Of a stretch of 64,000 nucleotides of DNA, positions 1-64,000 are shown in pieces. How positions within the stretch are numbered: position 1 is the first letter of the stretch; each line of letters opens with the position of its first letter. The notes under the pieces were generated by a model. The model saw only the letters and a program-made list of their open reading frames with translations. It made no database searches and was not told where the DNA came from. The position numbers and the translations under genes are program-made. The stretch covers positions 62,001 to 126,000 of the forward strand of contig CANJIV010000002.1 of the NCBI GenBank assembly GCA_947474595.1. Direction: 5' to 3'. Origin of the DNA: Solirubrobacterales bacterium. GTDB lineage: Bacteria; Actinomycetota; Thermoleophilia; Solirubrobacterales; Solirubrobacteraceae.

Positions 1-850
1 AGCGCACGCGTGCCGGCTCATTCTCGCCTGTAGCGACGACTATCTCGGCACCGCTGGCAACCAGAGCCGCCGATGCTGTGCGCGGCGCGGCGCGCGAGAT
101 CACGACCGTCAGCGGAGTCTCGCTAGCGTCGCGCACAAGGTTTGAGTCCAGCGGTAGCCGCGCCAGCGAGTCAAAGACAACGCGCCGAGGCTGGTTGGCA
201 ACCCCCTCAATGCGAGCGGTCAGACGGGGATCGTCGGCCACTGCGGTGCCGATCCCGACAGCAACGGCGTCAAGCTCCCCCCGCCACCGGTGTGCCAGTG
301 ACCGGCTGGCCTCTCCCGAGATCCACTTGGAGTCACCGGTTTCGGTCGCAACCTTGCCGTCGAGGGTCATTGCAGACTTAAAGAGGATCCATGGGCGCCC
401 GGTTCGGGCATGCTTGCGGAAGGGCTGATTGAGGCGGCGCGCCCGCTCGCAGAGATCGCCGTCGACCATCTCGACCTCCACTCCTTCGTCGCGCAAGATC
501 CCTAGCCCCCGACCGCAAGCCTTTTCGGATGGATCATCGCTGGCGACGACCACTCGGCTGATCCCGGCGGCGAGAATCGCATCGGTGCACGGGGGCGTGC
601 GCCCTTGGTGACAACAGGGCTCTAGTGAGACGTAGATCGTCGCTGCCGTTGCATCGCCAGCTGCTGTGAGTGCTTCGGCTTCGGCATGCGGACCACCGAG
701 ACGGTCGTGCCACCCTTCCCCCAGTACTTCTCCATCGCGGACGATCACGGCGCCGACGAGCGGATTGGGACTGACGCGTCCGCGACCGTGCTCGGCGAGC
801 TCGATAGCGCGGGCCAAGTGGATCCGATCGGTGTCGGTGCTGACGGGCAC
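1..850 (-). CDS. ribD: Riboflavin biosynthesis protein RibD (deaminase/reductase), 3' part missing at window edge
   Basis: Bifunctional enzyme of riboflavin synthesis: deaminates the GTP-derived pyrimidine and then reduces its ribosyl side chain. About 283 codons are visible, and the reading frame runs off the left edge, so the C-terminus of the reductase is missing. The N-terminal cytidine-deaminase-like zinc site is clear: HAE in GGPHAEAEAL, then EPCCHQGRTPPC about 25 residues later. The reductase half begins near residue 145 with FKSAMTLDGKVAT. GTG at 850 is the only start after an in-frame TAG about 40 nt upstream; no strong Shine-Dalgarno (SD) is visible. It is divergent from the glycosyltransferase at 921. 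Actinobacterial rpe-ribD linkage fits the nearby rpe. Confidence 0.95.
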   Translation of the reverse strand, partial: MPVSTDTDRIHLARAIELAEHGRGRVSPNPLVGAVIVRDGEVLGEGWHDRLGGPHAEAEALTAAGDATAATIYVSLEPCCHQGRTPPCTDAILAAGISRVVVASDDPSEKACGRGLGILRDEGVEVEMVDGDLCERARRLNQPFRKHARTGRPWILFKSAMTLDGKVATETGDSKWISGEASRSLAHRWRGELDAVAVGIGTAVADDPRLTARIEGVANQPRRVVFDSLARLPLDSNLVRDASETPLTVVISRAAPRTASAALVASGAEIVVATGENEPARVR

Positions 851-920
851 GGGACTAAAGGATACGGCGCGCGAGCGATGGAGGCACTACGGTTGGGTAC
901 TTGACCCGGAGCACCTGCGG

Positions 921-1937
921 ATGAAACTGATCATCCAGATCCCATGTCTAAATGAAGAGGACACCCTCCCGGCGGTGCTTGCTGAGCTGCCTCGCGAGGT
1001 GTCTGGCTTTGATGCTGTGGAGTGGTTAGTGATTGATGATGGCTCCACCGACGCCACCGCCGAAGTAGCCCGCGCCCACGGTGTCGACCACCTAGTCCGC
1101 CTCACCGGCCACCGCGGCCTCGCGGTGGCGTTCGGAGCCGGCATCGACGCTGCGCTCAAACTTGGGGCCGACGTGATCGTCAACACAGATGGCGACGGCC
1201 AATATCGGGGAGGCGACATCGGCCGCCTAACAGCCCCGATCTTGGCCGGAGAGGCCGACATGGTGGTGGGCGATCGCGGGGTCGCGACCAACGAGCAGAT
1301 GTCGGGACCAAAGCGTCTCCTACAACGCCTGGGGTCGCGTGTCGTTCGGGCGACGTCCAACACCGACGTGACCGACGCAACATCTGGCTTTCGTGCCTAC
1401 AACCGCGACTCTGCGATCGGCCTGGTGGTCATCTCCTCATTTACTTATACGCTTGAAACGATCATTCAGGCGGGACGCTCAGCGATGTCGATCGCGTCGG
1501 TCCCGATCGCCACCAATCCTCAGCGCCGACGATCTAGACTCTCTCCTTCAATGGCGCTCTACGTGCGGCGTAATGCTCTTTCAATATTTCGCGTCTACGC
1601 TCACTATGCGCCGCTACGACTGTTTTGGGGCGCAGCCATTTTGCTCTTGCTTATTGCTCTGGCAATCTGGGGACGCTTCGCCTATTTCCTGCTCTTTACC
1701 GCTGAAGGGGGGCGGGGTCATGTCCAATCGCTGATCTTGGGCGCGGTGCTGTTTAACGTTGCTGCGATCCTCGGCGCCTTGGGTGTCATCGCAGATCTCA
1801 TCTACGCCCAACGCACTATCGCTCAGCGGACCTTGGAGCGAGTACGGCGGATCGAGCTAGCCCTCGGCGTCGAGCCATCGGGGATAGAGACGGGCCAGTC
1901 AGCTCTTGGCGACCAACATCAAGGCGCTACTAGGTGA
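921..1937 (+). CDS. Family 2 glycosyltransferase with C-terminal membrane segments
   Basis: Membrane-anchored GT-A glycosyltransferase of the DPM1/polyprenyl-phosphate type (338 aa). It probably moves a sugar from a nucleotide donor to a lipid carrier on the cytoplasmic face. The N-terminus IIQIPCLNEEDTL is the canonical GT2 opening, DDGS lies at residues 39-42, and the metal-binding DGDGQ at 90-94. Two hydrophobic stretches near 235-255 and 268-292 anchor the C-terminus. I chose ATG 921 because upstream in-frame sequence is low-quality and lies over the ribD start. The stop overlaps the next gene (GTGA), so the two are probably co-translated. Sugar and acceptor cannot be told from sequence. 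Confidence 0.88.
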   Translation: MKLIIQIPCLNEEDTLPAVLAELPREVSGFDAVEWLVIDDGSTDATAEVARAHGVDHLVRLTGHRGLAVAFGAGIDAALKLGADVIVNTDGDGQYRGGDIGRLTAPILAGEADMVVGDRGVATNEQMSGPKRLLQRLGSRVVRATSNTDVTDATSGFRAYNRDSAIGLVVISSFTYTLETIIQAGRSAMSIASVPIATNPQRRRSRLSPSMALYVRRNALSIFRVYAHYAPLRLFWGAAILLLLIALAIWGRFAYFLLFTAEGGRGHVQSLILGAVLFNVAAILGALGVIADLIYAQRTIAQRTLERVRRIELALGVEPSGIETGQSALGDQHQGATR

Positions 1938-2569
1938 CCGTTCAGACGCCAGTCAGATGCCTAACCCCAACGTCTAGTCCGGTCGGCAATAGCTATGACA
2001 AGTACACCACGACCAACCCCTTGGCCCGACCGCTGGTCAACCGCTTTTGCGCCGCGGTCGATGAGCTCCTAGATCTCTGCGCACCGCTATCGGTGCTCGA
2101 CGTCGGCTGCGGCGAAGGCGTCTTGACTCAACGCTGGGCGCGCCGCTATGCAGGCGCGGCAATTCTCGGGGTTGATCGCGAAGATCCACGGTGCCGCTCG
2201 CAGTGGCTTGGACGTCGAGAACCTAACCTCAGCTTTGAGGTCGCCGACGGCGCGGCGCTGCACTTTGAGGACTCCTCCTTTGATCTCGTCTGTGGGATCG
2301 AGGTGCTCGAACATGTGGCCAACCCGACCGCCGTCCTAGAGCAGATGCGCCGGTGTGCCCGCAAGGCGATCCTGATCTCAGTGCCGCGCGAGCCCTTGTG
2401 GCGGATCCTCAACGTCGCCAGAGGTACCTACTGGAGAGATTTTGGCAATACCCCGGGGCACCTACAGCACTGGTCTAAAACGTCACTCCTAACGCTCCTG
2501 CGAGGCTACGGAGAGATCACCGCGGTCCGCGCTGTGACTCCTTGGACGGTAGTGCTCGTCCAGATCTAG
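1934..2569 (+). CDS. Class I SAM-dependent methyltransferase
   Basis: A 211-aa Rossmann-fold methyltransferase. Motif I VLDVGCGEG lies at residues 54-62, followed by the acidic end of beta-2 (GVDRED), a motif resembling FDLVCGIEVLEH, and a C-terminal region resembling the Methyltransf_11 group. It starts at GTG 1934, overlapping the glycosyltransferase stop by 4 nt. The pair therefore probably acts on one glycoconjugate or lipid-linked sugar (inference). The substrate is unknown. Its stop codon falls inside a short AGATCT tandem repeat. Confidence 0.85.
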   Translation: MTVQTPVRCLTPTSSPVGNSYDKYTTTNPLARPLVNRFCAAVDELLDLCAPLSVLDVGCGEGVLTQRWARRYAGAAILGVDREDPRCRSQWLGRREPNLSFEVADGAALHFEDSSFDLVCGIEVLEHVANPTAVLEQMRRCARKAILISVPREPLWRILNVARGTYWRDFGNTPGHLQHWSKTSLLTLLRGYGEITAVRAVTPWTVVLVQI

Positions 2570-2579
2570 ATCTAGATCT
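2562..2579. repeat. Three tandem AGATCT units at a convergent gene junction
   Basis: The hexamer AGATCT occurs three times head to tail at 2562-2579. Being self-complementary, the array is an 18-bp palindrome. It contains the methyltransferase stop codon (2567-2569) and lies 5 bp before the end of the convergent FtsX gene. It lacks a T-tract, so I do not call it a terminator. Confidence 0.6.
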
Positions 2580-2584
2580 GAGCG

Positions 2585-5119
2585 CTACTCATGACTGAGT
2601 GCATCTAAGACGTTTAGCCTCGCCGCCCTTCGGGCCGGGAAGATCGCCGCAAGCACCCCGGCCAAGCCAGCGAGTACGAGCAAGACCAACAGAGTCGGCA
2701 CAGGAAGAGCAAAGCGGAAGCCGTCATCCTTAAGCGCCTGGGCCATTACCGCCGCAAAAAAGATACCTAAGCAGAGGCCTAGGACCGCTCCAATAAGCGC
2801 CGTTATGACAGCCTCATAGCGCACGATCGTACGAACCTGGCGCCGCGACATTCCGATCGCGCGTAGAAGGCCTAGCTCGCGCGTGCGTTCGTGGATTGAG
2901 AGGGCAAGAGTGTTGACTATCCCGAAGAGCGAGACCACCACCGATAGCGAAAGCAAAACATAAAAGAATCCCAGCAACTGGTTGATTTGGCTCGCAATAT
3001 TGTCGGAGAACTCCTGCTTGGTGAGCGCCTTAGTGGTCGGAAAGTTGACCTCTAAGAGCTTCTTGATCTCACTCTGGACCGCCGCTGGCGAAGCGGTAGC
3101 ATCGATCCCGACGTATCCTGCCTGATCCTGAGTGACGCCAAAGGCATCCGTGATCGTCGCCAAGCTGACCGTAACGTCGTTGAGCAGCTGGGTGTCGTTG
3201 CCATAGATCCCGCGCACGGTGAGGCCTAGATGGTGACCGTCTGCAGTCGTCACGGCCATCTTGTCGCCTAGGGAAAGGTGATTTTCTTCTGCGAACTTCT
3301 TCGCAACTACGGCCTCAGTAGGCCTCAGCGTGGTCAGCGTGCTGTTCGATCCTTTGACCCAGTCGAACTTAAAGAGGCTTGTGACTGTCTCGGTGGTGAC
3401 CCCCGAAACCCCCACTGTTCCGACCCCGGCAACCTTGGCCTTAGTTTCTCTAGATTCAGCCACGCTCGAAACCCCTTCTACGCTCGCGATCGCCTTGGCC
3501 GCCTGCGGAGCGATCGTGGACCGTCCGTCCGTACTCTGCACCACGAAGGCGCCGACAAAACCTTTATTGATCGCATCGCTTATCGAGGCCTTGGCTCCCG
3601 CGGCGAAGATGCTCACGAAGGTCACCAGTGCAAGACCGATCATCAGCGCAGCAGCGGTCGATGCGGTTCGACTTGGGTTGCGTGTGGCATTCTCGCGAGC
3701 GATCCGACCGGTCACGCCACGCAGGCGCTCCATAACGGCGCCGATCACGCTCGCCAACGGCTTTACGACGTAAGGCGAGGACATCGCTACGCCGATGAAG
3801 ATAATCGCTGCCCCAGCGCCTACCAATCCGAGTGCCCCTGAGCCGGCCAAGCCCAACACCAACAGCGCCACTCCCAAGACGGTAATCGCGACCGCTAGCG
3901 GCAGCCGTAATGCCGCGAAGCGCCCGCGCGGCAGCACGGCCCCCTCATGTAAAGCGGCAAGCGGCGCGACGCGGGTAGCCCGCAGGGCCGGAGAGAGGCT
4001 CGCTACCACCGTAAGTACCGTGCCTACAACCATTGCGACCACTACCGTGCGTGGCAGCAAGACCGTTCCTTGGGCTGGCAGATCGGCGCCGAAAGCCTTA
4101 AAGAGAGCCTTCAGCGCGGGAGCAATTCCGACTCCAGCCAAGAGGCCTAATGCCGATGCCAAGAGGCCGATCAAGAGGGCCTCGCCAACAACCGAAATCA
4201 AGATTTGACGGCGTGAGGCGCCTAGCGTCCGCAGCAGCGCAAACTCGCGCGTCCGTTGCGCGGTTGTGATCGAAAAGGTGTTGAAGATCATGAAACCGCC
4301 GACAAAAAGTGCGATTCCTGCAAAGACCAAAAGGATGGTCGTCAAGAATGAGAGAGCAGACTTGGTGTCTTGGGCCTGCGCGGCAGCCTGCTGCTTGCCA
4401 GTGCGAACGGTCACCGTCGTGGGCATCACCTTTTTGAGAGCTAGCACCACAGACTCCGGCGTAGCTGAATCGGCGACCTCTATGTCTACGCCGCCGAGCC
4501 TGCCGACTTCGGCGAGCGCACGTTGGGCTTGGGGTAACGCCATGATCGCCACGCTCGCACCTGCCAGTGAATCGACGGCGCCAAATTGCGCTATGCCCAC
4601 CAGCGTGTAGCTCTGCTTGGGACCAGCCCCGACTATGCCTACTTTGTCTCCGACCTTATAGCCGCCCTTGCTTGCTCCTAAGACGTCAAGGGCAACCTCA
4701 TTATCTGTGCGTGGTGGCCGGCCGATCGTGTATCGGAACGGATTAAATGGAGCGGGCCGTGCTCCGGTGATAAACGTAGGAGCCCTTAACGAGAGACGTG
4801 TCCCATCCTTCTTCAAGATCACCGCAATCGCAAAGATGCTCCCCGCCGCCTGCTTCACACCAGGGACAGTTTTTGCCTCTGCCAAGACCGACTCAGGAAA
4901 AGTCGGCCTACTGCCCCTCTGGCTAATCACCTCTCGCGGCGACAAGCTGACATCGACACCCTTACTCGCCGTGGCAAATATCCCATCAAAGGAACGGCTG
5001 ATGGTGTCGGTGAGAATGTAAGTTCCCGAGATCAGCGCGACGCCTAGAAAGACCGCGAAGGCAGTAAGAACGGTGCGCACCTTGCGGGTCGCAAGCCCAC
5101 GAATAGTCAGGGAGAACAT
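2585..5119 (-). CDS. FtsX/MacB-type ABC transporter permease, two FtsX units
   Basis: An 844-aa membrane protein with the LolC/MacB-type layout. It has an N-terminal signal-anchor helix at about 15-40, a large extracytoplasmic MacB-like domain to about 255, and a first FtsX block (about 260-385) containing LLRTLGASRRQI. Several central helices follow, then a second extracytoplasmic domain and a C-terminal FtsX block with LGLLRAIGMSRRQV. Such permeases use an LolD/MacB-type ATPase to export or pull lipids, lipoproteins or peptides. No ATPase gene adjoins it: upstream is rpe (30 bp away) and downstream is the convergent methyltransferase. The ATPase must be elsewhere. ATG 5119 fits the usual short cytoplasmic N-terminus. 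Confidence 0.92.
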   Translation of the reverse strand: MFSLTIRGLATRKVRTVLTAFAVFLGVALISGTYILTDTISRSFDGIFATASKGVDVSLSPREVISQRGSRPTFPESVLAEAKTVPGVKQAAGSIFAIAVILKKDGTRLSLRAPTFITGARPAPFNPFRYTIGRPPRTDNEVALDVLGASKGGYKVGDKVGIVGAGPKQSYTLVGIAQFGAVDSLAGASVAIMALPQAQRALAEVGRLGGVDIEVADSATPESVVLALKKVMPTTVTVRTGKQQAAAQAQDTKSALSFLTTILLVFAGIALFVGGFMIFNTFSITTAQRTREFALLRTLGASRRQILISVVGEALLIGLLASALGLLAGVGIAPALKALFKAFGADLPAQGTVLLPRTVVVAMVVGTVLTVVASLSPALRATRVAPLAALHEGAVLPRGRFAALRLPLAVAITVLGVALLVLGLAGSGALGLVGAGAAIIFIGVAMSSPYVVKPLASVIGAVMERLRGVTGRIARENATRNPSRTASTAAALMIGLALVTFVSIFAAGAKASISDAINKGFVGAFVVQSTDGRSTIAPQAAKAIASVEGVSSVAESRETKAKVAGVGTVGVSGVTTETVTSLFKFDWVKGSNSTLTTLRPTEAVVAKKFAEENHLSLGDKMAVTTADGHHLGLTVRGIYGNDTQLLNDVTVSLATITDAFGVTQDQAGYVGIDATASPAAVQSEIKKLLEVNFPTTKALTKQEFSDNIASQINQLLGFFYVLLSLSVVVSLFGIVNTLALSIHERTRELGLLRAIGMSRRQVRTIVRYEAVITALIGAVLGLCLGIFFAAVMAQALKDDGFRFALPVPTLLVLLVLAGLAGVLAAIFPARRAARLNVLDALSHE

Positions 5120-5149
5120 CAGTTAAACGCTACCGCGTGGGATCTCTGC

Positions 5150-5839
5150 CTAGGCGGCGGTCGCCGCCCTGGCGGCGCGAAGTAAGTCGCTGTAGGCCTC
5201 AGCGGGATCGCTAGCCCCCATCACAGCCGAGCCGGCTACGAGCAGCGTTGCCCCCGCGCCAACAACCCGCGGGGCGCTGTGGGCGTTGATGCCGCCGTCT
5301 ACCTCGAGCACGACATGGTCGGGCAGTATCGCCCGCATCCGCTTAAGTTTGTCCAGAGAGCCTTCGATGAAGGCTTGCCCTCCCCAGCCGGGATTGACGC
5401 TCATACACAGCGCGATGTCGATTACGTCGGCGACCTCGGCGAGGGCCTGAGGTGATGTCGATGGCGTAATCGCAACTCCGGCGCGACATCCACCATCGTG
5501 GATCGCAGCGATCGCATAATCGATGTGCGGGGTCGCCTCTGCGTGGACGGTGATTGAGTCCGCCCCAGCGCTTATGAAGTCAGCGACAAACCGCTCGGGG
5601 CGCCTAACCATGAGGTGCACGTCGATCAAACCCCCGGCCGCGGATACCTGCTCGCGTAGAGCGCCAACGACGATCGGACCCATCGACAGGCGTGGAACAA
5701 AGTCACCGTCCATCACGTCGACATGGATCACGCGGGCACCTGCTGCCATTACCTCAGCAACCTGATCTCCCAGGCGAGCGAAGTCAGCCGACAACACCGA
5801 TGGCGCAATCGTGACCTCGGTAGGGATGAGATCTGACAT
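5150..5839 (-). CDS. rpe: Ribulose-phosphate 3-epimerase
   Basis: Interconverts ribulose 5-phosphate and xylulose 5-phosphate (pentose phosphate pathway, cytoplasm). The TIM barrel of 229 aa shows the family signatures in order: APSVLSADFARL, HVDVMDGDFVP with metal-binding His and Asp, VNPGWGGQAF, and VDGGIN near the phosphate site. A TTG codon at 5842 precedes the ATG at 5839. I prefer the ATG because it forms a TGATG junction with the zinc-ribbon gene upstream, which suggests translational coupling. It is the last gene of the priA-def-fmt-rsmB run before the FtsX insertion. Confidence 0.97.
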   Translation of the reverse strand: MSDLIPTEVTIAPSVLSADFARLGDQVAEVMAAGARVIHVDVMDGDFVPRLSMGPIVVGALREQVSAAGGLIDVHLMVRRPERFVADFISAGADSITVHAEATPHIDYAIAAIHDGGCRAGVAITPSTSPQALAEVADVIDIALCMSVNPGWGGQAFIEGSLDKLKRMRAILPDHVVLEVDGGINAHSAPRVVGAGATLLVAGSAVMGASDPAEAYSDLLRAARAATAA

Positions 5840-6066
5840 CAAAGCGCCCGCAGCATGCTCTGTTTGCAGTTGTTACAAGTGAGCGTCGCGGTGGAAGACA
5901 TACGTACGATCGTAGAGTGCTCGCCACAGTTCTCGCAGTTAGAGGTCAACTCAAAGCGATGCAAGCAGTAGACGCAGCGGTAGCGCCCAGGTGTATTAGT
6001 AGGTCGCAGCCAAGGCTCCCCGCAGTCGGGGCAGGTGGGCCCTAGGTCTAGCGGCGATGAAGCCAT
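5839..6066 (-). CDS. Small four-CxxC zinc-ribbon protein (YfgJ-like)
   Basis: A 75-aa protein with four CxxC pairs at residues 12-15, 31-34, 44-47 and 64-67, spaced as two successive zinc ribbons. E. coli YfgJ has a similar size and double-ribbon layout, but function is not established. The ATG at 6066 overlaps the rsmB stop by one base (ATGA), and its own stop overlaps the rpe start, so it is embedded in a translationally coupled operon. This supports a real gene rather than a chance frame. A longer in-frame extension to 6273 lies inside rsmB and has no zinc-ribbon character, so I reject it. Confidence 0.88.
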   Translation of the reverse strand: MASSPLDLGPTCPDCGEPWLRPTNTPGRYRCVYCLHRFELTSNCENCGEHSTIVRMSSTATLTCNNCKQSMLRAL

Positions 6067-7412
6067 CAGCCCCCGCTCAGACGCAGACGGCTGATCGAAA
6101 AGCCGTCGGTAGCGTGTCGGTGGGGCATCGTCGCTAAGTCCCTTACAGGCCCTTGCATCTCTCCATTCTCCCAGAGCGGGGCGGCGGCTTGCAGATCGTC
6201 TGGTGAGAGGGCCGGGTTCTGAGCAAGCAAAGAGTCGATCTGGTGGGCGCCTTCTGCGGCCGAGATCGTACAAACCGAGTAGACGAGCGTGCCACCAGGA
6301 GCCAAAGCGTCGGCTGCTTTGGTCAAGATCTGTGCCTGGACGCCAGCTAGCGCCGTGATCGTCTCAGCGGTTACTCGCCAGCGAAGATCAGGTCGTGACT
6401 GCAAGGTTCCAAGCCCGGAGCAGGGCGGGTCGACGAGAACACGATCGAACTTCCTCTGACTATCGCGCCCACGACCAGCGTCGCTAACTTCCACCCCGAC
6501 GATGGTTGCTTGCATGCGCGCGCAGGTAGTCACTAGAGATCCAGCACGCCCGGCGTGGCGTTCGACAGCGACGATCTCACCCTCCCCTTCCATCAGGGCG
6601 GCAAGGTGGGTCGTCTTGGCTCCCGGAGCGGCACAGAGGTCTAGAACGCGCTCGCCCGGAGTAGGATCAACTAGGCGAGCAACGAGCATCGAAGCGCGCG
6701 ACTGCGCCATCACCGCCCCTCTGGCCCAAAGCTCAGATCCATGGACGTCAAAGGCGTCGTCTAAGACGAGTCCCTCCGGCAGTCCTGTGGCCTCATGGCT
6801 GGCGACTCCTAGGGCTGTGAGTTCAGCGACGACCTCGTCTGCGCTAGCGACCAACGTATTGACGCGCAGTGCTGCTTCGGCTGGTTCGTTGACGACTGCT
6901 AGGAGATCCCTTGCTCCCTGAGCCCCAAGCTCATCCCACCATAGTTGGGCCAACCAGAGTGGCACCGAATGCTTGACCGCCGCGCGCTGCGGGGTCTCAT
7001 CGCCGAGCGCATCGAGCAGCGCGGGACCCTCTCGACCAGCGCGTCGCAGGACCGCGTTTACTAGTCCGGCCCCATGGCTGGGCTTAGCGAGCTCGACAGA
7101 TTCGTCGACTGCGGCATGACTTGGGATCCGATCTAGAAAGAGAATCTGAAAGAGGCCCAGGCGCAGCGCTGCGAGCACGCGGCCGTCGAATCGGTCAATC
7201 GCTCGACCCGTTAGTTCGGTAATCACGTAATCGAGCGTTGCGCGCCGCTGCACAGTCCCAAAGGCCAGCGTTGTGGCGAGGCCAAAATCACGTCCGCTTT
7301 GGACTCCCGCGGACTGAGCCTCAGCACGCAGCGCGCGATCGGTAAATGCATCTTGTTCAAACGTCCTGCGGATCGTTGCAAAGGCGACTGCCCTGGCTGG
7401 GGAGACACTCAC
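6066..7412 (-). CDS. rsmB: 16S rRNA m5C967 methyltransferase RsmB
   Basis: Methylates C967 of 16S rRNA using SAM. The 448-aa protein has an N-terminal NusB-like RNA-binding helical domain (about 1-140) and a C-terminal methyltransferase domain. SAM motif I is VLDLCAAPGAKTTHLA. The two catalytic cysteines of the RsmB/Nol1 family are present in VDPPCSGLGT and SVCTIS. GTG 7412 forms a GTGA overlap with the fmt stop, matching the fmt-rsmB coupling common in bacteria. Confidence 0.97.
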   Translation of the reverse strand: MSVSPARAVAFATIRRTFEQDAFTDRALRAEAQSAGVQSGRDFGLATTLAFGTVQRRATLDYVITELTGRAIDRFDGRVLAALRLGLFQILFLDRIPSHAAVDESVELAKPSHGAGLVNAVLRRAGREGPALLDALGDETPQRAAVKHSVPLWLAQLWWDELGAQGARDLLAVVNEPAEAALRVNTLVASADEVVAELTALGVASHEATGLPEGLVLDDAFDVHGSELWARGAVMAQSRASMLVARLVDPTPGERVLDLCAAPGAKTTHLAALMEGEGEIVAVERHAGRAGSLVTTCARMQATIVGVEVSDAGRGRDSQRKFDRVLVDPPCSGLGTLQSRPDLRWRVTAETITALAGVQAQILTKAADALAPGGTLVYSVCTISAAEGAHQIDSLLAQNPALSPDDLQAAAPLWENGEMQGPVRDLATMPHRHATDGFSISRLRLSGG

Positions 7413-8323
7413 GGCGTTGGCAGCCCATGGCCTCGAAGGAAATCTGCGCCGCTCATCGCGCGACCGCCCGCTGGAACCACCACACGGAGCTCGAGCACCC
7501 CTGGAGTGCAGCCCAACAAGAGGCGTCCAGAATCTTCTTTTAACTCTCCAGCTAAGGGATAGGACCGCTCTTGGCCACCGTCCTCGACGATCAGATCTGC
7601 GGACACAACGCCCAACATCGAGCCATCAGCGAGCGGCACTCGCCCACCGATATGAGGCGTCAACGCTCGCACCACGCGCTGGGCGTGGGCCGCAGAGCTA
7701 CTGGTATCGAGGGTCCGATCGGCAGCCGTAATCTTCTCCGCGTAGGTGGCCTGGAGATCAGCTTGCTCGACAAAGCTTGGCTGCTCATCGAGCGCGCGCA
7801 CGAGCAGCTCTGCGCCTAGGGTGGCGAGGCCTTGGGCTAGCGAACCGTAGGTGTCCTCTGCGGTGATTGCCTGTTCGGCCACGAGGCAGACCGGGCCGGC
7901 ATCGAGCTCGGCCGCCAGGCGCATGATCGAGACACCGGTGGCTTGATCTCCGGCCATTATCGCGCGCTCGATAGGGGCAGCTCCACGCCAGCGCGGAAGA
8001 AGCGATGGATGAACATTAAAGGTCGGCCACGTTGACAGCAGGGGCTCCGCCACAACGGCGCCATAGGCGCACAGCACCAACGCCTGAGGTGCGAAATCTT
8101 GAATCTGATCAAAGACCTCTTGGTCGTTGATCGATTCAGGAGCTATCAGCGCGATCCCTAGATCGTTAGCTAAGTCGGCCACGGGCGTCGGTGAGATCTG
8201 TCGCCCGCGGCCGCGCGGGCGTTCTGGCCGAGTGACCACTAGTCCCGGACGATGCTCGCTTTGGGCAAGACGTCCGAGCACGACTGCGGCGAACTCCGAT
8301 GTTCCTATGTAGACCGTGCGCAC
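7409..8323 (-). CDS. fmt: Methionyl-tRNA formyltransferase
   Basis: Formylates initiator Met-tRNA with 10-formyl-THF. The protein opens VRTVYIGTSEFAAVVL and carries the formyltransferase signature SLLPRWRGAAPIERAI with catalytic Asn/His nearby (FNVHPSLLP), then a C-terminal OB-like tRNA-binding domain. The frame is open further upstream, but only from GTG 8323 does it match the family N-terminus, giving 304 aa. That start sits 7 bp after the def stop. The def-fmt pairing couples formylation with deformylation. Confidence 0.97.
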   Translation of the reverse strand: MRTVYIGTSEFAAVVLGRLAQSEHRPGLVVTRPERPRGRGRQISPTPVADLANDLGIALIAPESINDQEVFDQIQDFAPQALVLCAYGAVVAEPLLSTWPTFNVHPSLLPRWRGAAPIERAIMAGDQATGVSIMRLAAELDAGPVCLVAEQAITAEDTYGSLAQGLATLGAELLVRALDEQPSFVEQADLQATYAEKITAADRTLDTSSSAAHAQRVVRALTPHIGGRVPLADGSMLGVVSADLIVEDGGQERSYPLAGELKEDSGRLLLGCTPGVLELRVVVPAGGRAMSGADFLRGHGLPTP

Positions 8324-8330
8324 GTGTGAG

Positions 8331-8927
8331 CTAGACCGTGTAGGCGCCCTGTTGCTCGCGCAAGGTTCGCATCGCCTGTTTGCGCTGATCACGCGGTGCA
8401 CGATCGAGAATCAGGACGCCGTCGAGATGGTCGATCTCATGCAATATGACCCTGGCCTCCAAGCCGGAAGCCTCGACCACAACGACCTCGCCGTGGCCGT
8501 CACAGGCGCGGACGCGGACGTGGATTGGGCGCTCGACGTCGACGTGAACGCCGGGCAGGCTCAGACATCCCTCCTCTGAGGGCTCCTTCTCTTTCCCTTG
8601 CCACTCTATCTCGGGGTTAATTAGAGCGACCAGTGGCGCATCGCCACCGACCCTATAGACCAATACCTTGTGCAGAACGCCGAGCTGCGTTGCGGCAAGG
8701 CCGATGCCAAAACTGTCCTCCATGATCTGCCCCATGCGCGTGATTTCAGCGCGCAGCGTCTCATCGAAGCGCTCGACTTCGAGCGCTTTCGCACGGAGAA
8801 CCGGATCGCCAAACTTGCGTACCAGCGAAAGTGCAGCGTCACGGCGCGCCTGAGCCTCGGGGTCAAGCGAAGGAGCATCTTCTTGATCAAGCTCGGCTGT
8901 ATGAAGATCTAAGGATTCGTCGCTCAT
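8331..8927 (-). CDS. def: Peptide deformylase
   Basis: Removes the N-formyl group from nascent proteins (metalloprotease, usually Fe2+). All three deformylase motifs are present: GIGLAATQ, EGCLSLPG and HEIDHLDG, which supply the Cys and two His metal ligands and the catalytic Glu. There is an acidic, probably disordered N-terminal extension of about 30 residues before the usual domain start (LVRKFGDPVLR). Length is 198 aa. It lies between priA and fmt, the order also seen in Bacillus. Confidence 0.97.
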   Translation of the reverse strand: MSDESLDLHTAELDQEDAPSLDPEAQARRDAALSLVRKFGDPVLRAKALEVERFDETLRAEITRMGQIMEDSFGIGLAATQLGVLHKVLVYRVGGDAPLVALINPEIEWQGKEKEPSEEGCLSLPGVHVDVERPIHVRVRACDGHGEVVVVEASGLEARVILHEIDHLDGVLILDRAPRDQRKQAMRTLREQQGAYTV

Positions 8928-8967
8928 ATACGCGATCAGTCTACTTTGGCCAAGCGTTCAGCTGACA

Positions 8968-11166
8968 TTACTGAGGGTCGACGTCAACGCTGAAGCTGGC
9001 CTGGCGGTGATCTCGCCCAGCCGCGACACTCTCAACCACGGCTCCCACTGCCGCAACCGCGGCCGCGCGATCTGAGGCCTTAATGACTATCTGGCTGCGC
9101 TCACGTCCGCGCAAACGAAAGAGCGGAGCCGGGCCTAGTACGCGTGCGTCAGGGGGCGCCAACTCGGCGCGGACTGCCGCTGCCGCGCTCGCGGCAGCGC
9201 CGGGGACCGTCGAAGAGCAGACGATCCGAATTAGGTTCGTAAATGGTGGGTAACTCAACTCTTGGCGACGAACTAGCTCTCCTTCAAGAAACCCATCGGC
9301 GTCATGGGCGGCGGCGTGGATAATCGAAGGAGCTTCGGGGGCAATCGTCTGAACTAAGACCCTACCGCCCTGTGCGCTGCGCCCAGCGCGTCCGGCGAGT
9401 TGAGCCACCAGCGCAAAGGTTCGCTCTTCAGCGCGAAAGTCTGGAAAGCGCAGCGTCGCATCGGCATCTAAGACGACAGCGAGTGTGACATCAGGGAAGT
9501 CGTGACCCTTAGCGACCATCTGAGTCCCCAGCAGCACTCCGGCAGGTGCCTCATCGAAGCGCGCGAGGAGTTGGGCGACTTTTTCTCGCCCAGCAGCCGC
9601 TATATCGGAGTCTAAGCGGAAGACCGGAAAATCACCGCCGGGGCCGCCAAGCGCCTCGTTGAGCTCATGCTCAAGGCGTTCAGTACCGACACCATGCCGT
9701 GCGACCGACAGCGACCCACACGCGTCACACGACGTCGGCACTGGCTCACGATGACCACAGTGATGGCACGCCAGCGCCCCCTCTGAATGGTGAAGGATGA
9801 GGGCCACGTCGCAGTCTGGGCACTTCCATACCTGCCCGCACGATCGACAGGAGAGAAAGTTTGACCAACCGCGTCGATTTAGCAAGACGATTGCCTTGCG
9901 GCCGGCACGGCGAACCTCGTCGAGCGCTTCGCGCGTCAGTGGATGTAGTGCGCGAGGCGCCTCACGCATGTCAACTATCGTCACCTTAGGCATCGACTGG
10001 CCGTCAACTCGGCTCAACATCCGCAGCCGCCGCAGCCGCTGCACGCTCTCAAGTCGAGGGGTCGCGCTCCCGGCGATCAACACTGCGCCACTGGTCTCGG
10101 CGCGCCGCTCGGCGACATGGCGGGCGTCGTAGCGAGGATCGCCTTCGTTCTTATATGAAGGGTCATGCTCTTCATCGACAACGATCAAGCCGAGATCTGC
10201 GACCGGAGCGAAGACGGCTGAACGTGGCCCAACGCAGACTCGAGCCTCACCCCTGCGCAGCCGATTCCATTCGTCATAGCGCTCACCCGCACTTAGCTGC
10301 GAGTGCAAGACCGCGATCTGATCGCCAAAACGGTCTTGGAAGCGGCCAACTATCTGTGGCGTCAGGGCGATCTCTGGCACCAGCACTATCGCCCCTTTGC
10401 CATCCTCGAGCGCAGCGGCGGCAGCCTGTAGATAAACCTCGGTCTTGCCCGATCCCGTAACCCCATGCAGCAGGAATCTCCGCTGCGCCGCCGGGATGGC
10501 AGGGGCCTTGAGCGCCGCTGTGATCTCGCCAAGCACAGCACTCTGTTCGGCGGTCAAACGCGGTGCGACGATCTGACGGGCGCCAACTCGCCTCTGAACC
10601 GGACGACGACCCTTTACTTGACTCTCAAGCTCCACAAGACCCCGTGCCTGAAGACGGCGCAGCGTGCCGTGATCGAGACCTTCGCTACTAGCCCCTATCG
10701 GCTCGCCTTTGTCGCGCAGGACGCTTAATGCTGCTCGTTGACGCTCCCCTAGCCGAATTTCACGATCATCGATGGCACTGCTGCCTGCTGCTGTGATTGT
10801 GGCCACAAGCACGCGCCGCTCTGAGACCCTCGGACGAGTACCACTGCCGATGCCAGGCGGGAGCACCAAACTGAGTCCACGGGCTGGGGTTGAGCAGTAC
10901 TCATCAGCGATCCACCCGGCGAGAGCAACAAGATCGGCCTCGATGCTTAGATCTAGGATCGAGATCGGAGCGGCGAGCCGCTCGGGCTCTATCGCCGACT
11001 CTTGAGCTAGCCCAACCACCACTCCGAGGACGCGTCGACGGGCGAAGGGCACGACCAGAAGGGATCCGACCCTAACCCCCGCCAGCTCTTCTGGAATCCG
11101 GTAATCGAATGGGCCGCGCAGGGAGCGGGCCGTCGTCATCGGTTCTACTTTGGCGATCGCGGGCAC
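8968..11166 (-). CDS. priA: Primosomal replication restart helicase PriA
   Basis: 3'-to-5' helicase that reloads the replisome at stalled forks. An N-terminal 3'-DNA-binding domain (FDYRIPEEL) is followed by Walker A GVTGSGKTEVYLQ and the DEEH box DEEHDPSYK. Eight cysteines of the two PriA zinc sites follow (CRSCGQVWKCPDC ... CHHCG ... CDACG). Many actinobacterial PriA proteins have lost helicase motifs; this one keeps Walker A and B intact. Candidate starts are TTG 11175, GTG 11166 and ATG 11139. GTG keeps the AKVEP region that precedes the PriA N-domain. No start has a good SD. Confidence 0.96.
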   Translation of the reverse strand: MPAIAKVEPMTTARSLRGPFDYRIPEELAGVRVGSLLVVPFARRRVLGVVVGLAQESAIEPERLAAPISILDLSIEADLVALAGWIADEYCSTPARGLSLVLPPGIGSGTRPRVSERRVLVATITAAGSSAIDDREIRLGERQRAALSVLRDKGEPIGASSEGLDHGTLRRLQARGLVELESQVKGRRPVQRRVGARQIVAPRLTAEQSAVLGEITAALKAPAIPAAQRRFLLHGVTGSGKTEVYLQAAAAALEDGKGAIVLVPEIALTPQIVGRFQDRFGDQIAVLHSQLSAGERYDEWNRLRRGEARVCVGPRSAVFAPVADLGLIVVDEEHDPSYKNEGDPRYDARHVAERRAETSGAVLIAGSATPRLESVQRLRRLRMLSRVDGQSMPKVTIVDMREAPRALHPLTREALDEVRRAGRKAIVLLNRRGWSNFLSCRSCGQVWKCPDCDVALILHHSEGALACHHCGHREPVPTSCDACGSLSVARHGVGTERLEHELNEALGGPGGDFPVFRLDSDIAAAGREKVAQLLARFDEAPAGVLLGTQMVAKGHDFPDVTLAVVLDADATLRFPDFRAEERTFALVAQLAGRAGRSAQGGRVLVQTIAPEAPSIIHAAAHDADGFLEGELVRRQELSYPPFTNLIRIVCSSTVPGAAASAAAAVRAELAPPDARVLGPAPLFRLRGRERSQIVIKASDRAAAVAAVGAVVESVAAGRDHRQASFSVDVDPQ

Positions 11167-11239
11167 GCCCTTCAAGCTAGCCGGTCTCTCGGCGGCCCCT
11201 TGACTAGCCAGAGCTACCTACACGCGATAGATTCTGGCG

Positions 11240-11755
11240 ATGAACTACGAAAAAGACGAAACGATCATCTACCAGGGACATCCCTGCTGGCGGGGAATCT
11301 TGAGCTTCTACGTTAGGGGCGCAGGCATCGTGATCCTGATCGCTTTGATCGCAGCCTTAGTCACGCGGGTAGCAGGCGATTCGATCGACTGGCTAACCGT
11401 GATTGTCGTAGCGGCGATCGGGGCCGGCATCGTGGTCTTTGCTGGCCTAGTCAAGCGCCTGACTACGACCTACACAATCTCAAACCGCCGCCTTTATATA
11501 CGCCGCGGGATCCTCTCCAAGAAGGTGCAGCAGACAAACCTCGCGCGCGTGCAAAACGTCAATACATTGCAGTCGCCCGTCGATCGCATCCTGCGCGTTG
11601 GCAAAGTCGACTTTGACACCGCCGGCTCTGACGACTCAGATTTCACGTTTATCGCTATCGCTAACCCCAGCGCCGTAGTCGACGCCGTACACAAAGCTCA
11701 ACGCGAAGGTGAGCGCATTGCAGTGACGCCGGCTGGCGCCACCGATGGTCTTTAG
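11240..11755 (+). CDS. PH-domain (bPH2, YdbS-like) membrane protein
   Basis: A 171-aa protein with two predicted membrane helices (about 22-46 and 52-72) followed by a bacterial pleckstrin-homology domain (DUF304). The PH domain shows the family pattern TTYTISNRRLYIRRG, then VQQTNLARVQNV and a glycine-containing VGKVDFDTAG strand. Function in this family is largely unknown; membrane-associated stress or secretion roles are suggested for relatives. It is divergent from priA (start codons 73 bp apart), and its 3' end overlaps the convergent sigma-factor gene by 4 bp. Confidence 0.85.
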   Translation: MNYEKDETIIYQGHPCWRGILSFYVRGAGIVILIALIAALVTRVAGDSIDWLTVIVVAAIGAGIVVFAGLVKRLTTTYTISNRRLYIRRGILSKKVQQTNLARVQNVNTLQSPVDRILRVGKVDFDTAGSDDSDFTFIAIANPSAVVDAVHKAQREGERIAVTPAGATDGL

Positions 11756-12402
11756 GCGAGTACGGCGCGAGAATCCAAGTGGGTTCCGACCTTACGCTTG
11801 ACGCGCTGGAGTGCGTTGTCGACGGTCTTCGCCTCACAGCCCAAGCGCTCACCGATCTCCTGGTAGCTGCGACCGTCGAGATAGAGACCCAAGACGCCAG
11901 ACTCAAGCTCTGACAAAACGCTACCTAGGCAGCCGATCAGCGCTTGAAGTTCTTCGGTCGAGATCGCCTGATTGGCCGGATCGTTAGCCGTGGGGCCGGG
12001 CAGCACCTCGTCGAGGGTCGTCTCTGAGTCAGACGAGCTACCTGCTGGCGACGTCGAGAATGAGACGTAGCGGTTAAGGGGTGTGTGCTTATTACGCGTT
12101 GCGGTCTTGACCGCAGTGATGATCTGACGCGTTATACACAGCTCAGCGAAGTTACGAAAGCTTGACTCTCTGTCAGTTCGGAAGTCGCGTACGGCCTTAT
12201 AGAGGCCAACCAACCCCTCTTGGATCAGATCGTCGCTATCGCCTCCGGCAAGAAAGTACGACGACGCCTTGAGGCGTACGAAGCCGTGATAACGGCGGAT
12301 AATCGCATCGTAGGCAGGCGAGCTGCCGGTTTTGGCGAGCGCGACGAGATATCCGTCGTCGAGCTGACCCTCTGCATGAGATTTTTGGGAGAAACGTGCC
12401 AT
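11752..12402 (-). CDS. SigH (Spo0H)-like alternative sigma factor
   Basis: A 216-aa sigma-70-family factor. Region 2 is present (YDAIIRRYHGFVRLKA, then DDLIQEGLVGLYKAVRDF), as is region 4 with a helix-turn-helix (YQEIGERLGCEAKTVDNAL), joined by a Ser/Thr-rich linker of about 50 residues. It has no region 1.1. Size and the DLIQEG core match SigH rather than the extracytoplasmic-function (ECF) group. The ATG at 12402 has a strong SD (GGAAGGAG, about 8 nt upstream). It follows rlmB, as sigH does in Bacillus, which supports the call. Direct repeats and a palindrome in the upstream gap are candidate control sites. Confidence 0.9.
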   Translation of the reverse strand: MARFSQKSHAEGQLDDGYLVALAKTGSSPAYDAIIRRYHGFVRLKASSYFLAGGDSDDLIQEGLVGLYKAVRDFRTDRESSFRNFAELCITRQIITAVKTATRNKHTPLNRYVSFSTSPAGSSSDSETTLDEVLPGPTANDPANQAISTEELQALIGCLGSVLSELESGVLGLYLDGRSYQEIGERLGCEAKTVDNALQRVKRKVGTHLDSRAVLA

Positions 12403-12477
12403 GAGCTGCTCCTTCCACGAGCCTGGCAGGCCCGTAGAGCTCAGTGACGCACTCCTCCCCTGGCGTCATCTTTCCCG

Positions 12478-12504
12478 AACCCTCGAGTTGACTAACCCTC
12501 AAGT
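12478..12504 (-). promoter_or_regulatory. Pair of 11-bp direct repeats upstream of the sigma factor
   Basis: On the minus strand ACTTGAGGGTT and ACTCGAGGGTT (10 of 11 identical) lie 16 bp apart, at 12494-12504 and 12478-12488, about 75-100 bp upstream of the sigma-factor ATG. Such phasing suits a regulator or a sigma-specific promoter. No experimental basis; the CTTGAG...CTCGAG halves only loosely resemble an HspR site. Confidence 0.35.
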
Positions 12505-12519
12505 TCAGCGTGATGTTGA

Positions 12520-12533
12520 GTGCAATCTTGCAC
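12520..12533. promoter_or_regulatory. Palindrome GTGCAA-TC-TTGCAC upstream of the sigma factor
   Basis: A perfect inverted repeat with 6-bp arms and a 2-bp centre, in the 146-bp gap between rlmB and the sigma-factor gene. It is too short and AT-poor for a terminator and has no T-tract. It is a possible operator, adjacent to the ACTYGAGGGTT direct repeats. Confidence 0.3.
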
Positions 12534-12548
12534 AGTTATGGCTACCTG

Positions 12549-13250
12549 TCAAATAGAAGTTCGCCGCTGCAGGACCTCGTACAGCAAAACTGCCGCCGTT
12601 GCCGAGACATTTAGCGAACTGATTTGGCCGTGCAAGGGCAGGGAAATCAGCTCATCGCAGGCCGCAGCAACGCGTGGTCGCAGCCCTTTACCCTCTGAGC
12701 CAAGGACACAGACAACGCCGCCACGGTAGTCAGGCTGGTCATAGGTCATGCGCGCCTCGGCCGCCGCACCATAAACCCAACACTGCGCTGCCTTAGCGTC
12801 TGCGAGGAAGTCAGCCAAGTTGCGCACGACCGCTACGGCCAGATGTTCGACGGCCCCAGCAGACGCCTTACAGACGGCGGCGGTAACTAGTGCCGAGCGC
12901 CGCTCCGGTATGACGACTGCGGTGGCGCCAACACACTCAGCGGTGCGGCAGATCGCCCCAAGGTTCTGGGGGTCTTGGATCTCATCGAGAGCCATAATCA
13001 GCGGAGCCTCTGCCGTCAACAACACCCTAGCGTCAGCGTAGATGTACTGCGATGCCTCTGCGCAGACACCTTGATGATCGCTGGATCCGCAGAGTCCCTC
13101 AATCTCGCCACCATCGGCGAGCTCAAGCTCGCACCCTTTAATACCGACTAGCCACTCCTCACGGGCAGTGCGACTTGTCGCCCACAGCCGGCTAACCGTA
13201 CGTGGTCCACGTAGGAGCTCTCGCACTGCGTTGCGTCCGTAGACGATCAC
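12549..13250 (-). CDS. rlmB: 23S rRNA 2'-O-methyltransferase RlmB/TrmH family
   Basis: SPOUT-class RNA 2'-O-ribose methyltransferase of 233 aa. The N-terminal substrate-binding part (YGRNAVRELL) is followed by the catalytic SPOUT domain with the family motifs LDEIQDPQNLGAICRTAE, VCVLGSEGKGL and SLPLHGQISSLNVSATAAV, which form the trefoil-knot SAM site. GTG 13250 overlaps the cysS stop by 4 nt. The cysS-rlmB coupling is the standard order in both Mycobacterium and Bacillus. The exact target G (2251 in E. coli) is assumed from the family. Confidence 0.94.
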   Translation of the reverse strand: MIVYGRNAVRELLRGPRTVSRLWATSRTAREEWLVGIKGCELELADGGEIEGLCGSSDHQGVCAEASQYIYADARVLLTAEAPLIMALDEIQDPQNLGAICRTAECVGATAVVIPERRSALVTAAVCKASAGAVEHLAVAVVRNLADFLADAKAAQCWVYGAAAEARMTYDQPDYRGGVVCVLGSEGKGLRPRVAAACDELISLPLHGQISSLNVSATAAVLLYEVLQRRTSI

Positions 13251-14632
13251 GGCGCGGGAACCAGCTCTGATCCACCAGGTCCGTCACGGACCTCCCAGCC
13301 CGACTCCTTAAGCGCATCACGGAGGCGATCGGCTTCACTGAAATCACCGGCGCCCCTAGCCGCGTCTCGAGCCACCAGCATCGCTGCAGCGCAATCATCA
13401 GGGACGCCACCAACTCCTGCCACTCCAGCCCCATCGGCAGCCGTCAGGAGGTTCTCCAGCCCCAAAAGTCCGAGCATTTTGCGTAGGTCGGAGTCTCCTG
13501 TGGCCTGCCCCCCGTCGGCGCGACGGTTAGCCTCGCGGACCCAGTCAAAGAGTGCTCCGAGTGCGCTGGCAGTATTGAAGTCAGTAGCCAATCCATCGAG
13601 AAAACGCTCGAGCAGTGGCGCGAGCTCTGCTGGGCTCTCCCCTACCTCTAGACGCCTGCCAGCTTCGCGGATGCGAGCAACCCGAGCCACAGCCTCGCTG
13701 AGACGCTCTGCGGAGAAGTCCAAAGGCTGACGGTAGTGGCCGCCGCAGAAATACATCACAAGAGCGTCGCGGCCGTACTCCTCGATGGCACCGTGCAAGA
13801 GACGGATGTTGCCCACGGACTTGGCCATCTTCTCGCTGCCCATGCGAACCATCCCATTGTGCATCCAAACGCGCGCCAACCCCACGCCGTGGGCTGCGCA
13901 AGTTTGGGCAGCCTCATTCTCGTGATGGGGAAAGACTAGGTCCGAGCCGCCGCCGTGGATATCGAAGTCCAATCCGAGAATCTCTTGAGCCATCGCCGAG
14001 CATTCGATGTGCCAACCCGGGCGCCCCTTGCCCCAGGGTGAATCCCAACTTGTGTCCTCACCCGGCTTACCTGCCTTCCAGAGAGCAAAGTCCAGCGGGT
14101 CCTCTTTGCGCCCAGCGCCCTCGACTCCCTCTCCTTGATCCATCTCATCGATAATCCGGTGGGATATCTCGCCGTACTGAGGATATGAGCGGACGCGGAA
14201 ATAGACATCTCCATCGACGGCGTAGGCGTGACCTGAATCGACCAAGGTCGTGATCAGATCGACTATTGGACCAATCGTCTGACTCGCAAGCGGCTCGTAG
14301 TCGGGGCGCCCAAGCTCTAGCGCATCGGTATCGGCGACATAGTGGCCAGCCATCTCAGAGGCGAGGTCGCCACTGGGCACCCCGGCGGCAACGGCGGCGG
14401 CGTAAATCTTGTCATTTACGTCGGTGATATTGACGACGAACGTGACATTGAGTCCCTCGTGCTCGAGGAAGCGCTTGAGTTGGGAGAAGACGACGAATGG
14501 TCGTGCATTGCCTACGTGGATACGCCCGTAGACGGTGGGGCCACAGGCGTAAATGCCGACTTGGCCTGGGTCCCGGGGTTCAAGCACCCGTCGTTGCCCC
14601 GACCTTGTGTCGTGAATAGTGATCTCGCGCAC
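13247..14632 (-). CDS. cysS: Cysteinyl-tRNA synthetase
   Basis: Charges tRNA-Cys. Class I synthetase of 461 aa with the HIGH-type motif as HVGN in [12 protein letters not shown] and the KMSKS-type motif as KMAKS in [11 protein letters not shown]. The zinc ligands characteristic of CysRS are present (CGPTVYG near residue 30, [18 protein letters not shown]). GTG 14632 gives the family-typical N-terminus. It is separated from ispF by a three-gene plus-strand insertion, whereas in Mycobacterium ispF and cysS are adjacent. Confidence 0.97.
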
Positions 14633-14684
14633 GGTTGAACACCCACTCTAACCAGCCGCAGCCGAGTGTAAGGTCTCGATCGCA

Positions 14685-15935
14685 TTGTTAGGCCGCTCCA
14701 AACAGCCAGATCGCCTAGCGGCGGTCGAGCAGGCATTCCGCATGCTTCCCGAGCGCTACCTCGGTGCGCACGGCAGTTTTGACGCCACTTACCACGTCCG
14801 CTTAGGCGACATCGGCCAAACTTGGGAGATCCGCGCGACCGTCCACGGAGTCCGCGTGCGTCGCGGCGTTACTAGTCGCCAACCAGATGTTGTGATTGGA
14901 ACCGATGCAGCCACGTGGCTTGCTCTGCGCAGCGGCAAAATCACGGGCATCGAGGCGTTCTCCCAGCGCACCCTCTATGCACGAGGAAATCTTGATCTAG
15001 CCGTCGGCTTCGAGGGACTATTTCGACTTCCAAACGGACGTGACCCGCGTCAGCGTGTGCGCGAGATTGAGGTCGGTCGACACCGAATCTCAACTCTAAC
15101 AATGGGTGACGGGCCAGATGTCCTTCTGATTCACGGACTCGGAGCGACGAAAGCATCCTTCTTTGAAACGGCAGCTGCACTCCACGGCGAACATCGGATC
15201 CACGCGATCGACCTACCTGGCTTCGGCTCGTCTAGCAAACCTTTAAGGGGTGCTTACGACGCTGAATTCTTTGCCGATTGCGTGATCGGCCTGATGGACC
15301 GCCTAGAGATCGACAGCGCCCACATAGTCGGCAACTCGATGGGTGGGCGAGTAGCGATCGAGGTCGGTCTTCGCCAGCCCGATCGTGTGCGCGGCCTTGG
15401 CCTGCTGTGTCCGGCGGTGGCATTCGTACGGCGAGACCTACATCCCGTCGTGCGTGCACTGCGGCCGGAGCTAGGACTGATTCCCCACACATTTGGCCGT
15501 AGGGCCATCGAAAGCCAGTTCTGGAGCCTATTTTCGGACAAGGACTCAATCGACCCGAGCCTCGCCGATATTGTTGTTGACGAGTTTCAGAACACCTACC
15601 GCTCGCCAGGCGCTCGCATCGCCTTCCTCTCGGCCGCACGCAATATCTACCTTGAGAGGCCGTTCGGTGACGGAGGGTTCTATCCACGCCTGGCCCAATT
15701 GGAGCCTGCGGCGCTTTTTATCTGGGGTAGTGACGACAGGCTCATCCCCCCCGCCTTCGCACGCCACGTTGCTAAGTGGCTTCCGAGCGCTTCGCAGATC
15801 GTTTTAGAGGGCTGCGGACACGTGCCCCAGGTGGAGCGCGCCCAACAGACCAGCGACCTCCTGCGTAGCTTCTTTGGCGATATTGACGCCCTCAGCACAC
15901 AGCCGCGCGCCGCCAGCCACCGACGCGCGGCATAG
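14685..15935 (+). CDS. SCP2 sterol-carrier domain fused to an alpha/beta hydrolase
   Basis: A 416-aa two-domain protein. Residues about 15-115 have an SCP2-like lipid-binding pattern (WEIRATVHGVRVRRG ... PDVVIGTDAATWLALRSGKITGIEAF split over the region). Residues about 125-400 form an alpha/beta hydrolase with oxyanion motif HGLG, nucleophile elbow GNSMGG, acid WGSDDRL and catalytic His in GCGHVPQVE. SCP2 would hold a hydrophobic substrate for the hydrolase (inference). The start is TTG 14685; an alternative ATG lies 18 codons in. It is the first of three plus-strand lipid-related genes; the next start is 44 bp downstream. Confidence 0.87.
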   Translation: MLGRSKQPDRLAAVEQAFRMLPERYLGAHGSFDATYHVRLGDIGQTWEIRATVHGVRVRRGVTSRQPDVVIGTDAATWLALRSGKITGIEAFSQRTLYARGNLDLAVGFEGLFRLPNGRDPRQRVREIEVGRHRISTLTMGDGPDVLLIHGLGATKASFFETAAALHGEHRIHAIDLPGFGSSSKPLRGAYDAEFFADCVIGLMDRLEIDSAHIVGNSMGGRVAIEVGLRQPDRVRGLGLLCPAVAFVRRDLHPVVRALRPELGLIPHTFGRRAIESQFWSLFSDKDSIDPSLADIVVDEFQNTYRSPGARIAFLSAARNIYLERPFGDGGFYPRLAQLEPAALFIWGSDDRLIPPAFARHVAKWLPSASQIVLEGCGHVPQVERAQQTSDLLRSFFGDIDALSTQPRAASHRRAA

Positions 15936-15979
15936 CCCGACATCTAAACCACCGCGTTAGCGGACTACCATCTATCTCG

Positions 15980-16984
15980 ATGAGCACGATCGAGACGGAG
16001 ACCGGCCTTAACGTCAGCGCACCAAGCCGCCCGAGCGGCGCCAAAGCTAAAACCAAGGCCAAAGCAAAGACAAAGACAAAGGCAAAGGCCACCAAGACCA
16101 AGCCGACGCGGCGTTCCACACCGCCGCCGAAGGCCGCGCTAGCCCTCCCTCTACTCAAAGCACTTGCTCGCGAGGTCAGCAGACGGATTCCAGTCGCCAA
16201 CCTTGACGACCGCGACCCCGACTACATCCGAGCGAGCCTTCCTCGCGCATGGCTGCTCTCGTCGCTTTGGTTTCGCGGCGAGGTCAGAGGGCTGGGAAAC
16301 ATCCCCGAGAGCGGCCCCGTCCTACTGGTCGGCAACCACTCAGGCGGGAATCTGACGCCTGACACTATCGTCTTCACACTCGCCTTCAGTACCTACTTTG
16401 GCGTCGAACGAGCCTTCTACCAACTCGCCCATAACCTAGTGATGTCAGCCCCCGGACTGGGCTTCCTGCGTAAGTTCGGCACCGTCGCCGCTTCGAGTGA
16501 AAACGCCAAACGCGCCCTTGATAGCGGCGCCGTTCTGCTTGTGTACCCAGGCGGAGACCACGAAGTCCACAGGCCAATTTGGGAGGCAAACCGGATCGAC
16601 TTTGGCGGGCGTAAAGGATTTATCCGCCAGGCGCTAGCCCACGATGTGCCGATCGTCCCCGTGGTCTCGATTGGCGGACAAGAGACATCTCTCTTCCTCT
16701 CGCGGGGTAGCGGCCTTGCAAAACTCCTTGGCCTTGATCGCTCCTTACGCCTAAAGGTGCTGCCAATCTCCCTAGCCCTTCCGTGGGGGATTAACGTCGG
16801 CGACTTCCTTGGCCATATCCCACTGCCATCTAAAATAACGATCGAGACCCTCGCGCCGATCAACTTGCGCCAAGAGTTCGGTGACGATCCCGACGTTGAT
16901 GAGATCTACTCCCACATCACGCGATTGATGCAAGAGACTCTCGACGCGCTAGCCGGCGAGCGACGCTTTCCTGTGATCGGATGA
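15980..16984 (+). CDS. Lysophospholipid acyltransferase-like protein with Lys-rich N-terminal tail
   Basis: A 334-aa protein of the PlsC/LPLAT superfamily (MGAT-like branch): the acyl-transfer His lies in VGNHSGGN followed by PD, and the glycerophosphate-type VYPGGDHEVHR occurs about 90 residues later. Residues 20-45 are an unusual tract of alternating Lys and Ala/Thr (repeats of KAKTKAK) encoded by AAG/AAA-rich DNA, probably a charged disordered tail that could bind anionic membranes or nucleic acid (inference). Its stop overlaps the next start (ATGA). It probably acylates a glycerolipid; the substrate is not known. Confidence 0.87.
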   Translation: MSTIETETGLNVSAPSRPSGAKAKTKAKAKTKTKAKATKTKPTRRSTPPPKAALALPLLKALAREVSRRIPVANLDDRDPDYIRASLPRAWLLSSLWFRGEVRGLGNIPESGPVLLVGNHSGGNLTPDTIVFTLAFSTYFGVERAFYQLAHNLVMSAPGLGFLRKFGTVAASSENAKRALDSGAVLLVYPGGDHEVHRPIWEANRIDFGGRKGFIRQALAHDVPIVPVVSIGGQETSLFLSRGSGLAKLLGLDRSLRLKVLPISLALPWGINVGDFLGHIPLPSKITIETLAPINLRQEFGDDPDVDEIYSHITRLMQETLDALAGERRFPVIG

Positions 16985-17472
16985 AGGTCCTTGAAAGAGT
17001 CGATGTATCTGCGCCGCCTGAAGTCATCTGGAACTACGTTGGCGACCCGGCCAGCTATCTGCACTTCATCTCTGGGATCACTCGCTGGGAGGTACAAGGT
17101 GATCAACAGAGCGGTCTCGGAGCGCGCTACCGGATGCTGATGAGAGTGAGATCGGCTGAGATTGGGGGCCTGATTGAAGTCGTCGAATACGCTGAGTTAG
17201 CCGACCTTGCATGGTCGTCAGTGACAGGACTCGACCAGCGCGGACGCTGGCGTCTGCGCGAGCGGCCTGATGGACTCACCCGCGTTGAACTTGCCCTGGC
17301 TTATGGAGTTGCTGGTTCAGGCCTAGCAGGATGGTTGTCTGAGCGGATCGCTGCGCCAACTATTAGGGGTCATCTGCGGCGTTCGCTGCAACAGTTAAAG
17401 CGGCTGGCCGAGCACGATCAGCTGCGTGATCTTGCCGCCCAACGTCGCGAAAACCGCTCGCCAGCGACATAG
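16981..17472 (+). CDS. SRPBCC (START/polyketide-cyclase-like) lipid-binding protein
   Basis: A 163-aa protein with the SRPBCC helix-grip fold. The N-terminal beta strand and first helix MKVLERVDVSAPPEVIWNYV are followed by WEVQGDQQSGLGARYRM and a long C-terminal helix ending in a basic tail. Members bind hydrophobic ligands. ATG 16981 overlaps the acyltransferase stop by 4 nt, so the two are coupled, consistent with a shared lipid substrate (inference). The gene converges on ispF with only 17 bp between stops. Confidence 0.85.
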   Translation: MKVLERVDVSAPPEVIWNYVGDPASYLHFISGITRWEVQGDQQSGLGARYRMLMRVRSAEIGGLIEVVEYAELADLAWSSVTGLDQRGRWRLRERPDGLTRVELALAYGVAGSGLAGWLSERIAAPTIRGHLRRSLQQLKRLAEHDQLRDLAAQRRENRSPAT

Positions 17473-17489
17473 GCCGGGCCTGTCGGAGG

Positions 17490-17978
17490 CTAGGTCGTGG
17501 CGACCTTGACGATAGAAGCGACAGCCGTGACTGCAACACCCTCGCCGCGCCCAACGAAGCCCATCCCTTCGCCAGTCGACGCCTTAACACCAACGTCGCC
17601 AACTGTCACACCTAACGCGCGGGACAACACAAGCCGAATTTGATCGCTATGGGGAGCAAGCTTGGGCTCCTCCATCATCACGACCGCATCGACGTTGACG
17701 ACCTCATAACCCTCACCCGCAAGCTTCCCAACGGCAACGCGAAGGAGTTCCATTGAATCTGCGTCTTGATAGGCAACGTCGGTATCTGGGAAGTGTTGGC
17801 CGATGTCGCCTAGGCCCGCCGCGCCCAGCAGTGCGTCGATAATTGCGTGGGTCAGCACATCGGCGTCGGAGTGGCCATCGAGGCCGCGGTCGAAGGGGAT
17901 CTGGACCCCGCCGATAATTAATGGTCGCCCCTGCACAAGTCGGTGGGAGTCCCAGCCGATACCGGTCCTGACGCTCAT
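17490..17978 (-). CDS. ispF: 2-C-methyl-D-erythritol 2,4-cyclodiphosphate synthase
   Basis: MEP-pathway isoprenoid enzyme forming the cyclic diphosphate; a homotrimer with zinc. The 162-aa protein shows the signature GIGWDSHRLVQGRPLIIGG (metal-binding Asp-x-His), DGHSDADVLTHAIIDALLGAA, and HFPDTD. ATG 17978 overlaps the PHP gene stop (ATGA). Upstream are PHP, ispD and carD, in the same direction. Confidence 0.97.
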   Translation of the reverse strand: MSVRTGIGWDSHRLVQGRPLIIGGVQIPFDRGLDGHSDADVLTHAIIDALLGAAGLGDIGQHFPDTDVAYQDADSMELLRVAVGKLAGEGYEVVNVDAVVMMEEPKLAPHSDQIRLVLSRALGVTVGDVGVKASTGEGMGFVGRGEGVAVTAVASIVKVATT

Positions 17979-18811
17979 GACGTCGCTCCGATCTCAGCCC
18001 GACGCCGCTGGCGACGCTCAAACACAGCCAACTCTTTGACTCCAAGGCCGTCCAATAGAGCGAGAGCGTCTTCGTAGCGGAAGCCGACCTGCTCGGGAAC
18101 ATGCGCATCACTAGAGAGGGCGATCGGATTGCCAGCATCTACGACCATTTCAAGAAAGCTTAGCGCTGGATAGATCTCCGCCGCCGGCTTGCGTAAGCCA
18201 GCAGTCGAAACCTCAACCGCGATTCCAGAGTCGGCGATAGCGTCCATGGCTAGCTCGTAGAAGCGACGCAAGTCACCCTCGGGGGTCGGCCGTGACGGCC
18301 CCCAAACCTTGATCAGATCCGGGTGGGCAAGGATGTCGAAGAGCCCGCTGCGCGCTGCTTCCCCGAGCGTCTCGAAGTAGCGGCGCCAAACCCGATCAAC
18401 ATCGGGTCCCCCATCCCAGACGTCCCAGCCATCGTGGTCAACGGCCTGTTGGCCGAGGAAGTGAACGGAGCCGACAACGTAATCCCAATCACGGGCTTCG
18501 AGGAACGTCGCAGTACGGTCCTCGCGACCAGGCAGGAAGTCAACCTCAATGCCTAGGCGCAGATCGGTCTCTTGGCGGACAAACTCGCAGTAGGCATCAA
18601 CATCGTCAACGGCTTCGCGTTTCCACAGCTCGTGATCCCAGATCTCTAGCGACTGGGCAAAGCGGTGGATATGTTCAGCAACCCCAAGCTCGGTGATCTC
18701 GCGCTCGCTAGCTGCCTGGCGATAGCGCTGGGCGTTAGCGGCCGTGAAGTAGCGCTCGGCCGGCGTGTCGGGATCATCTGGACGTAGGTGTACGTGATAG
18801 TCGGTCAGCAT
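17975..18811 (-). CDS. PHP-domain phosphoesterase (histidinol-phosphatase HisK-like)
   Basis: A 278-aa PHP hydrolase. The opening TDYHVHL supplies the first two metal-binding histidines. Later residues include GVAEHIHR, IEVDFLPG, VVGSVHFLG, LAHPDLIKVWG, VEVSTAGLRKP and ALSSDAHVPE, the full metal-ligand set of the polymerase-and-histidinol-phosphatase family. HisK-type histidinol phosphatase is the closest functional guess, but no his gene is nearby. GTG 18814 directly precedes ATG 18811; I chose the ATG. It is inserted between ispD and ispF, which are usually adjacent. Confidence 0.88.
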   Translation of the reverse strand: MLTDYHVHLRPDDPDTPAERYFTAANAQRYRQAASEREITELGVAEHIHRFAQSLEIWDHELWKREAVDDVDAYCEFVRQETDLRLGIEVDFLPGREDRTATFLEARDWDYVVGSVHFLGQQAVDHDGWDVWDGGPDVDRVWRRYFETLGEAARSGLFDILAHPDLIKVWGPSRPTPEGDLRRFYELAMDAIADSGIAVEVSTAGLRKPAAEIYPALSFLEMVVDAGNPIALSSDAHVPEQVGFRYEDALALLDGLGVKELAVFERRQRRRAEIGATS

Positions 18812-18814
18812 CAC

Positions 18815-19471
18815 TCAAACGACCCGCTCTGCGAGGAGGAGTTGGGCGACCTGGAGATCAAGCGCCGTCGTAACCTTGAGATTCTCACGCGGCGCAGCAA
18901 CGACGCGAACTCGGCCGCCAGCAGCCTCTACCAAGGATGCATCGTCGGTAGCGGCGGCCAACTCATCATCGCTGCCCGATAGCGCGGCCTCTAGCGCAGC
19001 GCGCCGGAATACCTGTGGCGTCTGGACTGCCCACAAGGTCGATCGATCTAACGTCCGCCTCACCTCTCCATCGTGACCTACTTCTTTGACCGTATCGGTC
19101 AGCGGCGCCGCTGCTACTACGGCATCACAGGCATGCTTCTTGAGCTGTTCTAGTGCCTCCACGAAGAGCTGTGTACTAGCAAGTGGTCGTGCGGCGTCAT
19201 GGACGATGACCTCATCAGCAAAGGGTGCTACAGCCAGGGCCGCGGCTACAGAGGCGCAACGCGAGGCTCCACCGAGAACTCCAACCGTCCCTCGGGGGGC
19301 GGCTGCGCCAGGGGGCAGAGCGACAACGATCGCGGTGACTGCCGGGACTGCCTGCAGGGCTTCGATACTCCATTCGATCATTGGGCGACCGCCAAGCAAA
19401 ACAAACGCCTTAGGACACTCTGCCCCAAGGCGCTCGCCGCTACCAGCGGCCACGATCAACGCGACCGCCAT
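18815..19471 (-). CDS. ispD: 2-C-methyl-D-erythritol 4-phosphate cytidylyltransferase
   Basis: Second committed MEP-pathway step: CTP + MEP to CDP-ME. The nucleotidyltransferase loop AAGSGERLGAECPKAF starts at residue 7, followed by VHDAARPL and the ATDDASLVEAAGG region near the C-terminus. Length 218 aa. The frame is open upstream into carD, but ATG 19471, 17 bp after the carD stop, matches the family N-terminus. Order carD-ispD(-PHP)-ispF is a hallmark of many Actinobacteria. Confidence 0.97.
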   Translation of the reverse strand: MAVALIVAAGSGERLGAECPKAFVLLGGRPMIEWSIEALQAVPAVTAIVVALPPGAAAPRGTVGVLGGASRCASVAAALAVAPFADEVIVHDAARPLASTQLFVEALEQLKKHACDAVVAAAPLTDTVKEVGHDGEVRRTLDRSTLWAVQTPQVFRRAALEAALSGSDDELAAATDDASLVEAAGGRVRVVAAPRENLKVTTALDLQVAQLLLAERVV

Positions 19472-19487
19472 GCCAATCTCGTTCCGC

Positions 19488-20024
19488 TCAGCTCGCCAAG
19501 GCGATGTCGTCGGGAGCGCTCTGAAGCAGGAGTTCATCGAGGTGCGCCTCGGCCTCCTCTTCGCCCATCTCAAGCGCGTACATCAGCTCGGAGGCAAGGA
19601 CCTTCTTGGTCCTTGTGAACATCTGCTTCTCGCCTGTCGAGAGGCCCTTGTCCTGTTCGCGAATAGCCAAGTTGCGGACTACCTCTGCCAGCTCATAGAT
19701 GTCGCCGGTCTTAATCTTGTCCCGGTTGTGCTTGAAGCGGCGGTTCCAGTTCTTTGGCATGTCGGAGATTTCGTCCTGTAGAACGAAGAGCACCTTCTTG
19801 ACCGTCTCCTCATCAATCACGCGGCGCAGACCAGCGATGCCAGCGTTTTCGCATGGCACCATCACGGTCATGTTGTTGTGGAGGATCTTGATCGTCAGGT
19901 AGTCGCGGGTCTCGCCAAAGACCTCTTTGCTCTCCTTTTTTAAGACCTTGCCGGCCCCGTGGTGTGGGTACACGACGTTATCCCCAATCACGAACTCGAT
20001 GTTCTCGATCTCGCGCACGATCAC
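19488..20024 (-). CDS. carD: RNA polymerase-binding regulator CarD
   Basis: Stabilises the open complex at rRNA and other promoters by contacting RNAP beta and the upstream fork of the bubble. The N-terminal RNAP-interacting Tudor-like domain is clear (IGDNVVYPHHGAGKV, then TIKILHNNMTVMVPCENA), followed by the helical C-terminal domain containing NWNRRFKHNRDKI. The conventional start is GTG 20024 (178 aa), but it has no good SD. A strong AAGGAGG lies at 20066-20072, 5 nt before an in-frame ATT at 20060 that would add 12 residues. An in-frame TAG at 20073-20075 limits any longer extension. Confidence 0.96.
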   Translation of the reverse strand: MIVREIENIEFVIGDNVVYPHHGAGKVLKKESKEVFGETRDYLTIKILHNNMTVMVPCENAGIAGLRRVIDEETVKKVLFVLQDEISDMPKNWNRRFKHNRDKIKTGDIYELAEVVRNLAIREQDKGLSTGEKQMFTRTKKVLASELMYALEMGEEEAEAHLDELLLQSAPDDIALAS

Positions 20025-20057
20025 GATGTCGTCTAGCTGATCTTCAATTGTGTCCGG

Positions 20058-20074
20058 AATGATGCCCTCCTTCT
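20058..20074 (-). promoter_or_regulatory. Strong SD placed for an ATT start of carD
   Basis: On the minus strand AGAAGGAGGG is followed by C, ATC, then ATT. The AGGAGG core is 5 nt from ATT 20060 but 41 nt from GTG 20024. No ATG, GTG or TTG lies in frame between the upstream TAG and 20024. This suggests carD begins at a rare ATT codon, like infC in many bacteria. Confidence 0.5.
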
Positions 20075-20110
20075 AAGAGCCTTTGATCCGCGTCCTGCGG
20101 GCCATTTGCG

Positions 20111-21223
20111 CTAGGTCTGCAAGTATCTGTCCACGAGGTTGATCTCTTGTAAGCGGCGAAGTCCCTCGCGGATATCCTTCGCCCTAATTTCGCCGACACC
20201 CTCGACCATCTCAAGCTCGGCGTCACTGGCGCCGAGCATCTCGTCGAGGCGTCCAAACTCGCGTACGATCTCGGCGACAACCAGCTTCGGTAGCCGTGGA
20301 ATACGGCCAAGAATCCGATATCCCCTAGGTGAAACTGGGTAGTCAAGCGTGTTGAGCTTACGGTCGTAGCCCAGTAGTTCAGCTAGGCGGCCGAAATCGA
20401 GTAGATCTTGATGGGCAAGCCGCGCAAACTGATCTAGGGCGCCAGCAAATGCCTCCTCGGAGTCATCGGTGATGTAGTCATGGACGAGCGCTGCCTTGTC
20501 GGACGAGACGCTGACCATCGTCTCGTCTAGCTGCATCTCAATCAGCCGACCCTCTGTGCCCAGCTCAACAATGTAGCGCTCGATCTCTACAGCCATACGC
20601 GTAACGAGCTCGGCGCGTTGAAGAACGGTGAGTACGTCGTGAAGAGTCGCACCGCCCTCGAACTCAAGCGCCGTTAAGCGAGTTGATACCTGGTCAAGGC
20701 GAGTGCGGTATTTATCGAGTGTAGCGTGTGCCTGATTGGCCTTAGCAAGCACAACCGGGATGTCGGCCAAGATGTATTTGCCGCCGTCTACGTAAAGCGA
20801 TACAACCTCGCGACGCTGGGAAAGTGCGATCACTAAAGCATCGGTCTGCTTGGAGACCCGCTCGGCGGTGCGGTGGCGTGTGCCTGTCTCTAGCGAGAGA
20901 ATCGTGGGATCTGGCATTAGTTGAACATTGGTCCACACGATCTTGGTGCAGTTGGCGTTGAGGACAATCGCACCGTCCATCTTGGCAACTTGGTAGAGCA
21001 GAGCAGGCGAGTAGTCCACATCAACCTTGATGCCCCCGGAGTAGAGGAATGCAAGATCGTCGGGGTCGCCGATAATGATCAACCCACCAGTCTTAGCGTG
21101 AAGAACGTTGTCAATACCCTCACGCAGTGCAGTACCGGGAGCCACCATCTCGAGCGACTTGATCAGCCGTGGCTCTTGTCTGGAATCAAGCTCTCTGAGA
21201 TCTTCCCCGGTTTGTGACGCCAT
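20111..21223 (-). CDS. disA: Diadenylate cyclase DisA (DNA integrity scanning protein)
   Basis: Makes c-di-AMP from two ATP and scans DNA for branched structures. The 370-aa protein has the N-terminal DAC domain with DGA (MDGAIVLN) and the RHR motif in ETGTRHRTAE, a helical linker, and a C-terminal RuvA-like helix-hairpin-helix domain with GVGEIRAKDIREGL. An SD-like GGTGGAG lies close to ATG 21223, with a -10-like TACAAT about 15 nt upstream. It sits next to radA, the arrangement of Bacillus and many Actinobacteria, where RadA modulates DisA. Confidence 0.97.
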   Translation of the reverse strand: MASQTGEDLRELDSRQEPRLIKSLEMVAPGTALREGIDNVLHAKTGGLIIIGDPDDLAFLYSGGIKVDVDYSPALLYQVAKMDGAIVLNANCTKIVWTNVQLMPDPTILSLETGTRHRTAERVSKQTDALVIALSQRREVVSLYVDGGKYILADIPVVLAKANQAHATLDKYRTRLDQVSTRLTALEFEGGATLHDVLTVLQRAELVTRMAVEIERYIVELGTEGRLIEMQLDETMVSVSSDKAALVHDYITDDSEEAFAGALDQFARLAHQDLLDFGRLAELLGYDRKLNTLDYPVSPRGYRILGRIPRLPKLVVAEIVREFGRLDEMLGASDAELEMVEGVGEIRAKDIREGLRRLQEINLVDRYLQT

Positions 21224-21302
21224 ACTCCACCTATTGTAGCGGGATTAGCGCTGAGTTTTCCCCTGCAAATCGGGCTATTTTGCGGAGGTGGTGGCGCTAG
21301 AG

Positions 21303-22703
21303 TCAAGCTGCCGCACGACGAGCCGTGCCAAATGCCGCCGTCAGTGCCTCCCGCAGCGTCGCAACTTCTACCGTGCCCGCCAGAGGCTGGCCGCTGCTCT
21401 CTCCACGCGCGACGATGATTGGTGACAGTCCAAATTTGGCTGCCTCGGTGAGTCGCCTATCGGCATGAGCCACCGGACGCAACTCGCCAGTCAGCCCCAA
21501 CTCGCCGAAACAGGCCGGCGGTGCGGCGGCGCTTGGGTCTCCTAGGGCGATGCCGCGAACGGCTCCGGCAACGGCTAGGGCGATCGCGAGATCAGCCCCT
21601 GGCTCATCGACCCGAATACCGCCGACCACATTTACGAAGACGTCGGCTGACCCGACGGCGATCGATCCATGTCGAGCGAGCACTGCGAGAACCAAGGCCA
21701 GTCGATTGCGATCGATGCCGCTTACGACTCTTCGCGGCGGCACGATCTCCGACGGCGAGACGAGTGCTTGAACCTCTACTAGTAGCGGCCTTGAGCCTTC
21801 CATCGCGGCTAGAACAGCGCTACCGGGCGCCCGCGTTGCCGCCCCGACAAACCGAGCCGACGCATCTAGCACCTCGACTAAACCTTCGTCGCGCATCTCA
21901 AAGACTCCGACGTCGTTAGTTGATCCGAAGCGGTTCTTGAGCGCACGCAGGGTGCGGTAGGTGCGCTCACGCTCGCCCTCGAACTGTAGGACGCAGTCAA
22001 CGGCGTGCTCGAGCACGCGCGGCCCGGCCAGCGACCCCTCTTTGGTCACGTGTCCAACCAGCAATACAGCTATATCGCGCGCCTTGGCAACGCGGGTTAT
22101 GCGATCAGCTACCTCCCGCACCTGCCCAACCGACCCCGGAGCGCCTGAGAGATCTGCGCAGTGCAGGGTCTGGACGGAGTCGATCACGCAGACCTCTGGC
22201 ACCTCGTGTTCAAGTGTCGCGACAACGGTGTCGAGATCTGTCTCGGCCAGAACTGGCACAGCCAACGCCTCGCCACCTAAGCGTTGTGCCCGCAGACGGA
22301 TCTGAGCCGGAGACTCCTCGCCGGATACGTAAAGAGTCCTGCGGCCGGCTGCGACAAGATTGCCTAGGGCCATCGCAGTGAGGGTAGATTTTCCGATCCC
22401 CGGCGAGCCACCGATCAAGACCAACGAGCCAGGCACAATTCCTCCGCCTAGTACACGGTCAAACTCAGCGATGCCAGTTAGAAGCCGATCGGCGGCGACG
22501 GTCTCGACCTCGCTTAGGCGACGAGGTTTGCCGGGGGCAACCCCACGCCTAGGCCCGTTGCGCGCCCCAACGCTTGCTGCTGGGGCCGCTGGGATCTCCT
22601 CAACCATCGTGTTCCAGGCGTCGCAGCCCGGGCATTGTCCGCACCAGCGGGGAGTCTGGTGCCCGCAGTCAGAGCAGACATGGATAGTTGTAGCGCGCGC
22701 CAT
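21303..22703 (-). CDS. radA: DNA repair protein RadA (Sms)
   Basis: Branch-migration helicase of recombination. From ATG 22703 (466 aa) it opens with the C4 zinc finger CSDCGHQTPRWCGQCPGC, then the RecA-like core with Walker A GGSPGIGKST, the RadA-specific KNRFGSTND motif, and a Lon-protease-like C-terminal domain (no Lon protease activity expected). Upstream in-frame codons exist but precede the family start. A strong hairpin separates it from clpC, so radA should have its own promoter. Confidence 0.97.
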   Translation of the reverse strand: MARATTIHVCSDCGHQTPRWCGQCPGCDAWNTMVEEIPAAPAASVGARNGPRRGVAPGKPRRLSEVETVAADRLLTGIAEFDRVLGGGIVPGSLVLIGGSPGIGKSTLTAMALGNLVAAGRRTLYVSGEESPAQIRLRAQRLGGEALAVPVLAETDLDTVVATLEHEVPEVCVIDSVQTLHCADLSGAPGSVGQVREVADRITRVAKARDIAVLLVGHVTKEGSLAGPRVLEHAVDCVLQFEGERERTYRTLRALKNRFGSTNDVGVFEMRDEGLVEVLDASARFVGAATRAPGSAVLAAMEGSRPLLVEVQALVSPSEIVPPRRVVSGIDRNRLALVLAVLARHGSIAVGSADVFVNVVGGIRVDEPGADLAIALAVAGAVRGIALGDPSAAAPPACFGELGLTGELRPVAHADRRLTEAAKFGLSPIIVARGESSGQPLAGTVEVATLREALTAAFGTARRAAA

Positions 22704-22766
22704 CTTATGATCGAGAGTACGGGCTGCACCCGACGGCACCGGCCGAATGGTCGATTATTAAACAGA

Positions 22767-22794
22767 TATTGGGGTGTATCAATACACCCCAATA
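22767..22794 (-). terminator. Rho-independent-type hairpin after clpC
   Basis: Perfect inverted repeat with 12-bp arms (TATTGGGGTGTA / TACACCCCAATA) and a 4-nt loop, 36 bp downstream of the clpC stop. In the minus direction it is followed by a moderately T-rich stretch (TCTGTTTAAT). It should end clpC transcription ahead of radA. Confidence 0.8.
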
Positions 22795-22829
22795 GCACGC
22801 CCTCCGTCAGTGTCTCCTTCGAGACGGGG

Positions 22830-25415
22830 CTAAGAGGTTTCGGTCGTCGTCTCGTCGTCAGGAGACGAATCTGACTGGACTGACTCTTCTGCATCGCCAT
22901 CGCCACCTTCGGCTCCGACGCCGACTGGGACCGCGACCGGCTTAGGCTCGATGACGCTGAGAATGACTTCACGCTCGTCACCCTCTGGTGCGGGCTCGAC
23001 AACAACAGTCGAACCAGGCTTAAGCTCGGAGCGCAGCACGAAGTCAGCCAGCGGATCCTCGATATAGCGCTGAATCGCTCGCCGCAGAGGCCTGGCGCCC
23101 ATCGTTGGATCCCAGCCCTTCTCAACTAGGAGATCCTTGGCGGCATCGCCAACCTCGAGTTGTAGCTCACGCTCTGCCATCGACTTGCGGATCCGCAGCA
23201 GCAGGAGGTCAACGATCTCCTTGATCTCGGCCTTCTGGAGCTTGTGGAAGACGATCACGTCGTCAATACGGTTGAGAAACTCCGGCCGGAACACCTTCTT
23301 GAGCTCACTCATGATGCGACCCTTCATGTCGTCATAGGTGATACCCATCTCGTCTTCGGAGATCGAGAAGCCCAGCGGCGTCCCACGTGCAATCTCCTGT
23401 GCCCCGATATTTGAAGTCATGATCACAATCGCATGGCGGAAATCAACAGTGCGCCCTTGGGCGTCGGTGAGGCGGCCATCCTCGAGGATCTGTAGAAGGA
23501 TGTTGAAGACGTCAGGGTGGGCCTTCTCGATCTCGTCGAGTAGCAGCACTGAGTAGGGCTTGCGGCGCACGGCCTCGGTTAGTTGACCGCCCTCGTCGTA
23601 GCCGACATAGCCAGGAGGCGAGCCGACCAGACGCGACACGGCGTGCTTCTCCATGTACTCAGACATATCGATGCGGACCATTGCGTCCTCATCGCCAAAG
23701 AGGAACTCAGCAAGGGTACGAGCGAGCTCTGTCTTGCCGACGCCAGATGGGCCAAGGAAGATAAATGAACCGGTTGGACGCTTTGGATCTTTGAGGCCCG
23801 CCCGTGAGCGACGCATCGCCTTAGAGATGACTTCGACGGCAGCGTGCTGGCCGATCACTCGCTTATGCAGCTCATCTTCCATCCGCATCAGCTTGGCTGT
23901 CTCGGCCTCGGTTAGCTTAAAGACTGGGATCCCCGTCCACATCGAGACGATGTCGGCAATCTCCTCTTCACCGATCGACGGGCGTTCAACGCCCTCGCCG
24001 GCCTCCCACTGCTCTTCGAGCTCACGCTTGCGGTTGGTCAGGCGACGCTCGTTGTCGCGTAAGTTTGCGGCCTTCTCAAACTCTTGGGCCTCGATCGCAA
24101 CCTCCTTGTCGCGCCGCGTCGTCTCGATCTCCTCCTCGAGCTCTCGGTGGACAGGGGGAGAGGTCATCGACCGGATGCGCATCCGCGCCGCTGCCTCATC
24201 GATCAGATCGATCGCCTTGTCGGGCAGGAAGCGATCAGAGATGTAGCGATCGGATAGCTCAGCTGCTGCCTTAAGCGCCTCGTCAGTGATCTCGATCTTG
24301 TGGTGATCTTCGTAGCGCTCGCGCAGACCTTTGAGGATCTGCTCGGTCTCGTCGATCGACGGCGGCTCAACCCGAATCTGCTGGAAGCGGCGCTCGAGCG
24401 CCGCGTCGCGCTCAAGGTACTTGCGGTACTCGTCAAGCGTGGTCGCACCGATTGTCTGCAGCTCGCCGCGTGCTAGCGCTGGCTTAAGGATTGAGGCCGC
24501 GTCGATCGCGCCCTCGGCTGCACCAGCTCCAACGAGGTTGTGGAGCTCGTCGATGAACAAGATGATGTCGCCTCGCTGGGTGATCTCCTTCATCACTTTC
24601 TTAAGGCGCTCCTCGAACTCTCCGCGGTACTTCGAGCCAGCAACTAATGCTGCGAGATCGAGTGTGTAGATCTGCTTGCCCTTGAGTAGCTCAGGTACAT
24701 CAGAGTTGATGATGCGCTGGGCAAGGCCTTCGACGACCGCAGTCTTGCCGACTCCAGGCTCGCCGATCAGAACTGGGTTGTTCTTCTGCCTGCGCGAGAG
24801 GATCTGCATGATCCGCTCGATCTCTGTTTCGCGCCCAATCACGGGGTCGAGCTTGCCTTCGGAGGCTAGCTTCGTGAGATTGCGCCCGAACTGGTCGAGC
24901 AGCTTGGAGGACTTCTTAGCGTCGGTTTGTGGCCCGAGGTCTAGTGCCGATGAGCCAGCAGCTCCCTGTCGGCGGCCGCCTGGGCCAGACAACATGCGGA
25001 TGACTTCATTGCGGATCTTCTCGGAGTCAGCGTCGAAATCAAGCAGGATGCGCGCTGCCACGCCTTCGTTCTCGCGCACAAGGCCGAGCAGAATGTGCTC
25101 TGTGCCAATGTAGTTGTGACCCAATGAGAGGGCTTCGCGCAGGGCTAGCTCTAGGACCTTCTTGGCTCGAGGCGTGAATGGAATCTGGCCCGAAGTGACC
25201 TCTTCTCCGGAGCCGACGATCCGTACGACCTGCGCGCGCACACGCTCGACGGTGATATCGAGACTCTCCAGAACTCGCGCTGCGAGCCCCTCCTCTTCGC
25301 GCAGCAGCCCGAGCAGGATGTGCTCGGTTCCGATGTAGTTGTGCTTTAGGGTGCGAGCCTCTTCTTGGGCGAGCACGACGACCTGGCGGGCGCGTTCGGT
25401 AAATCGCTCAAACAT
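22830..25415 (-). CDS. clpC: ATP-dependent Clp protease ATPase subunit ClpC
   Basis: Hsp100 unfoldase that feeds proteins to ClpP. The 861-aa protein has two N-terminal Clp-N repeats (each with [13 protein letters not shown]), AAA1 with [14 protein letters not shown], a coiled M-domain with a UVR motif, AAA2 with [14 protein letters not shown], the ClpP-binding loop region, and an acidic Ser/Glu-rich tail. The preferred start is ATG 25415 ([11 protein letters not shown]), preceded by GGAAGG; upstream in-frame codons lack family similarity. No mcsA/mcsB/ctsR precede it, unlike Bacillus; lysS is directly upstream. Confidence 0.97.
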
Positions 25416-25555
25416 TGACGGAGCCTTCCTTCCCGACGGTCGATGAAACCTGCCCAACGCCACTTATGCCTACGGCTAGGTGGCAAGGCATGAGACGGTG
25501 ATTTTGGTTAGTCGCTGGCATCTCTACTTTTACTCTCATCCTTATATTCGACTTG

Positions 25556-25589
25556 GCGGGTCGGATGGATGAGTGACTGCGGGTCGGAT
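25556..25589. promoter_or_regulatory. Two 11-bp direct repeats in the clpC upstream region
   Basis: GCGGGTCGGAT occurs at 25556-25566 and 25579-25589, a 23-bp spacing (about two helical turns), 140-175 bp upstream of clpC. The 296-bp lysS-clpC gap has no gene. The repeats could bind a stress regulator; they do not match CtsR, CIRCE or HAIR consensus sequences that I know. Confidence 0.35.
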
Positions 25590-25711
25590 TGGCAAAGTTT
25601 GCGGCCATGAGGCAGTCTAGCAACCACCCACGCTGGGCTGACGCAGGTCATCGGACGCGATCGACATGCCATTTTCTGACGCCAGCTCGACGACCCTGCC
25701 AAGCACCCTAG

Positions 25712-27217
25712 CTAGGCTTCGCGCATTGCAGGGAAGAGCACGACCTCGCGAATTGACTGACGGCCGGTCAGCAGCATCACAAGGCGATCGATCCCGATCC
25801 CGATCCCACCAGTTGGCGGCATCCCGAGCTCTAGGGCCTCAAGGTAGGACTCGTCAAATGGCTGGCTCTCGTCATCGCCCGCCGCAGCTGCCGCACGCTG
25901 GGTCTCAAAGCGCGCGCGTTGCTCGTCTGGATCGTTGAGCTCGCTAAAGGCGTTGGCGATCTCCATGCCACCGCAGTAGGCCTCGAACCTCTCAACCAGA
26001 CCTGGCTCGCTGCGATGGCGCTTGGCAAATGGCGAGAGCTCGACGGGATAGTCGACCAGGAAGGTTGGTTGGATCAGGGTCGGCTCGACGTGCTTAGTTA
26101 GAAGTTCGTCGACCAGTTGTGCCCAGCTGTCGTTGGGTGCCACATCAAACCCGCGCTGCTTGATCGCAGCGGCTAATTCGTCACGTTCGCGGTGTTCGAT
26201 AACGTCAATCCCGCAGCCATCAAGGATCGCCTGGCGCAGCGTCAGTCGCCGCCAAGGCGGAGAGAAGTCTAGGTCCCCTGAGTAATTAGCTGCGGACGCT
26301 GCGGTCGCCACAAGGCGCTCACAGCGCGCGGCGACATCCTCATAATCGGAGTGGGCTTCGTACCACTCAAGCATCGTAAATTCAGGGTTGTGCTTAGTTG
26401 AAAGACCTTCATTGCGGAAGTCTTTGCCTAACTCGTAGACCCGTTCAAGGCCGCCGACGATGCAGCGCTTGAGATAGAGCTCGGTAGCTATCCGTAGATA
26501 AAAGTCGCTGTCGAGTGCGTTGAAGTGCGTTGTGAACGGACGCGCCGCAGCGCCGCCGTAGAGGGGCTGCAATACCGGTGTCTCGACCTCGATAAAGCCG
26601 TCCTCGTCGAGAAACTTACGCACCGATGCAATGATCTTGGCCCGGGTCATAAAGAGCTCGCGAGTCTCCTCGTTGGCAACCAGATCAAGCTCGCGCTTGC
26701 GGTAGCGAGTCTCGACGTCTTGAAGGCCGTGATGCTTGTCGGGTGGTGGCCTGAGGGACTTAGCCAGCATCGTCACCGCGTCGGTGCGAACCGACAGCTC
26801 ACCGCGTCGGGTACGCATCATCGTTCCGTCGACTCCGATCAAATCGCCGAGATCCAGCGACAAGACACGCTCATAGGCATCCTCGCCGAGGAGATCGATG
26901 CGGGCGTGGACCTGGAGGCGTCCAGAGCGGTCGACTACGTCGAGGAAGGCCGCCTTGCCGCTGCCACGGCGAGCTGCGAGACGACCAGCGATCCGAACTC
27001 GCTCTTGACCCTCTTCTCCAGCGTCCAGCCGTCCTTCGTAGCTTGATCGCAGAGCGCCGATGCTTTGAGCGCCGTCGAAGTCGTGTGGAAATGGCTCAAT
27101 TCCTTGAGCGCGCAGGCGATCAAGCTTCGCCCTGCGCATCCCAAGATGGTCGGTCGCGGTCTCCTGGACTTCTTCGTCCGTGCTCGCGCTGACCTCGGCC
27201 GGGTCGGAGCCAGACAT
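25712..27217 (-). CDS. lysS: Lysyl-tRNA synthetase, class II
   Basis: Charges tRNA-Lys. The 501-aa protein has an acidic N-terminal extension of about 25 residues, an anticodon-binding OB fold (about 65-160; RIAGRLAARRGSGKAAFLDV), and the class II core with motif 2 FRNEGLSTKHNPEFTMLEWY and motif 3 GIGIGIDRLVMLLTG. ATG 27217 lies 9 bp downstream of the greA stop, so the two form an operon. lysS upstream of clpC is shared with Bacillus and Mycobacterium. Confidence 0.97.
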   Translation of the reverse strand: MSGSDPAEVSASTDEEVQETATDHLGMRRAKLDRLRAQGIEPFPHDFDGAQSIGALRSSYEGRLDAGEEGQERVRIAGRLAARRGSGKAAFLDVVDRSGRLQVHARIDLLGEDAYERVLSLDLGDLIGVDGTMMRTRRGELSVRTDAVTMLAKSLRPPPDKHHGLQDVETRYRKRELDLVANEETRELFMTRAKIIASVRKFLDEDGFIEVETPVLQPLYGGAAARPFTTHFNALDSDFYLRIATELYLKRCIVGGLERVYELGKDFRNEGLSTKHNPEFTMLEWYEAHSDYEDVAARCERLVATAASAANYSGDLDFSPPWRRLTLRQAILDGCGIDVIEHRERDELAAAIKQRGFDVAPNDSWAQLVDELLTKHVEPTLIQPTFLVDYPVELSPFAKRHRSEPGLVERFEAYCGGMEIANAFSELNDPDEQRARFETQRAAAAAGDDESQPFDESYLEALELGMPPTGGIGIGIDRLVMLLTGRQSIREVVLFPAMREA

Positions 27218-27226
27218 CGCGCCTAG

Positions 27227-27712
27227 CTACTTAAGTCCGACTTCGATCTTGGTGATCTTAAATTTACGAACCGGTCCGCGCGGGACCGTTACAGAGACGA
27301 TTGCGTTGCGTTTTTGACCGAGCAAAGCCCGACCAACTGGCGATTCGTTGGAGAGCTTACGCTCAGCTGGCTGCGCCTCGGCCGAACCCACGATTGTGTA
27401 GCTGACCGACTTGCCAGTCTTCTGATCCTTGACGTGAACCACAGAGCCGACGCGGACGATGTCAGTGGAGAGCTCAGATGGATCGATCACCAAGGCCGCC
27501 CGCAGGCGATCTTCTAGCTGGGCGATCTTGGTCTCAAGCATCGCCTGCTCGTTCTTTGCATCGTCGAACTCCGCATTCTCGGAGATATCACCGAAGTCGC
27601 GCGCCGTCTTGATCCGCTCGGCCACCTCGCGGCGGCGTTGCGTGGATAAGAACGCGAGATCAACCTTGAGCTTCTCGAGACCTTCGGCGGTTAAGATTAC
27701 GTCCTTCTGCAT
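27227..27712 (-). CDS. greA: Transcription elongation factor GreA
   Basis: Rescues backtracked RNA polymerase by stimulating transcript cleavage. The 161-aa protein has the N-terminal coiled coil with the acidic-tip motif ARDFGDISENAEFDDAK and the C-terminal FKBP-like domain (IVGSAEAQPAERKLSNESPVG region). It starts at ATG 27712. A terminator-like hairpin lies in the 131-bp gap before it, so greA-lysS either uses a separate promoter or a leader with attenuation. Confidence 0.97.
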   Translation of the reverse strand: MQKDVILTAEGLEKLKVDLAFLSTQRRREVAERIKTARDFGDISENAEFDDAKNEQAMLETKIAQLEDRLRAALVIDPSELSTDIVRVGSVVHVKDQKTGKSVSYTIVGSAEAQPAERKLSNESPVGRALLGQKRNAIVSVTVPRGPVRKFKITKIEVGLK

Positions 27713-27750
27713 GGCAGTACCTTGGCTATGGGGGAATCGTCGGAACCGAA

Positions 27751-27775
27751 AGCAAAACCCGCCGCTGTGGCGGGA
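27751..27775 (-). terminator. GC hairpin plus T-tract between dusB and greA
   Basis: On the minus strand CCCGCC-ACAGC-GGCGGG is followed immediately by TTTTGCTTTC, a classic intrinsic terminator. The hairpin arms are at 27758-27763 and 27769-27774. It lies about 70 bp after the dusB stop and 40 bp before greA. It can end dusB transcription or act inside a greA leader. Confidence 0.85.
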
Positions 27776-27807
27776 TCGGCGCGACTGGCTCGGTTGAGCG
27801 AGTCGGA

Positions 27808-27813
27808 AGTATA
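27808..27813 (-). promoter_or_regulatory. Candidate -10 box TATACT for greA-lysS
   Basis: A good -10-like hexamer lies in the dusB-greA gap, upstream of the hairpin. No good -35 is visible at the usual spacing. If used, the greA leader would contain the terminator hairpin. Confidence 0.3.
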
Positions 27814-27843
27814 GCGCCGCCTCGCGTCAGCTTCTAGGTTGGC

Positions 27844-28827
27844 TCAAGCAGGGGCGAAAACCCGTAGGTCGGCGAGGATCTGGCGCGCGTGCGCAAGATC
27901 GTCGCTTCGCTGCAGCGAGTTTTGAGTTTCTGGGCCAAGTCCGAGCCGAGCGACGTACCAAGGATAAAACTTGCGTAGATAGCGTCCCGCGCGCTCCTCC
28001 CCCATGTGCGCGACAGCTTGATCGGCGACCCAATCGAGCTCATCAAGGACCTCGTCGACCGTTGGATCGTCTGTTCGGACGCCAAGAACTTGCTCAAATA
28101 GCCACGGGTTTCCTAGTGATCCACGCGCCAACATCACCGCAGCGGCACCCGTGTAGTCAAAGGTTGTGCGGACTGCCTCGACGTCGAGTAGGCCACCGGA
28201 GAGGATGACCGGTGTCGGATGCAGCGCTTCGACTAGCTCGCGGGCAAGTTCAAGATCTGGCTTTCCGCGGTGCTGCTGGGAGGCGTGGCGCGGATGGAAG
28301 GCAATGCCAGCGACTCCAGCTTCCTCGACTAGGCGCAGTGCAAGATCGACGCCGTCGCGCTCACCTGGTCGCTGGCCAGGGCGTAACTTGACCGTGACGG
28401 GGAGTCCGCTGCCTTGGGCAGCAGCGCGGGCGATTGCCACGGCCCGATCGGGGTCGCCAAGCAGTGCGGCGCCGGCTCCCGTCTTGCATACCTTAGGAAC
28501 TGGGCAGCCCATGTTTAAGTCGATAATGTCGGCGCCCGCTTGGGCCACAGTTTCTGCTGCCGAACGCATCACCTCGGGATCGTGTCCAAAGAGCTGGATA
28601 GCTACTGGGTGCTCGCCGGGGTCGATACGCAACATCTCTTTGCATGTGCGCTCGTTGCCGTAGTGGACGCCGAAGCTCGAGACCATCTCTGAAACCACAA
28701 ATCCCGCCCCGTAGCGCTTGGCCTGAAGCCGAACAAACCAGTTGCCGATACCAGCAAGGGGCGCGAGGATCACACGGTTAGGGATGCTCACGTCGCCGAG
28801 CGTCCAAGAGTCTGTGAGCGATCTCAT
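27844..28827 (-). CDS. dusB: tRNA-dihydrouridine synthase B
   Basis: FMN enzyme reducing uridines in tRNA D-loops. The 327-aa TIM barrel shows the Dus signatures: ILAPLAGIGNWFVRL, SEMVSSFGVHYGN, and the active-site DLNMGCPVPKVCKTGAGAAL with its catalytic Cys, then FMN-phosphate-binding ILSGGLLDVEAV and MLARGSLGNPW. ATG 28827 gives the expected start. It is 18 bp downstream of coaX and belongs to the same run. A terminator follows. dusB before lysS is the Bacillus order. Confidence 0.96.
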   Translation of the reverse strand: MRSLTDSWTLGDVSIPNRVILAPLAGIGNWFVRLQAKRYGAGFVVSEMVSSFGVHYGNERTCKEMLRIDPGEHPVAIQLFGHDPEVMRSAAETVAQAGADIIDLNMGCPVPKVCKTGAGAALLGDPDRAVAIARAAAQGSGLPVTVKLRPGQRPGERDGVDLALRLVEEAGVAGIAFHPRHASQQHRGKPDLELARELVEALHPTPVILSGGLLDVEAVRTTFDYTGAAAVMLARGSLGNPWLFEQVLGVRTDDPTVDEVLDELDWVADQAVAHMGEERAGRYLRKFYPWYVARLGLGPETQNSLQRSDDLAHARQILADLRVFAPA

Positions 28828-28845
28828 CAGTCGAGGGTATCGCTA

Positions 28846-29610
28846 CTAATGATTGCGTTCGTGGATCAGACGCAGCCCCGTAAGGGTGAGCAGATCATCT
28901 ATCTCTTCGATGCTCTGAGTAAATGGAACGATCGCATGAGCCAAGCCGCCAGTTGCGAGCGTCGCCGTCTCCTGGCCGAGCTCCTCTCGCATACGCCCGA
29001 CGATTCCATCTACCTGCCCCGCAAACCCATAAATAACACCTGACCGGATCGCCTCCACGGTTGATTTTCCGATTAAGGCGTCGGGAGGATTGAGGTCGAT
29101 CCGGGGCAACTTAGCTGCCCGCTCGGTAAGGGCTTGGACTGAGATTTCAACACCCGGAGCTATCACCCCTCCTAGATAGTCGCCGTTGGCCGAGATCGCG
29201 TCGTAGGTGTTAGCGGTCCCAAAATCCACAACGATGCATGCGCCTCCAATGCGCTCGTAGGCAGCTACCGCATTGACGAGACGATCTGCCCCGAGCTCAT
29301 CGGGGTTGTTAATGCGAATCGCCATCCCCGTTCGTACCCCCGGACCGACAACGAGCATTTCGTGACCGAGGTAACTACGGGCAACGCCTGCCCACTCTGG
29401 GCTCAGCTGTGGAACTGTGGAGGAGACCGTCGAGGCGTCGAGGTCATCAAAGGCTAGTCCGCGCAGTGCTAAGAGATTGCGCAGCGCGGCCCCGAGCTCA
29501 TCCGAGGTTGACTCTCTTACGGTCGCAAAACGCCAGTCCTGAACCAACTCCCCACCGCGAAAGGTGCCGATGTGAGTCTGGGTATTTCCAACGTCTACTG
29601 TCAGCAGCAT
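28846..29610 (-). CDS. coaX: Type III pantothenate kinase
   Basis: First step of CoA synthesis: phosphorylates pantothenate. The 254-aa ASKHA-fold enzyme has phosphate motifs VDVGNTQTHIG at the N-terminus and IVVDFGTANTYDAI in the middle, plus the type III markers GADRLVNAVAAYE and GGVIAPGVEIS. ATG 29610 is the family start; the open frame upstream of it has no similarity. Linkage of coaX with ftsH, fol genes and lysS is shared with Bacillus and Mycobacterium. Confidence 0.96.
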   Translation of the reverse strand: MLLTVDVGNTQTHIGTFRGGELVQDWRFATVRESTSDELGAALRNLLALRGLAFDDLDASTVSSTVPQLSPEWAGVARSYLGHEMLVVGPGVRTGMAIRINNPDELGADRLVNAVAAYERIGGACIVVDFGTANTYDAISANGDYLGGVIAPGVEISVQALTERAAKLPRIDLNPPDALIGKSTVEAIRSGVIYGFAGQVDGIVGRMREELGQETATLATGGLAHAIVPFTQSIEEIDDLLTLTGLRLIHERNH

Positions 29611-29731
29611 CTGGCGATTATCCCGATTGGCGCAGATCAGGTCGCACAAGGACGCCCAGATTTGGGCTGGGAGAGTGTTCTCGACCTCGATCCCAGCAGC
29701 AGAGCGAGGCTCCTAACTAACAGTCGCACAC

Positions 29732-30337
29732 TCAGTTGCGTCGACGGCGGCGCAGGTGGATGCCGGCGATCACCTCGCCGGCGATAGCACCAGTTAGGGA
29801 TCCGATAACGACGTCGCCGGGATAGTGCACGCCAGCGTGGATGCGTGAGTAAGCAATCGTCGCAGCCAGCAGGCGCAGCGGAACCGAGGACGCTGGCGAT
29901 AGCTGGCCGACGGCGGTAGAGAAAGCAAACGCTGAGGCAGAGTGCCCTGAGGGAAACGAAGAAGACGAGGGCATGCGGACGTGGCGAGCCTGGGGAACGC
30001 CGGCGCCCACACGGTCGGGGCGACGCCGTCGCCAAAGTGGCTTGAGGCCGATGTTGACGGTGACCGAGGCTAAGCCGATCGCTGCGACTCCAGCTGCAGC
30101 CGCGCGGCGCCCGCGTGGGCCACCACTTAGGGACATTCCTGCCGCAATAGCAAGCCATATTCGCGAGTGGTTTGCCGAATCCGATAGATCACCCAAGGCC
30201 AGATCTAGAGTCGGCGTAAGGGTCCGCGCGACTGCCACGTAAACGGCGTTATCTATGCGCTCTAGCTCCGACCTCACAGCATGCGTCCAGGCCCCTGTCG
30301 CAGCTGGCGCTATCTTGGGTTGCCCTGTCATGACCAC
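29732..30337 (-). CDS. PAP2-family membrane phosphatase
   Basis: A 201-aa integral membrane phosphatase with the three PAP2 motifs: KPLWRRRRPDR (motif 1), PSGHSAS (motif 2) and SRIHAGVHYPGDV (motif 3, catalytic His and Asp). It probably dephosphorylates phosphatidate or polyprenyl diphosphate at the outer membrane face. The start is GTG 30337 (AGGA 5 nt upstream) or ATG 30331. It is divergent from the diacylglycerol-kinase-like gene only 14 bp away, so an opposing kinase/phosphatase pair is possible (inference). C-terminal Arg-rich tail. Confidence 0.92.
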   Translation of the reverse strand: MVMTGQPKIAPAATGAWTHAVRSELERIDNAVYVAVARTLTPTLDLALGDLSDSANHSRIWLAIAAGMSLSGGPRGRRAAAAGVAAIGLASVTVNIGLKPLWRRRRPDRVGAGVPQARHVRMPSSSSFPSGHSASAFAFSTAVGQLSPASSVPLRLLAATIAYSRIHAGVHYPGDVVIGSLTGAIAGEVIAGIHLRRRRRN

Positions 30338-30351
30338 GGCGATCCTAGTCG

Positions 30352-31758
30352 GTGCGAGGCGCTACCGTAGCTAGTGCAGTGCACCCTGAGGCGTCCACCT
30401 CCACGTCACCCTCCGTTGGCCCCTCGCCACTTCGGCGTGTTGCGGCTGCTCTAGCTCTTCTATTTGCCGTCGTGGCGATTGGTGTTGTATTGGCCTTCAC
30501 GGTGATTGCCTATCCGGATGGCATTCTTGCAACCGTAGCGACCCTCCTAGCACTAGCCGTCGCACTGCTCGCCGTTGTTCGCCGTGGCTTCATGCGTTGG
30601 TTGGGATTCGCGATCGCAATCTCGTTATTGGTCTTCGCAGCCGTTCTGCTGATCGACAACGGCGTTCTTCTTTGGTCACTTGCTTTCTTCGCATCGGCTG
30701 CCTGCGCAGCTGGCTATGCCCGAATCGCCCACGGCGCAGATCGGCGGACCCTGCGAGCCGCGGCCACGCCCGGGATTCGAGCGCCCGCGGCGAACCATCC
30801 GGCGCTGATCATCAACCCGTGGTCAGGTAACTCCACGATGGAGCGCACTGGGCTGGTTAAGGCCGCTCTTGATCGCGGGATTGAGACGGTCGTGTTAGCC
30901 CAAGGCGACGATCTACGTGAACTCGCAGTCGGGCTTCTAGACGGCGGCGCTGATGCGATCGGCATGGCCGGCGGCGACGGCTCCCAGGCCATAGTTGCCA
31001 GCGTCGCAGCTGAGCGAAATGTGCCTTTTGTATGCGTCCCAGCAGGAACCCGCAACCACCTTGCTCTCGATCTTGGCGTCGACCGTGCGGATGTGATCGG
31101 CGCCCTAGACGCCTTCCACGATGGCGTTGAACGCCGTATCGACCTAGCGACGGTCAACGGTCACACCTTCGTCAACAACGTCTCGCTGGGCATCTACGCG
31201 AACATCGTCTCTGCGGAGGGGTACCGCGACGCCAAACTTGGGACCACTGTTCGGCTGCTGCCAGAGATGCTTGGACCCCAAGGGGAGCCGTTTGACCTGC
31301 AATTCCACGGCCCTGACGGCACCAAACACGAGGTGGCAAACGTCATCCTTGTTTCCAATAATCCGTATTCATTGGACCCGCTAGACCCGCTCGGCGGCTT
31401 CGGTTCGCGTCCGACCATTGCAAGTGGTCAGTTGGGGATATCTATTCGCGCGCCACAGCCCGCAGTCACCGTCAGCGAACAGAGTCGAAGGCGAACGTTG
31501 GGCAGGCAGCGCCGCCGTTCAATCGTCTGGATGGCAGATGATTTCGTAGTGGCCTCAGGCGGACCAGTTGAGGCCGGGGTCGACGGAGAGGCGATCACGT
31601 TCGAACCACCACTGCGGTTCGCAATCATCCCCAAGGCCCTGCGCGTCCTAGTCGCAAGGAGTCATCCGGGAGTGTCTCCCTCCGCATCGCACGTTAAATA
31701 TTCAGGCTCGCACTTTGGCCGCCTTGTGCGAATTGCCCTAGGCAGCTACCCGAGCTGA
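30352..31758 (+). CDS. Diacylglycerol kinase-family protein with N-terminal membrane domain
   Basis: A 468-aa protein. About 30-125 contains four hydrophobic helices. From about 145 on there is a DAGK/sphingosine-kinase catalytic domain: IINPWSGN, the nucleotide loop GMAGGDGSQAIVASV (GGDGT-like), PAGTRNHLALDLG, and NNVSLGIYANIV. These lipid kinases phosphorylate diacylglycerol or related lipids. A fused membrane domain is unusual for DgkB. GTG 30352 is a weak start with no clear SD; later in-frame GTG codons are possible. The last 13 bp overlap the convergent folK. Confidence 0.85.
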   Translation: MRGATVASAVHPEASTSTSPSVGPSPLRRVAAALALLFAVVAIGVVLAFTVIAYPDGILATVATLLALAVALLAVVRRGFMRWLGFAIAISLLVFAAVLLIDNGVLLWSLAFFASAACAAGYARIAHGADRRTLRAAATPGIRAPAANHPALIINPWSGNSTMERTGLVKAALDRGIETVVLAQGDDLRELAVGLLDGGADAIGMAGGDGSQAIVASVAAERNVPFVCVPAGTRNHLALDLGVDRADVIGALDAFHDGVERRIDLATVNGHTFVNNVSLGIYANIVSAEGYRDAKLGTTVRLLPEMLGPQGEPFDLQFHGPDGTKHEVANVILVSNNPYSLDPLDPLGGFGSRPTIASGQLGISIRAPQPAVTVSEQSRRRTLGRQRRRSIVWMADDFVVASGGPVEAGVDGEAITFEPPLRFAIIPKALRVLVARSHPGVSPSASHVKYSGSHFGRLVRIALGSYPS

Positions 31759-32264
31759 AGTGACAGTGGCGGACCTGCCAGGCGGACGTCCTGGCCTGTC
31801 AGAGACGCCAGTGCGTCGGCGGCTCGTACTCCGTCTGGAGTGACCAGCCCTGGCTCGAGCTCAAGGAGCGGCATGAGCACAAAGCGACGCGAAGTGACCT
31901 CTCGATGCGGCAGAGACAAGCGATCGGAGGTATATCGAAGATCTCCCAAAAGAAGGAGATCGACATCGATCGAGCGGGGGCCGTGATGCACACCACCCGC
32001 GGCTCGGCCAAGTTCGCGCTCGACCGCCTTACAGACATCGAGCAACGCCTCGGGGTCAAGGTCAGTACTCACGCGCAGACAAGCGTTGAAGAACTCTGGC
32101 TGATCTAACACTTCGCCGACGGGCTCGGTTTCATAAACCGAAGAGGCGCCGATCACCGCCACGCCGTAGTTTGGCAGGGTCGAGGTAGCCGCCTGGAGGT
32201 TGTCGCGGCGGTTGCCGACGTTGGACCCCAAGCCGAGGTAGCCGACCCGTTCAACAGCTTCCAT
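31746..32264 (-). CDS. folK: HPPK (6-hydroxymethyl-dihydropterin pyrophosphokinase)
   Basis: Transfers pyrophosphate from ATP to hydroxymethyl-dihydropterin (folate pathway). The 172-aa protein has the opening GLGSNVGNRRDNLQAA, the substrate-loop region SSVYETEPVGEVLDQPEFFNA, and the signature RSIDVDLLLLGD with the two Mg-binding Asp. Last of the folP-folB-folK set; 48 bp after folB. Its 3' end overlaps the DAGK-like gene by 13 bp. Confidence 0.97.
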   Translation of the reverse strand: MEAVERVGYLGLGSNVGNRRDNLQAATSTLPNYGVAVIGASSVYETEPVGEVLDQPEFFNACLRVSTDLDPEALLDVCKAVERELGRAAGGVHHGPRSIDVDLLLLGDLRYTSDRLSLPHREVTSRRFVLMPLLELEPGLVTPDGVRAADALASLTGQDVRLAGPPLSLQLG

Positions 32265-32312
32265 TATTGGCAGCGGCCTCGTTTGGTTGCTCTCTGGACC
32301 ACGACGTCGGCC

Positions 32313-32744
32313 CTACGCGGACTCGCGCCAAAGCTCAACAGCGACGCCTTCGACCATCAGCGCGATCGGCGGCTCCGGCTTGACAGCCTTGACCCACACC
32401 CGCTCGACGGCAAAGTCATCAAGGATCCGATCCGCTATCGCGGCACAGAGACGCTCAAGAGTCTTATAAGAGCGTTGCTGTGCCACCAGAGCCACCAGCT
32501 GACAGACCTCTCCATAATCGACGGTGTCATCAATTCGATCGGTCAGCGTTGCGTCACACTCGCCCACGTCCAAGCGCAAGTCGATTATCAGCCGCTGGCC
32601 AACCTCCCGCTCGGCCTCAGATATTCCGTGGTGGGTGTAGATCGACAGGCCGGATATCTCTACCGTGACTTCGGTTTCGCTGCCACCATCAACACTATCG
32701 AAGCTCTCGTCGAGCTCCTCGTCATCTGGGCTGTTATCGGTCAT
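32313..32744 (-). CDS. folB: Dihydroneopterin aldolase
   Basis: Cleaves dihydroneopterin to hydroxymethyl-dihydropterin and glycolaldehyde. The enzyme domain begins about residue 27 with VEISGLSIYTHHGISEAEREVGQ and includes VDYGEVCQLV and the catalytic Lys region VWVKAVKPEPPI. An acidic N-terminal extension of about 25 residues (many Asp/Glu) is unusual for this roughly 120-aa family. ATG 32744 overlaps the folP stop by 4 nt. Confidence 0.94.
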   Translation of the reverse strand: MTDNSPDDEELDESFDSVDGGSETEVTVEISGLSIYTHHGISEAEREVGQRLIIDLRLDVGECDATLTDRIDDTVDYGEVCQLVALVAQQRSYKTLERLCAAIADRILDDFAVERVWVKAVKPEPPIALMVEGVAVELWRESA

Positions 32745-33559
32745 CCTGCGAAGGTAGCAGCAGCGACGGTGAGAGCGCTTCTTACCGGACCAACGTCGTG
32801 GACACGAAAGACGCGTGCTCCGCGTTCGAGAGCCAAGACGTTTGTCGCGATCGTGCCGGGCAGGCGCAGGTCAGGGGCCGCTCCGCCCATTAGTTCGCCT
32901 ATGAAAGCCTTACGGGAGGTGCCGATCACCACGGGCCGTCCGATCGCGACGATCTCGGGCAGTCGCCTGAGCAGCTCAAGGTTGTGCTCTACGCTCTTGC
33001 CGAAACCAATCCCGGGATCGAGGGAGATCTTGCTCTCTGCGATCCCCTCGCCCACCGCGTAGGCCAGCCGCTGCTCTAGGAAGGCGCGCACATCGTCGAC
33101 GACGTCTTCGTAGTGGGGGCTGTCCTGCATCGTGCCCGGCTCTCCCAGCATGTGCATAAGGCAGCAGTCAGCGCCCGTGCTGGCCACCAGCCCAGCCAGA
33201 TCAGGCGACCCCCGCAAGGCCGTCACGTCGTTGACGTATGTCGCTCCAGCGAGCAGAGCGGCTTGGGCGACCTCAAACTTAGAGGTGTCGATCGAAAGCT
33301 GGGCGCCAGTTAGGGCTTCAGCCACGCGCTCTATCACGGGGATTACGCGAGCCATCTCCTGCTCGGGCGTGATTGGCTGCGAGCCCGGGCGGGTCGACTC
33401 GGCGCCGAAATCGACGATGTCAGCACCTTGAGCCCTGAGTTCAATCGCGTGATCTACCGCGGCGTCAACGTCAAGATAGAGGCCGCCATCAGAGAATGAG
33501 TCGGGCGTTACGTTCACGACGCCCATCACGCTAAATGGCGACATCGCCGGCGGGCTCAT
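32741..33559 (-). CDS. folP: Dihydropteroate synthase
   Basis: Condenses pABA with dihydropterin pyrophosphate; the sulfonamide target. The TIM barrel has the family signatures NVTPDSFSDGG, GAESTRPGSQ (pterin/pABA loop), SIDTSKFEVAQAAL, YVNDVTAL, and KSVEHNLELLRRL. ATG 33559 has AGGGG 6 nt upstream and is preferred over GTG 33574. The gene begins 18 bp after ftsH and overlaps folB. Confidence 0.96.
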   Translation of the reverse strand: MSPPAMSPFSVMGVVNVTPDSFSDGGLYLDVDAAVDHAIELRAQGADIVDFGAESTRPGSQPITPEQEMARVIPVIERVAEALTGAQLSIDTSKFEVAQAALLAGATYVNDVTALRGSPDLAGLVASTGADCCLMHMLGEPGTMQDSPHYEDVVDDVRAFLEQRLAYAVGEGIAESKISLDPGIGFGKSVEHNLELLRRLPEIVAIGRPVVIGTSRKAFIGELMGGAAPDLRLPGTIATNVLALERGARVFRVHDVGPVRSALTVAAATFAG

Positions 33560-33577
33560 ACCGCACCCCTGCACGGC

Positions 33578-35560
<1,983 letters not shown>

Positions 35561-35662
35561 GCAAGGTTCCTACAGTTCGCGCCTAGGGATGTGAGAGCTA
35601 CCGACAAGACCGACGATGCTAGCAGGAGGGCCGCATCGGCCAACCTAGTACCTAGCGGGGCA

Positions 35663-35683
35663 GGCAAGGGTTGGGGCCTTGCC
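35663..35683. other. 7-bp-stem hairpin in the hpt-ftsH gap
   Basis: GGCAAGG (35663-35669) and CCTTGCC (35677-35683) form a stem around a 7-nt loop. There is no T-tract on either strand, so this is a structured leader or protein site rather than a clear terminator. GGGGCCTTGCCCA recurs once more at 39477-39489. Confidence 0.35.
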
Positions 35684-35742
35684 CATCGCCGACAACCACG
35701 GATCGCGACGGCGGCTGCGTCTGGCCTTATTCGCAGCCAAAG

Positions 35743-36309
35743 CTACGGCTGCTCGAGGGCGGCGACGTAAGGAAGATTGCGAAAACGCTCCATATAGTCG
35801 AGCCCGTAGCCAATTGCGAAGCGGTTGGGAATCTCAAAACCCACATACCGAGTCGGTAGATCGACCTTCAGTCGGTCGGGCTTTGTGAGCAGGGCGCAGA
35901 CCTCTAACGAGGCCGGCCGGCGCGCTCCTAGGCTGCGCAAGAGATATTGCAGCGTCAGGCCTGAGTCAACGATGTCCTCAACGATTAGAACGTCGCGCCC
36001 CTCGATCGAAGCGTCAAGATCCTTGAGGATTCTCACGACCCCAGATGAGTCGGTCGACGAGCCATATGAGGCGACAGCCATGAAATCGAGTTCACAGGGA
36101 GTATCGATGCTGCGCATCAGGTCAGAGATGAAAAAGACGGCGCCCTTTAAGACTCCAACCAGCACAAGATCTCGCTGAGCGTAGTCGCGTGTAATCTCAG
36201 CTCCAAGCTCGCGCACGCGGTGCACTAGCTCGTCATGTTGGACGAGGATCTCGCCAATTTCAGGATCGCGCACTAACCGCAGTCTATGCCTTAATCGGAC
36301 GCCAGACAC
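35743..36309 (-). CDS. hpt: Hypoxanthine (guanine) phosphoribosyltransferase
   Basis: Purine salvage: converts hypoxanthine or guanine plus PRPP to nucleotide. The 188-aa type I PRTase has the loop VGVLKGAVFFISDLMRSI, the PRPP motif VLIVEDIVDSGLTLQYLL, and the C-terminal VGFEIPNRFAIGYGLDYME. GTG 36309 overlaps tilS by 19 bp; an in-frame GTG 36273 just after the tilS stop is possible. tilS-hpt-ftsH is strongly conserved in many bacteria. Confidence 0.96.
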   Translation of the reverse strand: MSGVRLRHRLRLVRDPEIGEILVQHDELVHRVRELGAEITRDYAQRDLVLVGVLKGAVFFISDLMRSIDTPCELDFMAVASYGSSTDSSGVVRILKDLDASIEGRDVLIVEDIVDSGLTLQYLLRSLGARRPASLEVCALLTKPDRLKVDLPTRYVGFEIPNRFAIGYGLDYMERFRNLPYVAALEQP

Positions 36310-37676
36310 TTCGCCGACAGCCGGGTGGTTGCCGTGGTGGAGGTAGTCACCACGAAGGGTTCCGCGACAGCGACACCTGCGATCCAGACGATCTCATCGC
36401 CAGCGACCACTACGGGGACGCTACCCCGGCGAGCCCGCGGCACCCGCCGATCAGTGAAAAGGTCTTGCAAGGAGCGTGTTCCGCCGACTCCTACGGGGCG
36501 CATGCGATCACCGTGGCGCCATGGGCGCACAAGGAGATCCGTTCCAAGTGCGCTTGCGTCAAGAGTCACTGACCACGGGCCGTCCTCATCCTCGCGAGCT
36601 TGGCCTCCACTCGGGAGTTGACCGCTCACGCTTCCAACCGAACTCATCACCTCATAGCCACCCAACCTCACCGACCCGGGCACCGCGAGGAGCACCTGCT
36701 CTAACGGTGCCTGGGCGCTATCTAACGGGGTGGTGGCGAACCGCAGGACGCCGTACTCGATATGAGCTCGCAGACCAGCACCAACATCAAGGGCAGCGCT
36801 CCCAGGGCGTCCCGACAAGGCGATCAGGTCATCGAGCCGACGGGCGACGCCAGCTGCAGGATGGCCGGCGGCCTGCTCGGCTAGGCGCCGGACAACCAGA
36901 CGCGCCAGTGCTGGCTCGAGCCCTGCCAATCGAGCAAGTTCAATCGAACTTGCACCTTCGAGCACCTGATTTACCGCGGAGTCTAGGACGACACTCTCGT
37001 CGCGCAGTAAGCGTGCAGTTTCGACCACATTGGCCTCGGCCGCTGGGTGGATCGCTCGCAGTGCTGGCAGCAGGCCAGTGCGCAGCCGCCCGCGCGCAAA
37101 TCGATCGCTTTCATTGCTGGGGTCATCGCGCCAGCTAAGGCCGCGCGCCGCGCAGTAGTCGCCAGTCTGTTCACGGGTTAGTTCTAGGAGCGGTCGGATT
37201 AGGAGGCCGTCGCGCGGACTCATCCCTAGCAACGCCCGACGCCCGGGCGAGGCCGCTAGGCGGTAGAGAACCGTCTCAGCCTGATCGCTAGCGGTGTGTC
37301 CGGTCGCGATCGTGGCACCGGAGCCTAGTGCGAGGACCGCCGCGCGGGCATAACGCAGATCCCGAGCCCAGGCCTGAAGATTGCCCTTGATCGGCGCCTG
37401 GACGTGCTCGACTGCGAGATCAACCCCGAGCCGCGAGCACAGCTCGATGCAGTGTCGTTCGTCGTCGTCGGCACCGTCGCGCAAGCCGTAGTTGACGTGT
37501 AGCGCCGTGACATCGGGACAGCCGACAAGGCGGACCGCTAAATCAAGCAAACAGACCGAGTCGCGACCGCCCGAGAGCAGCACGAGTACCCCAGCGCCGG
37601 GTGAGAGTAGGCCTCCCTGCTTGACCGTTGCCAGAGTACAAGCCTGAACCCCATCGGCCCCGTCGTCACGATTCAC
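36291..37676 (-). CDS. tilS: tRNA(Ile)-lysidine synthase
   Basis: Modifies C34 of the CAU-anticodon tRNA-Ile to lysidine so it reads AUA. The 461-aa protein has the N-type ATP pyrophosphatase PP-loop LLSGGRDSVCLLDL near residue 34, HTASDQAETVLYRL, and C-terminal TilS-specific domains with WRHGDRMRPVG. GTG 37676 overlaps the upstream cyclase stop by 4 nt (GTGA). Confidence 0.95.
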   Translation of the reverse strand: MNRDDGADGVQACTLATVKQGGLLSPGAGVLVLLSGGRDSVCLLDLAVRLVGCPDVTALHVNYGLRDGADDDERHCIELCSRLGVDLAVEHVQAPIKGNLQAWARDLRYARAAVLALGSGATIATGHTASDQAETVLYRLAASPGRRALLGMSPRDGLLIRPLLELTREQTGDYCAARGLSWRDDPSNESDRFARGRLRTGLLPALRAIHPAAEANVVETARLLRDESVVLDSAVNQVLEGASSIELARLAGLEPALARLVVRRLAEQAAGHPAAGVARRLDDLIALSGRPGSAALDVGAGLRAHIEYGVLRFATTPLDSAQAPLEQVLLAVPGSVRLGGYEVMSSVGSVSGQLPSGGQAREDEDGPWSVTLDASALGTDLLVRPWRHGDRMRPVGVGGTRSLQDLFTDRRVPRARRGSVPVVVAGDEIVWIAGVAVAEPFVVTTSTTATTRLSAKCLASD

Positions 37677-38875
37677 AGCCTCTCCTCCTCGGCCAAGTGA
37701 GCCAGAAATAGCTCGGTTGGATCCTTAAAGCCCTTGAGACGAACCTTGCCAATCATCTCGAACTCAAGGTTAGCTCCGGCCGCCTCGACGACCGTTCGCG
37801 TCACTAGCACCTCACCTCCGGCAGCACGCGTGGCAACCCGCGCTGCGCGATTTACCTCGCTCCCAAAGTAATCACCATCCCTGTAGAGCGTCGCACCGTA
37901 GTGCATCCCGATCCGTGGCTGAGGTCGATCCGGCATAAGCACCTGAAAGCCGATCGCCCAGTCAGTTAGAGCTGCGCAGTCAGAGCCAACAACCATTACG
38001 CCGTCGCCGATCGTCTTAATCACACGGGCATCCTCCGGTAGCGTGACTTGGACCGCGGAGACAAAACGTTCGACCACATCAACAGCAGCCTCGTCGCCTA
38101 GCTCATCGGTCAGCCGGGTGTATCCGGCTAGATCTACGAATGCAATCGCAACTCGTAAGCTGCCAAGTTCCAACGGCACCTGCTCCAGATCTGCCTCCAT
38201 GTGGCCGATCACATCCTGCTCAACGAACTGACGCAAATGGCGCCGGTGGAGTTCGTTCATCACCGGAGCGGCAAGCGGCAGTAGCTCGCTGGCGAGGCCC
38301 TCCATCTGCTCGGCAATCTCGATCCCTGAGATGCCATCTCGCATCAACGGCTCGTGTACATAGAGGTGAAAGAGTCGGACCTCAGCGTCGGCTATTTGCG
38401 CAAGCGCCTGGCTGTAAACCCGGACTAATTGCAGAAATGCCACGAGCGGGAAGCCAGCATCCAAGACTGCTGCGCTATAGCGCAGCAGATCTAGGTCATC
38501 TTGAGTCAAAGCCTCTTGAGCGGCGCCAAGGCCCAAAGCCTGGATCATCCGCTCGATTAGGGCTGGCTCTAGCCCTGTCTGCTTTGCTCCATCAGCAAGT
38601 GTCAGCGGTTCCCTCGTGACGGCAAAGAGATCTTCGATGTAGCCGAAGGCCAGCTGTCCGCTCTGCCCAGCTAGCTTGATATCGGCTAGAGCGTGTCCTT
38701 TGGAACGCAGTCGCGCAACCATACGAGCGTAGGTAGCGACGATTGGAGTCCACGTCCCGTCGTAGTGAGGGATGACTCCACCCTTTGCCCAGCGCTGGAG
38801 CGTGGCTGGCGATACGCCAGCTCGGCGAGCCGCCTCCTTAAGCGACAGCTCAGACGTCGGGCCAGCGGTCGCCAT
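37673..38875 (-). CDS. Class III adenylate cyclase with MerR-type HTH and Rv1264-like pH-sensing domain
   Basis: A 400-aa three-part protein. Residues about 10-60 form a MerR-like helix-turn-helix (SLKEAARRAGVSPATLQRWA). Residues about 90-225 resemble the pH-sensing regulatory domain of M. tuberculosis Rv1264, running into the transducing helix ELHRRHLRQFVEQDV. Residues about 240-395 are a class III cyclase domain with every catalytic residue: metal ligands D248 and D291, adenine-specifying K287 and D335, and transition-state N342 and R346. An active ATP cyclase is therefore likely. It is coupled to tilS by a GTGA overlap. HTH, sensor and cyclase in one chain is unusual; the HTH may bind DNA or proteins. 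Confidence 0.9.
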   Translation of the reverse strand: MATAGPTSELSLKEAARRAGVSPATLQRWAKGGVIPHYDGTWTPIVATYARMVARLRSKGHALADIKLAGQSGQLAFGYIEDLFAVTREPLTLADGAKQTGLEPALIERMIQALGLGAAQEALTQDDLDLLRYSAAVLDAGFPLVAFLQLVRVYSQALAQIADAEVRLFHLYVHEPLMRDGISGIEIAEQMEGLASELLPLAAPVMNELHRRHLRQFVEQDVIGHMEADLEQVPLELGSLRVAIAFVDLAGYTRLTDELGDEAAVDVVERFVSAVQVTLPEDARVIKTIGDGVMVVGSDCAALTDWAIGFQVLMPDRPQPRIGMHYGATLYRDGDYFGSEVNRAARVATRAAGGEVLVTRTVVEAAGANLEFEMIGKVRLKGFKDPTELFLAHLAEEERL

Positions 38876-38895
38876 CTTCAGCAGTCGCTAGCCAT

Positions 38896-39321
38896 TTAGA
38901 CGAGAAGGTGTGGATATTCGTCTGCAAGCATCGCCCGGAAAGGAGCAAAGATCCCCTTGGTAATCGGGATTAGCGAGAGCGATGCTGCGACGTCGCCACC
39001 GGCCTTAATCCTGCGCCGAGCTATCGCCATAGCCACGTTCTCTTTTCCTTGGAAGTACTTGTTAGCCGTCTCAGACGACATCGTCATCTTCACGCGCGGC
39101 TCCCAATCTACGTCGTCACCCCAAACCCATACGAGGTTGGCGTCCTCATCCTCGCGGCCGGCGCGAACATTGACGACTAAATCCAAGTCATCAAATTCAA
39201 AACGCTGCGGCACATCGGCGTCGCGTAGCTTTGGGCCCATCTCAGGGTCTTCGCTCATCATCGTCCAGACGCGATCCATCACGGCACGAAACTCCTTCGA
39301 CGATGAAAACTCTGCAGCCAT
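38896..39321 (-). CDS. SCP2-like sterol/lipid-carrier domain protein
   Basis: A 141-aa single-domain protein resembling SCP2. Support comes from the alternating strands LDLVVNVRAGRED and VKMTMSSETANKYFQGKENVAMAIAR (shown in parts), and from the RRRIKAGGDVAASLSLIPI helix, a typical SCP2 C-terminal pattern of 'K.GKV.L.G' type. The start is ATG 39321 with GGAAGG 8 nt upstream. A (TCAA)5 repeat lies just above that SD. It probably carries lipids or acyl-CoA (family inference). Confidence 0.75.
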   Translation of the reverse strand: MAAEFSSSKEFRAVMDRVWTMMSEDPEMGPKLRDADVPQRFEFDDLDLVVNVRAGREDEDANLVWVWGDDVDWEPRVKMTMSSETANKYFQGKENVAMAIARRRIKAGGDVAASLSLIPITKGIFAPFRAMLADEYPHLLV

Positions 39322-39337
39322 CAGCGTTGCCTTCCTT

Positions 39338-39357
39338 TCAATCAATCAATCAATCAA
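39338..39357. repeat. (TCAA)5 tetranucleotide repeat
   Basis: Five perfect TCAA units lie immediately upstream of the SD of the SCP2-like gene. Slippage would change promoter-SD spacing without changing the protein. Confidence 0.85.
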
Positions 39358-39849
39358 ATGGTGGCGCTGTGGCCGATCGCTCCCAGCGACACCCAATCTC
39401 CTGCGGAACACCTTACACCGCAAGCCCGCCCGCCTTTGAGGCAAGCATGACTGTTTAGTCGGCCGCTGCTAGGAAGGGGGCCTTGCCCAGCGTCTCTAAC
39501 CCTTAAGTAGAGGGTTAGGGTTTGGCATCACTACGCTTGATCGGTATCCGACCAACGATCGCTAGGGCGTTCTTGGGCGCAAAGGCGGCACAAGGACCCG
39601 CGCGAGACGTTACTATTGACACTGTCGAACATCGATATTCGAATCTACAGCTGAGGCCTCAACTGTCGGATCTTCTGATTCGGATTCGAGATTGCGCGAC
39701 TTCACCGATTTTTAGCAGGAGTGGGTTCTTAGATTGAAATAGTAAGGACGCCAGATAGCACCACACCAAAGTAGCCTTCAAGACCACAGTCCAACCGTTC
39801 GGTATTTAGCCGACGGGACAGATTTATCGCAGGGAGATGTTCAGGCGGA
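39358..39849. other. Gene-free divergent intergenic region
   Basis: About 490 bp between the minus-strand SCP2-like gene and the plus-strand murein hydrolase. I see no convincing gene: the open frames have no family features or good start. It holds the GGGGCCTTGCCCA word, the CTAACCCT inverted repeat, a palindrome CTGAGGCCTCAA (one mismatch) near 39650, and AT-richer stretches that could be promoters. No c-di-AMP riboswitch pattern was recognised. Confidence 0.6.
39496..39518. promoter_or_regulatory. Inverted repeat CTAACCCT-N7-AGGGTTAG
   Basis: Perfect 8-bp arms with a 7-nt centre (TAAGTAG), followed by another AGGGTTT-like word. No T-tract. It is a possible operator serving one or both divergent genes. 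The related word CTAACCCTC occurs in the sigma-factor upstream region. Confidence 0.4.
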
Positions 39850-42405
39850 ATGAACTACCGGAAGTTATCCATAGGCCTGCTAGTCGCACTCGCGCTGTCA
39901 TTTGGTGCGGGCGCTTCGGTCCTGCCCTCCTCGGCCAACAACATCCTTCTCTCGTCCATCAACGGAGTAGTACTGACGCCGCCGATACCTCAGAACGGCC
40001 TCATTACCCTGACCTTTGCCTCGCTGGAAACGGTCACGATCCCCTCCCTTGTCCCGTGCTCGGCGACACCGATCCCGCCGCAGCGTGAAGAGATCCTCCT
40101 GATCACTTGTCCGCTAGACCAACCTGGCGCAGAGCCACCGGCACTCCCCGAGCTTAACCCTGACCCAGCCCTAGTTGGAACCCCCATCACCCCTCCTACT
40201 CCAGAGCCGACCCCCACCACTCCTAATCCAGATCCCAAGCCGACCCCAAAGCCGACCCCAAAGCCGACCCCAAAGCCGACCCCAAAGCCTAAACCCAAGC
40301 CTGAGGGTAGCAACGGGCTCGCGATCGGCGGTAAAGAGGTCGAGAGCGCCCAGCCTGTCCTCCAGCGTCCAGTCCTCCAGCGTCCAAGCAAGACTCCGAA
40401 GGTCAAGCCTGCCAAGCCACTGCTCCCAGCGGTAGGTAGTGCCGCAAACGAGATCTTCGGATCGGCGCCGCTCGGAGTCCCGAACTTCTTCATTGAAAAG
40501 TTTCGCATCCCCCCGTTTCTGCTCGGCATCTACCAAGCAGCGGGAATCGAGTACGCAGTGCCGTGGCAGGTACTCGCGGCGATCAACGAAATCGAGACCG
40601 ACTACGGGCGTAATCTGAATATCTCCTCGGCAGGCGCTCTGGGGTGGATGCAGTTCATGCCCGCTAGCTGGGCCGCTTACGGAGTTGACGCCAACAGCGA
40701 CGGGCGCAAAGACCCATTCAACCCAGTCGATGCCATCTTCGCTGCTGGGCGCTACCTCAAGGCAGCAGGTGCAGCCACAGATCTTCGCGGCGCAATCTTC
40801 GCCTACAACCATGCCGATTGGTACGTAGACAGCGTGCTCTTGAGGGCTCGCCTAATTGGCGGCCTTCCCGCCGATCTAGTGGGTGCCTTGACTGGGTTGA
40901 CCTCTGGTCGCTTTCCAATCGGAGCCGCCGCCCGCTACGCCGACAATCTGACTGCATCTGAAACACGCAAACGGGTCAAGCAGGGCAACGTAGCCCAGCC
41001 GATCGAGTCCAACGCCAATCGCGATGCGATCAACATCTACGCCAAGCCAGGCTCTCCAATTATCGCTGTTCAGGACGGGGTGGTTCGTGAGATTGGAGAG
41101 TCAAAGAAACTTGGCGCCTACGTCGTGCTCGAAGACGTCTACGGAAACCACTACACCTACTCCCACATCGGCAAGCTTGCCCAGAGTTACCCATCGCCAA
41201 AGGTTAAGTCCGTTAGCAGTGCCCAGATCAAATCCGAGCTGGCTCGACCACGAACCGATCCCAAGCCGCGTAGCGCTGCCTCAGCAGGCAGCCAAACCAT
41301 CGCAAAAACTGACCGTCTAACTAAATCTAGCACTGCGTCAGCAAAGCTTTCCGGGGCGAAGGGCGCGACCCCATCTGCTGCTGCCATAACCAAAGAACGC
41401 CTCTTCGCTCACCCCGATCGCGCCCACAAAGCAACCAGCGATGATGGCGCTCAACTGGTTGCAATTGGCAGGCCGGTGGCAGGGTATGAGTCCTATGACG
41501 CCTACTTCAAGCAAGTGCTCGGGCTCAAGCGTTCGGAGGTAGAGCTTAAGCCGCTAGTGGCAGGAGCACGAGTGATCGGCGGGACCGTCCTAGGCCGCGT
41601 TGACAAGGTCTCGCCAACCGAGAAGCGTACCCACCTGACCTTCAGGATCCGTCCGGTTGGCGATGGTTCACCACTGATCGATCCCAAACCGATCCTTGAT
41701 GGATGGCGCCTACTGGCATCGACTGCGATCTACCGCTCTCAAGGCGACAATCAGTACTTCGGGCCCGGCGCTAAGAATCCAACAATCGGCCAGATTCTTC
41801 TGATGAGTAAGGAGTCCCTAGAGCGTCGCGTGCTCGCCGACCCCGACATTCAGATCTACGAATGCGGCCGACGCGATATCCGCTCAGGCCAGATCAACCG
41901 CCGCGTGCTAGCGACGCTTGCCTACCTAAGTTCGGCTGGCTTGAAGGTGGCCGTGAGCGCACTTAAATGTGGTCATACCTACTACTCAACTGCGGGCACA
42001 GTCTCTGAGCACAGCTCAGGTAACGGCGTTGACATCGCGGCGATAAACGGAGTTGCGATCTACGGTCACCAAGGCGCTGGCTCAGTAACTGACGTAACAA
42101 TCCGGCGCCTGCTGAATCTACAAGGCACGATGAAGCCACACCAGATCATCTCCCTGATGAAATACCAGAACACCGACAACACTTTGGTTCTCTCCGATCA
42201 CGCCGACCACATCCACGTCGGCTTCTACCCCGGGTTCTCCGACCTGACCAAGCTTGACATCCAGGCCAACTCAGTACTTAAGCCCGAGCAGTGGACCAAG
42301 CTAATTGCCCGCATCGGAGAGATCGAAAACCCCAAGGTGTCCGCTAAGCCATCGAAGTACAGCATCAAGACCAGCACCGGCGCCAAATCCGGCGCTGGCA
42401 AGTAA
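39850..42405 (+). CDS. Secreted multi-domain murein hydrolase: lytic transglycosylase, degenerate M23, LAS peptidase
   Basis: An 851-aa exported protein. A signal sequence (about 1-30) is followed by a Pro/Lys linker with PTPK repeats (about 118-150). A MltB-like SLT domain (about 220-340) contains NEIETDYGRN with catalytic E249, and GALGWMQFMPASW. An M23/LytM-like fold lies at about 388-620 but is split by a low-complexity insert of about 130 aa (Lys/Ser/Ala-rich) and lacks metal ligands (NRDAIN, YTYSH, THLTF instead of HxxxD, HxH, HLH). A C-terminal LAS/M15-like peptidase carries HX6D (H721, D728) and HXH (H787, H789). It should cleave glycan strands and peptides during wall remodelling. 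Confidence 0.88.
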   Translation: MNYRKLSIGLLVALALSFGAGASVLPSSANNILLSSINGVVLTPPIPQNGLITLTFASLETVTIPSLVPCSATPIPPQREEILLITCPLDQPGAEPPALPELNPDPALVGTPITPPTPEPTPTTPNPDPKPTPKPTPKPTPKPTPKPKPKPEGSNGLAIGGKEVESAQPVLQRPVLQRPSKTPKVKPAKPLLPAVGSAANEIFGSAPLGVPNFFIEKFRIPPFLLGIYQAAGIEYAVPWQVLAAINEIETDYGRNLNISSAGALGWMQFMPASWAAYGVDANSDGRKDPFNPVDAIFAAGRYLKAAGAATDLRGAIFAYNHADWYVDSVLLRARLIGGLPADLVGALTGLTSGRFPIGAAARYADNLTASETRKRVKQGNVAQPIESNANRDAINIYAKPGSPIIAVQDGVVREIGESKKLGAYVVLEDVYGNHYTYSHIGKLAQSYPSPKVKSVSSAQIKSELARPRTDPKPRSAASAGSQTIAKTDRLTKSSTASAKLSGAKGATPSAAAITKERLFAHPDRAHKATSDDGAQLVAIGRPVAGYESYDAYFKQVLGLKRSEVELKPLVAGARVIGGTVLGRVDKVSPTEKRTHLTFRIRPVGDGSPLIDPKPILDGWRLLASTAIYRSQGDNQYFGPGAKNPTIGQILLMSKESLERRVLADPDIQIYECGRRDIRSGQINRRVLATLAYLSSAGLKVAVSALKCGHTYYSTAGTVSEHSSGNGVDIAAINGVAIYGHQGAGSVTDVTIRRLLNLQGTMKPHQIISLMKYQNTDNTLVLSDHADHIHVGFYPGFSDLTKLDIQANSVLKPEQWTKLIARIGEIENPKVSAKPSKYSIKTSTGAKSGAGK
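40237..40284 (+). repeat. Four perfect 12-bp tandem repeats in the linker
   Basis: The unit AAGCCGACCCCA is repeated four times without mismatch, coding for KPTP repeats. Exact DNA identity implies recent expansion or slippage; the number of copies may vary between strains without frameshift. Confidence 0.9.
40357..40386 (+). repeat. Two perfect 15-bp tandem repeats in the linker
   Basis: GTCCTCCAGCGTCCA occurs twice in tandem, coding VLQRP twice. In-frame coding duplication in the linker ahead of the transglycosylase domain. Confidence 0.85.
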
Positions 42406-42433
42406 CCGCCCTCGCGCGGTACTCTCGATCGCG

Positions 42434-43312
42434 GTGAGTGGCTCCGCGCAGATCTTCGGCTTCGTGCAGTTCGAGTTTCCGTGGGTCCTAGGACCTGAGC
42501 CCGGCCGCTACGTGCTGCGCGACTCCAGCACGACCGACCCAACCCAAGTCCTCGTGATCGCCACGCTCGGCGCTGCTCCACGCCGTCGAATTGGCGCCAA
42601 GCGGACCCGCCGTTCCGAGCCCGAACCTGCGCCAGTGGCGGTCACAACGACGAGAGCTACGGCAATTCCAGCCACGCCGCTGGACGGAGCGACGGCCGCA
42701 ATCGCCTGGATGGCCGCCACGCGGCGTGATCCCGGGCCAGCGATCGCCGTTGCCGTTAGCGCCGTAAACCGGGCCATCCATGCCCACAGAATCGCTATCG
42801 CCGACAGCGCCCTGCGCGAGGTCTCGCGAGAGCGGGCGATCGTGGTGCGCATCGGGTATGGCCGCGGCGAGGAAGTAGCCGACGGCCTCTGGAGCGAAGC
42901 CGTAGATATCCCGAGCGTCCATCCATCGCGCAGGCGCCGTAGTGCAGCGCTTCGTCCACAAGAGAGAGTCGCCGCGATGCTTGGTGGCCGCGATCATCCA
43001 CTCGTATGCGAAGAACTCACGCTACGTGCGCGCGCTGACGTCGACAACGGCCGCCTGCGCGAAGGCGCTATCCAGTTGCGAGCCGCGCTGCTGACCGCTA
43101 TTGGCGAGCTAGCTGCCACGCCTGGAGCGGCGCCGGACATGGCCCAGCGCGTTGCTGAGCTAGGCGAATTGATGGGGTCTATCGATGCCGTCGCCGACGA
43201 TGCGATCGGTGGGGTATTTAGCGAGGCGTCAGCGCAGAGTGTGGTCGCCGCACTCCAACGCCTAGAGGCAGCCCTGCGTGCTCGCTCGGCCGCTGGATTA
43301 GCCTCGCCTTAA
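42434..43312 (+). CDS. Uncharacterised protein, polar and Ala/Arg-rich
   Basis: I do not recognise the family. The 292-aa frame begins near GTG 42434 (VSGSAQIFGFVQFEFPWVLG), only 28 bp after the murein hydrolase, and shows a short conserved-looking N-terminus (GRYVLRDSSTTDPTQVLVIATL). A variable Pro/Arg segment follows, then an alpha-helical Ala-rich C-terminal half. No signal peptide, membrane helix or catalytic motif is evident. Codon use looks like its neighbours and the frame is long, so it is probably a real gene. Its stop overlaps the convergent sirtuin stop by 4 bp. The start is uncertain; no SD was found. Confidence 0.7.
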   Translation: MSGSAQIFGFVQFEFPWVLGPEPGRYVLRDSSTTDPTQVLVIATLGAAPRRRIGAKRTRRSEPEPAPVAVTTTRATAIPATPLDGATAAIAWMAATRRDPGPAIAVAVSAVNRAIHAHRIAIADSALREVSRERAIVVRIGYGRGEEVADGLWSEAVDIPSVHPSRRRRSAALRPQERVAAMLGGRDHPLVCEELTLRARADVDNGRLREGAIQLRAALLTAIGELAATPGAAPDMAQRVAELGELMGSIDAVADDAIGGVFSEASAQSVVAALQRLEAALRARSAAGLASP

Positions 43313-44067
43313 AGCGCCGCTACCAGCGCCCCTAGCTCGCTAACGACATCGCCGTCGAGCTTGACGGCGGCGTCTTTGTCATACGGCGTTGGACCCTGGG
43401 TGACGAGGGCCACCTTGCCTCCAGCGCCCAGCGTTAAAGCAGGCAGGTTGGCAACGGGATAGACCTCCAGCGAGGAGCCGACACACAACAGGACGCCAGC
43501 GCCCAGCGCCAACGTGCTCGCCTCGAGCATCGGCTGCGGCGCGAGCATCTCCCCAAAGAGCACGACGCCTGGCTTTAGGGGCTTCGCGCAATCGCAGAGT
43601 GGCACCCCGTCGTCGCTGATGGCTATACGTCGCGTAGTCTCGGAGAGGTCGAACTCTGAGCCACATCTGAGGCAGATGGCCTCTGCGATCGATCCGTGCA
43701 CCTCTATTAGGTTGCGTGTGCCAGCCTTGCGGTGAAGACAGTCCACGTTCTGGGTGATCACTGCACTCAAGATTCCCCGCTGCTCAAGCTCAACCAGAGC
43801 GCCGTGCGCCGCGTTGGGCTTTTTATCGTCAAGGGTCGCGAAGCGCGCACCGTAGAAGTGCCAGAACCGTTGTGGGTCGCGATGAAATACATCGATGTGG
43901 GCGACCTCCATCGGATCGATGCCCTCCCATAACCCTGTCCCTGGCGAGCGGAAATCAGGAATCCCCGAGGGGACCGAGATTCCTGCGCCCGTCAGTGCCA
44001 CTACCGAGTCGGCATCTGCGATCAGCTCTGCAAGCTGATCTGTGCGCGAGCTACTTGGGGCGTTCAC
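43309..44067 (-). CDS. Sir2-family NAD-dependent protein deacylase
   Basis: A 252-aa sirtuin. It has the NAD-binding GAGISVPSGIPDFRS, TQNVDCLHRKAG, catalytic His in EVHGSIAEA, zinc-finger cysteines as CLRC and CDC, and VGSSLEVYPVANLP. It removes acetyl or acyl groups from lysines, often activating acyl-CoA synthetases. It starts at GTG 44067, overlapping the upstream hydratase-fusion stop by 4 nt (GTGA). It is therefore co-translated at the end of the beta-oxidation operon, suggesting control of fatty-acid enzymes by deacylation (inference). Confidence 0.95.
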   Translation of the reverse strand: MNAPSSSRTDQLAELIADADSVVALTGAGISVPSGIPDFRSPGTGLWEGIDPMEVAHIDVFHRDPQRFWHFYGARFATLDDKKPNAAHGALVELEQRGILSAVITQNVDCLHRKAGTRNLIEVHGSIAEAICLRCGSEFDLSETTRRIAISDDGVPLCDCAKPLKPGVVLFGEMLAPQPMLEASTLALGAGVLLCVGSSLEVYPVANLPALTLGAGGKVALVTQGPTPYDKDAAVKLDGDVVSELGALVAAL

Positions 44068-45173
44068 CGTCCTTGAAAACGAGCGGGGCGTTTGTCTAAG
44101 AAGGCCCCGATGCCCTCACGCGCATCCTCTGAGGCAAAGACAGCAGAGAAGCCGTCCTTCTCTGCCTCGATACCGGTGTCGAGGTCGCCTTGGCCTGAGA
44201 CCCGCTTGATCTGCTCGATCGCTAGGGGCGCTTGTGTGGCCATCTTGCGCGCCCACGCAACTGCGGTGTCAAGCAGTTCGTGGTCGTCGACTACGACGTT
44301 GACTAATCCAAACTCATAGGCCTCCACAGCGTCAACTGCGTCACCGGTGAGATTCATCTCCAGAGCTTTTGCTGACCCGACTAGTCGCGGTAGTCGCTGC
44401 GTGCCGCCGAAGCCCGGAATAATTCCGAGGTTGATCTCAGGCTGGCCGAACGTCGCTGACTGCGCGGCAATACGAATATCGCAGGCCATCGCCAGCTCGC
44501 AGCCGCCCCCCAATGCGAGAGCGTTGACTGCAGCAATCGTGACAACGCTCGAGCGCCCAAACTCCCTAAACAGATCATGTGTGGTGTCGAGCAACTGACG
44601 ACCGCCGGCAGCGTCCATCTTCGTAAAGGCCTTGATATCGGCGCCAGCGCAGAAGATCTGGGGGTTAGAAGATGCGATTACCAGCGCCCGGATAGCTGGA
44701 TCACTTTGGACCGCCAGCCAGACTTGGCTGAGTGCCTCAACGACCGTCGGTGAAATCGAGTTCGCCGGCGGATTGGCCAGCCAGGCGATCGCGAAATCTC
44801 CCCGGCTCTCTAGCGAGACCGGCGCCTGAGCAAACGCTGCATCAGGACGAGCATAAGGAAAGAATCCTTGACCTGACTTCTGTCCCAGGCGGCCTTGAGC
44901 TACGAGTCGCCGCAGGATTGCCGGTGGCTCGTAATCCTCCCCCCACTCAACTTGGGCGCGCTCGAGGTCGGCTAATACCTGATCGAGGCCGATCGCATCG
45001 GCGCGCGCGAACGGCGGCGGAACAATTCCAGCTCCGGCCATCATTGCGAGATCGATGTCTTTGATCGTCGCGACCCCCTCCTCCAGCACTAGGCACGCTT
45101 CGACTAAAGCCTTAAGCGCGAATCGCTGTACGTAGCGCTCGGTACGTGGGTCGAGATCAGCTGGCGTGCTCAT
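44064..45173 (-). CDS. Fusion: 3-hydroxyacyl-CoA dehydrogenase C-domain plus enoyl-CoA hydratase
   Basis: A 369-aa protein. Residues about 10-110 match the C-terminal (dimerisation) domain of 3-hydroxyacyl-CoA dehydrogenase (RYVQRFALKALVEACLVLEEG ... LGQKSGQGFFPY in parts). Residues about 125-369 form a crotonase with both catalytic Glu, in GGGCELAMACD and GQPEINLGIIPGFGGT, and an oxyanion motif FCAGADIK. ATG 45173 is preceded by AAAGGA and lies inside the upstream gene (17-nt overlap, different frame). Long FadB has these domains on one chain in another order; here the set is split over two overlapping genes. It has no NAD-binding domain of its own. Confidence 0.9.
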   Translation of the reverse strand: MSTPADLDPRTERYVQRFALKALVEACLVLEEGVATIKDIDLAMMAGAGIVPPPFARADAIGLDQVLADLERAQVEWGEDYEPPAILRRLVAQGRLGQKSGQGFFPYARPDAAFAQAPVSLESRGDFAIAWLANPPANSISPTVVEALSQVWLAVQSDPAIRALVIASSNPQIFCAGADIKAFTKMDAAGGRQLLDTTHDLFREFGRSSVVTIAAVNALALGGGCELAMACDIRIAAQSATFGQPEINLGIIPGFGGTQRLPRLVGSAKALEMNLTGDAVDAVEAYEFGLVNVVVDDHELLDTAVAWARKMATQAPLAIEQIKRVSGQGDLDTGIEAEKDGFSAVFASEDAREGIGAFLDKRPARFQGR

Positions 45174-46041
45174 AAAATCCTTTCTGCGTCTTTCGCCCGA
45201 GATTGCCGGCGTCAACTAGCTCTCGCATGCCTTGGTGAACATAGAAGCGGTCCCCGTATGAATCTTGTAGATACTCAGCCACTTTAAGGACGGTATCTAG
45301 GCCGACCAAGTCGGCAAGATAGAAGGGGCCCATCGGCGCGGCCTTTGATTCAGCGACGATGGCATCGATCTCGCCAACCTCAACGCCCTCCTCCTCTTGG
45401 ATCTTCCACAGTTCTGAAACCGCTGAGTTCAGGATGCGATTTACAACAAAGCCGGGGACCTCACTACAGCGAATCGGCGCCTTGCGGATCAACTGCGCAA
45501 AGGCTGTCGCACTCTGAAGGGTCTGCGACGATGTCTCATCCCCTTCGATGACTTCAACTAAGCGCATCACTGAGGCTGGATAGAAGAAATGAAAACCAAC
45601 AACCCTGTCGGGTCGGCTCGTCGCATAGGCGATCTCTGAGATCGATAGCGCCGAAGTGTTTGTAGCCAGGATTGCATGACCCGGCGTGCAGATATCGAGC
45701 TGAGCAAAGACGGACTGCTTGATCTCCATCTGCTCGGGTACAGCCTCAATCACGAAATCAACATCGCTGAACTCATCGTAGGAGGTGGTTGGGGTGATGC
45801 GCCCAATGATCTCCTGTGCGCGCTCTTGAGCCTGCTCTTGGGTGATCTTCTCCTTCTTGACTAGGCTCGCCAGCTGCGCCGCGGTTACCTCGCGGGCCTT
45901 GTCGAGTCCCCGGTCGACCGAGCCCTGGTCGACATCTTTAAGCACAACCGGAACGTCGGCTGCTGCGATCGCTTGGGCGATCTCGCCTCCCATCGTTCCT
46001 GCGCCTACAACCGCCGCCTTAAAAACGAACATATTGGTCAT
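45157..46041 (-). CDS. 3-hydroxyacyl-CoA (3-hydroxybutyryl-CoA) dehydrogenase
   Basis: Oxidises 3-hydroxyacyl-CoA with NAD in beta-oxidation or butyrate-type metabolism. The 294-aa protein opens with the NAD-binding GAGTMGGEIAQAIA. It carries the substrate region FHFFYPASVMRLVEVIEG (catalytic His) and VPGFVVNRILNS, and ends with the usual C-terminal domain LVGLDTVLKVAEYL ... NLGRKTQKGFYEH. ATG 46041 has AAAGGA a few nt upstream. It overlaps the fusion gene downstream by 17 nt, so the pair probably forms one complex. Confidence 0.95.
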   Translation of the reverse strand: MTNMFVFKAAVVGAGTMGGEIAQAIAAADVPVVLKDVDQGSVDRGLDKAREVTAAQLASLVKKEKITQEQAQERAQEIIGRITPTTSYDEFSDVDFVIEAVPEQMEIKQSVFAQLDICTPGHAILATNTSALSISEIAYATSRPDRVVGFHFFYPASVMRLVEVIEGDETSSQTLQSATAFAQLIRKAPIRCSEVPGFVVNRILNSAVSELWKIQEEEGVEVGEIDAIVAESKAAPMGPFYLADLVGLDTVLKVAEYLQDSYGDRFYVHQGMRELVDAGNLGRKTQKGFYEHAS

Positions 46042-46104
46042 CGATCCTTTGCCGGGGTGAATCCACGAGAGTGGTCAATATCAATTAGCTCTAAGTCTTG
46101 GAGG

Positions 46105-46563
46105 CTAGCGCAGTAGGTCGCGATCGGAGTCAAGCTCGCGCCCGAACCGTGCCAGCGTGCGGCCCAATGACTCTGCAATAGCTCGACGGACAAAAAGTAG
46201 ATCCAAGAGACCCTTTAGCGGATTGGAAGAGATAAGCCGGTAGTCGAGCTCAAGCGCTACTACCGTGCCGTCTTCGACCGCAGCGAAGGAGACCGACTGA
46301 ACGCCGTAGAGCTGGTCGTCTTGGACCTCGACTGACTGACCAGCGTGTGGCTCGTATCTGATCACGGTTTCGCTGACGCGTCCACGCCCTTGAGGGCCAG
46401 AGCGCCAGATGAGCGTCGAGCCAACCAGTGGCCAATCCTCTCCGCACTCAACCACCGCTGCAAAGCCATCGATGAACGCTGAGCGCCGCGACGAGTCATT
46501 CCAGAGCCGCTCAGCATCGCTGGGGCTCGCGTTGACCTCAAGCACAACGCGAGCCTTTCCCAT
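46105..46563 (-). CDS. SRPBCC-fold protein in beta-oxidation operon
   Basis: A 152-aa helix-grip protein. The N-terminal strand KARVVLEVNASPSDAERLW, SGPQGRGRVSETVIRYEPH, and a C-terminal amphipathic helix LDLLFVRRAIAESLGRTL are typical of polyketide-cyclase/START relatives. It has no obvious catalytic residues; it could bind an acyl-CoA or hydrophobic intermediate. It lies between the acyl-CoA dehydrogenase and the hydroxyacyl-CoA dehydrogenase with gaps of about 70 and 63 bp. Confidence 0.82.
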   Translation of the reverse strand: MGKARVVLEVNASPSDAERLWNDSSRRSAFIDGFAAVVECGEDWPLVGSTLIWRSGPQGRGRVSETVIRYEPHAGQSVEVQDDQLYGVQSVSFAAVEDGTVVALELDYRLISSNPLKGLLDLLFVRRAIAESLGRTLARFGRELDSDRDLLR

Positions 46564-46633
46564 TTACTCAGCGCTCGCAGCTGTGCTCATCGGTTAGATG
46601 ATGACAGCGCGCCGACCTGCTAGCCGACACTCT

Positions 46634-47800
46634 TTATTTAGCGCTGGGGGCCTGCGCCCGACTTGGCATCAATGTCTCGCGTGCGATCACAAGGCGCTGG
46701 ATCTGGGCCGTGCCTTCGTAGATCTGCATCAACTTGGCATCGCGCATCAGCTTCTCAACTGGATATTCCTTGATGTAGCCATACCCGCCGTAGACCTGAA
46801 CTGCGTCTGTGGCCGCCTTCATCGCTGCGTCGGCAGCAAACCGCTTGGCGTGCGAGGAGGCCAGAGTGTTGCTGCGTCCTTGGTCGAGCAGCGACGCTGA
46901 CTGCCACGTCAGCAGGCGCGCAGCCTCAACGTCAGTTGCCATGTCGGCGATGATGAACTGAATCGCCTGATGCATCGCGATCGGGACCCCGAATTGAACG
47001 CGCTCTTTGGAGTATTCGATCGCAAACTCCAAGGCCGCCCTAGCAATTCCGACAGCTATTGCCGCCACGCCTGGGCGCGTACGGTCAAGCGTTGTCATCG
47101 CCAGCTTAAACCCGGCATTCTCCTGCGCGAGCAGGTTCGCAGCCGGAACCTCGGTCTCATTGAATGTGATGGTCGCGGTGTTCGAAGCCCGCTGGCCCAT
47201 CTTGTCCTCCTTCTTGTCCACGGTAACCGTGTCATCGCGGGGGACGACGAAAGCTGAAATGCCGCGATGGCCGGCATCTTTGTCGGTCTTGGCGTAAACG
47301 GTGTAGAAGGAGGCGTAAGCGCCATTAGTGATGAAGCACTTTGACCCGTTGAGGACGTACTTATCGCCCTTGCGAACGGCCGTTGTGCGCATCCCTGAAA
47401 CGTCTGATCCAGCGTCAGGCTCGGTTAGGCAAAACGAGGCGAATAGTGGCTCTTCGGTCAGCATCCCGAGATACTTCTTCTTGGTCTCCTCCGAGCCACC
47501 GATCGTAATCGGCATTGCGGCCAATCCATTACAGGCGATCGATGTTCCGATGCCTGAGCATCCCCATCCAAGCTCTTCTTCGATCAAGATGCCCTCGAAA
47601 TGGGAGGCGCCCGGCCCCCCATACTGCTCAGGGATGCCGGAATTCATAATGCCGACTTCCCAAGCCTTCTTTAGTACCTCAGCCGGCCATGTGCCTTCCT
47701 TGTCGTACTCCCACGCGACGGGACGGATCTCTTTTGTCGCGAAGTCATGGGCCATCTCCTGCAGAGCTTTCTGTTCATCGGTGAGGGTGAAATCAACCAC
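46634..47800 (-). CDS. Acyl-CoA dehydrogenase
   Basis: FAD enzyme catalysing the first beta-oxidation step. From GTG 47800 (AAGGAG 8 nt upstream) the 388-aa protein has the family layout: alpha N-domain starting VVDFTLTDEQKALQEMA, the beta domain with CLTEPDAGSDVSG (FAD site), and the C-domain with the catalytic Glu region VQVYGGYGYIKEYPVEKLMRDAK (in parts; E in YEGTAQIQRL). Upstream in-frame codons are unsupported. First gene of the operon; a perfect TetR-like palindrome lies about 88 bp upstream. Confidence 0.95.
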   Translation of the reverse strand: MVDFTLTDEQKALQEMAHDFATKEIRPVAWEYDKEGTWPAEVLKKAWEVGIMNSGIPEQYGGPGASHFEGILIEEELGWGCSGIGTSIACNGLAAMPITIGGSEETKKKYLGMLTEEPLFASFCLTEPDAGSDVSGMRTTAVRKGDKYVLNGSKCFITNGAYASFYTVYAKTDKDAGHRGISAFVVPRDDTVTVDKKEDKMGQRASNTATITFNETEVPAANLLAQENAGFKLAMTTLDRTRPGVAAIAVGIARAALEFAIEYSKERVQFGVPIAMHQAIQFIIADMATDVEAARLLTWQSASLLDQGRSNTLASSHAKRFAADAAMKAATDAVQVYGGYGYIKEYPVEKLMRDAKLMQIYEGTAQIQRLVIARETLMPSRAQAPSAK

Positions 47801-47881
47801 GGTAGAGCTCCTTGTTTCGATAAAAGGTGGACTAATGCGGGCCGGAAAGAATCGCCAACAGCCGCTGCACATTGCGGCTTC

Positions 47882-47907
47882 AGTTTAGATTGACTGATCA
47901 GTCAATC
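47882..47907. promoter_or_regulatory. 20-bp perfect palindrome (TetR-type operator) plus adjacent -10-like TAAACT
   Basis: Positions 47888-47907 form an exact palindrome with core TTGACTGATCAGTCAA flanked by GA/TC. On the minus strand TAAACT abuts it (47882-47887), so a bound protein would cover the promoter spacer of the acyl-CoA dehydrogenase operon. Such TGACtgatcaGTCA sites are typical of TetR-family repressors of fatty-acid or CoA-ester pathways. No regulator gene is nearby. It could also act on the divergent gene at 48028. Confidence 0.7.
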
Positions 47908-48027
47908 TTCGCAATGCTAGCGCTTGGGGCTGTCGTTAGCAGCAAAGACAACCGGAATTGACATCTAGCCCGAGCAGATCTAGCCGCCGGGGCTACTCAA
48001 ATTGCTCGAGGTAGGTAGGCTGGCGCG

Positions 48028-48408
48028 ATGGCTGACGACCGCACTCTGCGCCGCTTTGAGCTTGAAGAGCTAGTTCTGCGACCCGGCACCTACTTCAACC
48101 CGCAGACCGAGATCCTGCTCACCGTCGATGACTCGTCCGAGATTGACACCGAAGTCTTCACCAAAAGCAAGCTTGCGGGAGCCGACTGGATCCTCGTGGC
48201 CGACGACCTAGCGGTAGACGAAACGCGACGAGACGAGATGCTCGACAGCTTTGCCAGCCAGTCTCAGCACACCTCGGCCAGCTCCACTGGCTTCGAGTCC
48301 GGTGACGATGAGCTCGACGATGATCTCGATCTCGACGAACTAGAGCCCGACGAGTTCGAGTCAGAGGGCCTAGGGTCCGAGCTCGACGATCTAAACGACG
48401 ACGAGTAG
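48028..48408 (+). CDS. Small acidic protein of unknown function
   Basis: A 126-aa protein with an ordered-looking first half (LEELVLRPGTYFNPQTEILLTVDDSSEID ... ADWILVADDL in parts) and an extremely acidic, probably disordered C-terminal half of Asp/Glu/Leu/Ser. The upstream region contains AGGTAGG 12 nt before the ATG. I do not recognise the family. It is divergent from the beta-oxidation operon. Such tails may act as nucleic-acid mimics, chaperone tails or ion binders, but nothing specific supports one. Confidence 0.7.
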   Translation: MADDRTLRRFELEELVLRPGTYFNPQTEILLTVDDSSEIDTEVFTKSKLAGADWILVADDLAVDETRRDEMLDSFASQSQHTSASSTGFESGDDELDDDLDLDELEPDEFESEGLGSELDDLNDDE

Positions 48409-48453
48409 GCAAGCGGCGATCGCCCTAGTCAGCAAAACCCTAAGCCGAGTCCG

Positions 48454-49605
48454 CTAGGCGAAGAAGAAGGCGACTGCCAAGACCAAGTAGCAGGCCAGTA
48501 GCTGAATGCCCTCAAACCAGGTCGACTCGCCTCTGTTTGTGATGTTGATTGCGATCAGGACCGAGAGCAGTAGCGCTCCGAGCTCGAAGCCGTTAAAGAC
48601 GAGTGCCATCGGATGGGGGCCGATCAGGAACGAAGCCACCACCACTACAGGAGCGGCGAAGAGTGCTATCTGAGCGCCTGAACCAATCGCGATATTGACA
48701 GCAAGGTCCATCTTGTCCTTAGCCGCGACAGCGACCGCCACCCAGTGCTCTGCTGCGTTGCCAACGATGGCGATCACGATGGCGCCGATGAAGAACTCAC
48801 TGAGGCCGATCGAAGAAGAGGCCGCCGAGACTGACCCTACGAGGATCTCCGACATCACCCCGACGCCGGCACCTGCGATTGCCAAGGCGCCCACGGACTT
48901 ACGAACCGACCACGGCCCCCCTCGCCCCTTATCGTCGGCTTCCTCTAACACTGCAGCTGCGGGATTAAACAGGTCACGGTGAGTTCTAAGCGAGAAGATC
49001 AAGCCGGCAATGTAAGTCAAGATCAAGACGCCTGCCACGCCAAGGGAGAGGTACTCGACATCGGAGCCGAAGTTCACTATCTCGTCGCTGGGCGATGGCA
49101 ACCCCTGCCCGTCTACTAGCTCAAAGATCGCCGGCATCGCCAAGGCCACAACAGCCAAGAGCAGCATCGACGACTGTGCGCCGGCGGCGGCTCGGTTAAA
49201 GAACTGGCGCTCGCGGCCAAGGCCACCGATAAACATCGCGGCGCCTAGGACGAGCAAGATGTTGCCTAGAATTGAGCCTATTAGAGAGGCTTTTACGACC
49301 TCTTGAAGGCCAGCCTCCAATGCGAATAGACAGATAATCAGCTCTGGAGCGTTACCGAACGTGACATTGAGTAGTCCGCCTATCCCGGGCCCGGCGCGCT
49401 CGGCAAGCTCCTCGGTCGCCCGGCCCATCAACGCCGCAGTCGGTATTACTCCAGCAGCAGAGATAAAAAAGATCAGCACAGGGCCAGCATTTGCTAGGTC
49501 AAGCAGAATCGCGAGCGGAATGGCTGGAACCAACAAATATGGCCAGCCGCTGCCACTAAGCAAGAAGCCAGCAAGGCCAGAACGCCCCTCAGGTGTCTTA
49601 TTCAC
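48454..49605 (-). CDS. Calcium/proton exchanger (CaCA/CAX family)
   Basis: A 383-aa integral membrane cation exchanger. About eleven hydrophobic helices carry the two alpha-repeats: GLLNVTFGNAPELIICLFAL in the first half and FIGAIVIAIVGNAAEHWVAV in the second, each with the metal-binding GNAxE. These export Ca2+ in exchange for H+. GTG 49605 begins the protein. Neighbours give no further clue to its regulation. Confidence 0.93.
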   Translation of the reverse strand: MNKTPEGRSGLAGFLLSGSGWPYLLVPAIPLAILLDLANAGPVLIFFISAAGVIPTAALMGRATEELAERAGPGIGGLLNVTFGNAPELIICLFALEAGLQEVVKASLIGSILGNILLVLGAAMFIGGLGRERQFFNRAAAGAQSSMLLLAVVALAMPAIFELVDGQGLPSPSDEIVNFGSDVEYLSLGVAGVLILTYIAGLIFSLRTHRDLFNPAAAVLEEADDKGRGGPWSVRKSVGALAIAGAGVGVMSEILVGSVSAASSSIGLSEFFIGAIVIAIVGNAAEHWVAVAVAAKDKMDLAVNIAIGSGAQIALFAAPVVVVASFLIGPHPMALVFNGFELGALLLSVLIAINITNRGESTWFEGIQLLACYLVLAVAFFFA

Positions 49606-49718
49606 TTTTCGCCGCGCACTATGGATTTAGTAGATCGGCGCCATCTTTGGGCCTTGGTGATGCGATTGCGGGCACTGCCGAAAGAGGCCAAATCTGAATA
49701 GTGCACTTCAGCACCGCT

Positions 49719-50651
49719 TTATCCGCCGCTGCCTTCCAAGGCTCCCGTGAGACCGCCGAGGCCGATCGTCTTGAGCACGCCGGAGAGGTCTGAGAATGGC
49801 TTGGCGTTAGCAGGAGCCTTAATCGTCTGAGGAACATTGACCTCGCTGAGATCGACCGTTACGCCCAAGGCCCCCACTCTTCCCTTGGAATCCTTGACCT
49901 CGATCTCAATCACGAGTCGCCGCAGAATCTTGTCGTCCTTGCCGGTGTAAACGTCAAATGTCGCGCTAGTGATCGCCTTTTGTAGTGCAGAGAGCTCTTG
50001 GGCGCTCAAGCTTTGTGGTATCTGCTCGATCGCTCCCGTGACCGAGGAGGCCTTGCCCAACACAGTAGTTAGACCGTTGAGCAGCTTGGGAATGTCGATC
50101 GCTGCGTTAACCTGAATCGTCTCGGTGTCGCCGATCGTTTTGTTGCCCTTAACCGTCGCATCCTTAAGCCAGTCACGGGGGTCTATGCCAAGCGTCGCGA
50201 GAATCTGATTGCTTTTGGTCTTGTCGGCTTGGGCTTGGGACTGGGCGAACCCTTTTTCAAACGATGCGAAGGTCTTTGGACTCAGCTCGTAGCTCTGCCC
50301 GCCGAAGCTCACAAACGCACCGTCGCCGGTTGATAGGAGGCCGACCCCGATTGATTGGCCTGACATCCCGAGCGTGATTTTAAAGTCAAACTTTGGAAGC
50401 TTGTTCTCGCCCTGCCCCTCGAACGGTCCGGCAAGCTTGATCTTCAGCGGCCCGTTGATACCTGCGGTACCTTTGGAATCGACCGCGATCAAAATGCCAA
50501 GCTTGCCGCTCTTGATTGGCGCCTTTGACCCGAACGTCTGATCGATCAGTTTCGTTGGATCCTCACTAGCACCGCAACCGCTAGAAGCGATCGCCGCGAC
50601 CGCCCCTATTAAGGCGAGTGCGACTGGGAACTGGCGGAGATGTCGGAGCAC
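49719..50651 (-). CDS. Predicted lipoprotein (LppX/LprG-like size and style)
   Basis: A 310-aa exported protein. An N-terminal hydrophobic stretch FPVALALIGAVAAIASSGC leads to a lipobox-like SSGC, suggesting a lipid-anchored extracytoplasmic protein. The mature part is beta-rich, with repeating hydrophobic strands and helices such as PKTFASFEKGFAQSQAQ. It resembles LppX/LprG-type lipid carriers in size and layout, but I have no diagnostic motif. GTG 50651 is preferred to the upstream TTG 50693. It is divergent from the epimerase-like gene, and start codons are about 100 bp apart. Confidence 0.75.
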   Translation of the reverse strand: MLRHLRQFPVALALIGAVAAIASSGCGASEDPTKLIDQTFGSKAPIKSGKLGILIAVDSKGTAGINGPLKIKLAGPFEGQGENKLPKFDFKITLGMSGQSIGVGLLSTGDGAFVSFGGQSYELSPKTFASFEKGFAQSQAQADKTKSNQILATLGIDPRDWLKDATVKGNKTIGDTETIQVNAAIDIPKLLNGLTTVLGKASSVTGAIEQIPQSLSAQELSALQKAITSATFDVYTGKDDKILRRLVIEIEVKDSKGRVGALGVTVDLSEVNVPQTIKAPANAKPFSDLSGVLKTIGLGGLTGALEGSGG

Positions 50652-50751
50652 GAGTTTTGATTCTCTCAGATGCGGCAGACCTAAGCAGATCAATCAGAAG
50701 AGTTTCTAATAACTGCCGTGCTACAGACGTCGCACGCGTACCATTAGCCTC

Positions 50752-52200
50752 GTGCGTTTGATTCACAGTGCAGCGCTCGCGCTCATCCTCGCCCTCGCCG
50801 CTCCTGGCGCTGCCCTTGGTGATCGCGTCACTGTGCTCGATGGCCCCGGTCTGACCCATCTGCGCAACGACCCTTTCTTGACGTCGACACCCGAGCCGCC
50901 GCCCCCTTGGGACGCGATATCCAGCTCGCCCGCTTCAGCTAAATATTCGCGGGTCAACTTGGGCCCGTCGATCCCAATAGCGCTGGCCAAGCTGCGCGAC
51001 TCTTCGGCAATCAGCGCAGCCGAGTACGCCTCGCGCATAGCCTCTTACAACAAAGCGTTGCGTAGTCGCGACACCCTCTCTGGCACGCGCCGCCAAGAAC
51101 TCCAGTCAGTCCTCAACAACACCGACTTCCTGGCTTCGTCTGGTCGGCTGATTGCGTCGAGGTTGCCCGCAGTCTTTCTAACACTCGATCGCAACCGTGA
51201 GTGGTGGACCTCGGGAACCTTGCTCCACAGCGGCGATCGCATCAGCTTCAAAGGGAGCCCGCTGATCTTTCAGTACTACCCTGGGGAGGGAGTCCAACTC
51301 CAAGTATTGGCCAACTTTGGTCGAGCCAATGGCCTCTGGGAGGGCGGGTTCAACGACTCGCTACGAGAGTTGTTAGACGATCTCCTACCGCTCGCCGCCA
51401 AGCGCGGCGGGGGTATCGCTTGGGAGTACTACTTTCACTTCGGCGGCGGACGGCCGCCTTGGGTCAGTGGGATGGCTCAAGGGACGGCGATCCAAGCCCT
51501 TTCACGCGCAGCAGTGAGGCTGTCGCAACCCGCTTATCTCGAGGCCGCCAAACAGGCGTTACCCCTCTTCTCTGTTGATGCTCCAACCGGGGTTCGTGTC
51601 CGCATCGGTGATGGGGTCCACTACGCGCTCTACTCCTTCGCCCCCGAATATCGAGTGATCAACGGCTTCCTGCAGGCATTGGTTGGTCTCCATGACATGG
51701 CGACGATCGGCCAAAGCAAGCAGGCCTTGGCGCTCTTTGAAATCGGTGACCGCGAGGCTCGGCGTGAGTTACCTAATTACAACACTGGCTCTTGGTCGAT
51801 GTATGACCAGGTCAGTGAATCCGACCTCGCCTACCACGAGTTGGTTACTGGCTTCCTCACAAACCTCTGTACTCGTACCGCTACACCGCTCTACTGCTCT
51901 ACCGCTACCGCGTTCACTCGATACGAGCATCAGCCGCCGAAATTGGCACTGATAACCAGCCACGCTAAGCCGGGTAGCGCTGGTCGCCTCTACTTCCGCG
52001 TCTCAAAAGTCTCCCGCGTCTCGATGACAGTGCAACGCGGGAAGAAAGTCTTTCTGTCGACGAGCGCCAAAGTGTCGGGCGGGAGCCACTTCTACACTTG
52101 GAAGGCGCCTGCGGGAAGAGGTACCGCTACGGTCCGCATGACCGCTACGGATCTAGCTGGCAATCGATACAGCACCACAGCGCTCCTGCCCATCAGGTAA
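50752..52200 (+). CDS. Secreted D-glucuronyl C5-epimerase-like protein
   Basis: A 482-aa exported protein with a signal peptide (about 1-23) and a helical (alpha/alpha)-barrel region typical of the glucuronyl C5-epimerase C-terminal family. The diagnostic stretch is APEYRVINGFLQALVGLHDM ... YNTGSWSMYD (in parts), with conserved Tyr/Trp, plus IFQYYPGEGVQLQVLANFGRANGLW earlier (in parts). A beta-rich domain at the C-terminus (about 400-482) looks immunoglobulin-like. It would epimerise uronic acids in an extracellular polysaccharide. The substrate is unknown, and related lyases cannot be excluded. Confidence 0.8.
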   Translation: MRLIHSAALALILALAAPGAALGDRVTVLDGPGLTHLRNDPFLTSTPEPPPPWDAISSSPASAKYSRVNLGPSIPIALAKLRDSSAISAAEYASRIASYNKALRSRDTLSGTRRQELQSVLNNTDFLASSGRLIASRLPAVFLTLDRNREWWTSGTLLHSGDRISFKGSPLIFQYYPGEGVQLQVLANFGRANGLWEGGFNDSLRELLDDLLPLAAKRGGGIAWEYYFHFGGGRPPWVSGMAQGTAIQALSRAAVRLSQPAYLEAAKQALPLFSVDAPTGVRVRIGDGVHYALYSFAPEYRVINGFLQALVGLHDMATIGQSKQALALFEIGDREARRELPNYNTGSWSMYDQVSESDLAYHELVTGFLTNLCTRTATPLYCSTATAFTRYEHQPPKLALITSHAKPGSAGRLYFRVSKVSRVSMTVQRGKKVFLSTSAKVSGGSHFYTWKAPAGRGTATVRMTATDLAGNRYSTTALLPIR

Positions 52201-52212
52201 TACTCAAAGGTG

Positions 52213-53424
52213 ATGGCAGCCTCCTTCAACGCCCCACCGCGGACGATCCTCTATATGGGAAAGGGGGGCGTAGGAAAGACTTCTGTTGCTGCGGCGACTG
52301 CCCGGCGCTGCGCGGCCAGCGGCCTACGCACCCTGATCCTCTCAACCGACCCCGCTCACAGCCTCTCCGACGCGTTGGAGGTCGAGTTAAGCGACCTCCC
52401 AGCAGAGATCGGCGACCGCCTCTGGGGGCAGGAGATCCATTCCCAAGCTCAGATCGATCGCAACTGGGCGGCAGCTAGCTCGTGGCTAAGTCAGATCCTC
52501 ATCCAACAAGGAGTTAATCCGATCGCGGCAGGGGAGCTGGCGGTCCCGCCTGGCGCAGACGAACTCTTCGCCCTACTGGCGCTAAAAAGTCATCATGAGA
52601 GCGGCGAATACGACGTAATCGTCGTCGACTGCGCACCGACCGGCGAGACTCTGCGGCTGCTCTCATTTCCAGATGTCGCCAGTTGGTGGACGGAGAAGCT
52701 CTCTCGCGGTGATCGCCAGATCTTTGGCTCCGCTCGGCCTTTTATCCAGAGCATGCTCGATATTCGCCTACCTGACCAGGAGGTACTCGCCGACGTTCAC
52801 AGGCTCGTGGGCAATCTCGTCGCTATGAATGAGATCCTGCGCGACCGCCAACACGCCTCTATTCGACTTGTTATGACGCCCGAGAGAATGGTGATAAGCG
52901 AGGCGATGCGCACTTTCACCTACCTGAACCTATATGGGTTCCTCACCGATGCGGTGATAGTCAACCGCGTTTTTCCGGTCGAAGTTGATGGGACCTACTT
53001 TGCAGCGTGGCGTGGGCGCCAGCAAGAGCAGCTCTCATCAGTCCAATCAGGCTTCACCCCTGTGCCAATTTTGCATGCCCCTTACTTCGCCGAAGAGGTC
53101 GTAGGCGTCGAGATGCTTGACCGCCTTGGAGATGTGCTTTTTGGCGACCGCGACGCTGCCGGCGTAATGCACGACTCACCTGGGCGTGAACTGACCATCG
53201 GCGCCGACTCTGCGACTCTGCGACTGGATCTTCCTTTCGCCGAGCGCGAGCAAATCTCACTAAAGAAGATCGGCGCCCAGCTAATTGTCAGCGCCGGCGA
53301 GCAGAGGCGAACTATCATGCTGCCACCCGCATTGGCAGGCCACACCGCCACCGAAGCAAAGTTTGCCGATGGCGCCCTACTGGTGACACTTCATGACCCC
53401 AACCGAGCAACCAAAGATGGCTAA
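52213..53424 (+). CDS. ArsA/Get3-type ATPase with C-terminal small-heat-shock-like domain
   Basis: A 403-aa P-loop ATPase. The deviant Walker A MGKGGVGKTSVAAATA, switch I STDPAHSLSDAL and switch II DCAPTGETLRLLSFPD are those of the ArsA/Get3 family. Residues about 335-403 (LDLPFAEREQISLKKIGAQL ... ADGALLVTLHD in parts) match an HSP20/alpha-crystallin-like domain known to be fused to bacterial ArsA relatives. It lacks the second ATPase repeat of true ArsA, and no arsenic genes are nearby, so a protein-targeting or chaperone role is more likely (inference). GTG 52210 precedes ATG 52213. The stop overlaps the next gene by 8 nt. Confidence 0.9.
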   Translation: MAASFNAPPRTILYMGKGGVGKTSVAAATARRCAASGLRTLILSTDPAHSLSDALEVELSDLPAEIGDRLWGQEIHSQAQIDRNWAAASSWLSQILIQQGVNPIAAGELAVPPGADELFALLALKSHHESGEYDVIVVDCAPTGETLRLLSFPDVASWWTEKLSRGDRQIFGSARPFIQSMLDIRLPDQEVLADVHRLVGNLVAMNEILRDRQHASIRLVMTPERMVISEAMRTFTYLNLYGFLTDAVIVNRVFPVEVDGTYFAAWRGRQQEQLSSVQSGFTPVPILHAPYFAEEVVGVEMLDRLGDVLFGDRDAAGVMHDSPGRELTIGADSATLRLDLPFAEREQISLKKIGAQLIVSAGEQRRTIMLPPALAGHTATEAKFADGALLVTLHDPNRATKDG

Positions 53425-53782
53425 AGACAACGCCAACTCCTCTGTAGATCAAGCCGACCTACTTCGCAAGAGCATTCAGGCTGCCACCGACGCCGCCCAA
53501 CGCCTCGCCGACAGCGTGACCGGCGGTGAGTGGGATCCAGGCAGACCGCCACGGCGCGGCTACGCGGTGCCTGATCAAGACCAGACCTCTACCCCCACAG
53601 ATTCACTCGCGGCATTTCTAGAGATCGCGCGGCTATCGCTACCGCCCGATCTCGCCGCGCAGTTCGCCGAGCTCATCAAGGAGCTGCTCTTGGCGCTTAA
53701 GGCTCTAGCCGAATGGGCTCTCGATAGCCTCTCCCAAGGGACCGACGCCGCTGCCGACATACAGGAGATACCGATCACCTAA
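53417..53782 (+). CDS. Unknown 121-aa protein coupled to the ArsA-like ATPase
   Basis: I do not recognise the family. ATG 53417 lies in an 8-nt overlap with the ATPase stop (ATGGCTAA), so the two are probably co-translated. The first half is polar and Pro-rich with RPPRRGYAVPD. The second half has long amphipathic to hydrophobic helices (LPPDLAAQFAELIKELLLAL, ALAEWALDSL) that could bind a membrane or another protein. No signal peptide. It could be an ATPase partner or client (inference). Confidence 0.72.
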   Translation: MAKDNANSSVDQADLLRKSIQAATDAAQRLADSVTGGEWDPGRPPRRGYAVPDQDQTSTPTDSLAAFLEIARLSLPPDLAAQFAELIKELLLALKALAEWALDSLSQGTDAAADIQEIPIT

Positions 53783-53831
53783 AAGCGACCCTGTCGCAGC
53801 GACGGGTCGCCCGCTTACAATCGCAGTTGGA

Positions 53832-54071
53832 ATGAGTGAAGGCGCCGAGCGAATTAGAACCCTGCTACTACGGGCAGACAACGTCCTCAAGCATGCTGGG
53901 TCAGCGAACGGCCAAATCTCCCAAGCCCGTCTCGTTCGGGCTCGCGAGGCGTTATTAGAGGCGCAGTCGGTAGCAACACAACCAGGTGTCGACCTGAGGG
54001 TCGCTGAGCTCGTGCAACGGCGACTAGCTGGACTCGATGCGCTAGAAGGACGCGAGCTTAATGGCGAGTGA
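53832..54071 (+). CDS. Small helical protein of unknown function
   Basis: A 79-aa, mostly alpha-helical, charged protein (RIRTLLLRADNVLKHA, then REALLEAQSVA). ATG 53832 and the 11-nt overlap with the next gene suggest it belongs to the ArsA-like operon. No known domain recognised. Confidence 0.6.
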   Translation: MSEGAERIRTLLLRADNVLKHAGSANGQISQARLVRAREALLEAQSVATQPGVDLRVAELVQRRLAGLDALEGRELNGE

Positions 54072-54810
54072 GATCAACGAAGAGTCCCGCAGTGGAGGAT
54101 TGGCGAGGATTCGGCGCGCATGGGACGTCCTAATCACCGAACAGCGCCTAGCCGGTGGCGCAGCGGTCGCCCTCTTTCTAACGATGCTGTTGCCGTGGTA
54201 TTCGAAGAGCTACTTCTTTAACGGCAAGATCTCCGACGACAGCATGAGTGCCTTTGGAGCCTTCTCATTCGTCGAGGCCGCCGTGCTCTTAGTCGCTAGC
54301 TTTGTCTTAGTGCTGCTCTTTGCCCGCGGAGAGCGCAGGGCCTTTCACCTACCGGGTGGCGACGGGACAGTAATTATGGGAGCGGGAGCGTGGGCTGCTT
54401 GCTTGATCGCCTACCGCCTTTTTGACTTGCCCGAGGTGAAAGGAACGGCAAAGGTCGGCGCCAGCGTCGGCTTGCAGTGGGGGATCTTCGTGGCCCTTGT
54501 GGCTGCCATCGTGCTGGCGTATGCGGGCTGGTTAATACGCGGCGCTCACCGTCCGGAGCCGCCCCTACCTGCCGCCAGGCCCGACCCATGGATTGGAAGC
54601 GACTTCGCCGAGGATCGCACCGGTGCCACGGTCCGCGTTCCCCGCGACGCGATGGTCACCGAGCGGATCGCCCACGACCTCGAAATCGATGATCCACCAA
54701 CTCCTACGCCACCCCCCTCTTCTAACCCAGGAGGCCGCGCTCCACGGCCGCGCCGCGCGGGCCAACAACCTCCGGCTGGGCAGTCCCAGATACCCGGACT
54801 CGACGACTAG
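54061..54810 (+). CDS. Four-helix membrane protein with Pro-rich cytoplasmic tail
   Basis: A 249-aa protein with predicted membrane helices near 32-50, 68-90, 102-122 and 140-160, then a Pro/Arg-rich soluble tail containing a short repeated-looking acidic segment. It is unrecognised. ATG 54061 overlaps the previous gene by 11 nt. The four-TM/tail layout suggests a small membrane anchor or channel-like protein rather than an enzyme. Confidence 0.78.
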   Translation: MASEINEESRSGGLARIRRAWDVLITEQRLAGGAAVALFLTMLLPWYSKSYFFNGKISDDSMSAFGAFSFVEAAVLLVASFVLVLLFARGERRAFHLPGGDGTVIMGAGAWAACLIAYRLFDLPEVKGTAKVGASVGLQWGIFVALVAAIVLAYAGWLIRGAHRPEPPLPAARPDPWIGSDFAEDRTGATVRVPRDAMVTERIAHDLEIDDPPTPTPPPSSNPGGRAPRPRRAGQQPPAGQSQIPGLDD

Positions 54811-54813
54811 CCC

Positions 54814-55047
54814 TCAACCACCTTTGGCTATATAGACGCCCAGCGGCAGGACAAAGGTTCCAAGGAAAATCAAGCCAATGCCTAAGGCCACGGTGGTCTT
54901 GGACTTGATGATGTGACCGAACACACCAACCACGAAGCCGACCAGCATCAGCGCAATAAATGGCTTTGGATTCGCCCCGAACTCCGGAGTCGGATCGGGG
55001 AACCAATTAGCAAGGGTCGTCACCAGCACGGAGCGAGTATCCCCCAC
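54814..55047 (-). CDS. Small two-helix membrane protein
   Basis: A 77-aa protein with hydrophobic segments FIALMLVGFVVGVFGHII and TVALGIGLIFLGTFVLPLGV; otherwise featureless. The frame opens at GTG 55047 (alternative GTG a few codons in). Convergent with the four-helix gene (3 bp between stops). The intact length and hydrophobic pattern support a real gene, but function is unknown. Confidence 0.68.
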   Translation of the reverse strand: MGDTRSVLVTTLANWFPDPTPEFGANPKPFIALMLVGFVVGVFGHIIKSKTTVALGIGLIFLGTFVLPLGVYIAKGG

Positions 55048-55067
55048 AACCTATGCTTTAGCGATCA

Positions 55068-55973
55068 ATGTCCGCCCTGCCGACATCCGTCGAAGAGATC
55101 TCTACCGGCCTGCGCGAGGTCGGCTACCTGCCAGATAGCTCAACCGCACTCGTTGCCTATCTGGCCACCAAACTTGGCAAGCCGGTCCTCGTCGAGGGGC
55201 CAGCTGGCGTTGGCAAGACCGAATTAGCCAAGGCGCTTGCTAAGTACCTTGGACGCGAACTCGTACGCCTGCAGTGCTACGAAGGCCTAGACGAAGCCAA
55301 GGCTCTATATGAGTGGAACTACCGCAAACAGCTTCTGCGCATTCAGGCAGAGGGACGTGGAAGCGGCTGGGAAGACGTCCAAGAGGACATCTTCTCCTCC
55401 GAGTTTTTGCTTCAGCGGCCACTGATGACGGCGATCGCATCCCCCGAGCCGGTCGTGCTTTTGATCGACGAGATCGACAAGACCGACCAAGAGTTTGAGG
55501 CGATGTTGCTCGAGCTACTCTCAGACTTTCAGATCTCGATCCCTGAGCTGGGCAGAGTAGAGGCAACGACCCACCCCGTTGTGGTTCTAACCTCAAATAA
55601 CTCCCGTGAACTGACCGAGGCTCTCAAACGTCGCTGCCTATATCTCTGGCTCGACTATCCCTCGATTGAACACGAGCTTGAGATCGTGATGCTGCACTCA
55701 CCCGAGCTACCAGAAGTTGTAGCGCGAAAGCTCGTCGACGTAATCAGCCAAGTTAGGGAGCTTGACTTAAAAAAGCCGCCCTCTATCGCTGAGTCGATCG
55801 ACTGGGCGCGCGCGCTCCTACTGCTGGGCGCAGACGACATCGACCGATCAGTTTTCACTGCAACGATGAGCGTCATCATTAAGCACCGTACCGATCTCGA
55901 CATCGTCGCCGAACGGGTCGGGCTCAAGCTGGATGGGCCAGGCGATGCAGCGAGTCCAACAGCCACCGTCTAG
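55068..55973 (+). CDS. MoxR-family AAA+ ATPase
   Basis: A 301-aa MoxR-type ATPase. Walker [17 protein letters not shown] is followed by Walker B VLLIDEIDKTDQEFEAML and the MoxR signature VVVLTSNNSRELTEALKRRCLYLWLDYP (in parts). These act as chaperones with VWA proteins to insert metal cofactors or remodel complexes. Its 3' end overlaps the VWA gene start by about 41 nt (29 if the inner ATG is used). Confidence 0.93.
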   Translation: MSALPTSVEEISTGLREVGYLPDSSTALVAYLATKLGKPVLVEGPAGVGKTELAKALAKYLGRELVRLQCYEGLDEAKALYEWNYRKQLLRIQAEGRGSGWEDVQEDIFSSEFLLQRPLMTAIASPEPVVLLIDEIDKTDQEFEAMLLELLSDFQISIPELGRVEATTHPVVVLTSNNSRELTEALKRRCLYLWLDYPSIEHELEIVMLHSPELPEVVARKLVDVISQVRELDLKKPPSIAESIDWARALLLLGADDIDRSVFTATMSVIIKHRTDLDIVAERVGLKLDGPGDAASPTATV

Positions 55974-57342
55974 CACTCCCGGATTCACCGGGAGCATCCT
56001 TGCCTTCGGCCAAGAGCTGCGCGACGAGGGAGTTGCAGTCGGGACCTCAGAGCTGCTCGACGCCTATGCCGCCTTAGAAGAAGTGCCCTGGACGTCGCGA
56101 AATGACGTCCGCGAAGCGCTCTCGGCGACGCTCGCTAAGTCGCCCGAAGATCGCCGCGTCTTTGAGCTCGTCTTCGACCGATTCTTCTTCCGGGCTCCCG
56201 AGGCCCAAGCGGTGCGGCTCGAGGTCCGAGAAGGCGATGGCAGCGTGCGTCAGGGCGAGGCCGGGCAGGTCGATATTGAATCCTTGATAGCCCAGATTGC
56301 CGCCGCCCTACGCGACGGAGACGAGAGCGCGATGCGCGACTTGGCCCGCTTAGCTATTGCTGCATTTAGCCGTCAAGGCCAAGGCTCTGGGGTGATCGGG
56401 GTTGACGTCCAACGGATCCGACGTGCACTGGGCCTACGGGTAGAGCCACAGCCTGACCTCGCGCCCGATGATCCGCGTGCCGCTGGGCTGCCGCGAGACG
56501 CGATTAGACGGTTCGAAGAGATCCTGCGGCGCGAACTCGACCGCGCCTTAATCGAGCGCACACAGCGCCTCCCCCCCTCTCGACCCCTCAACGAGCTCGA
56601 CAGAGCCCTACCAAGCGGACAGCTCCAAGATCTCGCCGCCGTTCATAGAATTGTGATCGGCCTCAAGCGTCGCCTTGCTACCCAAGGCCAAGAGCAACGT
56701 GGATCCAAACGCCATGCCCACGTCGATGTCCGCCGCACGATGCGGGCCTCGCTACAGACAGGCGGCGTGCCCGTCGATCTGCGCTACCGCCCCAAGCGGC
56801 CACGTCGACCTGAGATCTATGTGCTCTGCGACGTTTCGACTAGCGTCACCTCAGCGTCGCTGTTCTTTTTATCGGTCCTCCACGCCCTCCATGACTCCTT
56901 CCGCAAGCTGCGTTCATTTGTCTTCATTGAGAGGATCTCTGAGGTAACCGAGATCTTCGAACGCGAACGCGACTTCAAGGCCATTCATGAAGCGATCGGA
57001 CGCGATGCTGGGGTCGCTGATGTCTCTGGCTACACCGACTATGGGCGCGTCTGGGAAGAGTTCCTCGTCGAGGTCAAAGACGATCTACATCCACGCGCCA
57101 CCGTGATCGTGCTTGGTGATGCTCGCACCAACGGGCGTGATCCTCGCGCTGAGATCTTCGGTGCGATCGCAGCTCGTGCTGGCCGTACGTTCTGGCTAAA
57201 CCCTGAGCCCAGGCTCTACTGGAACTACGGCGACTCCGTGATCTCGGCATACGAAGATCACTGTGAGGCCTTCGAGTGTTGGACTGTGCGTCAACTCGAA
57301 GAGTTCGTCAAGGCGCTAATTCAGCCGATTACCCCTGGCTAG
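55933..57342 (+). CDS. VWA (CoxE-like) protein partnering MoxR
   Basis: A 469-aa protein with a helical N-terminal half and a C-terminal von Willebrand A domain. The MIDAS motif DVSTS lies in YVLCDVSTSVTSASLFF, with Thr in SGYTDYG and Asp in LGDART. CoxE/MoxR pairs mature Mo-dependent CO dehydrogenase in some bacteria, but no CODH genes are visible here. ATG 55933 or 55945. A TPP riboswitch begins about 40 bp after the stop. Confidence 0.9.
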   Translation: MGQAMQRVQQPPSSTPGFTGSILAFGQELRDEGVAVGTSELLDAYAALEEVPWTSRNDVREALSATLAKSPEDRRVFELVFDRFFFRAPEAQAVRLEVREGDGSVRQGEAGQVDIESLIAQIAAALRDGDESAMRDLARLAIAAFSRQGQGSGVIGVDVQRIRRALGLRVEPQPDLAPDDPRAAGLPRDAIRRFEEILRRELDRALIERTQRLPPSRPLNELDRALPSGQLQDLAAVHRIVIGLKRRLATQGQEQRGSKRHAHVDVRRTMRASLQTGGVPVDLRYRPKRPRRPEIYVLCDVSTSVTSASLFFLSVLHALHDSFRKLRSFVFIERISEVTEIFERERDFKAIHEAIGRDAGVADVSGYTDYGRVWEEFLVEVKDDLHPRATVIVLGDARTNGRDPRAEIFGAIAARAGRTFWLNPEPRLYWNYGDSVISAYEDHCEAFECWTVRQLEEFVKALIQPITPG

Positions 57343-57383
57343 GGCCCGTAGAACCGACCCTAGTGCTAGCCTGAGCGCGCAGA

Positions 57384-57490
57384 AGGTATTAGGGGGGCTG
57401 GCGGGCAGGCCGGCTGAGATAGCGTCCACGGGAATCCTCCCCGGCGCTGACCCTTCGAACCTGTGGGGTAATGCCCGCGAAGGGAAACCT
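57384..57490 (+). promoter_or_regulatory. TPP riboswitch (THI element)
   Basis: Conserved aptamer blocks occur in order: GGGGGGCTGGC, GGCTGAGATA, GACCCTTCGAACCTG, GGGGTAATGCCCGCGAAGGGAAA. A possible P1 pairs AGGT (57384-57387) with ACCT (57487-57490), directly before the ATG at 57491. The SD-like GAAGGGA is the 3' strand of the conserved P4 stem, so ligand binding should block translation. It controls the downstream thi transporter. Confidence 0.95.
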
Positions 57491-58261
57491 ATGACGGCCA
57501 AAACAGTTGCCAAGCCATCTCACAGAGAAGTAAACGGCTCCGCCGAAATAAGCCTTAACGACGTCGCACGATCCTACGCCGGTCGCAACGGTCAGGTCCA
57601 AGCACTCGACGGTCTCTCTCTCCACGTTGGCGCCGGAGAGGTTGTTGCTGTTGTCGGGCCTAGCGGGTGCGGGAAGTCAACCCTCTTAGAGCTCGTCTGC
57701 GGCCTGCAATCGCCCGACCGCGGAACAGTAAGCGCGGGGCCTGCGGTACTTATGCCCCAGCGCGACCTGCTGTTGCCGTGGGCCTGCGCCTTAGACAACG
57801 CGGCGCTGCCGCTGCGGATCGCTGGCATGGGCCGTGACCAAGCGCGCGATCAGGCGCGTCCTCTCTTTGAGGCCTTGGGGCTCGAAGGCTTCGAGCGCTC
57901 CCGACCCGACGAGCTCTCTGGCGGAATGCGCCAGCGCGTGGCCTTCGTCCGTACCTTGATGTCAGGCAAGCCGATCCTTGCCCTAGACGAGCCCTTCGCG
58001 GGACTAGACGCGCTTACCCGCCAAGATGCCCAAGCGTGGCTGGTAGACGCCCTCACTGCACAGCCAAGGACCGTATTGCTAGTCACCCACGACGTTGAGG
58101 AAGCGGTAGTTCTGGCCGACCGTGTCGTGGTCCTCTCTCCTCGGCCGGGCCACCAGATAGCAGCCCTGCCGATCGCACTCCAAAGGCCACGCAAACGTAC
58201 CGACCCAGCACTCGTAGCACTGAGGGAAGAGGCATTGATCGCCCTCGGAGTCGATCGCTGA
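57491..58261 (+). CDS. Thiamin-precursor ABC transporter ATP-binding protein (ThiZ-like)
   Basis: A 256-aa ABC ATPase of the nitrate/taurine type. Walker A GPSGCGKSTLLEL, Q-loop LMPQRDLLLPW, signature LSGGMRQRVA, Walker B LALDEPFAGLD, H-loop THDVEE. The start is ATG 57491 directly after the TPP riboswitch. The riboswitch plus a ThiY-like binding protein suggests uptake of a pyrimidine thiamin precursor such as formyl-aminopyrimidine or HMP (inference). Confidence 0.94.
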   Translation: MTAKTVAKPSHREVNGSAEISLNDVARSYAGRNGQVQALDGLSLHVGAGEVVAVVGPSGCGKSTLLELVCGLQSPDRGTVSAGPAVLMPQRDLLLPWACALDNAALPLRIAGMGRDQARDQARPLFEALGLEGFERSRPDELSGGMRQRVAFVRTLMSGKPILALDEPFAGLDALTRQDAQAWLVDALTAQPRTVLLVTHDVEEAVVLADRVVVLSPRPGHQIAALPIALQRPRKRTDPALVALREEALIALGVDR

Positions 58262-59013
58262 TGCGCGCGTTTCTACTCGCGTTGGTGCTTTTGGTGGCCT
58301 GGCAGGCATACGCCAAGCTCGGTGGTATCGACGACTTCCTACTGCCAGCGCCGACCGAGATCGCCACGGCGATGTTCGACGATGCGGGGCTGCTCTGGAG
58401 CGACTTCCAGGTCACGGCGGCAGAGGTACTGCTCGGCATTTTGGTAGCCATCTTCTTGGGCGTCGCCTGTGCGCTGTCGATTCATCTCTCCCAAACATTG
58501 CGCCAGACCGTCTACCCGTTGCTAATCGCCTCTCAGACGATTCCGATTGTGATCATCGCCCCCCTCCTCGTGGCGTGGCTGGGGTATGACCTTGCCCCCA
58601 AACTCGCAATCATCGCCCTGGTCTGTTTCTTCCCCGTCACCGTCACTGCGCTTGACGGACTGCGATCAGTCGACCCGGAAGTGCGCAAGTTAATGCGGAC
58701 ACTCGATGCCTCGCGGCTCGAAGTTCTGCGGCGGGTCGAGCTGCCGTGGGCGCTCCCGGCAATCTTTAGCGGAGCGCGCATCGCTGTGACCGTAGCCGTC
58801 ATCGCTGCAGTTCTCGCAGAACAGGCAGGCTCTAGTCGGGGGCTTGGGCACCTCATACTCCAAGCAATCCCGCAGTTTGAAACCGCACGCGCGTACGCCG
58901 CCGTAGTCATACTGGCAGCGTTCGCAGTAGTCCTATTTAGCCTCCTGACAGCCGCAGAGCGCCTAGCGCTCCCCTGGGCCCATCGATCACAAGTAGAAGG
59001 AGAACGTTCGTGA
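58261..59013 (+). CDS. ABC transporter permease (ThiX-like)
   Basis: A 250-aa inner-membrane permease of the BPD_transp_1 family with about six helices and the EAA-type loop around LMRTLDASRLEVLRRVELPWALPAIFSGAR (in parts). Starts at ATG 58261, overlapping the ATPase stop by 1 nt (TGATG), and is itself overlapped by the binding protein (GTGA). Confidence 0.93.
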   Translation: MRAFLLALVLLVAWQAYAKLGGIDDFLLPAPTEIATAMFDDAGLLWSDFQVTAAEVLLGILVAIFLGVACALSIHLSQTLRQTVYPLLIASQTIPIVIIAPLLVAWLGYDLAPKLAIIALVCFFPVTVTALDGLRSVDPEVRKLMRTLDASRLEVLRRVELPWALPAIFSGARIAVTVAVIAAVLAEQAGSSRGLGHLILQAIPQFETARAYAAVVILAAFAVVLFSLLTAAERLALPWAHRSQVEGERS

Positions 59014-60029
59014 AGAAGTCCACCGCACTGCTAGCCGCAACCCTAATCTTGGCGACGCTTCTTGCGGCCGTCGGCTGCGGTGGCAAGCAGGATTCAACGT
59101 CACCTCCGCCGCTGGAAAAGCTTGATCTCGTCCTAGACTTCTTCCCCAACGCCGACCACGTGGGGATCTACGCGGCGATAGCAAACGGAGAATTTGCCAA
59201 AGTCGGACTCGATGTTACGCCGCGCGCGCCGTCGGACCCAGCAGCGCCACTGAAGCTACTCGCTGCCGGCCAGGCCGACCTCGCAATATCCTATGAACCC
59301 GAACTACTTCTGGCTCGCGATAAAGGCCTGCGGTTGGTCTCGGTTGGCGCTATCGTCCAGAAGCCGCTGACCTCAATAATCGCGCTCGGATCGGCAAAGA
59401 TTGGCTCGGCAAAAGACCTGACTGGCAAGACCGTCGGCACAGCAGGGATTCCCTACCAAACTGCCTATCTCAAGACGATCATGGAGCAAGCCGGAAGCGA
59501 TGCCTCCTCAGTGCGAGAGATCAACGTCGGCTTCAACCTCGTACCCGCGCTGCTCTCGCGCAAGGTTGCCGCCACGCTCGGTGGATTCTGGAACTACGAA
59601 GGCGTCCAGCTCCAGTTAGCCAAACGTAACCCGACGATCATTCCCGTAGATCAAGCTGGCGTTCCTACCTACCAAGAGCTAATAGTCGTCGCCCGCCAAG
59701 ACGACCTTCTCAAGAAGGGTGGCGCCAAAATCAGGCGCTTCATGAGGGCATTAGCGATCGGCTACGGCTCCGCGCGTACAGATCCGTTAAAGGCCACCCA
59801 ACAGCTCGTCAAAGCCAACCCAGACCTTGAGTTCAAGCTCCAGTTGGCCAGCGTGCGGGCGACCTTGCCGGTCTTCTTCCCAGCGAATTCCAAGCAGCCA
59901 TTCGGATGGCAGGATGGATCTCAGTGGGCCCGCTACGGTGCTTGGATGTTTAGCAACGGCCTCGTTAATCGCCCGCCTGATGCGGGCTCCGCTTCAACGA
60001 ATGAGTTTCTTCCAGGGGAAGGCCTCTAA
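59010..60029 (+). CDS. Substrate-binding lipoprotein (ThiY/NMT1-like)
   Basis: A 339-aa secreted lipoprotein: GTG start, Lys-rich n-region, hydrophobic core and lipobox ending AAVGC at about residue 23. The mature part has the NMT1/ThiY signature LDLVLDFFPNADHVGIYAA and GFWNYEGVQLQ. ThiY binds formyl-aminopyrimidine with an Asn/Trp-lined pocket; this is consistent but the exact ligand is inferred from the riboswitch. It is the third gene of the riboswitch-controlled operon. Convergent with the next minus-strand gene (17-bp gap). Confidence 0.93.
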   Translation: MKKSTALLAATLILATLLAAVGCGGKQDSTSPPPLEKLDLVLDFFPNADHVGIYAAIANGEFAKVGLDVTPRAPSDPAAPLKLLAAGQADLAISYEPELLLARDKGLRLVSVGAIVQKPLTSIIALGSAKIGSAKDLTGKTVGTAGIPYQTAYLKTIMEQAGSDASSVREINVGFNLVPALLSRKVAATLGGFWNYEGVQLQLAKRNPTIIPVDQAGVPTYQELIVVARQDDLLKKGGAKIRRFMRALAIGYGSARTDPLKATQQLVKANPDLEFKLQLASVRATLPVFFPANSKQPFGWQDGSQWARYGAWMFSNGLVNRPPDAGSASTNEFLPGEGL

Positions 60030-60046
60030 AGGCGATGCGGCGACTG

Positions 60047-60373
60047 CTACTTGCGGTCGATCAGGTGCACGTCGACTAGGAAGGATTTCGAGGCAACTAC
60101 CTGAACGGCATCGGCGGCCTTCTTGGAGCGTCGTCTTTTGCCAGAAGAGAGCTGGCGCGCGCTGCTCACGCGGCGTAGTACGACGACCGTGGCAGCACCC
60201 GCGACGAAGGTTGTCGCGGCAAGCGCGGCCGCCTGAACGGTTGGTGATGCTCCAAACCTTGGCGCTATCGCACGGCTCGTCGGCGCGGCAGGAACAAACT
60301 CCGACGACTCCTCTTGGGGCTGGCCGCCATCGTCAAGCTCTTCGGCACTGCCATTTAGGGTTGGTCCTGTCAT
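60047..60373 (-). CDS. Small one-helix membrane protein of unknown function
   Basis: A 108-aa protein with an acidic Ser/Pro-rich N-terminus, one hydrophobic helix (VQAAALAATTFVAGAATVVV) and a basic region SGKRRRSKKAAD; it ends with VDVHLIDRK. No known family recognised. It lies 18 bp downstream of the GNAT-like gene and in the same direction, so it may share its transcript. It could be a membrane accessory of that enzyme (weak inference). Confidence 0.68.
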   Translation of the reverse strand: MTGPTLNGSAEELDDGGQPQEESSEFVPAAPTSRAIAPRFGASPTVQAAALAATTFVAGAATVVVLRRVSSARQLSSGKRRRSKKAADAVQVVASKSFLVDVHLIDRK

Positions 60374-60391
60374 CTGGCGAGGAGTTTACCC

Positions 60392-61564
60392 CTAGCCGGC
60401 GGGAGCAGGTGGAAATGGTGGCGGATGTGGATGAGTGCTAGGCAGATCCACCCCGTAGAGGCGGTAGCGGCGGACAATCTTGCCTCCCATCGCCTCCATC
60501 CCTCGATTCATCGACCGGTTTGTCTCGAGTATCCAACCCATCTCACCACCGCTTTGCGGCGTGCGAGCAGCGGCTTCAAAGTGCATCTCATAGAAGCGAG
60601 CCGCAACCCCGGTGTGCTGATACTCGGGCTTGACGCCAAGTGCGAAGACGCGGATTCGATCGATCTTCTTTCGCCATCTGAGGAACTTAATCCAACCAAA
60701 CGGCAGGATCCGCCCCTTCATGTGGATGAGTGCTTGGTTGAAATCTGGGACGGTTAGCGCCGCGCCAACAACCTCGCCATCCCTACCCTCGGCGATATAG
60801 GCCCAGTTCTCATCGAGAAACGGCTTGAGCTCCTTGGCGTACTGACGGATCTCTGCCTCTGTGAGCGGAACGAACCCCCAATTCTTCTCCCAGGCGGCGT
60901 TATAGACCTCCAGAAAACGGCCAATTTCATTCTCGAGATCCGACTTGCGCATCGGCCGACAGGTGATGCCGTATTTGCTCTGGGACTCACTCGCCAGCCG
61001 CCAAATTATCGGCCTGACCTTCTCACGGTCACCGATGTAGAGCTCCCACATCAAGAGGTCCATGGCCTTATCTAGGCCCGCGCCTTCAATCAGTCGCGGA
61101 TAGTAGAGGTGCGACCAAGGGGTCAGGATGATCGGGGTCCGCTCGTGGCCTTCAATCAAGACTCCACACTCATCGTTAGTTGTGAAGTCCATGGGGCCGA
61201 CCATGCGATCACGGCCGCGCTCGGTTAGCCACGCCTGAGCCGTGCCGAGTAGGGCGGCAGCTGCCTCTTGATCGTCTTCGCATTCGAAAAATCCGAACAT
61301 CCCCCAGTCGTTGGACTGGAACTCGTTGAAGTTGCGATCGATCTGTGCGCTGATGCGGCCCACGACTCGCCCTTGACGTCTGGCGAGGAAGTACTCGGCC
61401 TCAGCGTGCTCGAAGAATGGGTTGTGCGAGCGATCTAAGCGCCGCTTTAGATCTAGGGTCAGCGGCGCCACCCAGTTAACCTCGTTACGATAGAGACGGT
61501 GCGGCAGCTTGATGAACGCGTTGAGGTCGCGCCTCCCGACGACCGGCCGAATCTCTAGAGTCAT
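60392..61564 (-). CDS. GNAT-fold N-acyltransferase, candidate bacterial ceramide synthase (YghO/bCerS-like)
   Basis: A 390-aa protein with a twin-GNAT layout: N-terminal signature FIKLPHRLYRNEVNWVAP, DWGMFGFFECEDDQEAA (in parts), GPMDFTTNDECGVLIEG, then a C-terminal GNAT half with the acyl-CoA loop VFALGVKPEYQHTGVAARFY and GWILETNRSMNRGMEAMGG (in parts). These features match the YghO/bacterial ceramide synthase (bCerS) family that N-acylates sphingoid bases. It is divergent from an alpha-oxoamine synthase only 15 bp away, exactly the enzyme that makes the substrate. Tail is Pro-rich. AGGG precedes ATG by 9 nt. The call rests on recognition without alignment. Confidence 0.78.
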   Translation of the reverse strand: MTLEIRPVVGRRDLNAFIKLPHRLYRNEVNWVAPLTLDLKRRLDRSHNPFFEHAEAEYFLARRQGRVVGRISAQIDRNFNEFQSNDWGMFGFFECEDDQEAAAALLGTAQAWLTERGRDRMVGPMDFTTNDECGVLIEGHERTPIILTPWSHLYYPRLIEGAGLDKAMDLLMWELYIGDREKVRPIIWRLASESQSKYGITCRPMRKSDLENEIGRFLEVYNAAWEKNWGFVPLTEAEIRQYAKELKPFLDENWAYIAEGRDGEVVGAALTVPDFNQALIHMKGRILPFGWIKFLRWRKKIDRIRVFALGVKPEYQHTGVAARFYEMHFEAAARTPQSGGEMGWILETNRSMNRGMEAMGGKIVRRYRLYGVDLPSTHPHPPPFPPAPAG

Positions 61565-61579
61565 ATTTCAGCACCCTAT

Positions 61580-62839
61580 ATGCAGACCACAGTCGACGTA
61601 TTCGCCAAGACCCGCGGCCATGAGCGCGCCGAGCAGCTTCGTGCTGCGCGCGATGCTGATCTGCTGCCCTACTTCCGCAAGCTTGAGTCGCCGTCGGCTC
61701 CAGTGGTCGATATGGAAGGGGCCAAGCGGATCATGCTCGGCTCCAACAACTACCTTGGACTGACCGGCGACGCACGCGTCAAGCAGGCCGCACACGACGC
61801 CTTGGACCGTTTTGGGACCGGCCTCACAGGGTCACGCCTGCTCAACGGAACCATCGACCTGCACCTTGAGCTAGAGCACGAGCTGGCGGCCTTCATGGGC
61901 ACAGAAGAGGCCCTCGTATTTACAACGGGCCACCAAGCCAACCTCGGCTGCCTCGGCGCACTGCTAGAGCCCGGTGACACAGTTGTAATCGACTCGGGTG
62001 ACCACGCATCCATTCTTGATGGTGTGATTCTCTCGCGTGCAAAGATGCGGGCCTTCCGCCACAATCGCATCGACAAGCTAGAGCGCGCACTCGAGCGTGC
62101 GGCTGGCGACGGCGGTGGCATCTTGGTGGTTGTTGATGGCGTCTTCTCGATGGAAGGCGACGTAGCCCCGCTGCCCGAGATCGTAACCCTCTGTCAGCGC
62201 TTTGGCGCGCGACTTATGGTCGACGAAGCCCACGGCGTCGGCGTGCTTGGCGCACGCGGAGCCGGTGCGAGCGAGCTACTCGGCGTCGAAGATCGTGTCG
62301 ACCTACGAGGGGGCACCTTCTCTAAGTCGCTGGCATCCTGCGGGGGCTTCATCGCCGGCCCCTCAGATGTAATTGATTACATGAGGGTCTCGGCTCGATC
62401 CTTCCTGTTCACGGCCGCGGGCGTCCCAGCCGCTGTCGGTGCCGCACTCGCCGCGCTGCGGATCATGGCATCCGACGAGGGACCTCAGCTGTTTGAGCAG
62501 CTGCTGGCCAACGCCGCCTATCTTCACGCGGGACTTCACGACCTAGGCTTCCACGTGGTCCCGCCAACTCGACTCGCCGATGGCACCGAGATCGTCACCC
62601 CGATCGTTCCTGTCCTCGTCGGAGACGACTGGAAGGCGGCGCTGTTGTGGCGCTCTCTCTATGACCGCGGCGTATACATCAACGTTGCCATTCACCCAGC
62701 GGTTCAGCCCAACGGAGCACTGCTCCGTACCAGCGTGATGGCGACCCACGATCGCGACGTCTTAGACCGCGCTATAGATATCTTCGGCTCAGTCAAGCGT
62801 GACTTTGAGGCCGAGCACGGACCGCTTCCGTCGGCCTAG
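61580..62839 (+). CDS. Alpha-oxoamine synthase, probable serine palmitoyltransferase-like enzyme
   Basis: A 419-aa PLP enzyme of fold type I. Family features: GSNNYLGLTGDARVKQAA, SRLLNGT, PLP-stacking H142 in SGDHASILDG, VVDGVFSMEGDVAPLPE, DEAHG (D215, H218), and Schiff-base K249 in GTFSKS. Its FRHN, GVFSMEGD and C-terminal YINVAIHPAVQPNGALLR features resemble bacterial SPT (decarboxylating condensation of serine with acyl-CoA) more than AONS or KBL. SPT, AONS, KBL and ALAS cannot be separated with certainty by eye. ATG 61580 has no SD; the transcript may be leaderless. No bio genes nearby. Confidence 0.85.
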   Translation: MQTTVDVFAKTRGHERAEQLRAARDADLLPYFRKLESPSAPVVDMEGAKRIMLGSNNYLGLTGDARVKQAAHDALDRFGTGLTGSRLLNGTIDLHLELEHELAAFMGTEEALVFTTGHQANLGCLGALLEPGDTVVIDSGDHASILDGVILSRAKMRAFRHNRIDKLERALERAAGDGGGILVVVDGVFSMEGDVAPLPEIVTLCQRFGARLMVDEAHGVGVLGARGAGASELLGVEDRVDLRGGTFSKSLASCGGFIAGPSDVIDYMRVSARSFLFTAAGVPAAVGAALAALRIMASDEGPQLFEQLLANAAYLHAGLHDLGFHVVPPTRLADGTEIVTPIVPVLVGDDWKAALLWRSLYDRGVYINVAIHPAVQPNGALLRTSVMATHDRDVLDRAIDIFGSVKRDFEAEHGPLPSA

Positions 62840-62899
62840 ATTAACTCCGTCTCGACTACGAAAATATCGCTAACAGCGGGCGATCTGACTTGACCCCCG

Positions 62900-62928
62900 T
62901 TGACGCCCTACCACCCGCTGCATAGTAT
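62900..62928 (+). promoter_or_regulatory. Sigma70-type promoter for mihF
   Basis: TTGACG (62900-62905), 17-bp spacer, TAGTAT (62923-62928). A start near 62935 would give a leader of about 190 nt before the IHF-like gene. The 286-bp gap from the SPT stop holds nothing else I recognise. Confidence 0.65.
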
Positions 62929-63125
62929 CGAGCTACGTTGTAGTTCCGAGGGTCTTTCCGGGTATCTAGTACTCCAAAGATGGGCTGAGTGTTGACTTAG
63001 GCATTGGCTGAAGTCATCGGGGAAGGCTCGTCTGAGAGCGTACGCGAGTGCGTCCTAGGGACGTTCATCCACACTACTTAATGAGAATTTTAAGAGCGAT
63101 TCGCAGTGATCGTTCAGGAGGAGAT

Positions 63126-63524
63126 ATGACTTCAATGCCCGCAACCGACCTCGCACAGCAGCCACAGGCCCAGCACATGCGTGCGCTTGACCTTGCCAAC
63201 AGGGTCCGTCTTGCACGGGCTCAGCTTAAGCGTCAGGTCTGCGACTCAGAGATCACGGCGGCTGAGGTCATCATCGACTGTCCCTGGGAGGCGGAAAGCA
63301 TGTCTATCTCAGACCTACTGCTCAGCCAGCGCCGTTGGGGGACGACGCGCTGCCGTAAGTTCCTAGCCTCTATCCCGATGACCGAGACAAAGACTTTAGG
63401 ATCGATGACCGATCGCCAGCGCCAGACACTCGCGGCAATGCTGACCGCAGGAGGGTCCGCCGTAGAACGTCCTAGGCAGGCGACGTCTCTGGCTTACGCC
63501 GCTGCCCAGAGCGCACAGGCGTAA
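63126..63524 (+). CDS. mihF: Actinobacterial-type integration host factor
   Basis: Nucleoid-associated protein of the mycobacterial IHF family (mIHF), not HU/IHF-alpha. The 132-aa protein has the family core ALDLANRVRLARAQLKRQV, SMSISDLLLSQRRWGTTRCRKFL (in parts) and GSMTDRQRQTLAAML. ATG 63126 has a perfect GGAGGA SD. In mycobacteria mihF lies near gmk and rpoZ; here it stands alone. The family is a strong actinobacterial marker. Confidence 0.93.
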   Translation: MTSMPATDLAQQPQAQHMRALDLANRVRLARAQLKRQVCDSEITAAEVIIDCPWEAESMSISDLLLSQRRWGTTRCRKFLASIPMTETKTLGSMTDRQRQTLAAMLTAGGSAVERPRQATSLAYAAAQSAQA

Positions 63525-63556
63525 GCCCTTCCTCCTCCCAGCCCCGAAGGATGCTC

Positions 63557-63973
63557 TTACGAGGGCGCGAACCCAGGCCCACGTGTAGCGAGCTCGACGA
63601 TGTGGCCGTCTGGATCGCGAATATAGATCGAGCTGAACTGGCCGCGATCGTGCACCTCTGTGCACTGGACTCCATGCTCTCGCAGGTAGTCGCGCCAGGC
63701 CGCTTGCTCGTCGGCTGAATCGACCGTAAAGGCGATGTGGTGGGTTGACCCCACTCCGACAACACCAGCTTGCAGGGTCGAGTACTCGAGGAATGAGATC
63801 AACGTTCCTGGCGAGCCATCCGCGTCGCCGAACCAGAAGTGACGTGATCCAGGGTCATCATCATTGTTGCCTTGTTGCACAAGGGCTAGGCCTAAGAGGT
63901 CGCGATAAAAGGCTGTAGTGGCAGCAAGGCTGCTGCAGATCAACGTGACGTGGTGCAGGCCGCGAAGCGACAT
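63557..63973 (-). CDS. VOC/glyoxalase-superfamily protein
   Basis: A 138-aa vicinal-oxygen-chelate protein of the glyoxalase/dioxygenase fold. Paired beta-alpha-beta modules begin LHHVTLICSSLAATTAFYRDLLG and THHIAFTVDSADEQAAWRDYL (in parts). Candidate metal ligands are His in LHHVTL, His in HHIAFT and Glu in HIVELATR. Function (glyoxalase I, dioxygenase or resistance protein) cannot be assigned. It converges on mihF (32-bp gap). Confidence 0.88.
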   Translation of the reverse strand: MSLRGLHHVTLICSSLAATTAFYRDLLGLALVQQGNNDDDPGSRHFWFGDADGSPGTLISFLEYSTLQAGVVGVGSTHHIAFTVDSADEQAAWRDYLREHGVQCTEVHDRGQFSSIYIRDPDGHIVELATRGPGFAPS

Positions 63974-64000
63974 CCGCTCTGGCTCGGACGGATTGATGTT

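What the first reader, a model, noticed from the sequence alone, without database searches (positions are those of the whole stretch)
39850..42405. Three wall-cleaving folds in one secreted protein, with a split, apparently dead M23 domain
A MltB-like transglycosylase (E249) and a LAS peptidase (H721, D728, H787/H789) flank an M23 fold that has lost its metal ligands and is split by a low-complexity insert of about 130 residues. Dead M23/LytM domains often activate other hydrolases (EnvC, NlpD), so the middle domain may be regulatory rather than enzymatic.
Basis: partly seen in the sequence, partly recalled or inferred. Interest (0 to 1): 0.6.

Follow-up and report, generated by a model that had tools for sequence, protein, structure and literature searches.

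The report
Two-enzyme wall cutter with dead domain
This secreted protein carries two apparently working cell-wall-cutting enzymes on either side of a third one that lost its metal site long ago, and almost every member of one bacterial order keeps this layout, which suggests that the dead domain has been kept as a control or positioning part.

Summary
Window 39850-42405 (+) encodes an 851-aa secreted protein: signal peptide, Pro/Lys-rich linker, MltB-type lytic transglycosylase (LT), a split M23 (LytM) domain, and a LAS peptidase domain. Across 111 distinct relatives the LT Glu249 is present in every sequence that covers it (109/109). The LAS ligands are intact in 105/108. The M23 zinc triad is intact in 0/107: the first ligand (His) is never His and is Arg in 95/107. 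AlphaFold and Foldseek give an M23 core on both sides of a disordered insert, and a LAS fold (Hedgehog, MepA, VldE nearest).

The insert (~118 aa) is not simply low complexity. It contains two conserved motifs, DPxPxxxASAG and KERLFAxPxR, flanking a variable linker.

The split dead M23 is found in 137/151 Solirubrobacterales genomes (46/48 genera). In an Actinomycetota-wide sample of 296 genomes only members of this order matched. Some paralogues keep LT and LAS without M23.

The EnvC/NlpD analogy fits less well: their target family Amidase_3 is absent here and from 51/61 of the order. The closest characterised precedent is PrgK of pCF10. Most likely this is a bifunctional autolysin whose pseudo-M23 acts on its own chain. 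It is a new variant of a known kind; the mechanism is inferred.

The parts
39850..42405 (+). Whole ORF, 851 aa, secreted LT - dead M23 - LAS protein
   Evidence: full-length relatives
39850..39939 (+). Signal peptide, residues ~1-30 (MNYRKLSIGLLVALALSFGAGASVLPSSA), no lipobox
   Evidence: read from sequence; similar N-termini in relatives
40180..40329 (+). Pro/Lys-rich linker (PTPKPTPKP...), residues 111-160
   Evidence: sequence; low conservation, 0.26 mean identity for 111-203
40480..40899 (+). MltB-type lytic transglycosylase domain, residues 211-350; catalytic Glu249 at 40594-40596
   Evidence: SLT_2 7.7e-16; Slt35/SltB matches; E in 109/109 relatives
40999..41190 (+). M23 first half, residues 384-447; R391 replaces the first zinc His, N395 the zinc Asp
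   Evidence: Peptidase_M23 6.5e-9
41191..41544 (+). Insert that splits the M23 fold, residues 448-565, mostly disordered in the model
   Evidence: pLDDT below 50 around residues 480-518 and 526-551; present in all relatives aligned, 77-170 aa
41257..41289 (+). Insert motif 1, residues 470-480 (consensus DPxPxxxASAG)
   Evidence: column conservation
41392..41454 (+). Insert motif 2, residues 515-535 (consensus KERLFA[NH]PxRPxAxxAGGxxQ)
   Evidence: 0.51 mean identity against 0.14 and 0.25 on either side; P522 98%, A520 95%, R517 93%
41545..41727 (+). M23 second half and C-terminal extension, residues 566-626; T597 replaces the third zinc ligand; R601 is equivalent to EnvC R405 and DipM R589
   Evidence: 0.65 mean identity
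41782..42234 (+). LAS (clan MD type) peptidase domain, residues 645-795; H721 42010-42012, D728 42031-42033, H784 42199-42201, H787 42208-42210, H789 42214-42216
   Evidence: AlphaFold pLDDT 83.7; Foldseek to Dhh, MepA, VldE; HDHHH in 105/108

Best explanation
A secreted, wall-resident autolysin with two working activities: an MltB-type LT that cuts the glycan strand and a LAS metallopeptidase that cuts stem peptides or cross-links. Between them sits an M23 pseudoenzyme. Its zinc site was lost in the ancestor of the family and its first ligand became fixed as Arg. It is kept as a non-catalytic module in the same chain, most likely binding peptidoglycan peptide and/or the neighbouring LT/LAS domains, so that cutting is restrained or positioned until the right substrate geometry is met. 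The conserved motif in the disordered insert is a candidate tether or switch. Shown: architecture, conservation of LT and LAS active residues, universal loss of the M23 metal triad, conservation of the M23 core, order-wide distribution, paralogues without M23. Inferred: both catalytic activities, regulation in cis, the role of Arg391 and of the insert motif.
For: LT Glu 109/109; LAS ligands 105/108; M23 triad 0/107 and Arg391 in 95/107. M23 core still conserved (0.51 and 0.65 mean identity) against 0.14 in the linker. M23 fold across the insert (EnvC 4bh5 TMt 0.70). LAS fold. Present in 137/151 genomes and 46/48 genera of the order; in a phylum sample of 296 only order members matched. Paralogues L107 and L108 join LT directly to LAS with no M23, so LT+LAS can exist without it. 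The genome keeps at least three other M23 proteins with zinc motifs, so M23 catalysis is not lost from the cell. Amidase_3 absent here and in 51/61, which removes the usual partner in trans. This is the only SLT_2 protein in the genome. Precedent: in PrgK a degenerate LytM and a CHAP domain down-regulate the muramidase in the same chain (PMC11323569); DipM's dead LytM stimulates an LT (PMC10336132).
Against: No activity or binding data. The AlphaFold output gave no inter-domain error map, so docking of M23 on LT or LAS is untested. A pure peptidoglycan-binding role would leave the same sequence signature. R601 is conserved in active M23 enzymes too and does not single out regulators.
Confidence: 0.55

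Rival explanations
1. The dead M23 is purely a peptidoglycan-binding (targeting) module, with no effect on the LT or LAS beyond holding them at the wall.
For: PrgK's LytM is reported to bind peptidoglycan in vitro (PMC11323569); no other known wall-binding domain was found in the protein; Arg at the metal position could hold a peptide carboxylate (inference).
Against: Does not explain the nearly invariant extension after the M23 core or the conserved motifs in the insert, though both could have other reasons.
Confidence: 0.25
2. EnvC/NlpD/DipM-type activator in trans: the groove of the dead M23 docks another autolysin or a divisome protein.
For: Fold matches include EnvC and DipM; basic residues at 392 (R or K in 89/107, equivalent to EnvC K321) and R601 (equivalent to EnvC R405 and DipM R589) keep a basic groove; an FtsX ectodomain protein exists.
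Against: Amidase_3 is absent from this genome and 51/61 of the order; this is the only SLT_2 protein here; the window protein itself has Asp at 392.
Confidence: 0.15
3. The M23 is a decaying relic kept only as a structural spacer between LT and LAS.
For: Some paralogues lack it; former ligand and active-site positions 395, 439 and 597 vary freely.
Against: Core conserved across the order, Arg391 in 95/107, 137/151 genomes retain it, including genomes of 1.7 Mb (G023, G431).
Confidence: 0.05

Closest known systems
PrgK of Enterococcus plasmid pCF10 (PMC11323569)
   Same: Three wall-hydrolase folds in one chain, one of them a LytM that lacks HxxxD and HxH; the dead LytM and a neighbour domain down-regulate the glycan-cutting domain in cis
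   Different: Membrane-anchored, part of a type IV secretion system; order LytM-SLT-CHAP; phage-type muramidase, CHAP in place of LAS; no split LytM reported
DipM of Caulobacter (PMC10336132)
   Same: Dead LytM that acts on a lytic transglycosylase and binds a putative carboxypeptidase; profile match 4e-5
   Different: Separate regulator acting in trans, with LysM domains and no enzyme domain of its own
EnvC (and NlpD) of E. coli
   Same: Metal-less LytM fold; R405 aligns with R601; Foldseek TMt 0.70
   Different: Activates Amidase_3 enzymes in trans; that family is absent here; no insert, no fused enzyme
MltB / Slt35 lytic transglycosylases
   Same: SLT_2 domain, catalytic Glu, best PDB sequence match 2.4e-8
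   Different: Far below the MltB equivalog cut-off (45 against 281 bits); different domain context
MepA and VldE LAS peptidases
   Same: H-x6-D and H-x-H ligands, H784/H787/H789 spaced as MepA H206/H209/H211; top structural matches
   Different: No detectable profile match by sequence; bond specificity unknown

Membership tests
MltB-type lytic transglycosylase (SLT_2) | SLT_2 domain over curated cut-off | tested here: met
   58.6 bits against 24.3
MltB-type lytic transglycosylase (SLT_2) | Catalytic Glu conserved | tested here: met
   109/109
MltB-type lytic transglycosylase (SLT_2) | MltB equivalog cut-off (true MltB) | tested here: not met
   45 bits against 281.4
MltB-type lytic transglycosylase (SLT_2) | 1,6-anhydro-MurNAc products | not testable with these tools
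   needs muropeptide assay
Active M23 peptidase | M23 fold | tested here: met
   both halves; Foldseek
Active M23 peptidase | Zinc triad HxxxD and second His of HxH | tested here: not met
   R391/N395/T597; triad in 0/107 relatives
Degenerate LytM regulators (EnvC/NlpD/DipM) | LytM fold without the metal ligands | tested here: met
Degenerate LytM regulators (EnvC/NlpD/DipM) | Basic groove residues needed for activation (EnvC K321, R405) | tested here: inconclusive
   R601 and basic 392 conserved in the family, but R601 also occurs in active M23, and the window protein has D392
Degenerate LytM regulators (EnvC/NlpD/DipM) | Target autolysin (Amidase_3) present in the genome (EnvC/NlpD) | tested here: not met
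   absent here and in 51/61 of the order
Degenerate LytM regulators (EnvC/NlpD/DipM) | Stimulates another hydrolase | not testable with these tools
   biochemistry needed
LAS metallopeptidases (clan MD) | H-x6-D plus H-x-H ligands | tested here: met
   H721/D728/H787/H789; 105/108 intact
LAS metallopeptidases (clan MD) | LAS fold | tested here: met
   Foldseek top six all LAS proteins, modest E 0.03-1.6; model pLDDT 83.7
LAS metallopeptidases (clan MD) | Zinc binding and peptidase activity | not testable with these tools
   needs protein
PrgK-type (DELTA) T4SS wall enzymes | Dead LytM fused to a glycan-cutting domain and a third hydrolase fold | tested here: met
PrgK-type (DELTA) T4SS wall enzymes | Encoded within a type IV secretion locus | tested here: not met
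   flanked by tilS, hpt, sirtuin and fatty-acid genes, conserved across relatives

The most novel reading that the evidence does not exclude
The insert that splits the dead M23 is a built-in switch. Its conserved motif (KERLFAxPxRP) docks into the Arg391-filled former zinc groove, and its displacement by peptidoglycan peptide gates both flanking enzymes, so one pseudoenzyme couples glycan and peptide cutting in a single chain.
Probability: 0.15. Interest if true: 0.65.

Novelty: new variant of a known kind. Interest (0 to 1): 0.42.

Why it matters
Dead LytM domains are known mainly as separate regulators in trans. Here one is fused between two intact, differently acting wall enzymes, is ancestral to a whole bacterial order, and is kept even in very small genomes that lack the amidases such domains usually control. 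That makes it a clean system for asking how one chain coordinates glycan and peptide cleavage, with natural M23-less paralogues as controls. It also adds a second, unrelated case to the self-regulating architecture described for PrgK.

Tried and rejected
Two genome searches failed on the server and were replaced. The LAS domain has no sequence match in PDB by profile and hhalign against single-sequence MepA is not significant; structure was needed. Viral collection: only weak LT-domain matches, no three-domain relatives, so a phage origin is not supported. Considered and rejected: an intact M23 site hidden by misalignment (0/107 triads); decay in this lineage only (the whole family lacks it); a chance LAS motif (105/108 conserved and LAS fold); a type IV secretion locus. 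No paper on this protein in Solirubrobacter was found. The tree of LT+LAS has many weak branches; it suggests that M23-less paralogues arose more than once but does not prove it. The opposite-strand ORFs over the proline-rich linker are products of the repeat and are not genes.

Full report
What is there. The ORF at 39850-42405 (+) encodes 851 residues. It starts with a Sec-type signal peptide without a lipobox, then a poorly conserved N-terminal stretch and a Pro/Lys repeat linker typical of wall-spanning proteins. Then come an LT domain (211-350), an M23 domain in two halves (384-447 and 566-626) and a C-terminal domain (645-795). Pfam gives SLT_2 7.7e-16, SLT 1.9e-9 and Peptidase_M23 6.5e-9, the last for the first half only; nothing passes the cut-off in the C-terminal domain. 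The protein is the only SLT_2 protein and the only full-length member of its family in a 2.12-Mb genome.

The split M23. A profile from 56 relatives matches the solved M23 peptidase StM23 with both halves, the first at columns 17-68 and the second at 193-239, with the insert between (E 2.4e-10). It also matches the dead LytM of DipM (4e-5). The AlphaFold model of residues 205-851 (mean pLDDT 77.5, pTM 0.79) gives both halves high confidence and leaves much of the insert below 50. Foldseek aligns about 220-280 columns of the model to 130-residue LytM domains, that is, across the insert: lysostaphin, S. aureus LytM, EnvC (TMt 0.70) and DipM.

The dead site. In active M23 the zinc ligands are H and D of HxxxD and the last H of HxH. 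Here they read R391, N395 and T597. In 111 distinct sequences position 391 is Arg in 95 of 107 and never His. Position 395 is D in 26, and 597 is H in 17. No sequence has all three. The loss is therefore ancestral and complete, while the core is still conserved: mean pairwise identity is 0.51 and 0.65 in the two halves against 0.14 in the linker inside the insert. The other M23 proteins of this genome that could be read (L102, L103, L105) keep their motifs.

The insert. Only residues 481-514 fit that. On either side lie conserved motifs: D470-P-x-P473-xxx-A477-S-A-G480, and K515-E-R517-L-F-A520-x-P522-x-R524 with GG and Q further on (P522 98%, A520 95%, R517 93%). Motif 2 is as conserved as the first M23 half, although AlphaFold leaves it unstructured. 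That pattern is usual for a linear motif that binds something. What it binds is unknown.

The flanking enzymes. The LT Glu249 is present in 109 of 109. The LAS ligands H721, D728, H787 and H789, with H784, are intact in 105 of 108; L035, L036 and L115 have lost them. The model of the LAS domain alone (pLDDT 83.7) finds Desert hedgehog, MepA and VldE as its six best PDB matches. E-values are modest (0.03 to 1.6), but only LAS proteins come before noise. Ligand spacing equals that of MepA H113/D120/H206/H209/H211 (residues checked; their roles from my own knowledge of MepA) and of VldE H301/D308/H373/H375 (PMC11667670).

Distribution. The M23-plus-insert region is found in 137 of 151 genomes and 46 of 48 genera of the order. 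In 296 genomes drawn across the phylum only eight match, all of this order. Viral contigs hold only weak LT matches. Named relatives are Solirubrobacterales: Solirubrobacter, Conexibacter, Patulibacter, Thermoleophilaceae. Flanking genes (an SCP2-like protein, a conserved protein downstream on the same strand, sirtuin, enoyl-CoA hydratase, hydroxyacyl-CoA dehydrogenase, tilS, hpt) recur around the gene in 17 to 50 of the loci.

Natural deletions. L107 and L108 join LT and LAS within a few residues and have no M23; L110 has an unrelated stretch between them; L117 has two LT copies and a LAS. On a tree of LT plus LAS these are long branches at separate places, compatible with repeated loss. LT plus LAS can therefore exist without M23, which fits an accessory role.

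How it probably works. The LT opens glycan strands and the LAS domain cuts peptides, most likely on the same patch of wall. The dead M23 between them could bind stem peptides in its former active groove, with Arg391 offering a positive charge where zinc used to be (inference), and thereby position or restrain the two enzymes. PrgK is the direct precedent: its LytM lacks the metal motifs and, with CHAP, lowers the activity of the muramidase in the same chain (PMC11323569). DipM shows that a dead LytM can also stimulate an LT through its groove (PMC10336132). The sign of the effect, restraint or stimulation, cannot be decided from sequence.

Why not EnvC/NlpD. Their partners are Amidase_3 enzymes. 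This genome has none and 51 of 61 genomes of the order have none, with the search ringing in E. coli and other controls. The window genome is about 95% complete, so its own absence alone is not proof. An FtsX ectodomain protein exists, so a divisome link through another partner is not excluded. The groove keeps a basic residue at 392 in 89 of 107 relatives (EnvC K321) but Asp in the window protein, as in DipM. R601 matches EnvC R405 and DipM R589, but active M23 enzymes have Arg there too, so it does not discriminate.

Verdict. The thing is a new variant of a known kind: a self-contained LT plus LAS autolysin with an embedded, split M23 pseudoenzyme, ancestral to one order. Function is inferred throughout; no activity was tested.

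Noticed in passing
window 42434-43312 (+): Conserved protein of about 292 aa directly downstream on the same strand, no Pfam match, found near the gene in 44 of the relative loci; possible operon partner.
   Followed up: partly
L035, L036, L115: Paralogues in which the LAS zinc ligands are lost together while the LT Glu remains where covered; a second pseudoenzyme event in the same family.
   Followed up: partly
L107, L108, L110, L117: Paralogues with LT and LAS but no M23; L117 has two LT copies.
   Followed up: yes
L109 360-620 of its ORF: Paralogue whose M23 second half is recognisable but the first half is strongly diverged and the usual insert is missing.
   Followed up: no
L016, L080: Public records titled Bifidobacterium breve that carry clear Solirubrobacterales proteins; probably mislabelled metagenome bins.
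   Followed up: no
window 37673-38875 (-): MerR-type HTH fused to an adenylate cyclase regulatory domain and a cyclase catalytic domain, conserved near the gene in 17 loci.
   Followed up: no
genome of the window: No Amidase_3 in this genome and in 51/61 of the order although FtsX is present here; which enzymes split the septum in these bacteria is open.
   Followed up: partly
G000:C6:134110-134391 (L102): A protein with a long N-terminal stretch that looks coiled-coil plus an M23 domain with an intact zinc motif, EnvC-like in layout, a candidate FtsX partner.
   Followed up: no
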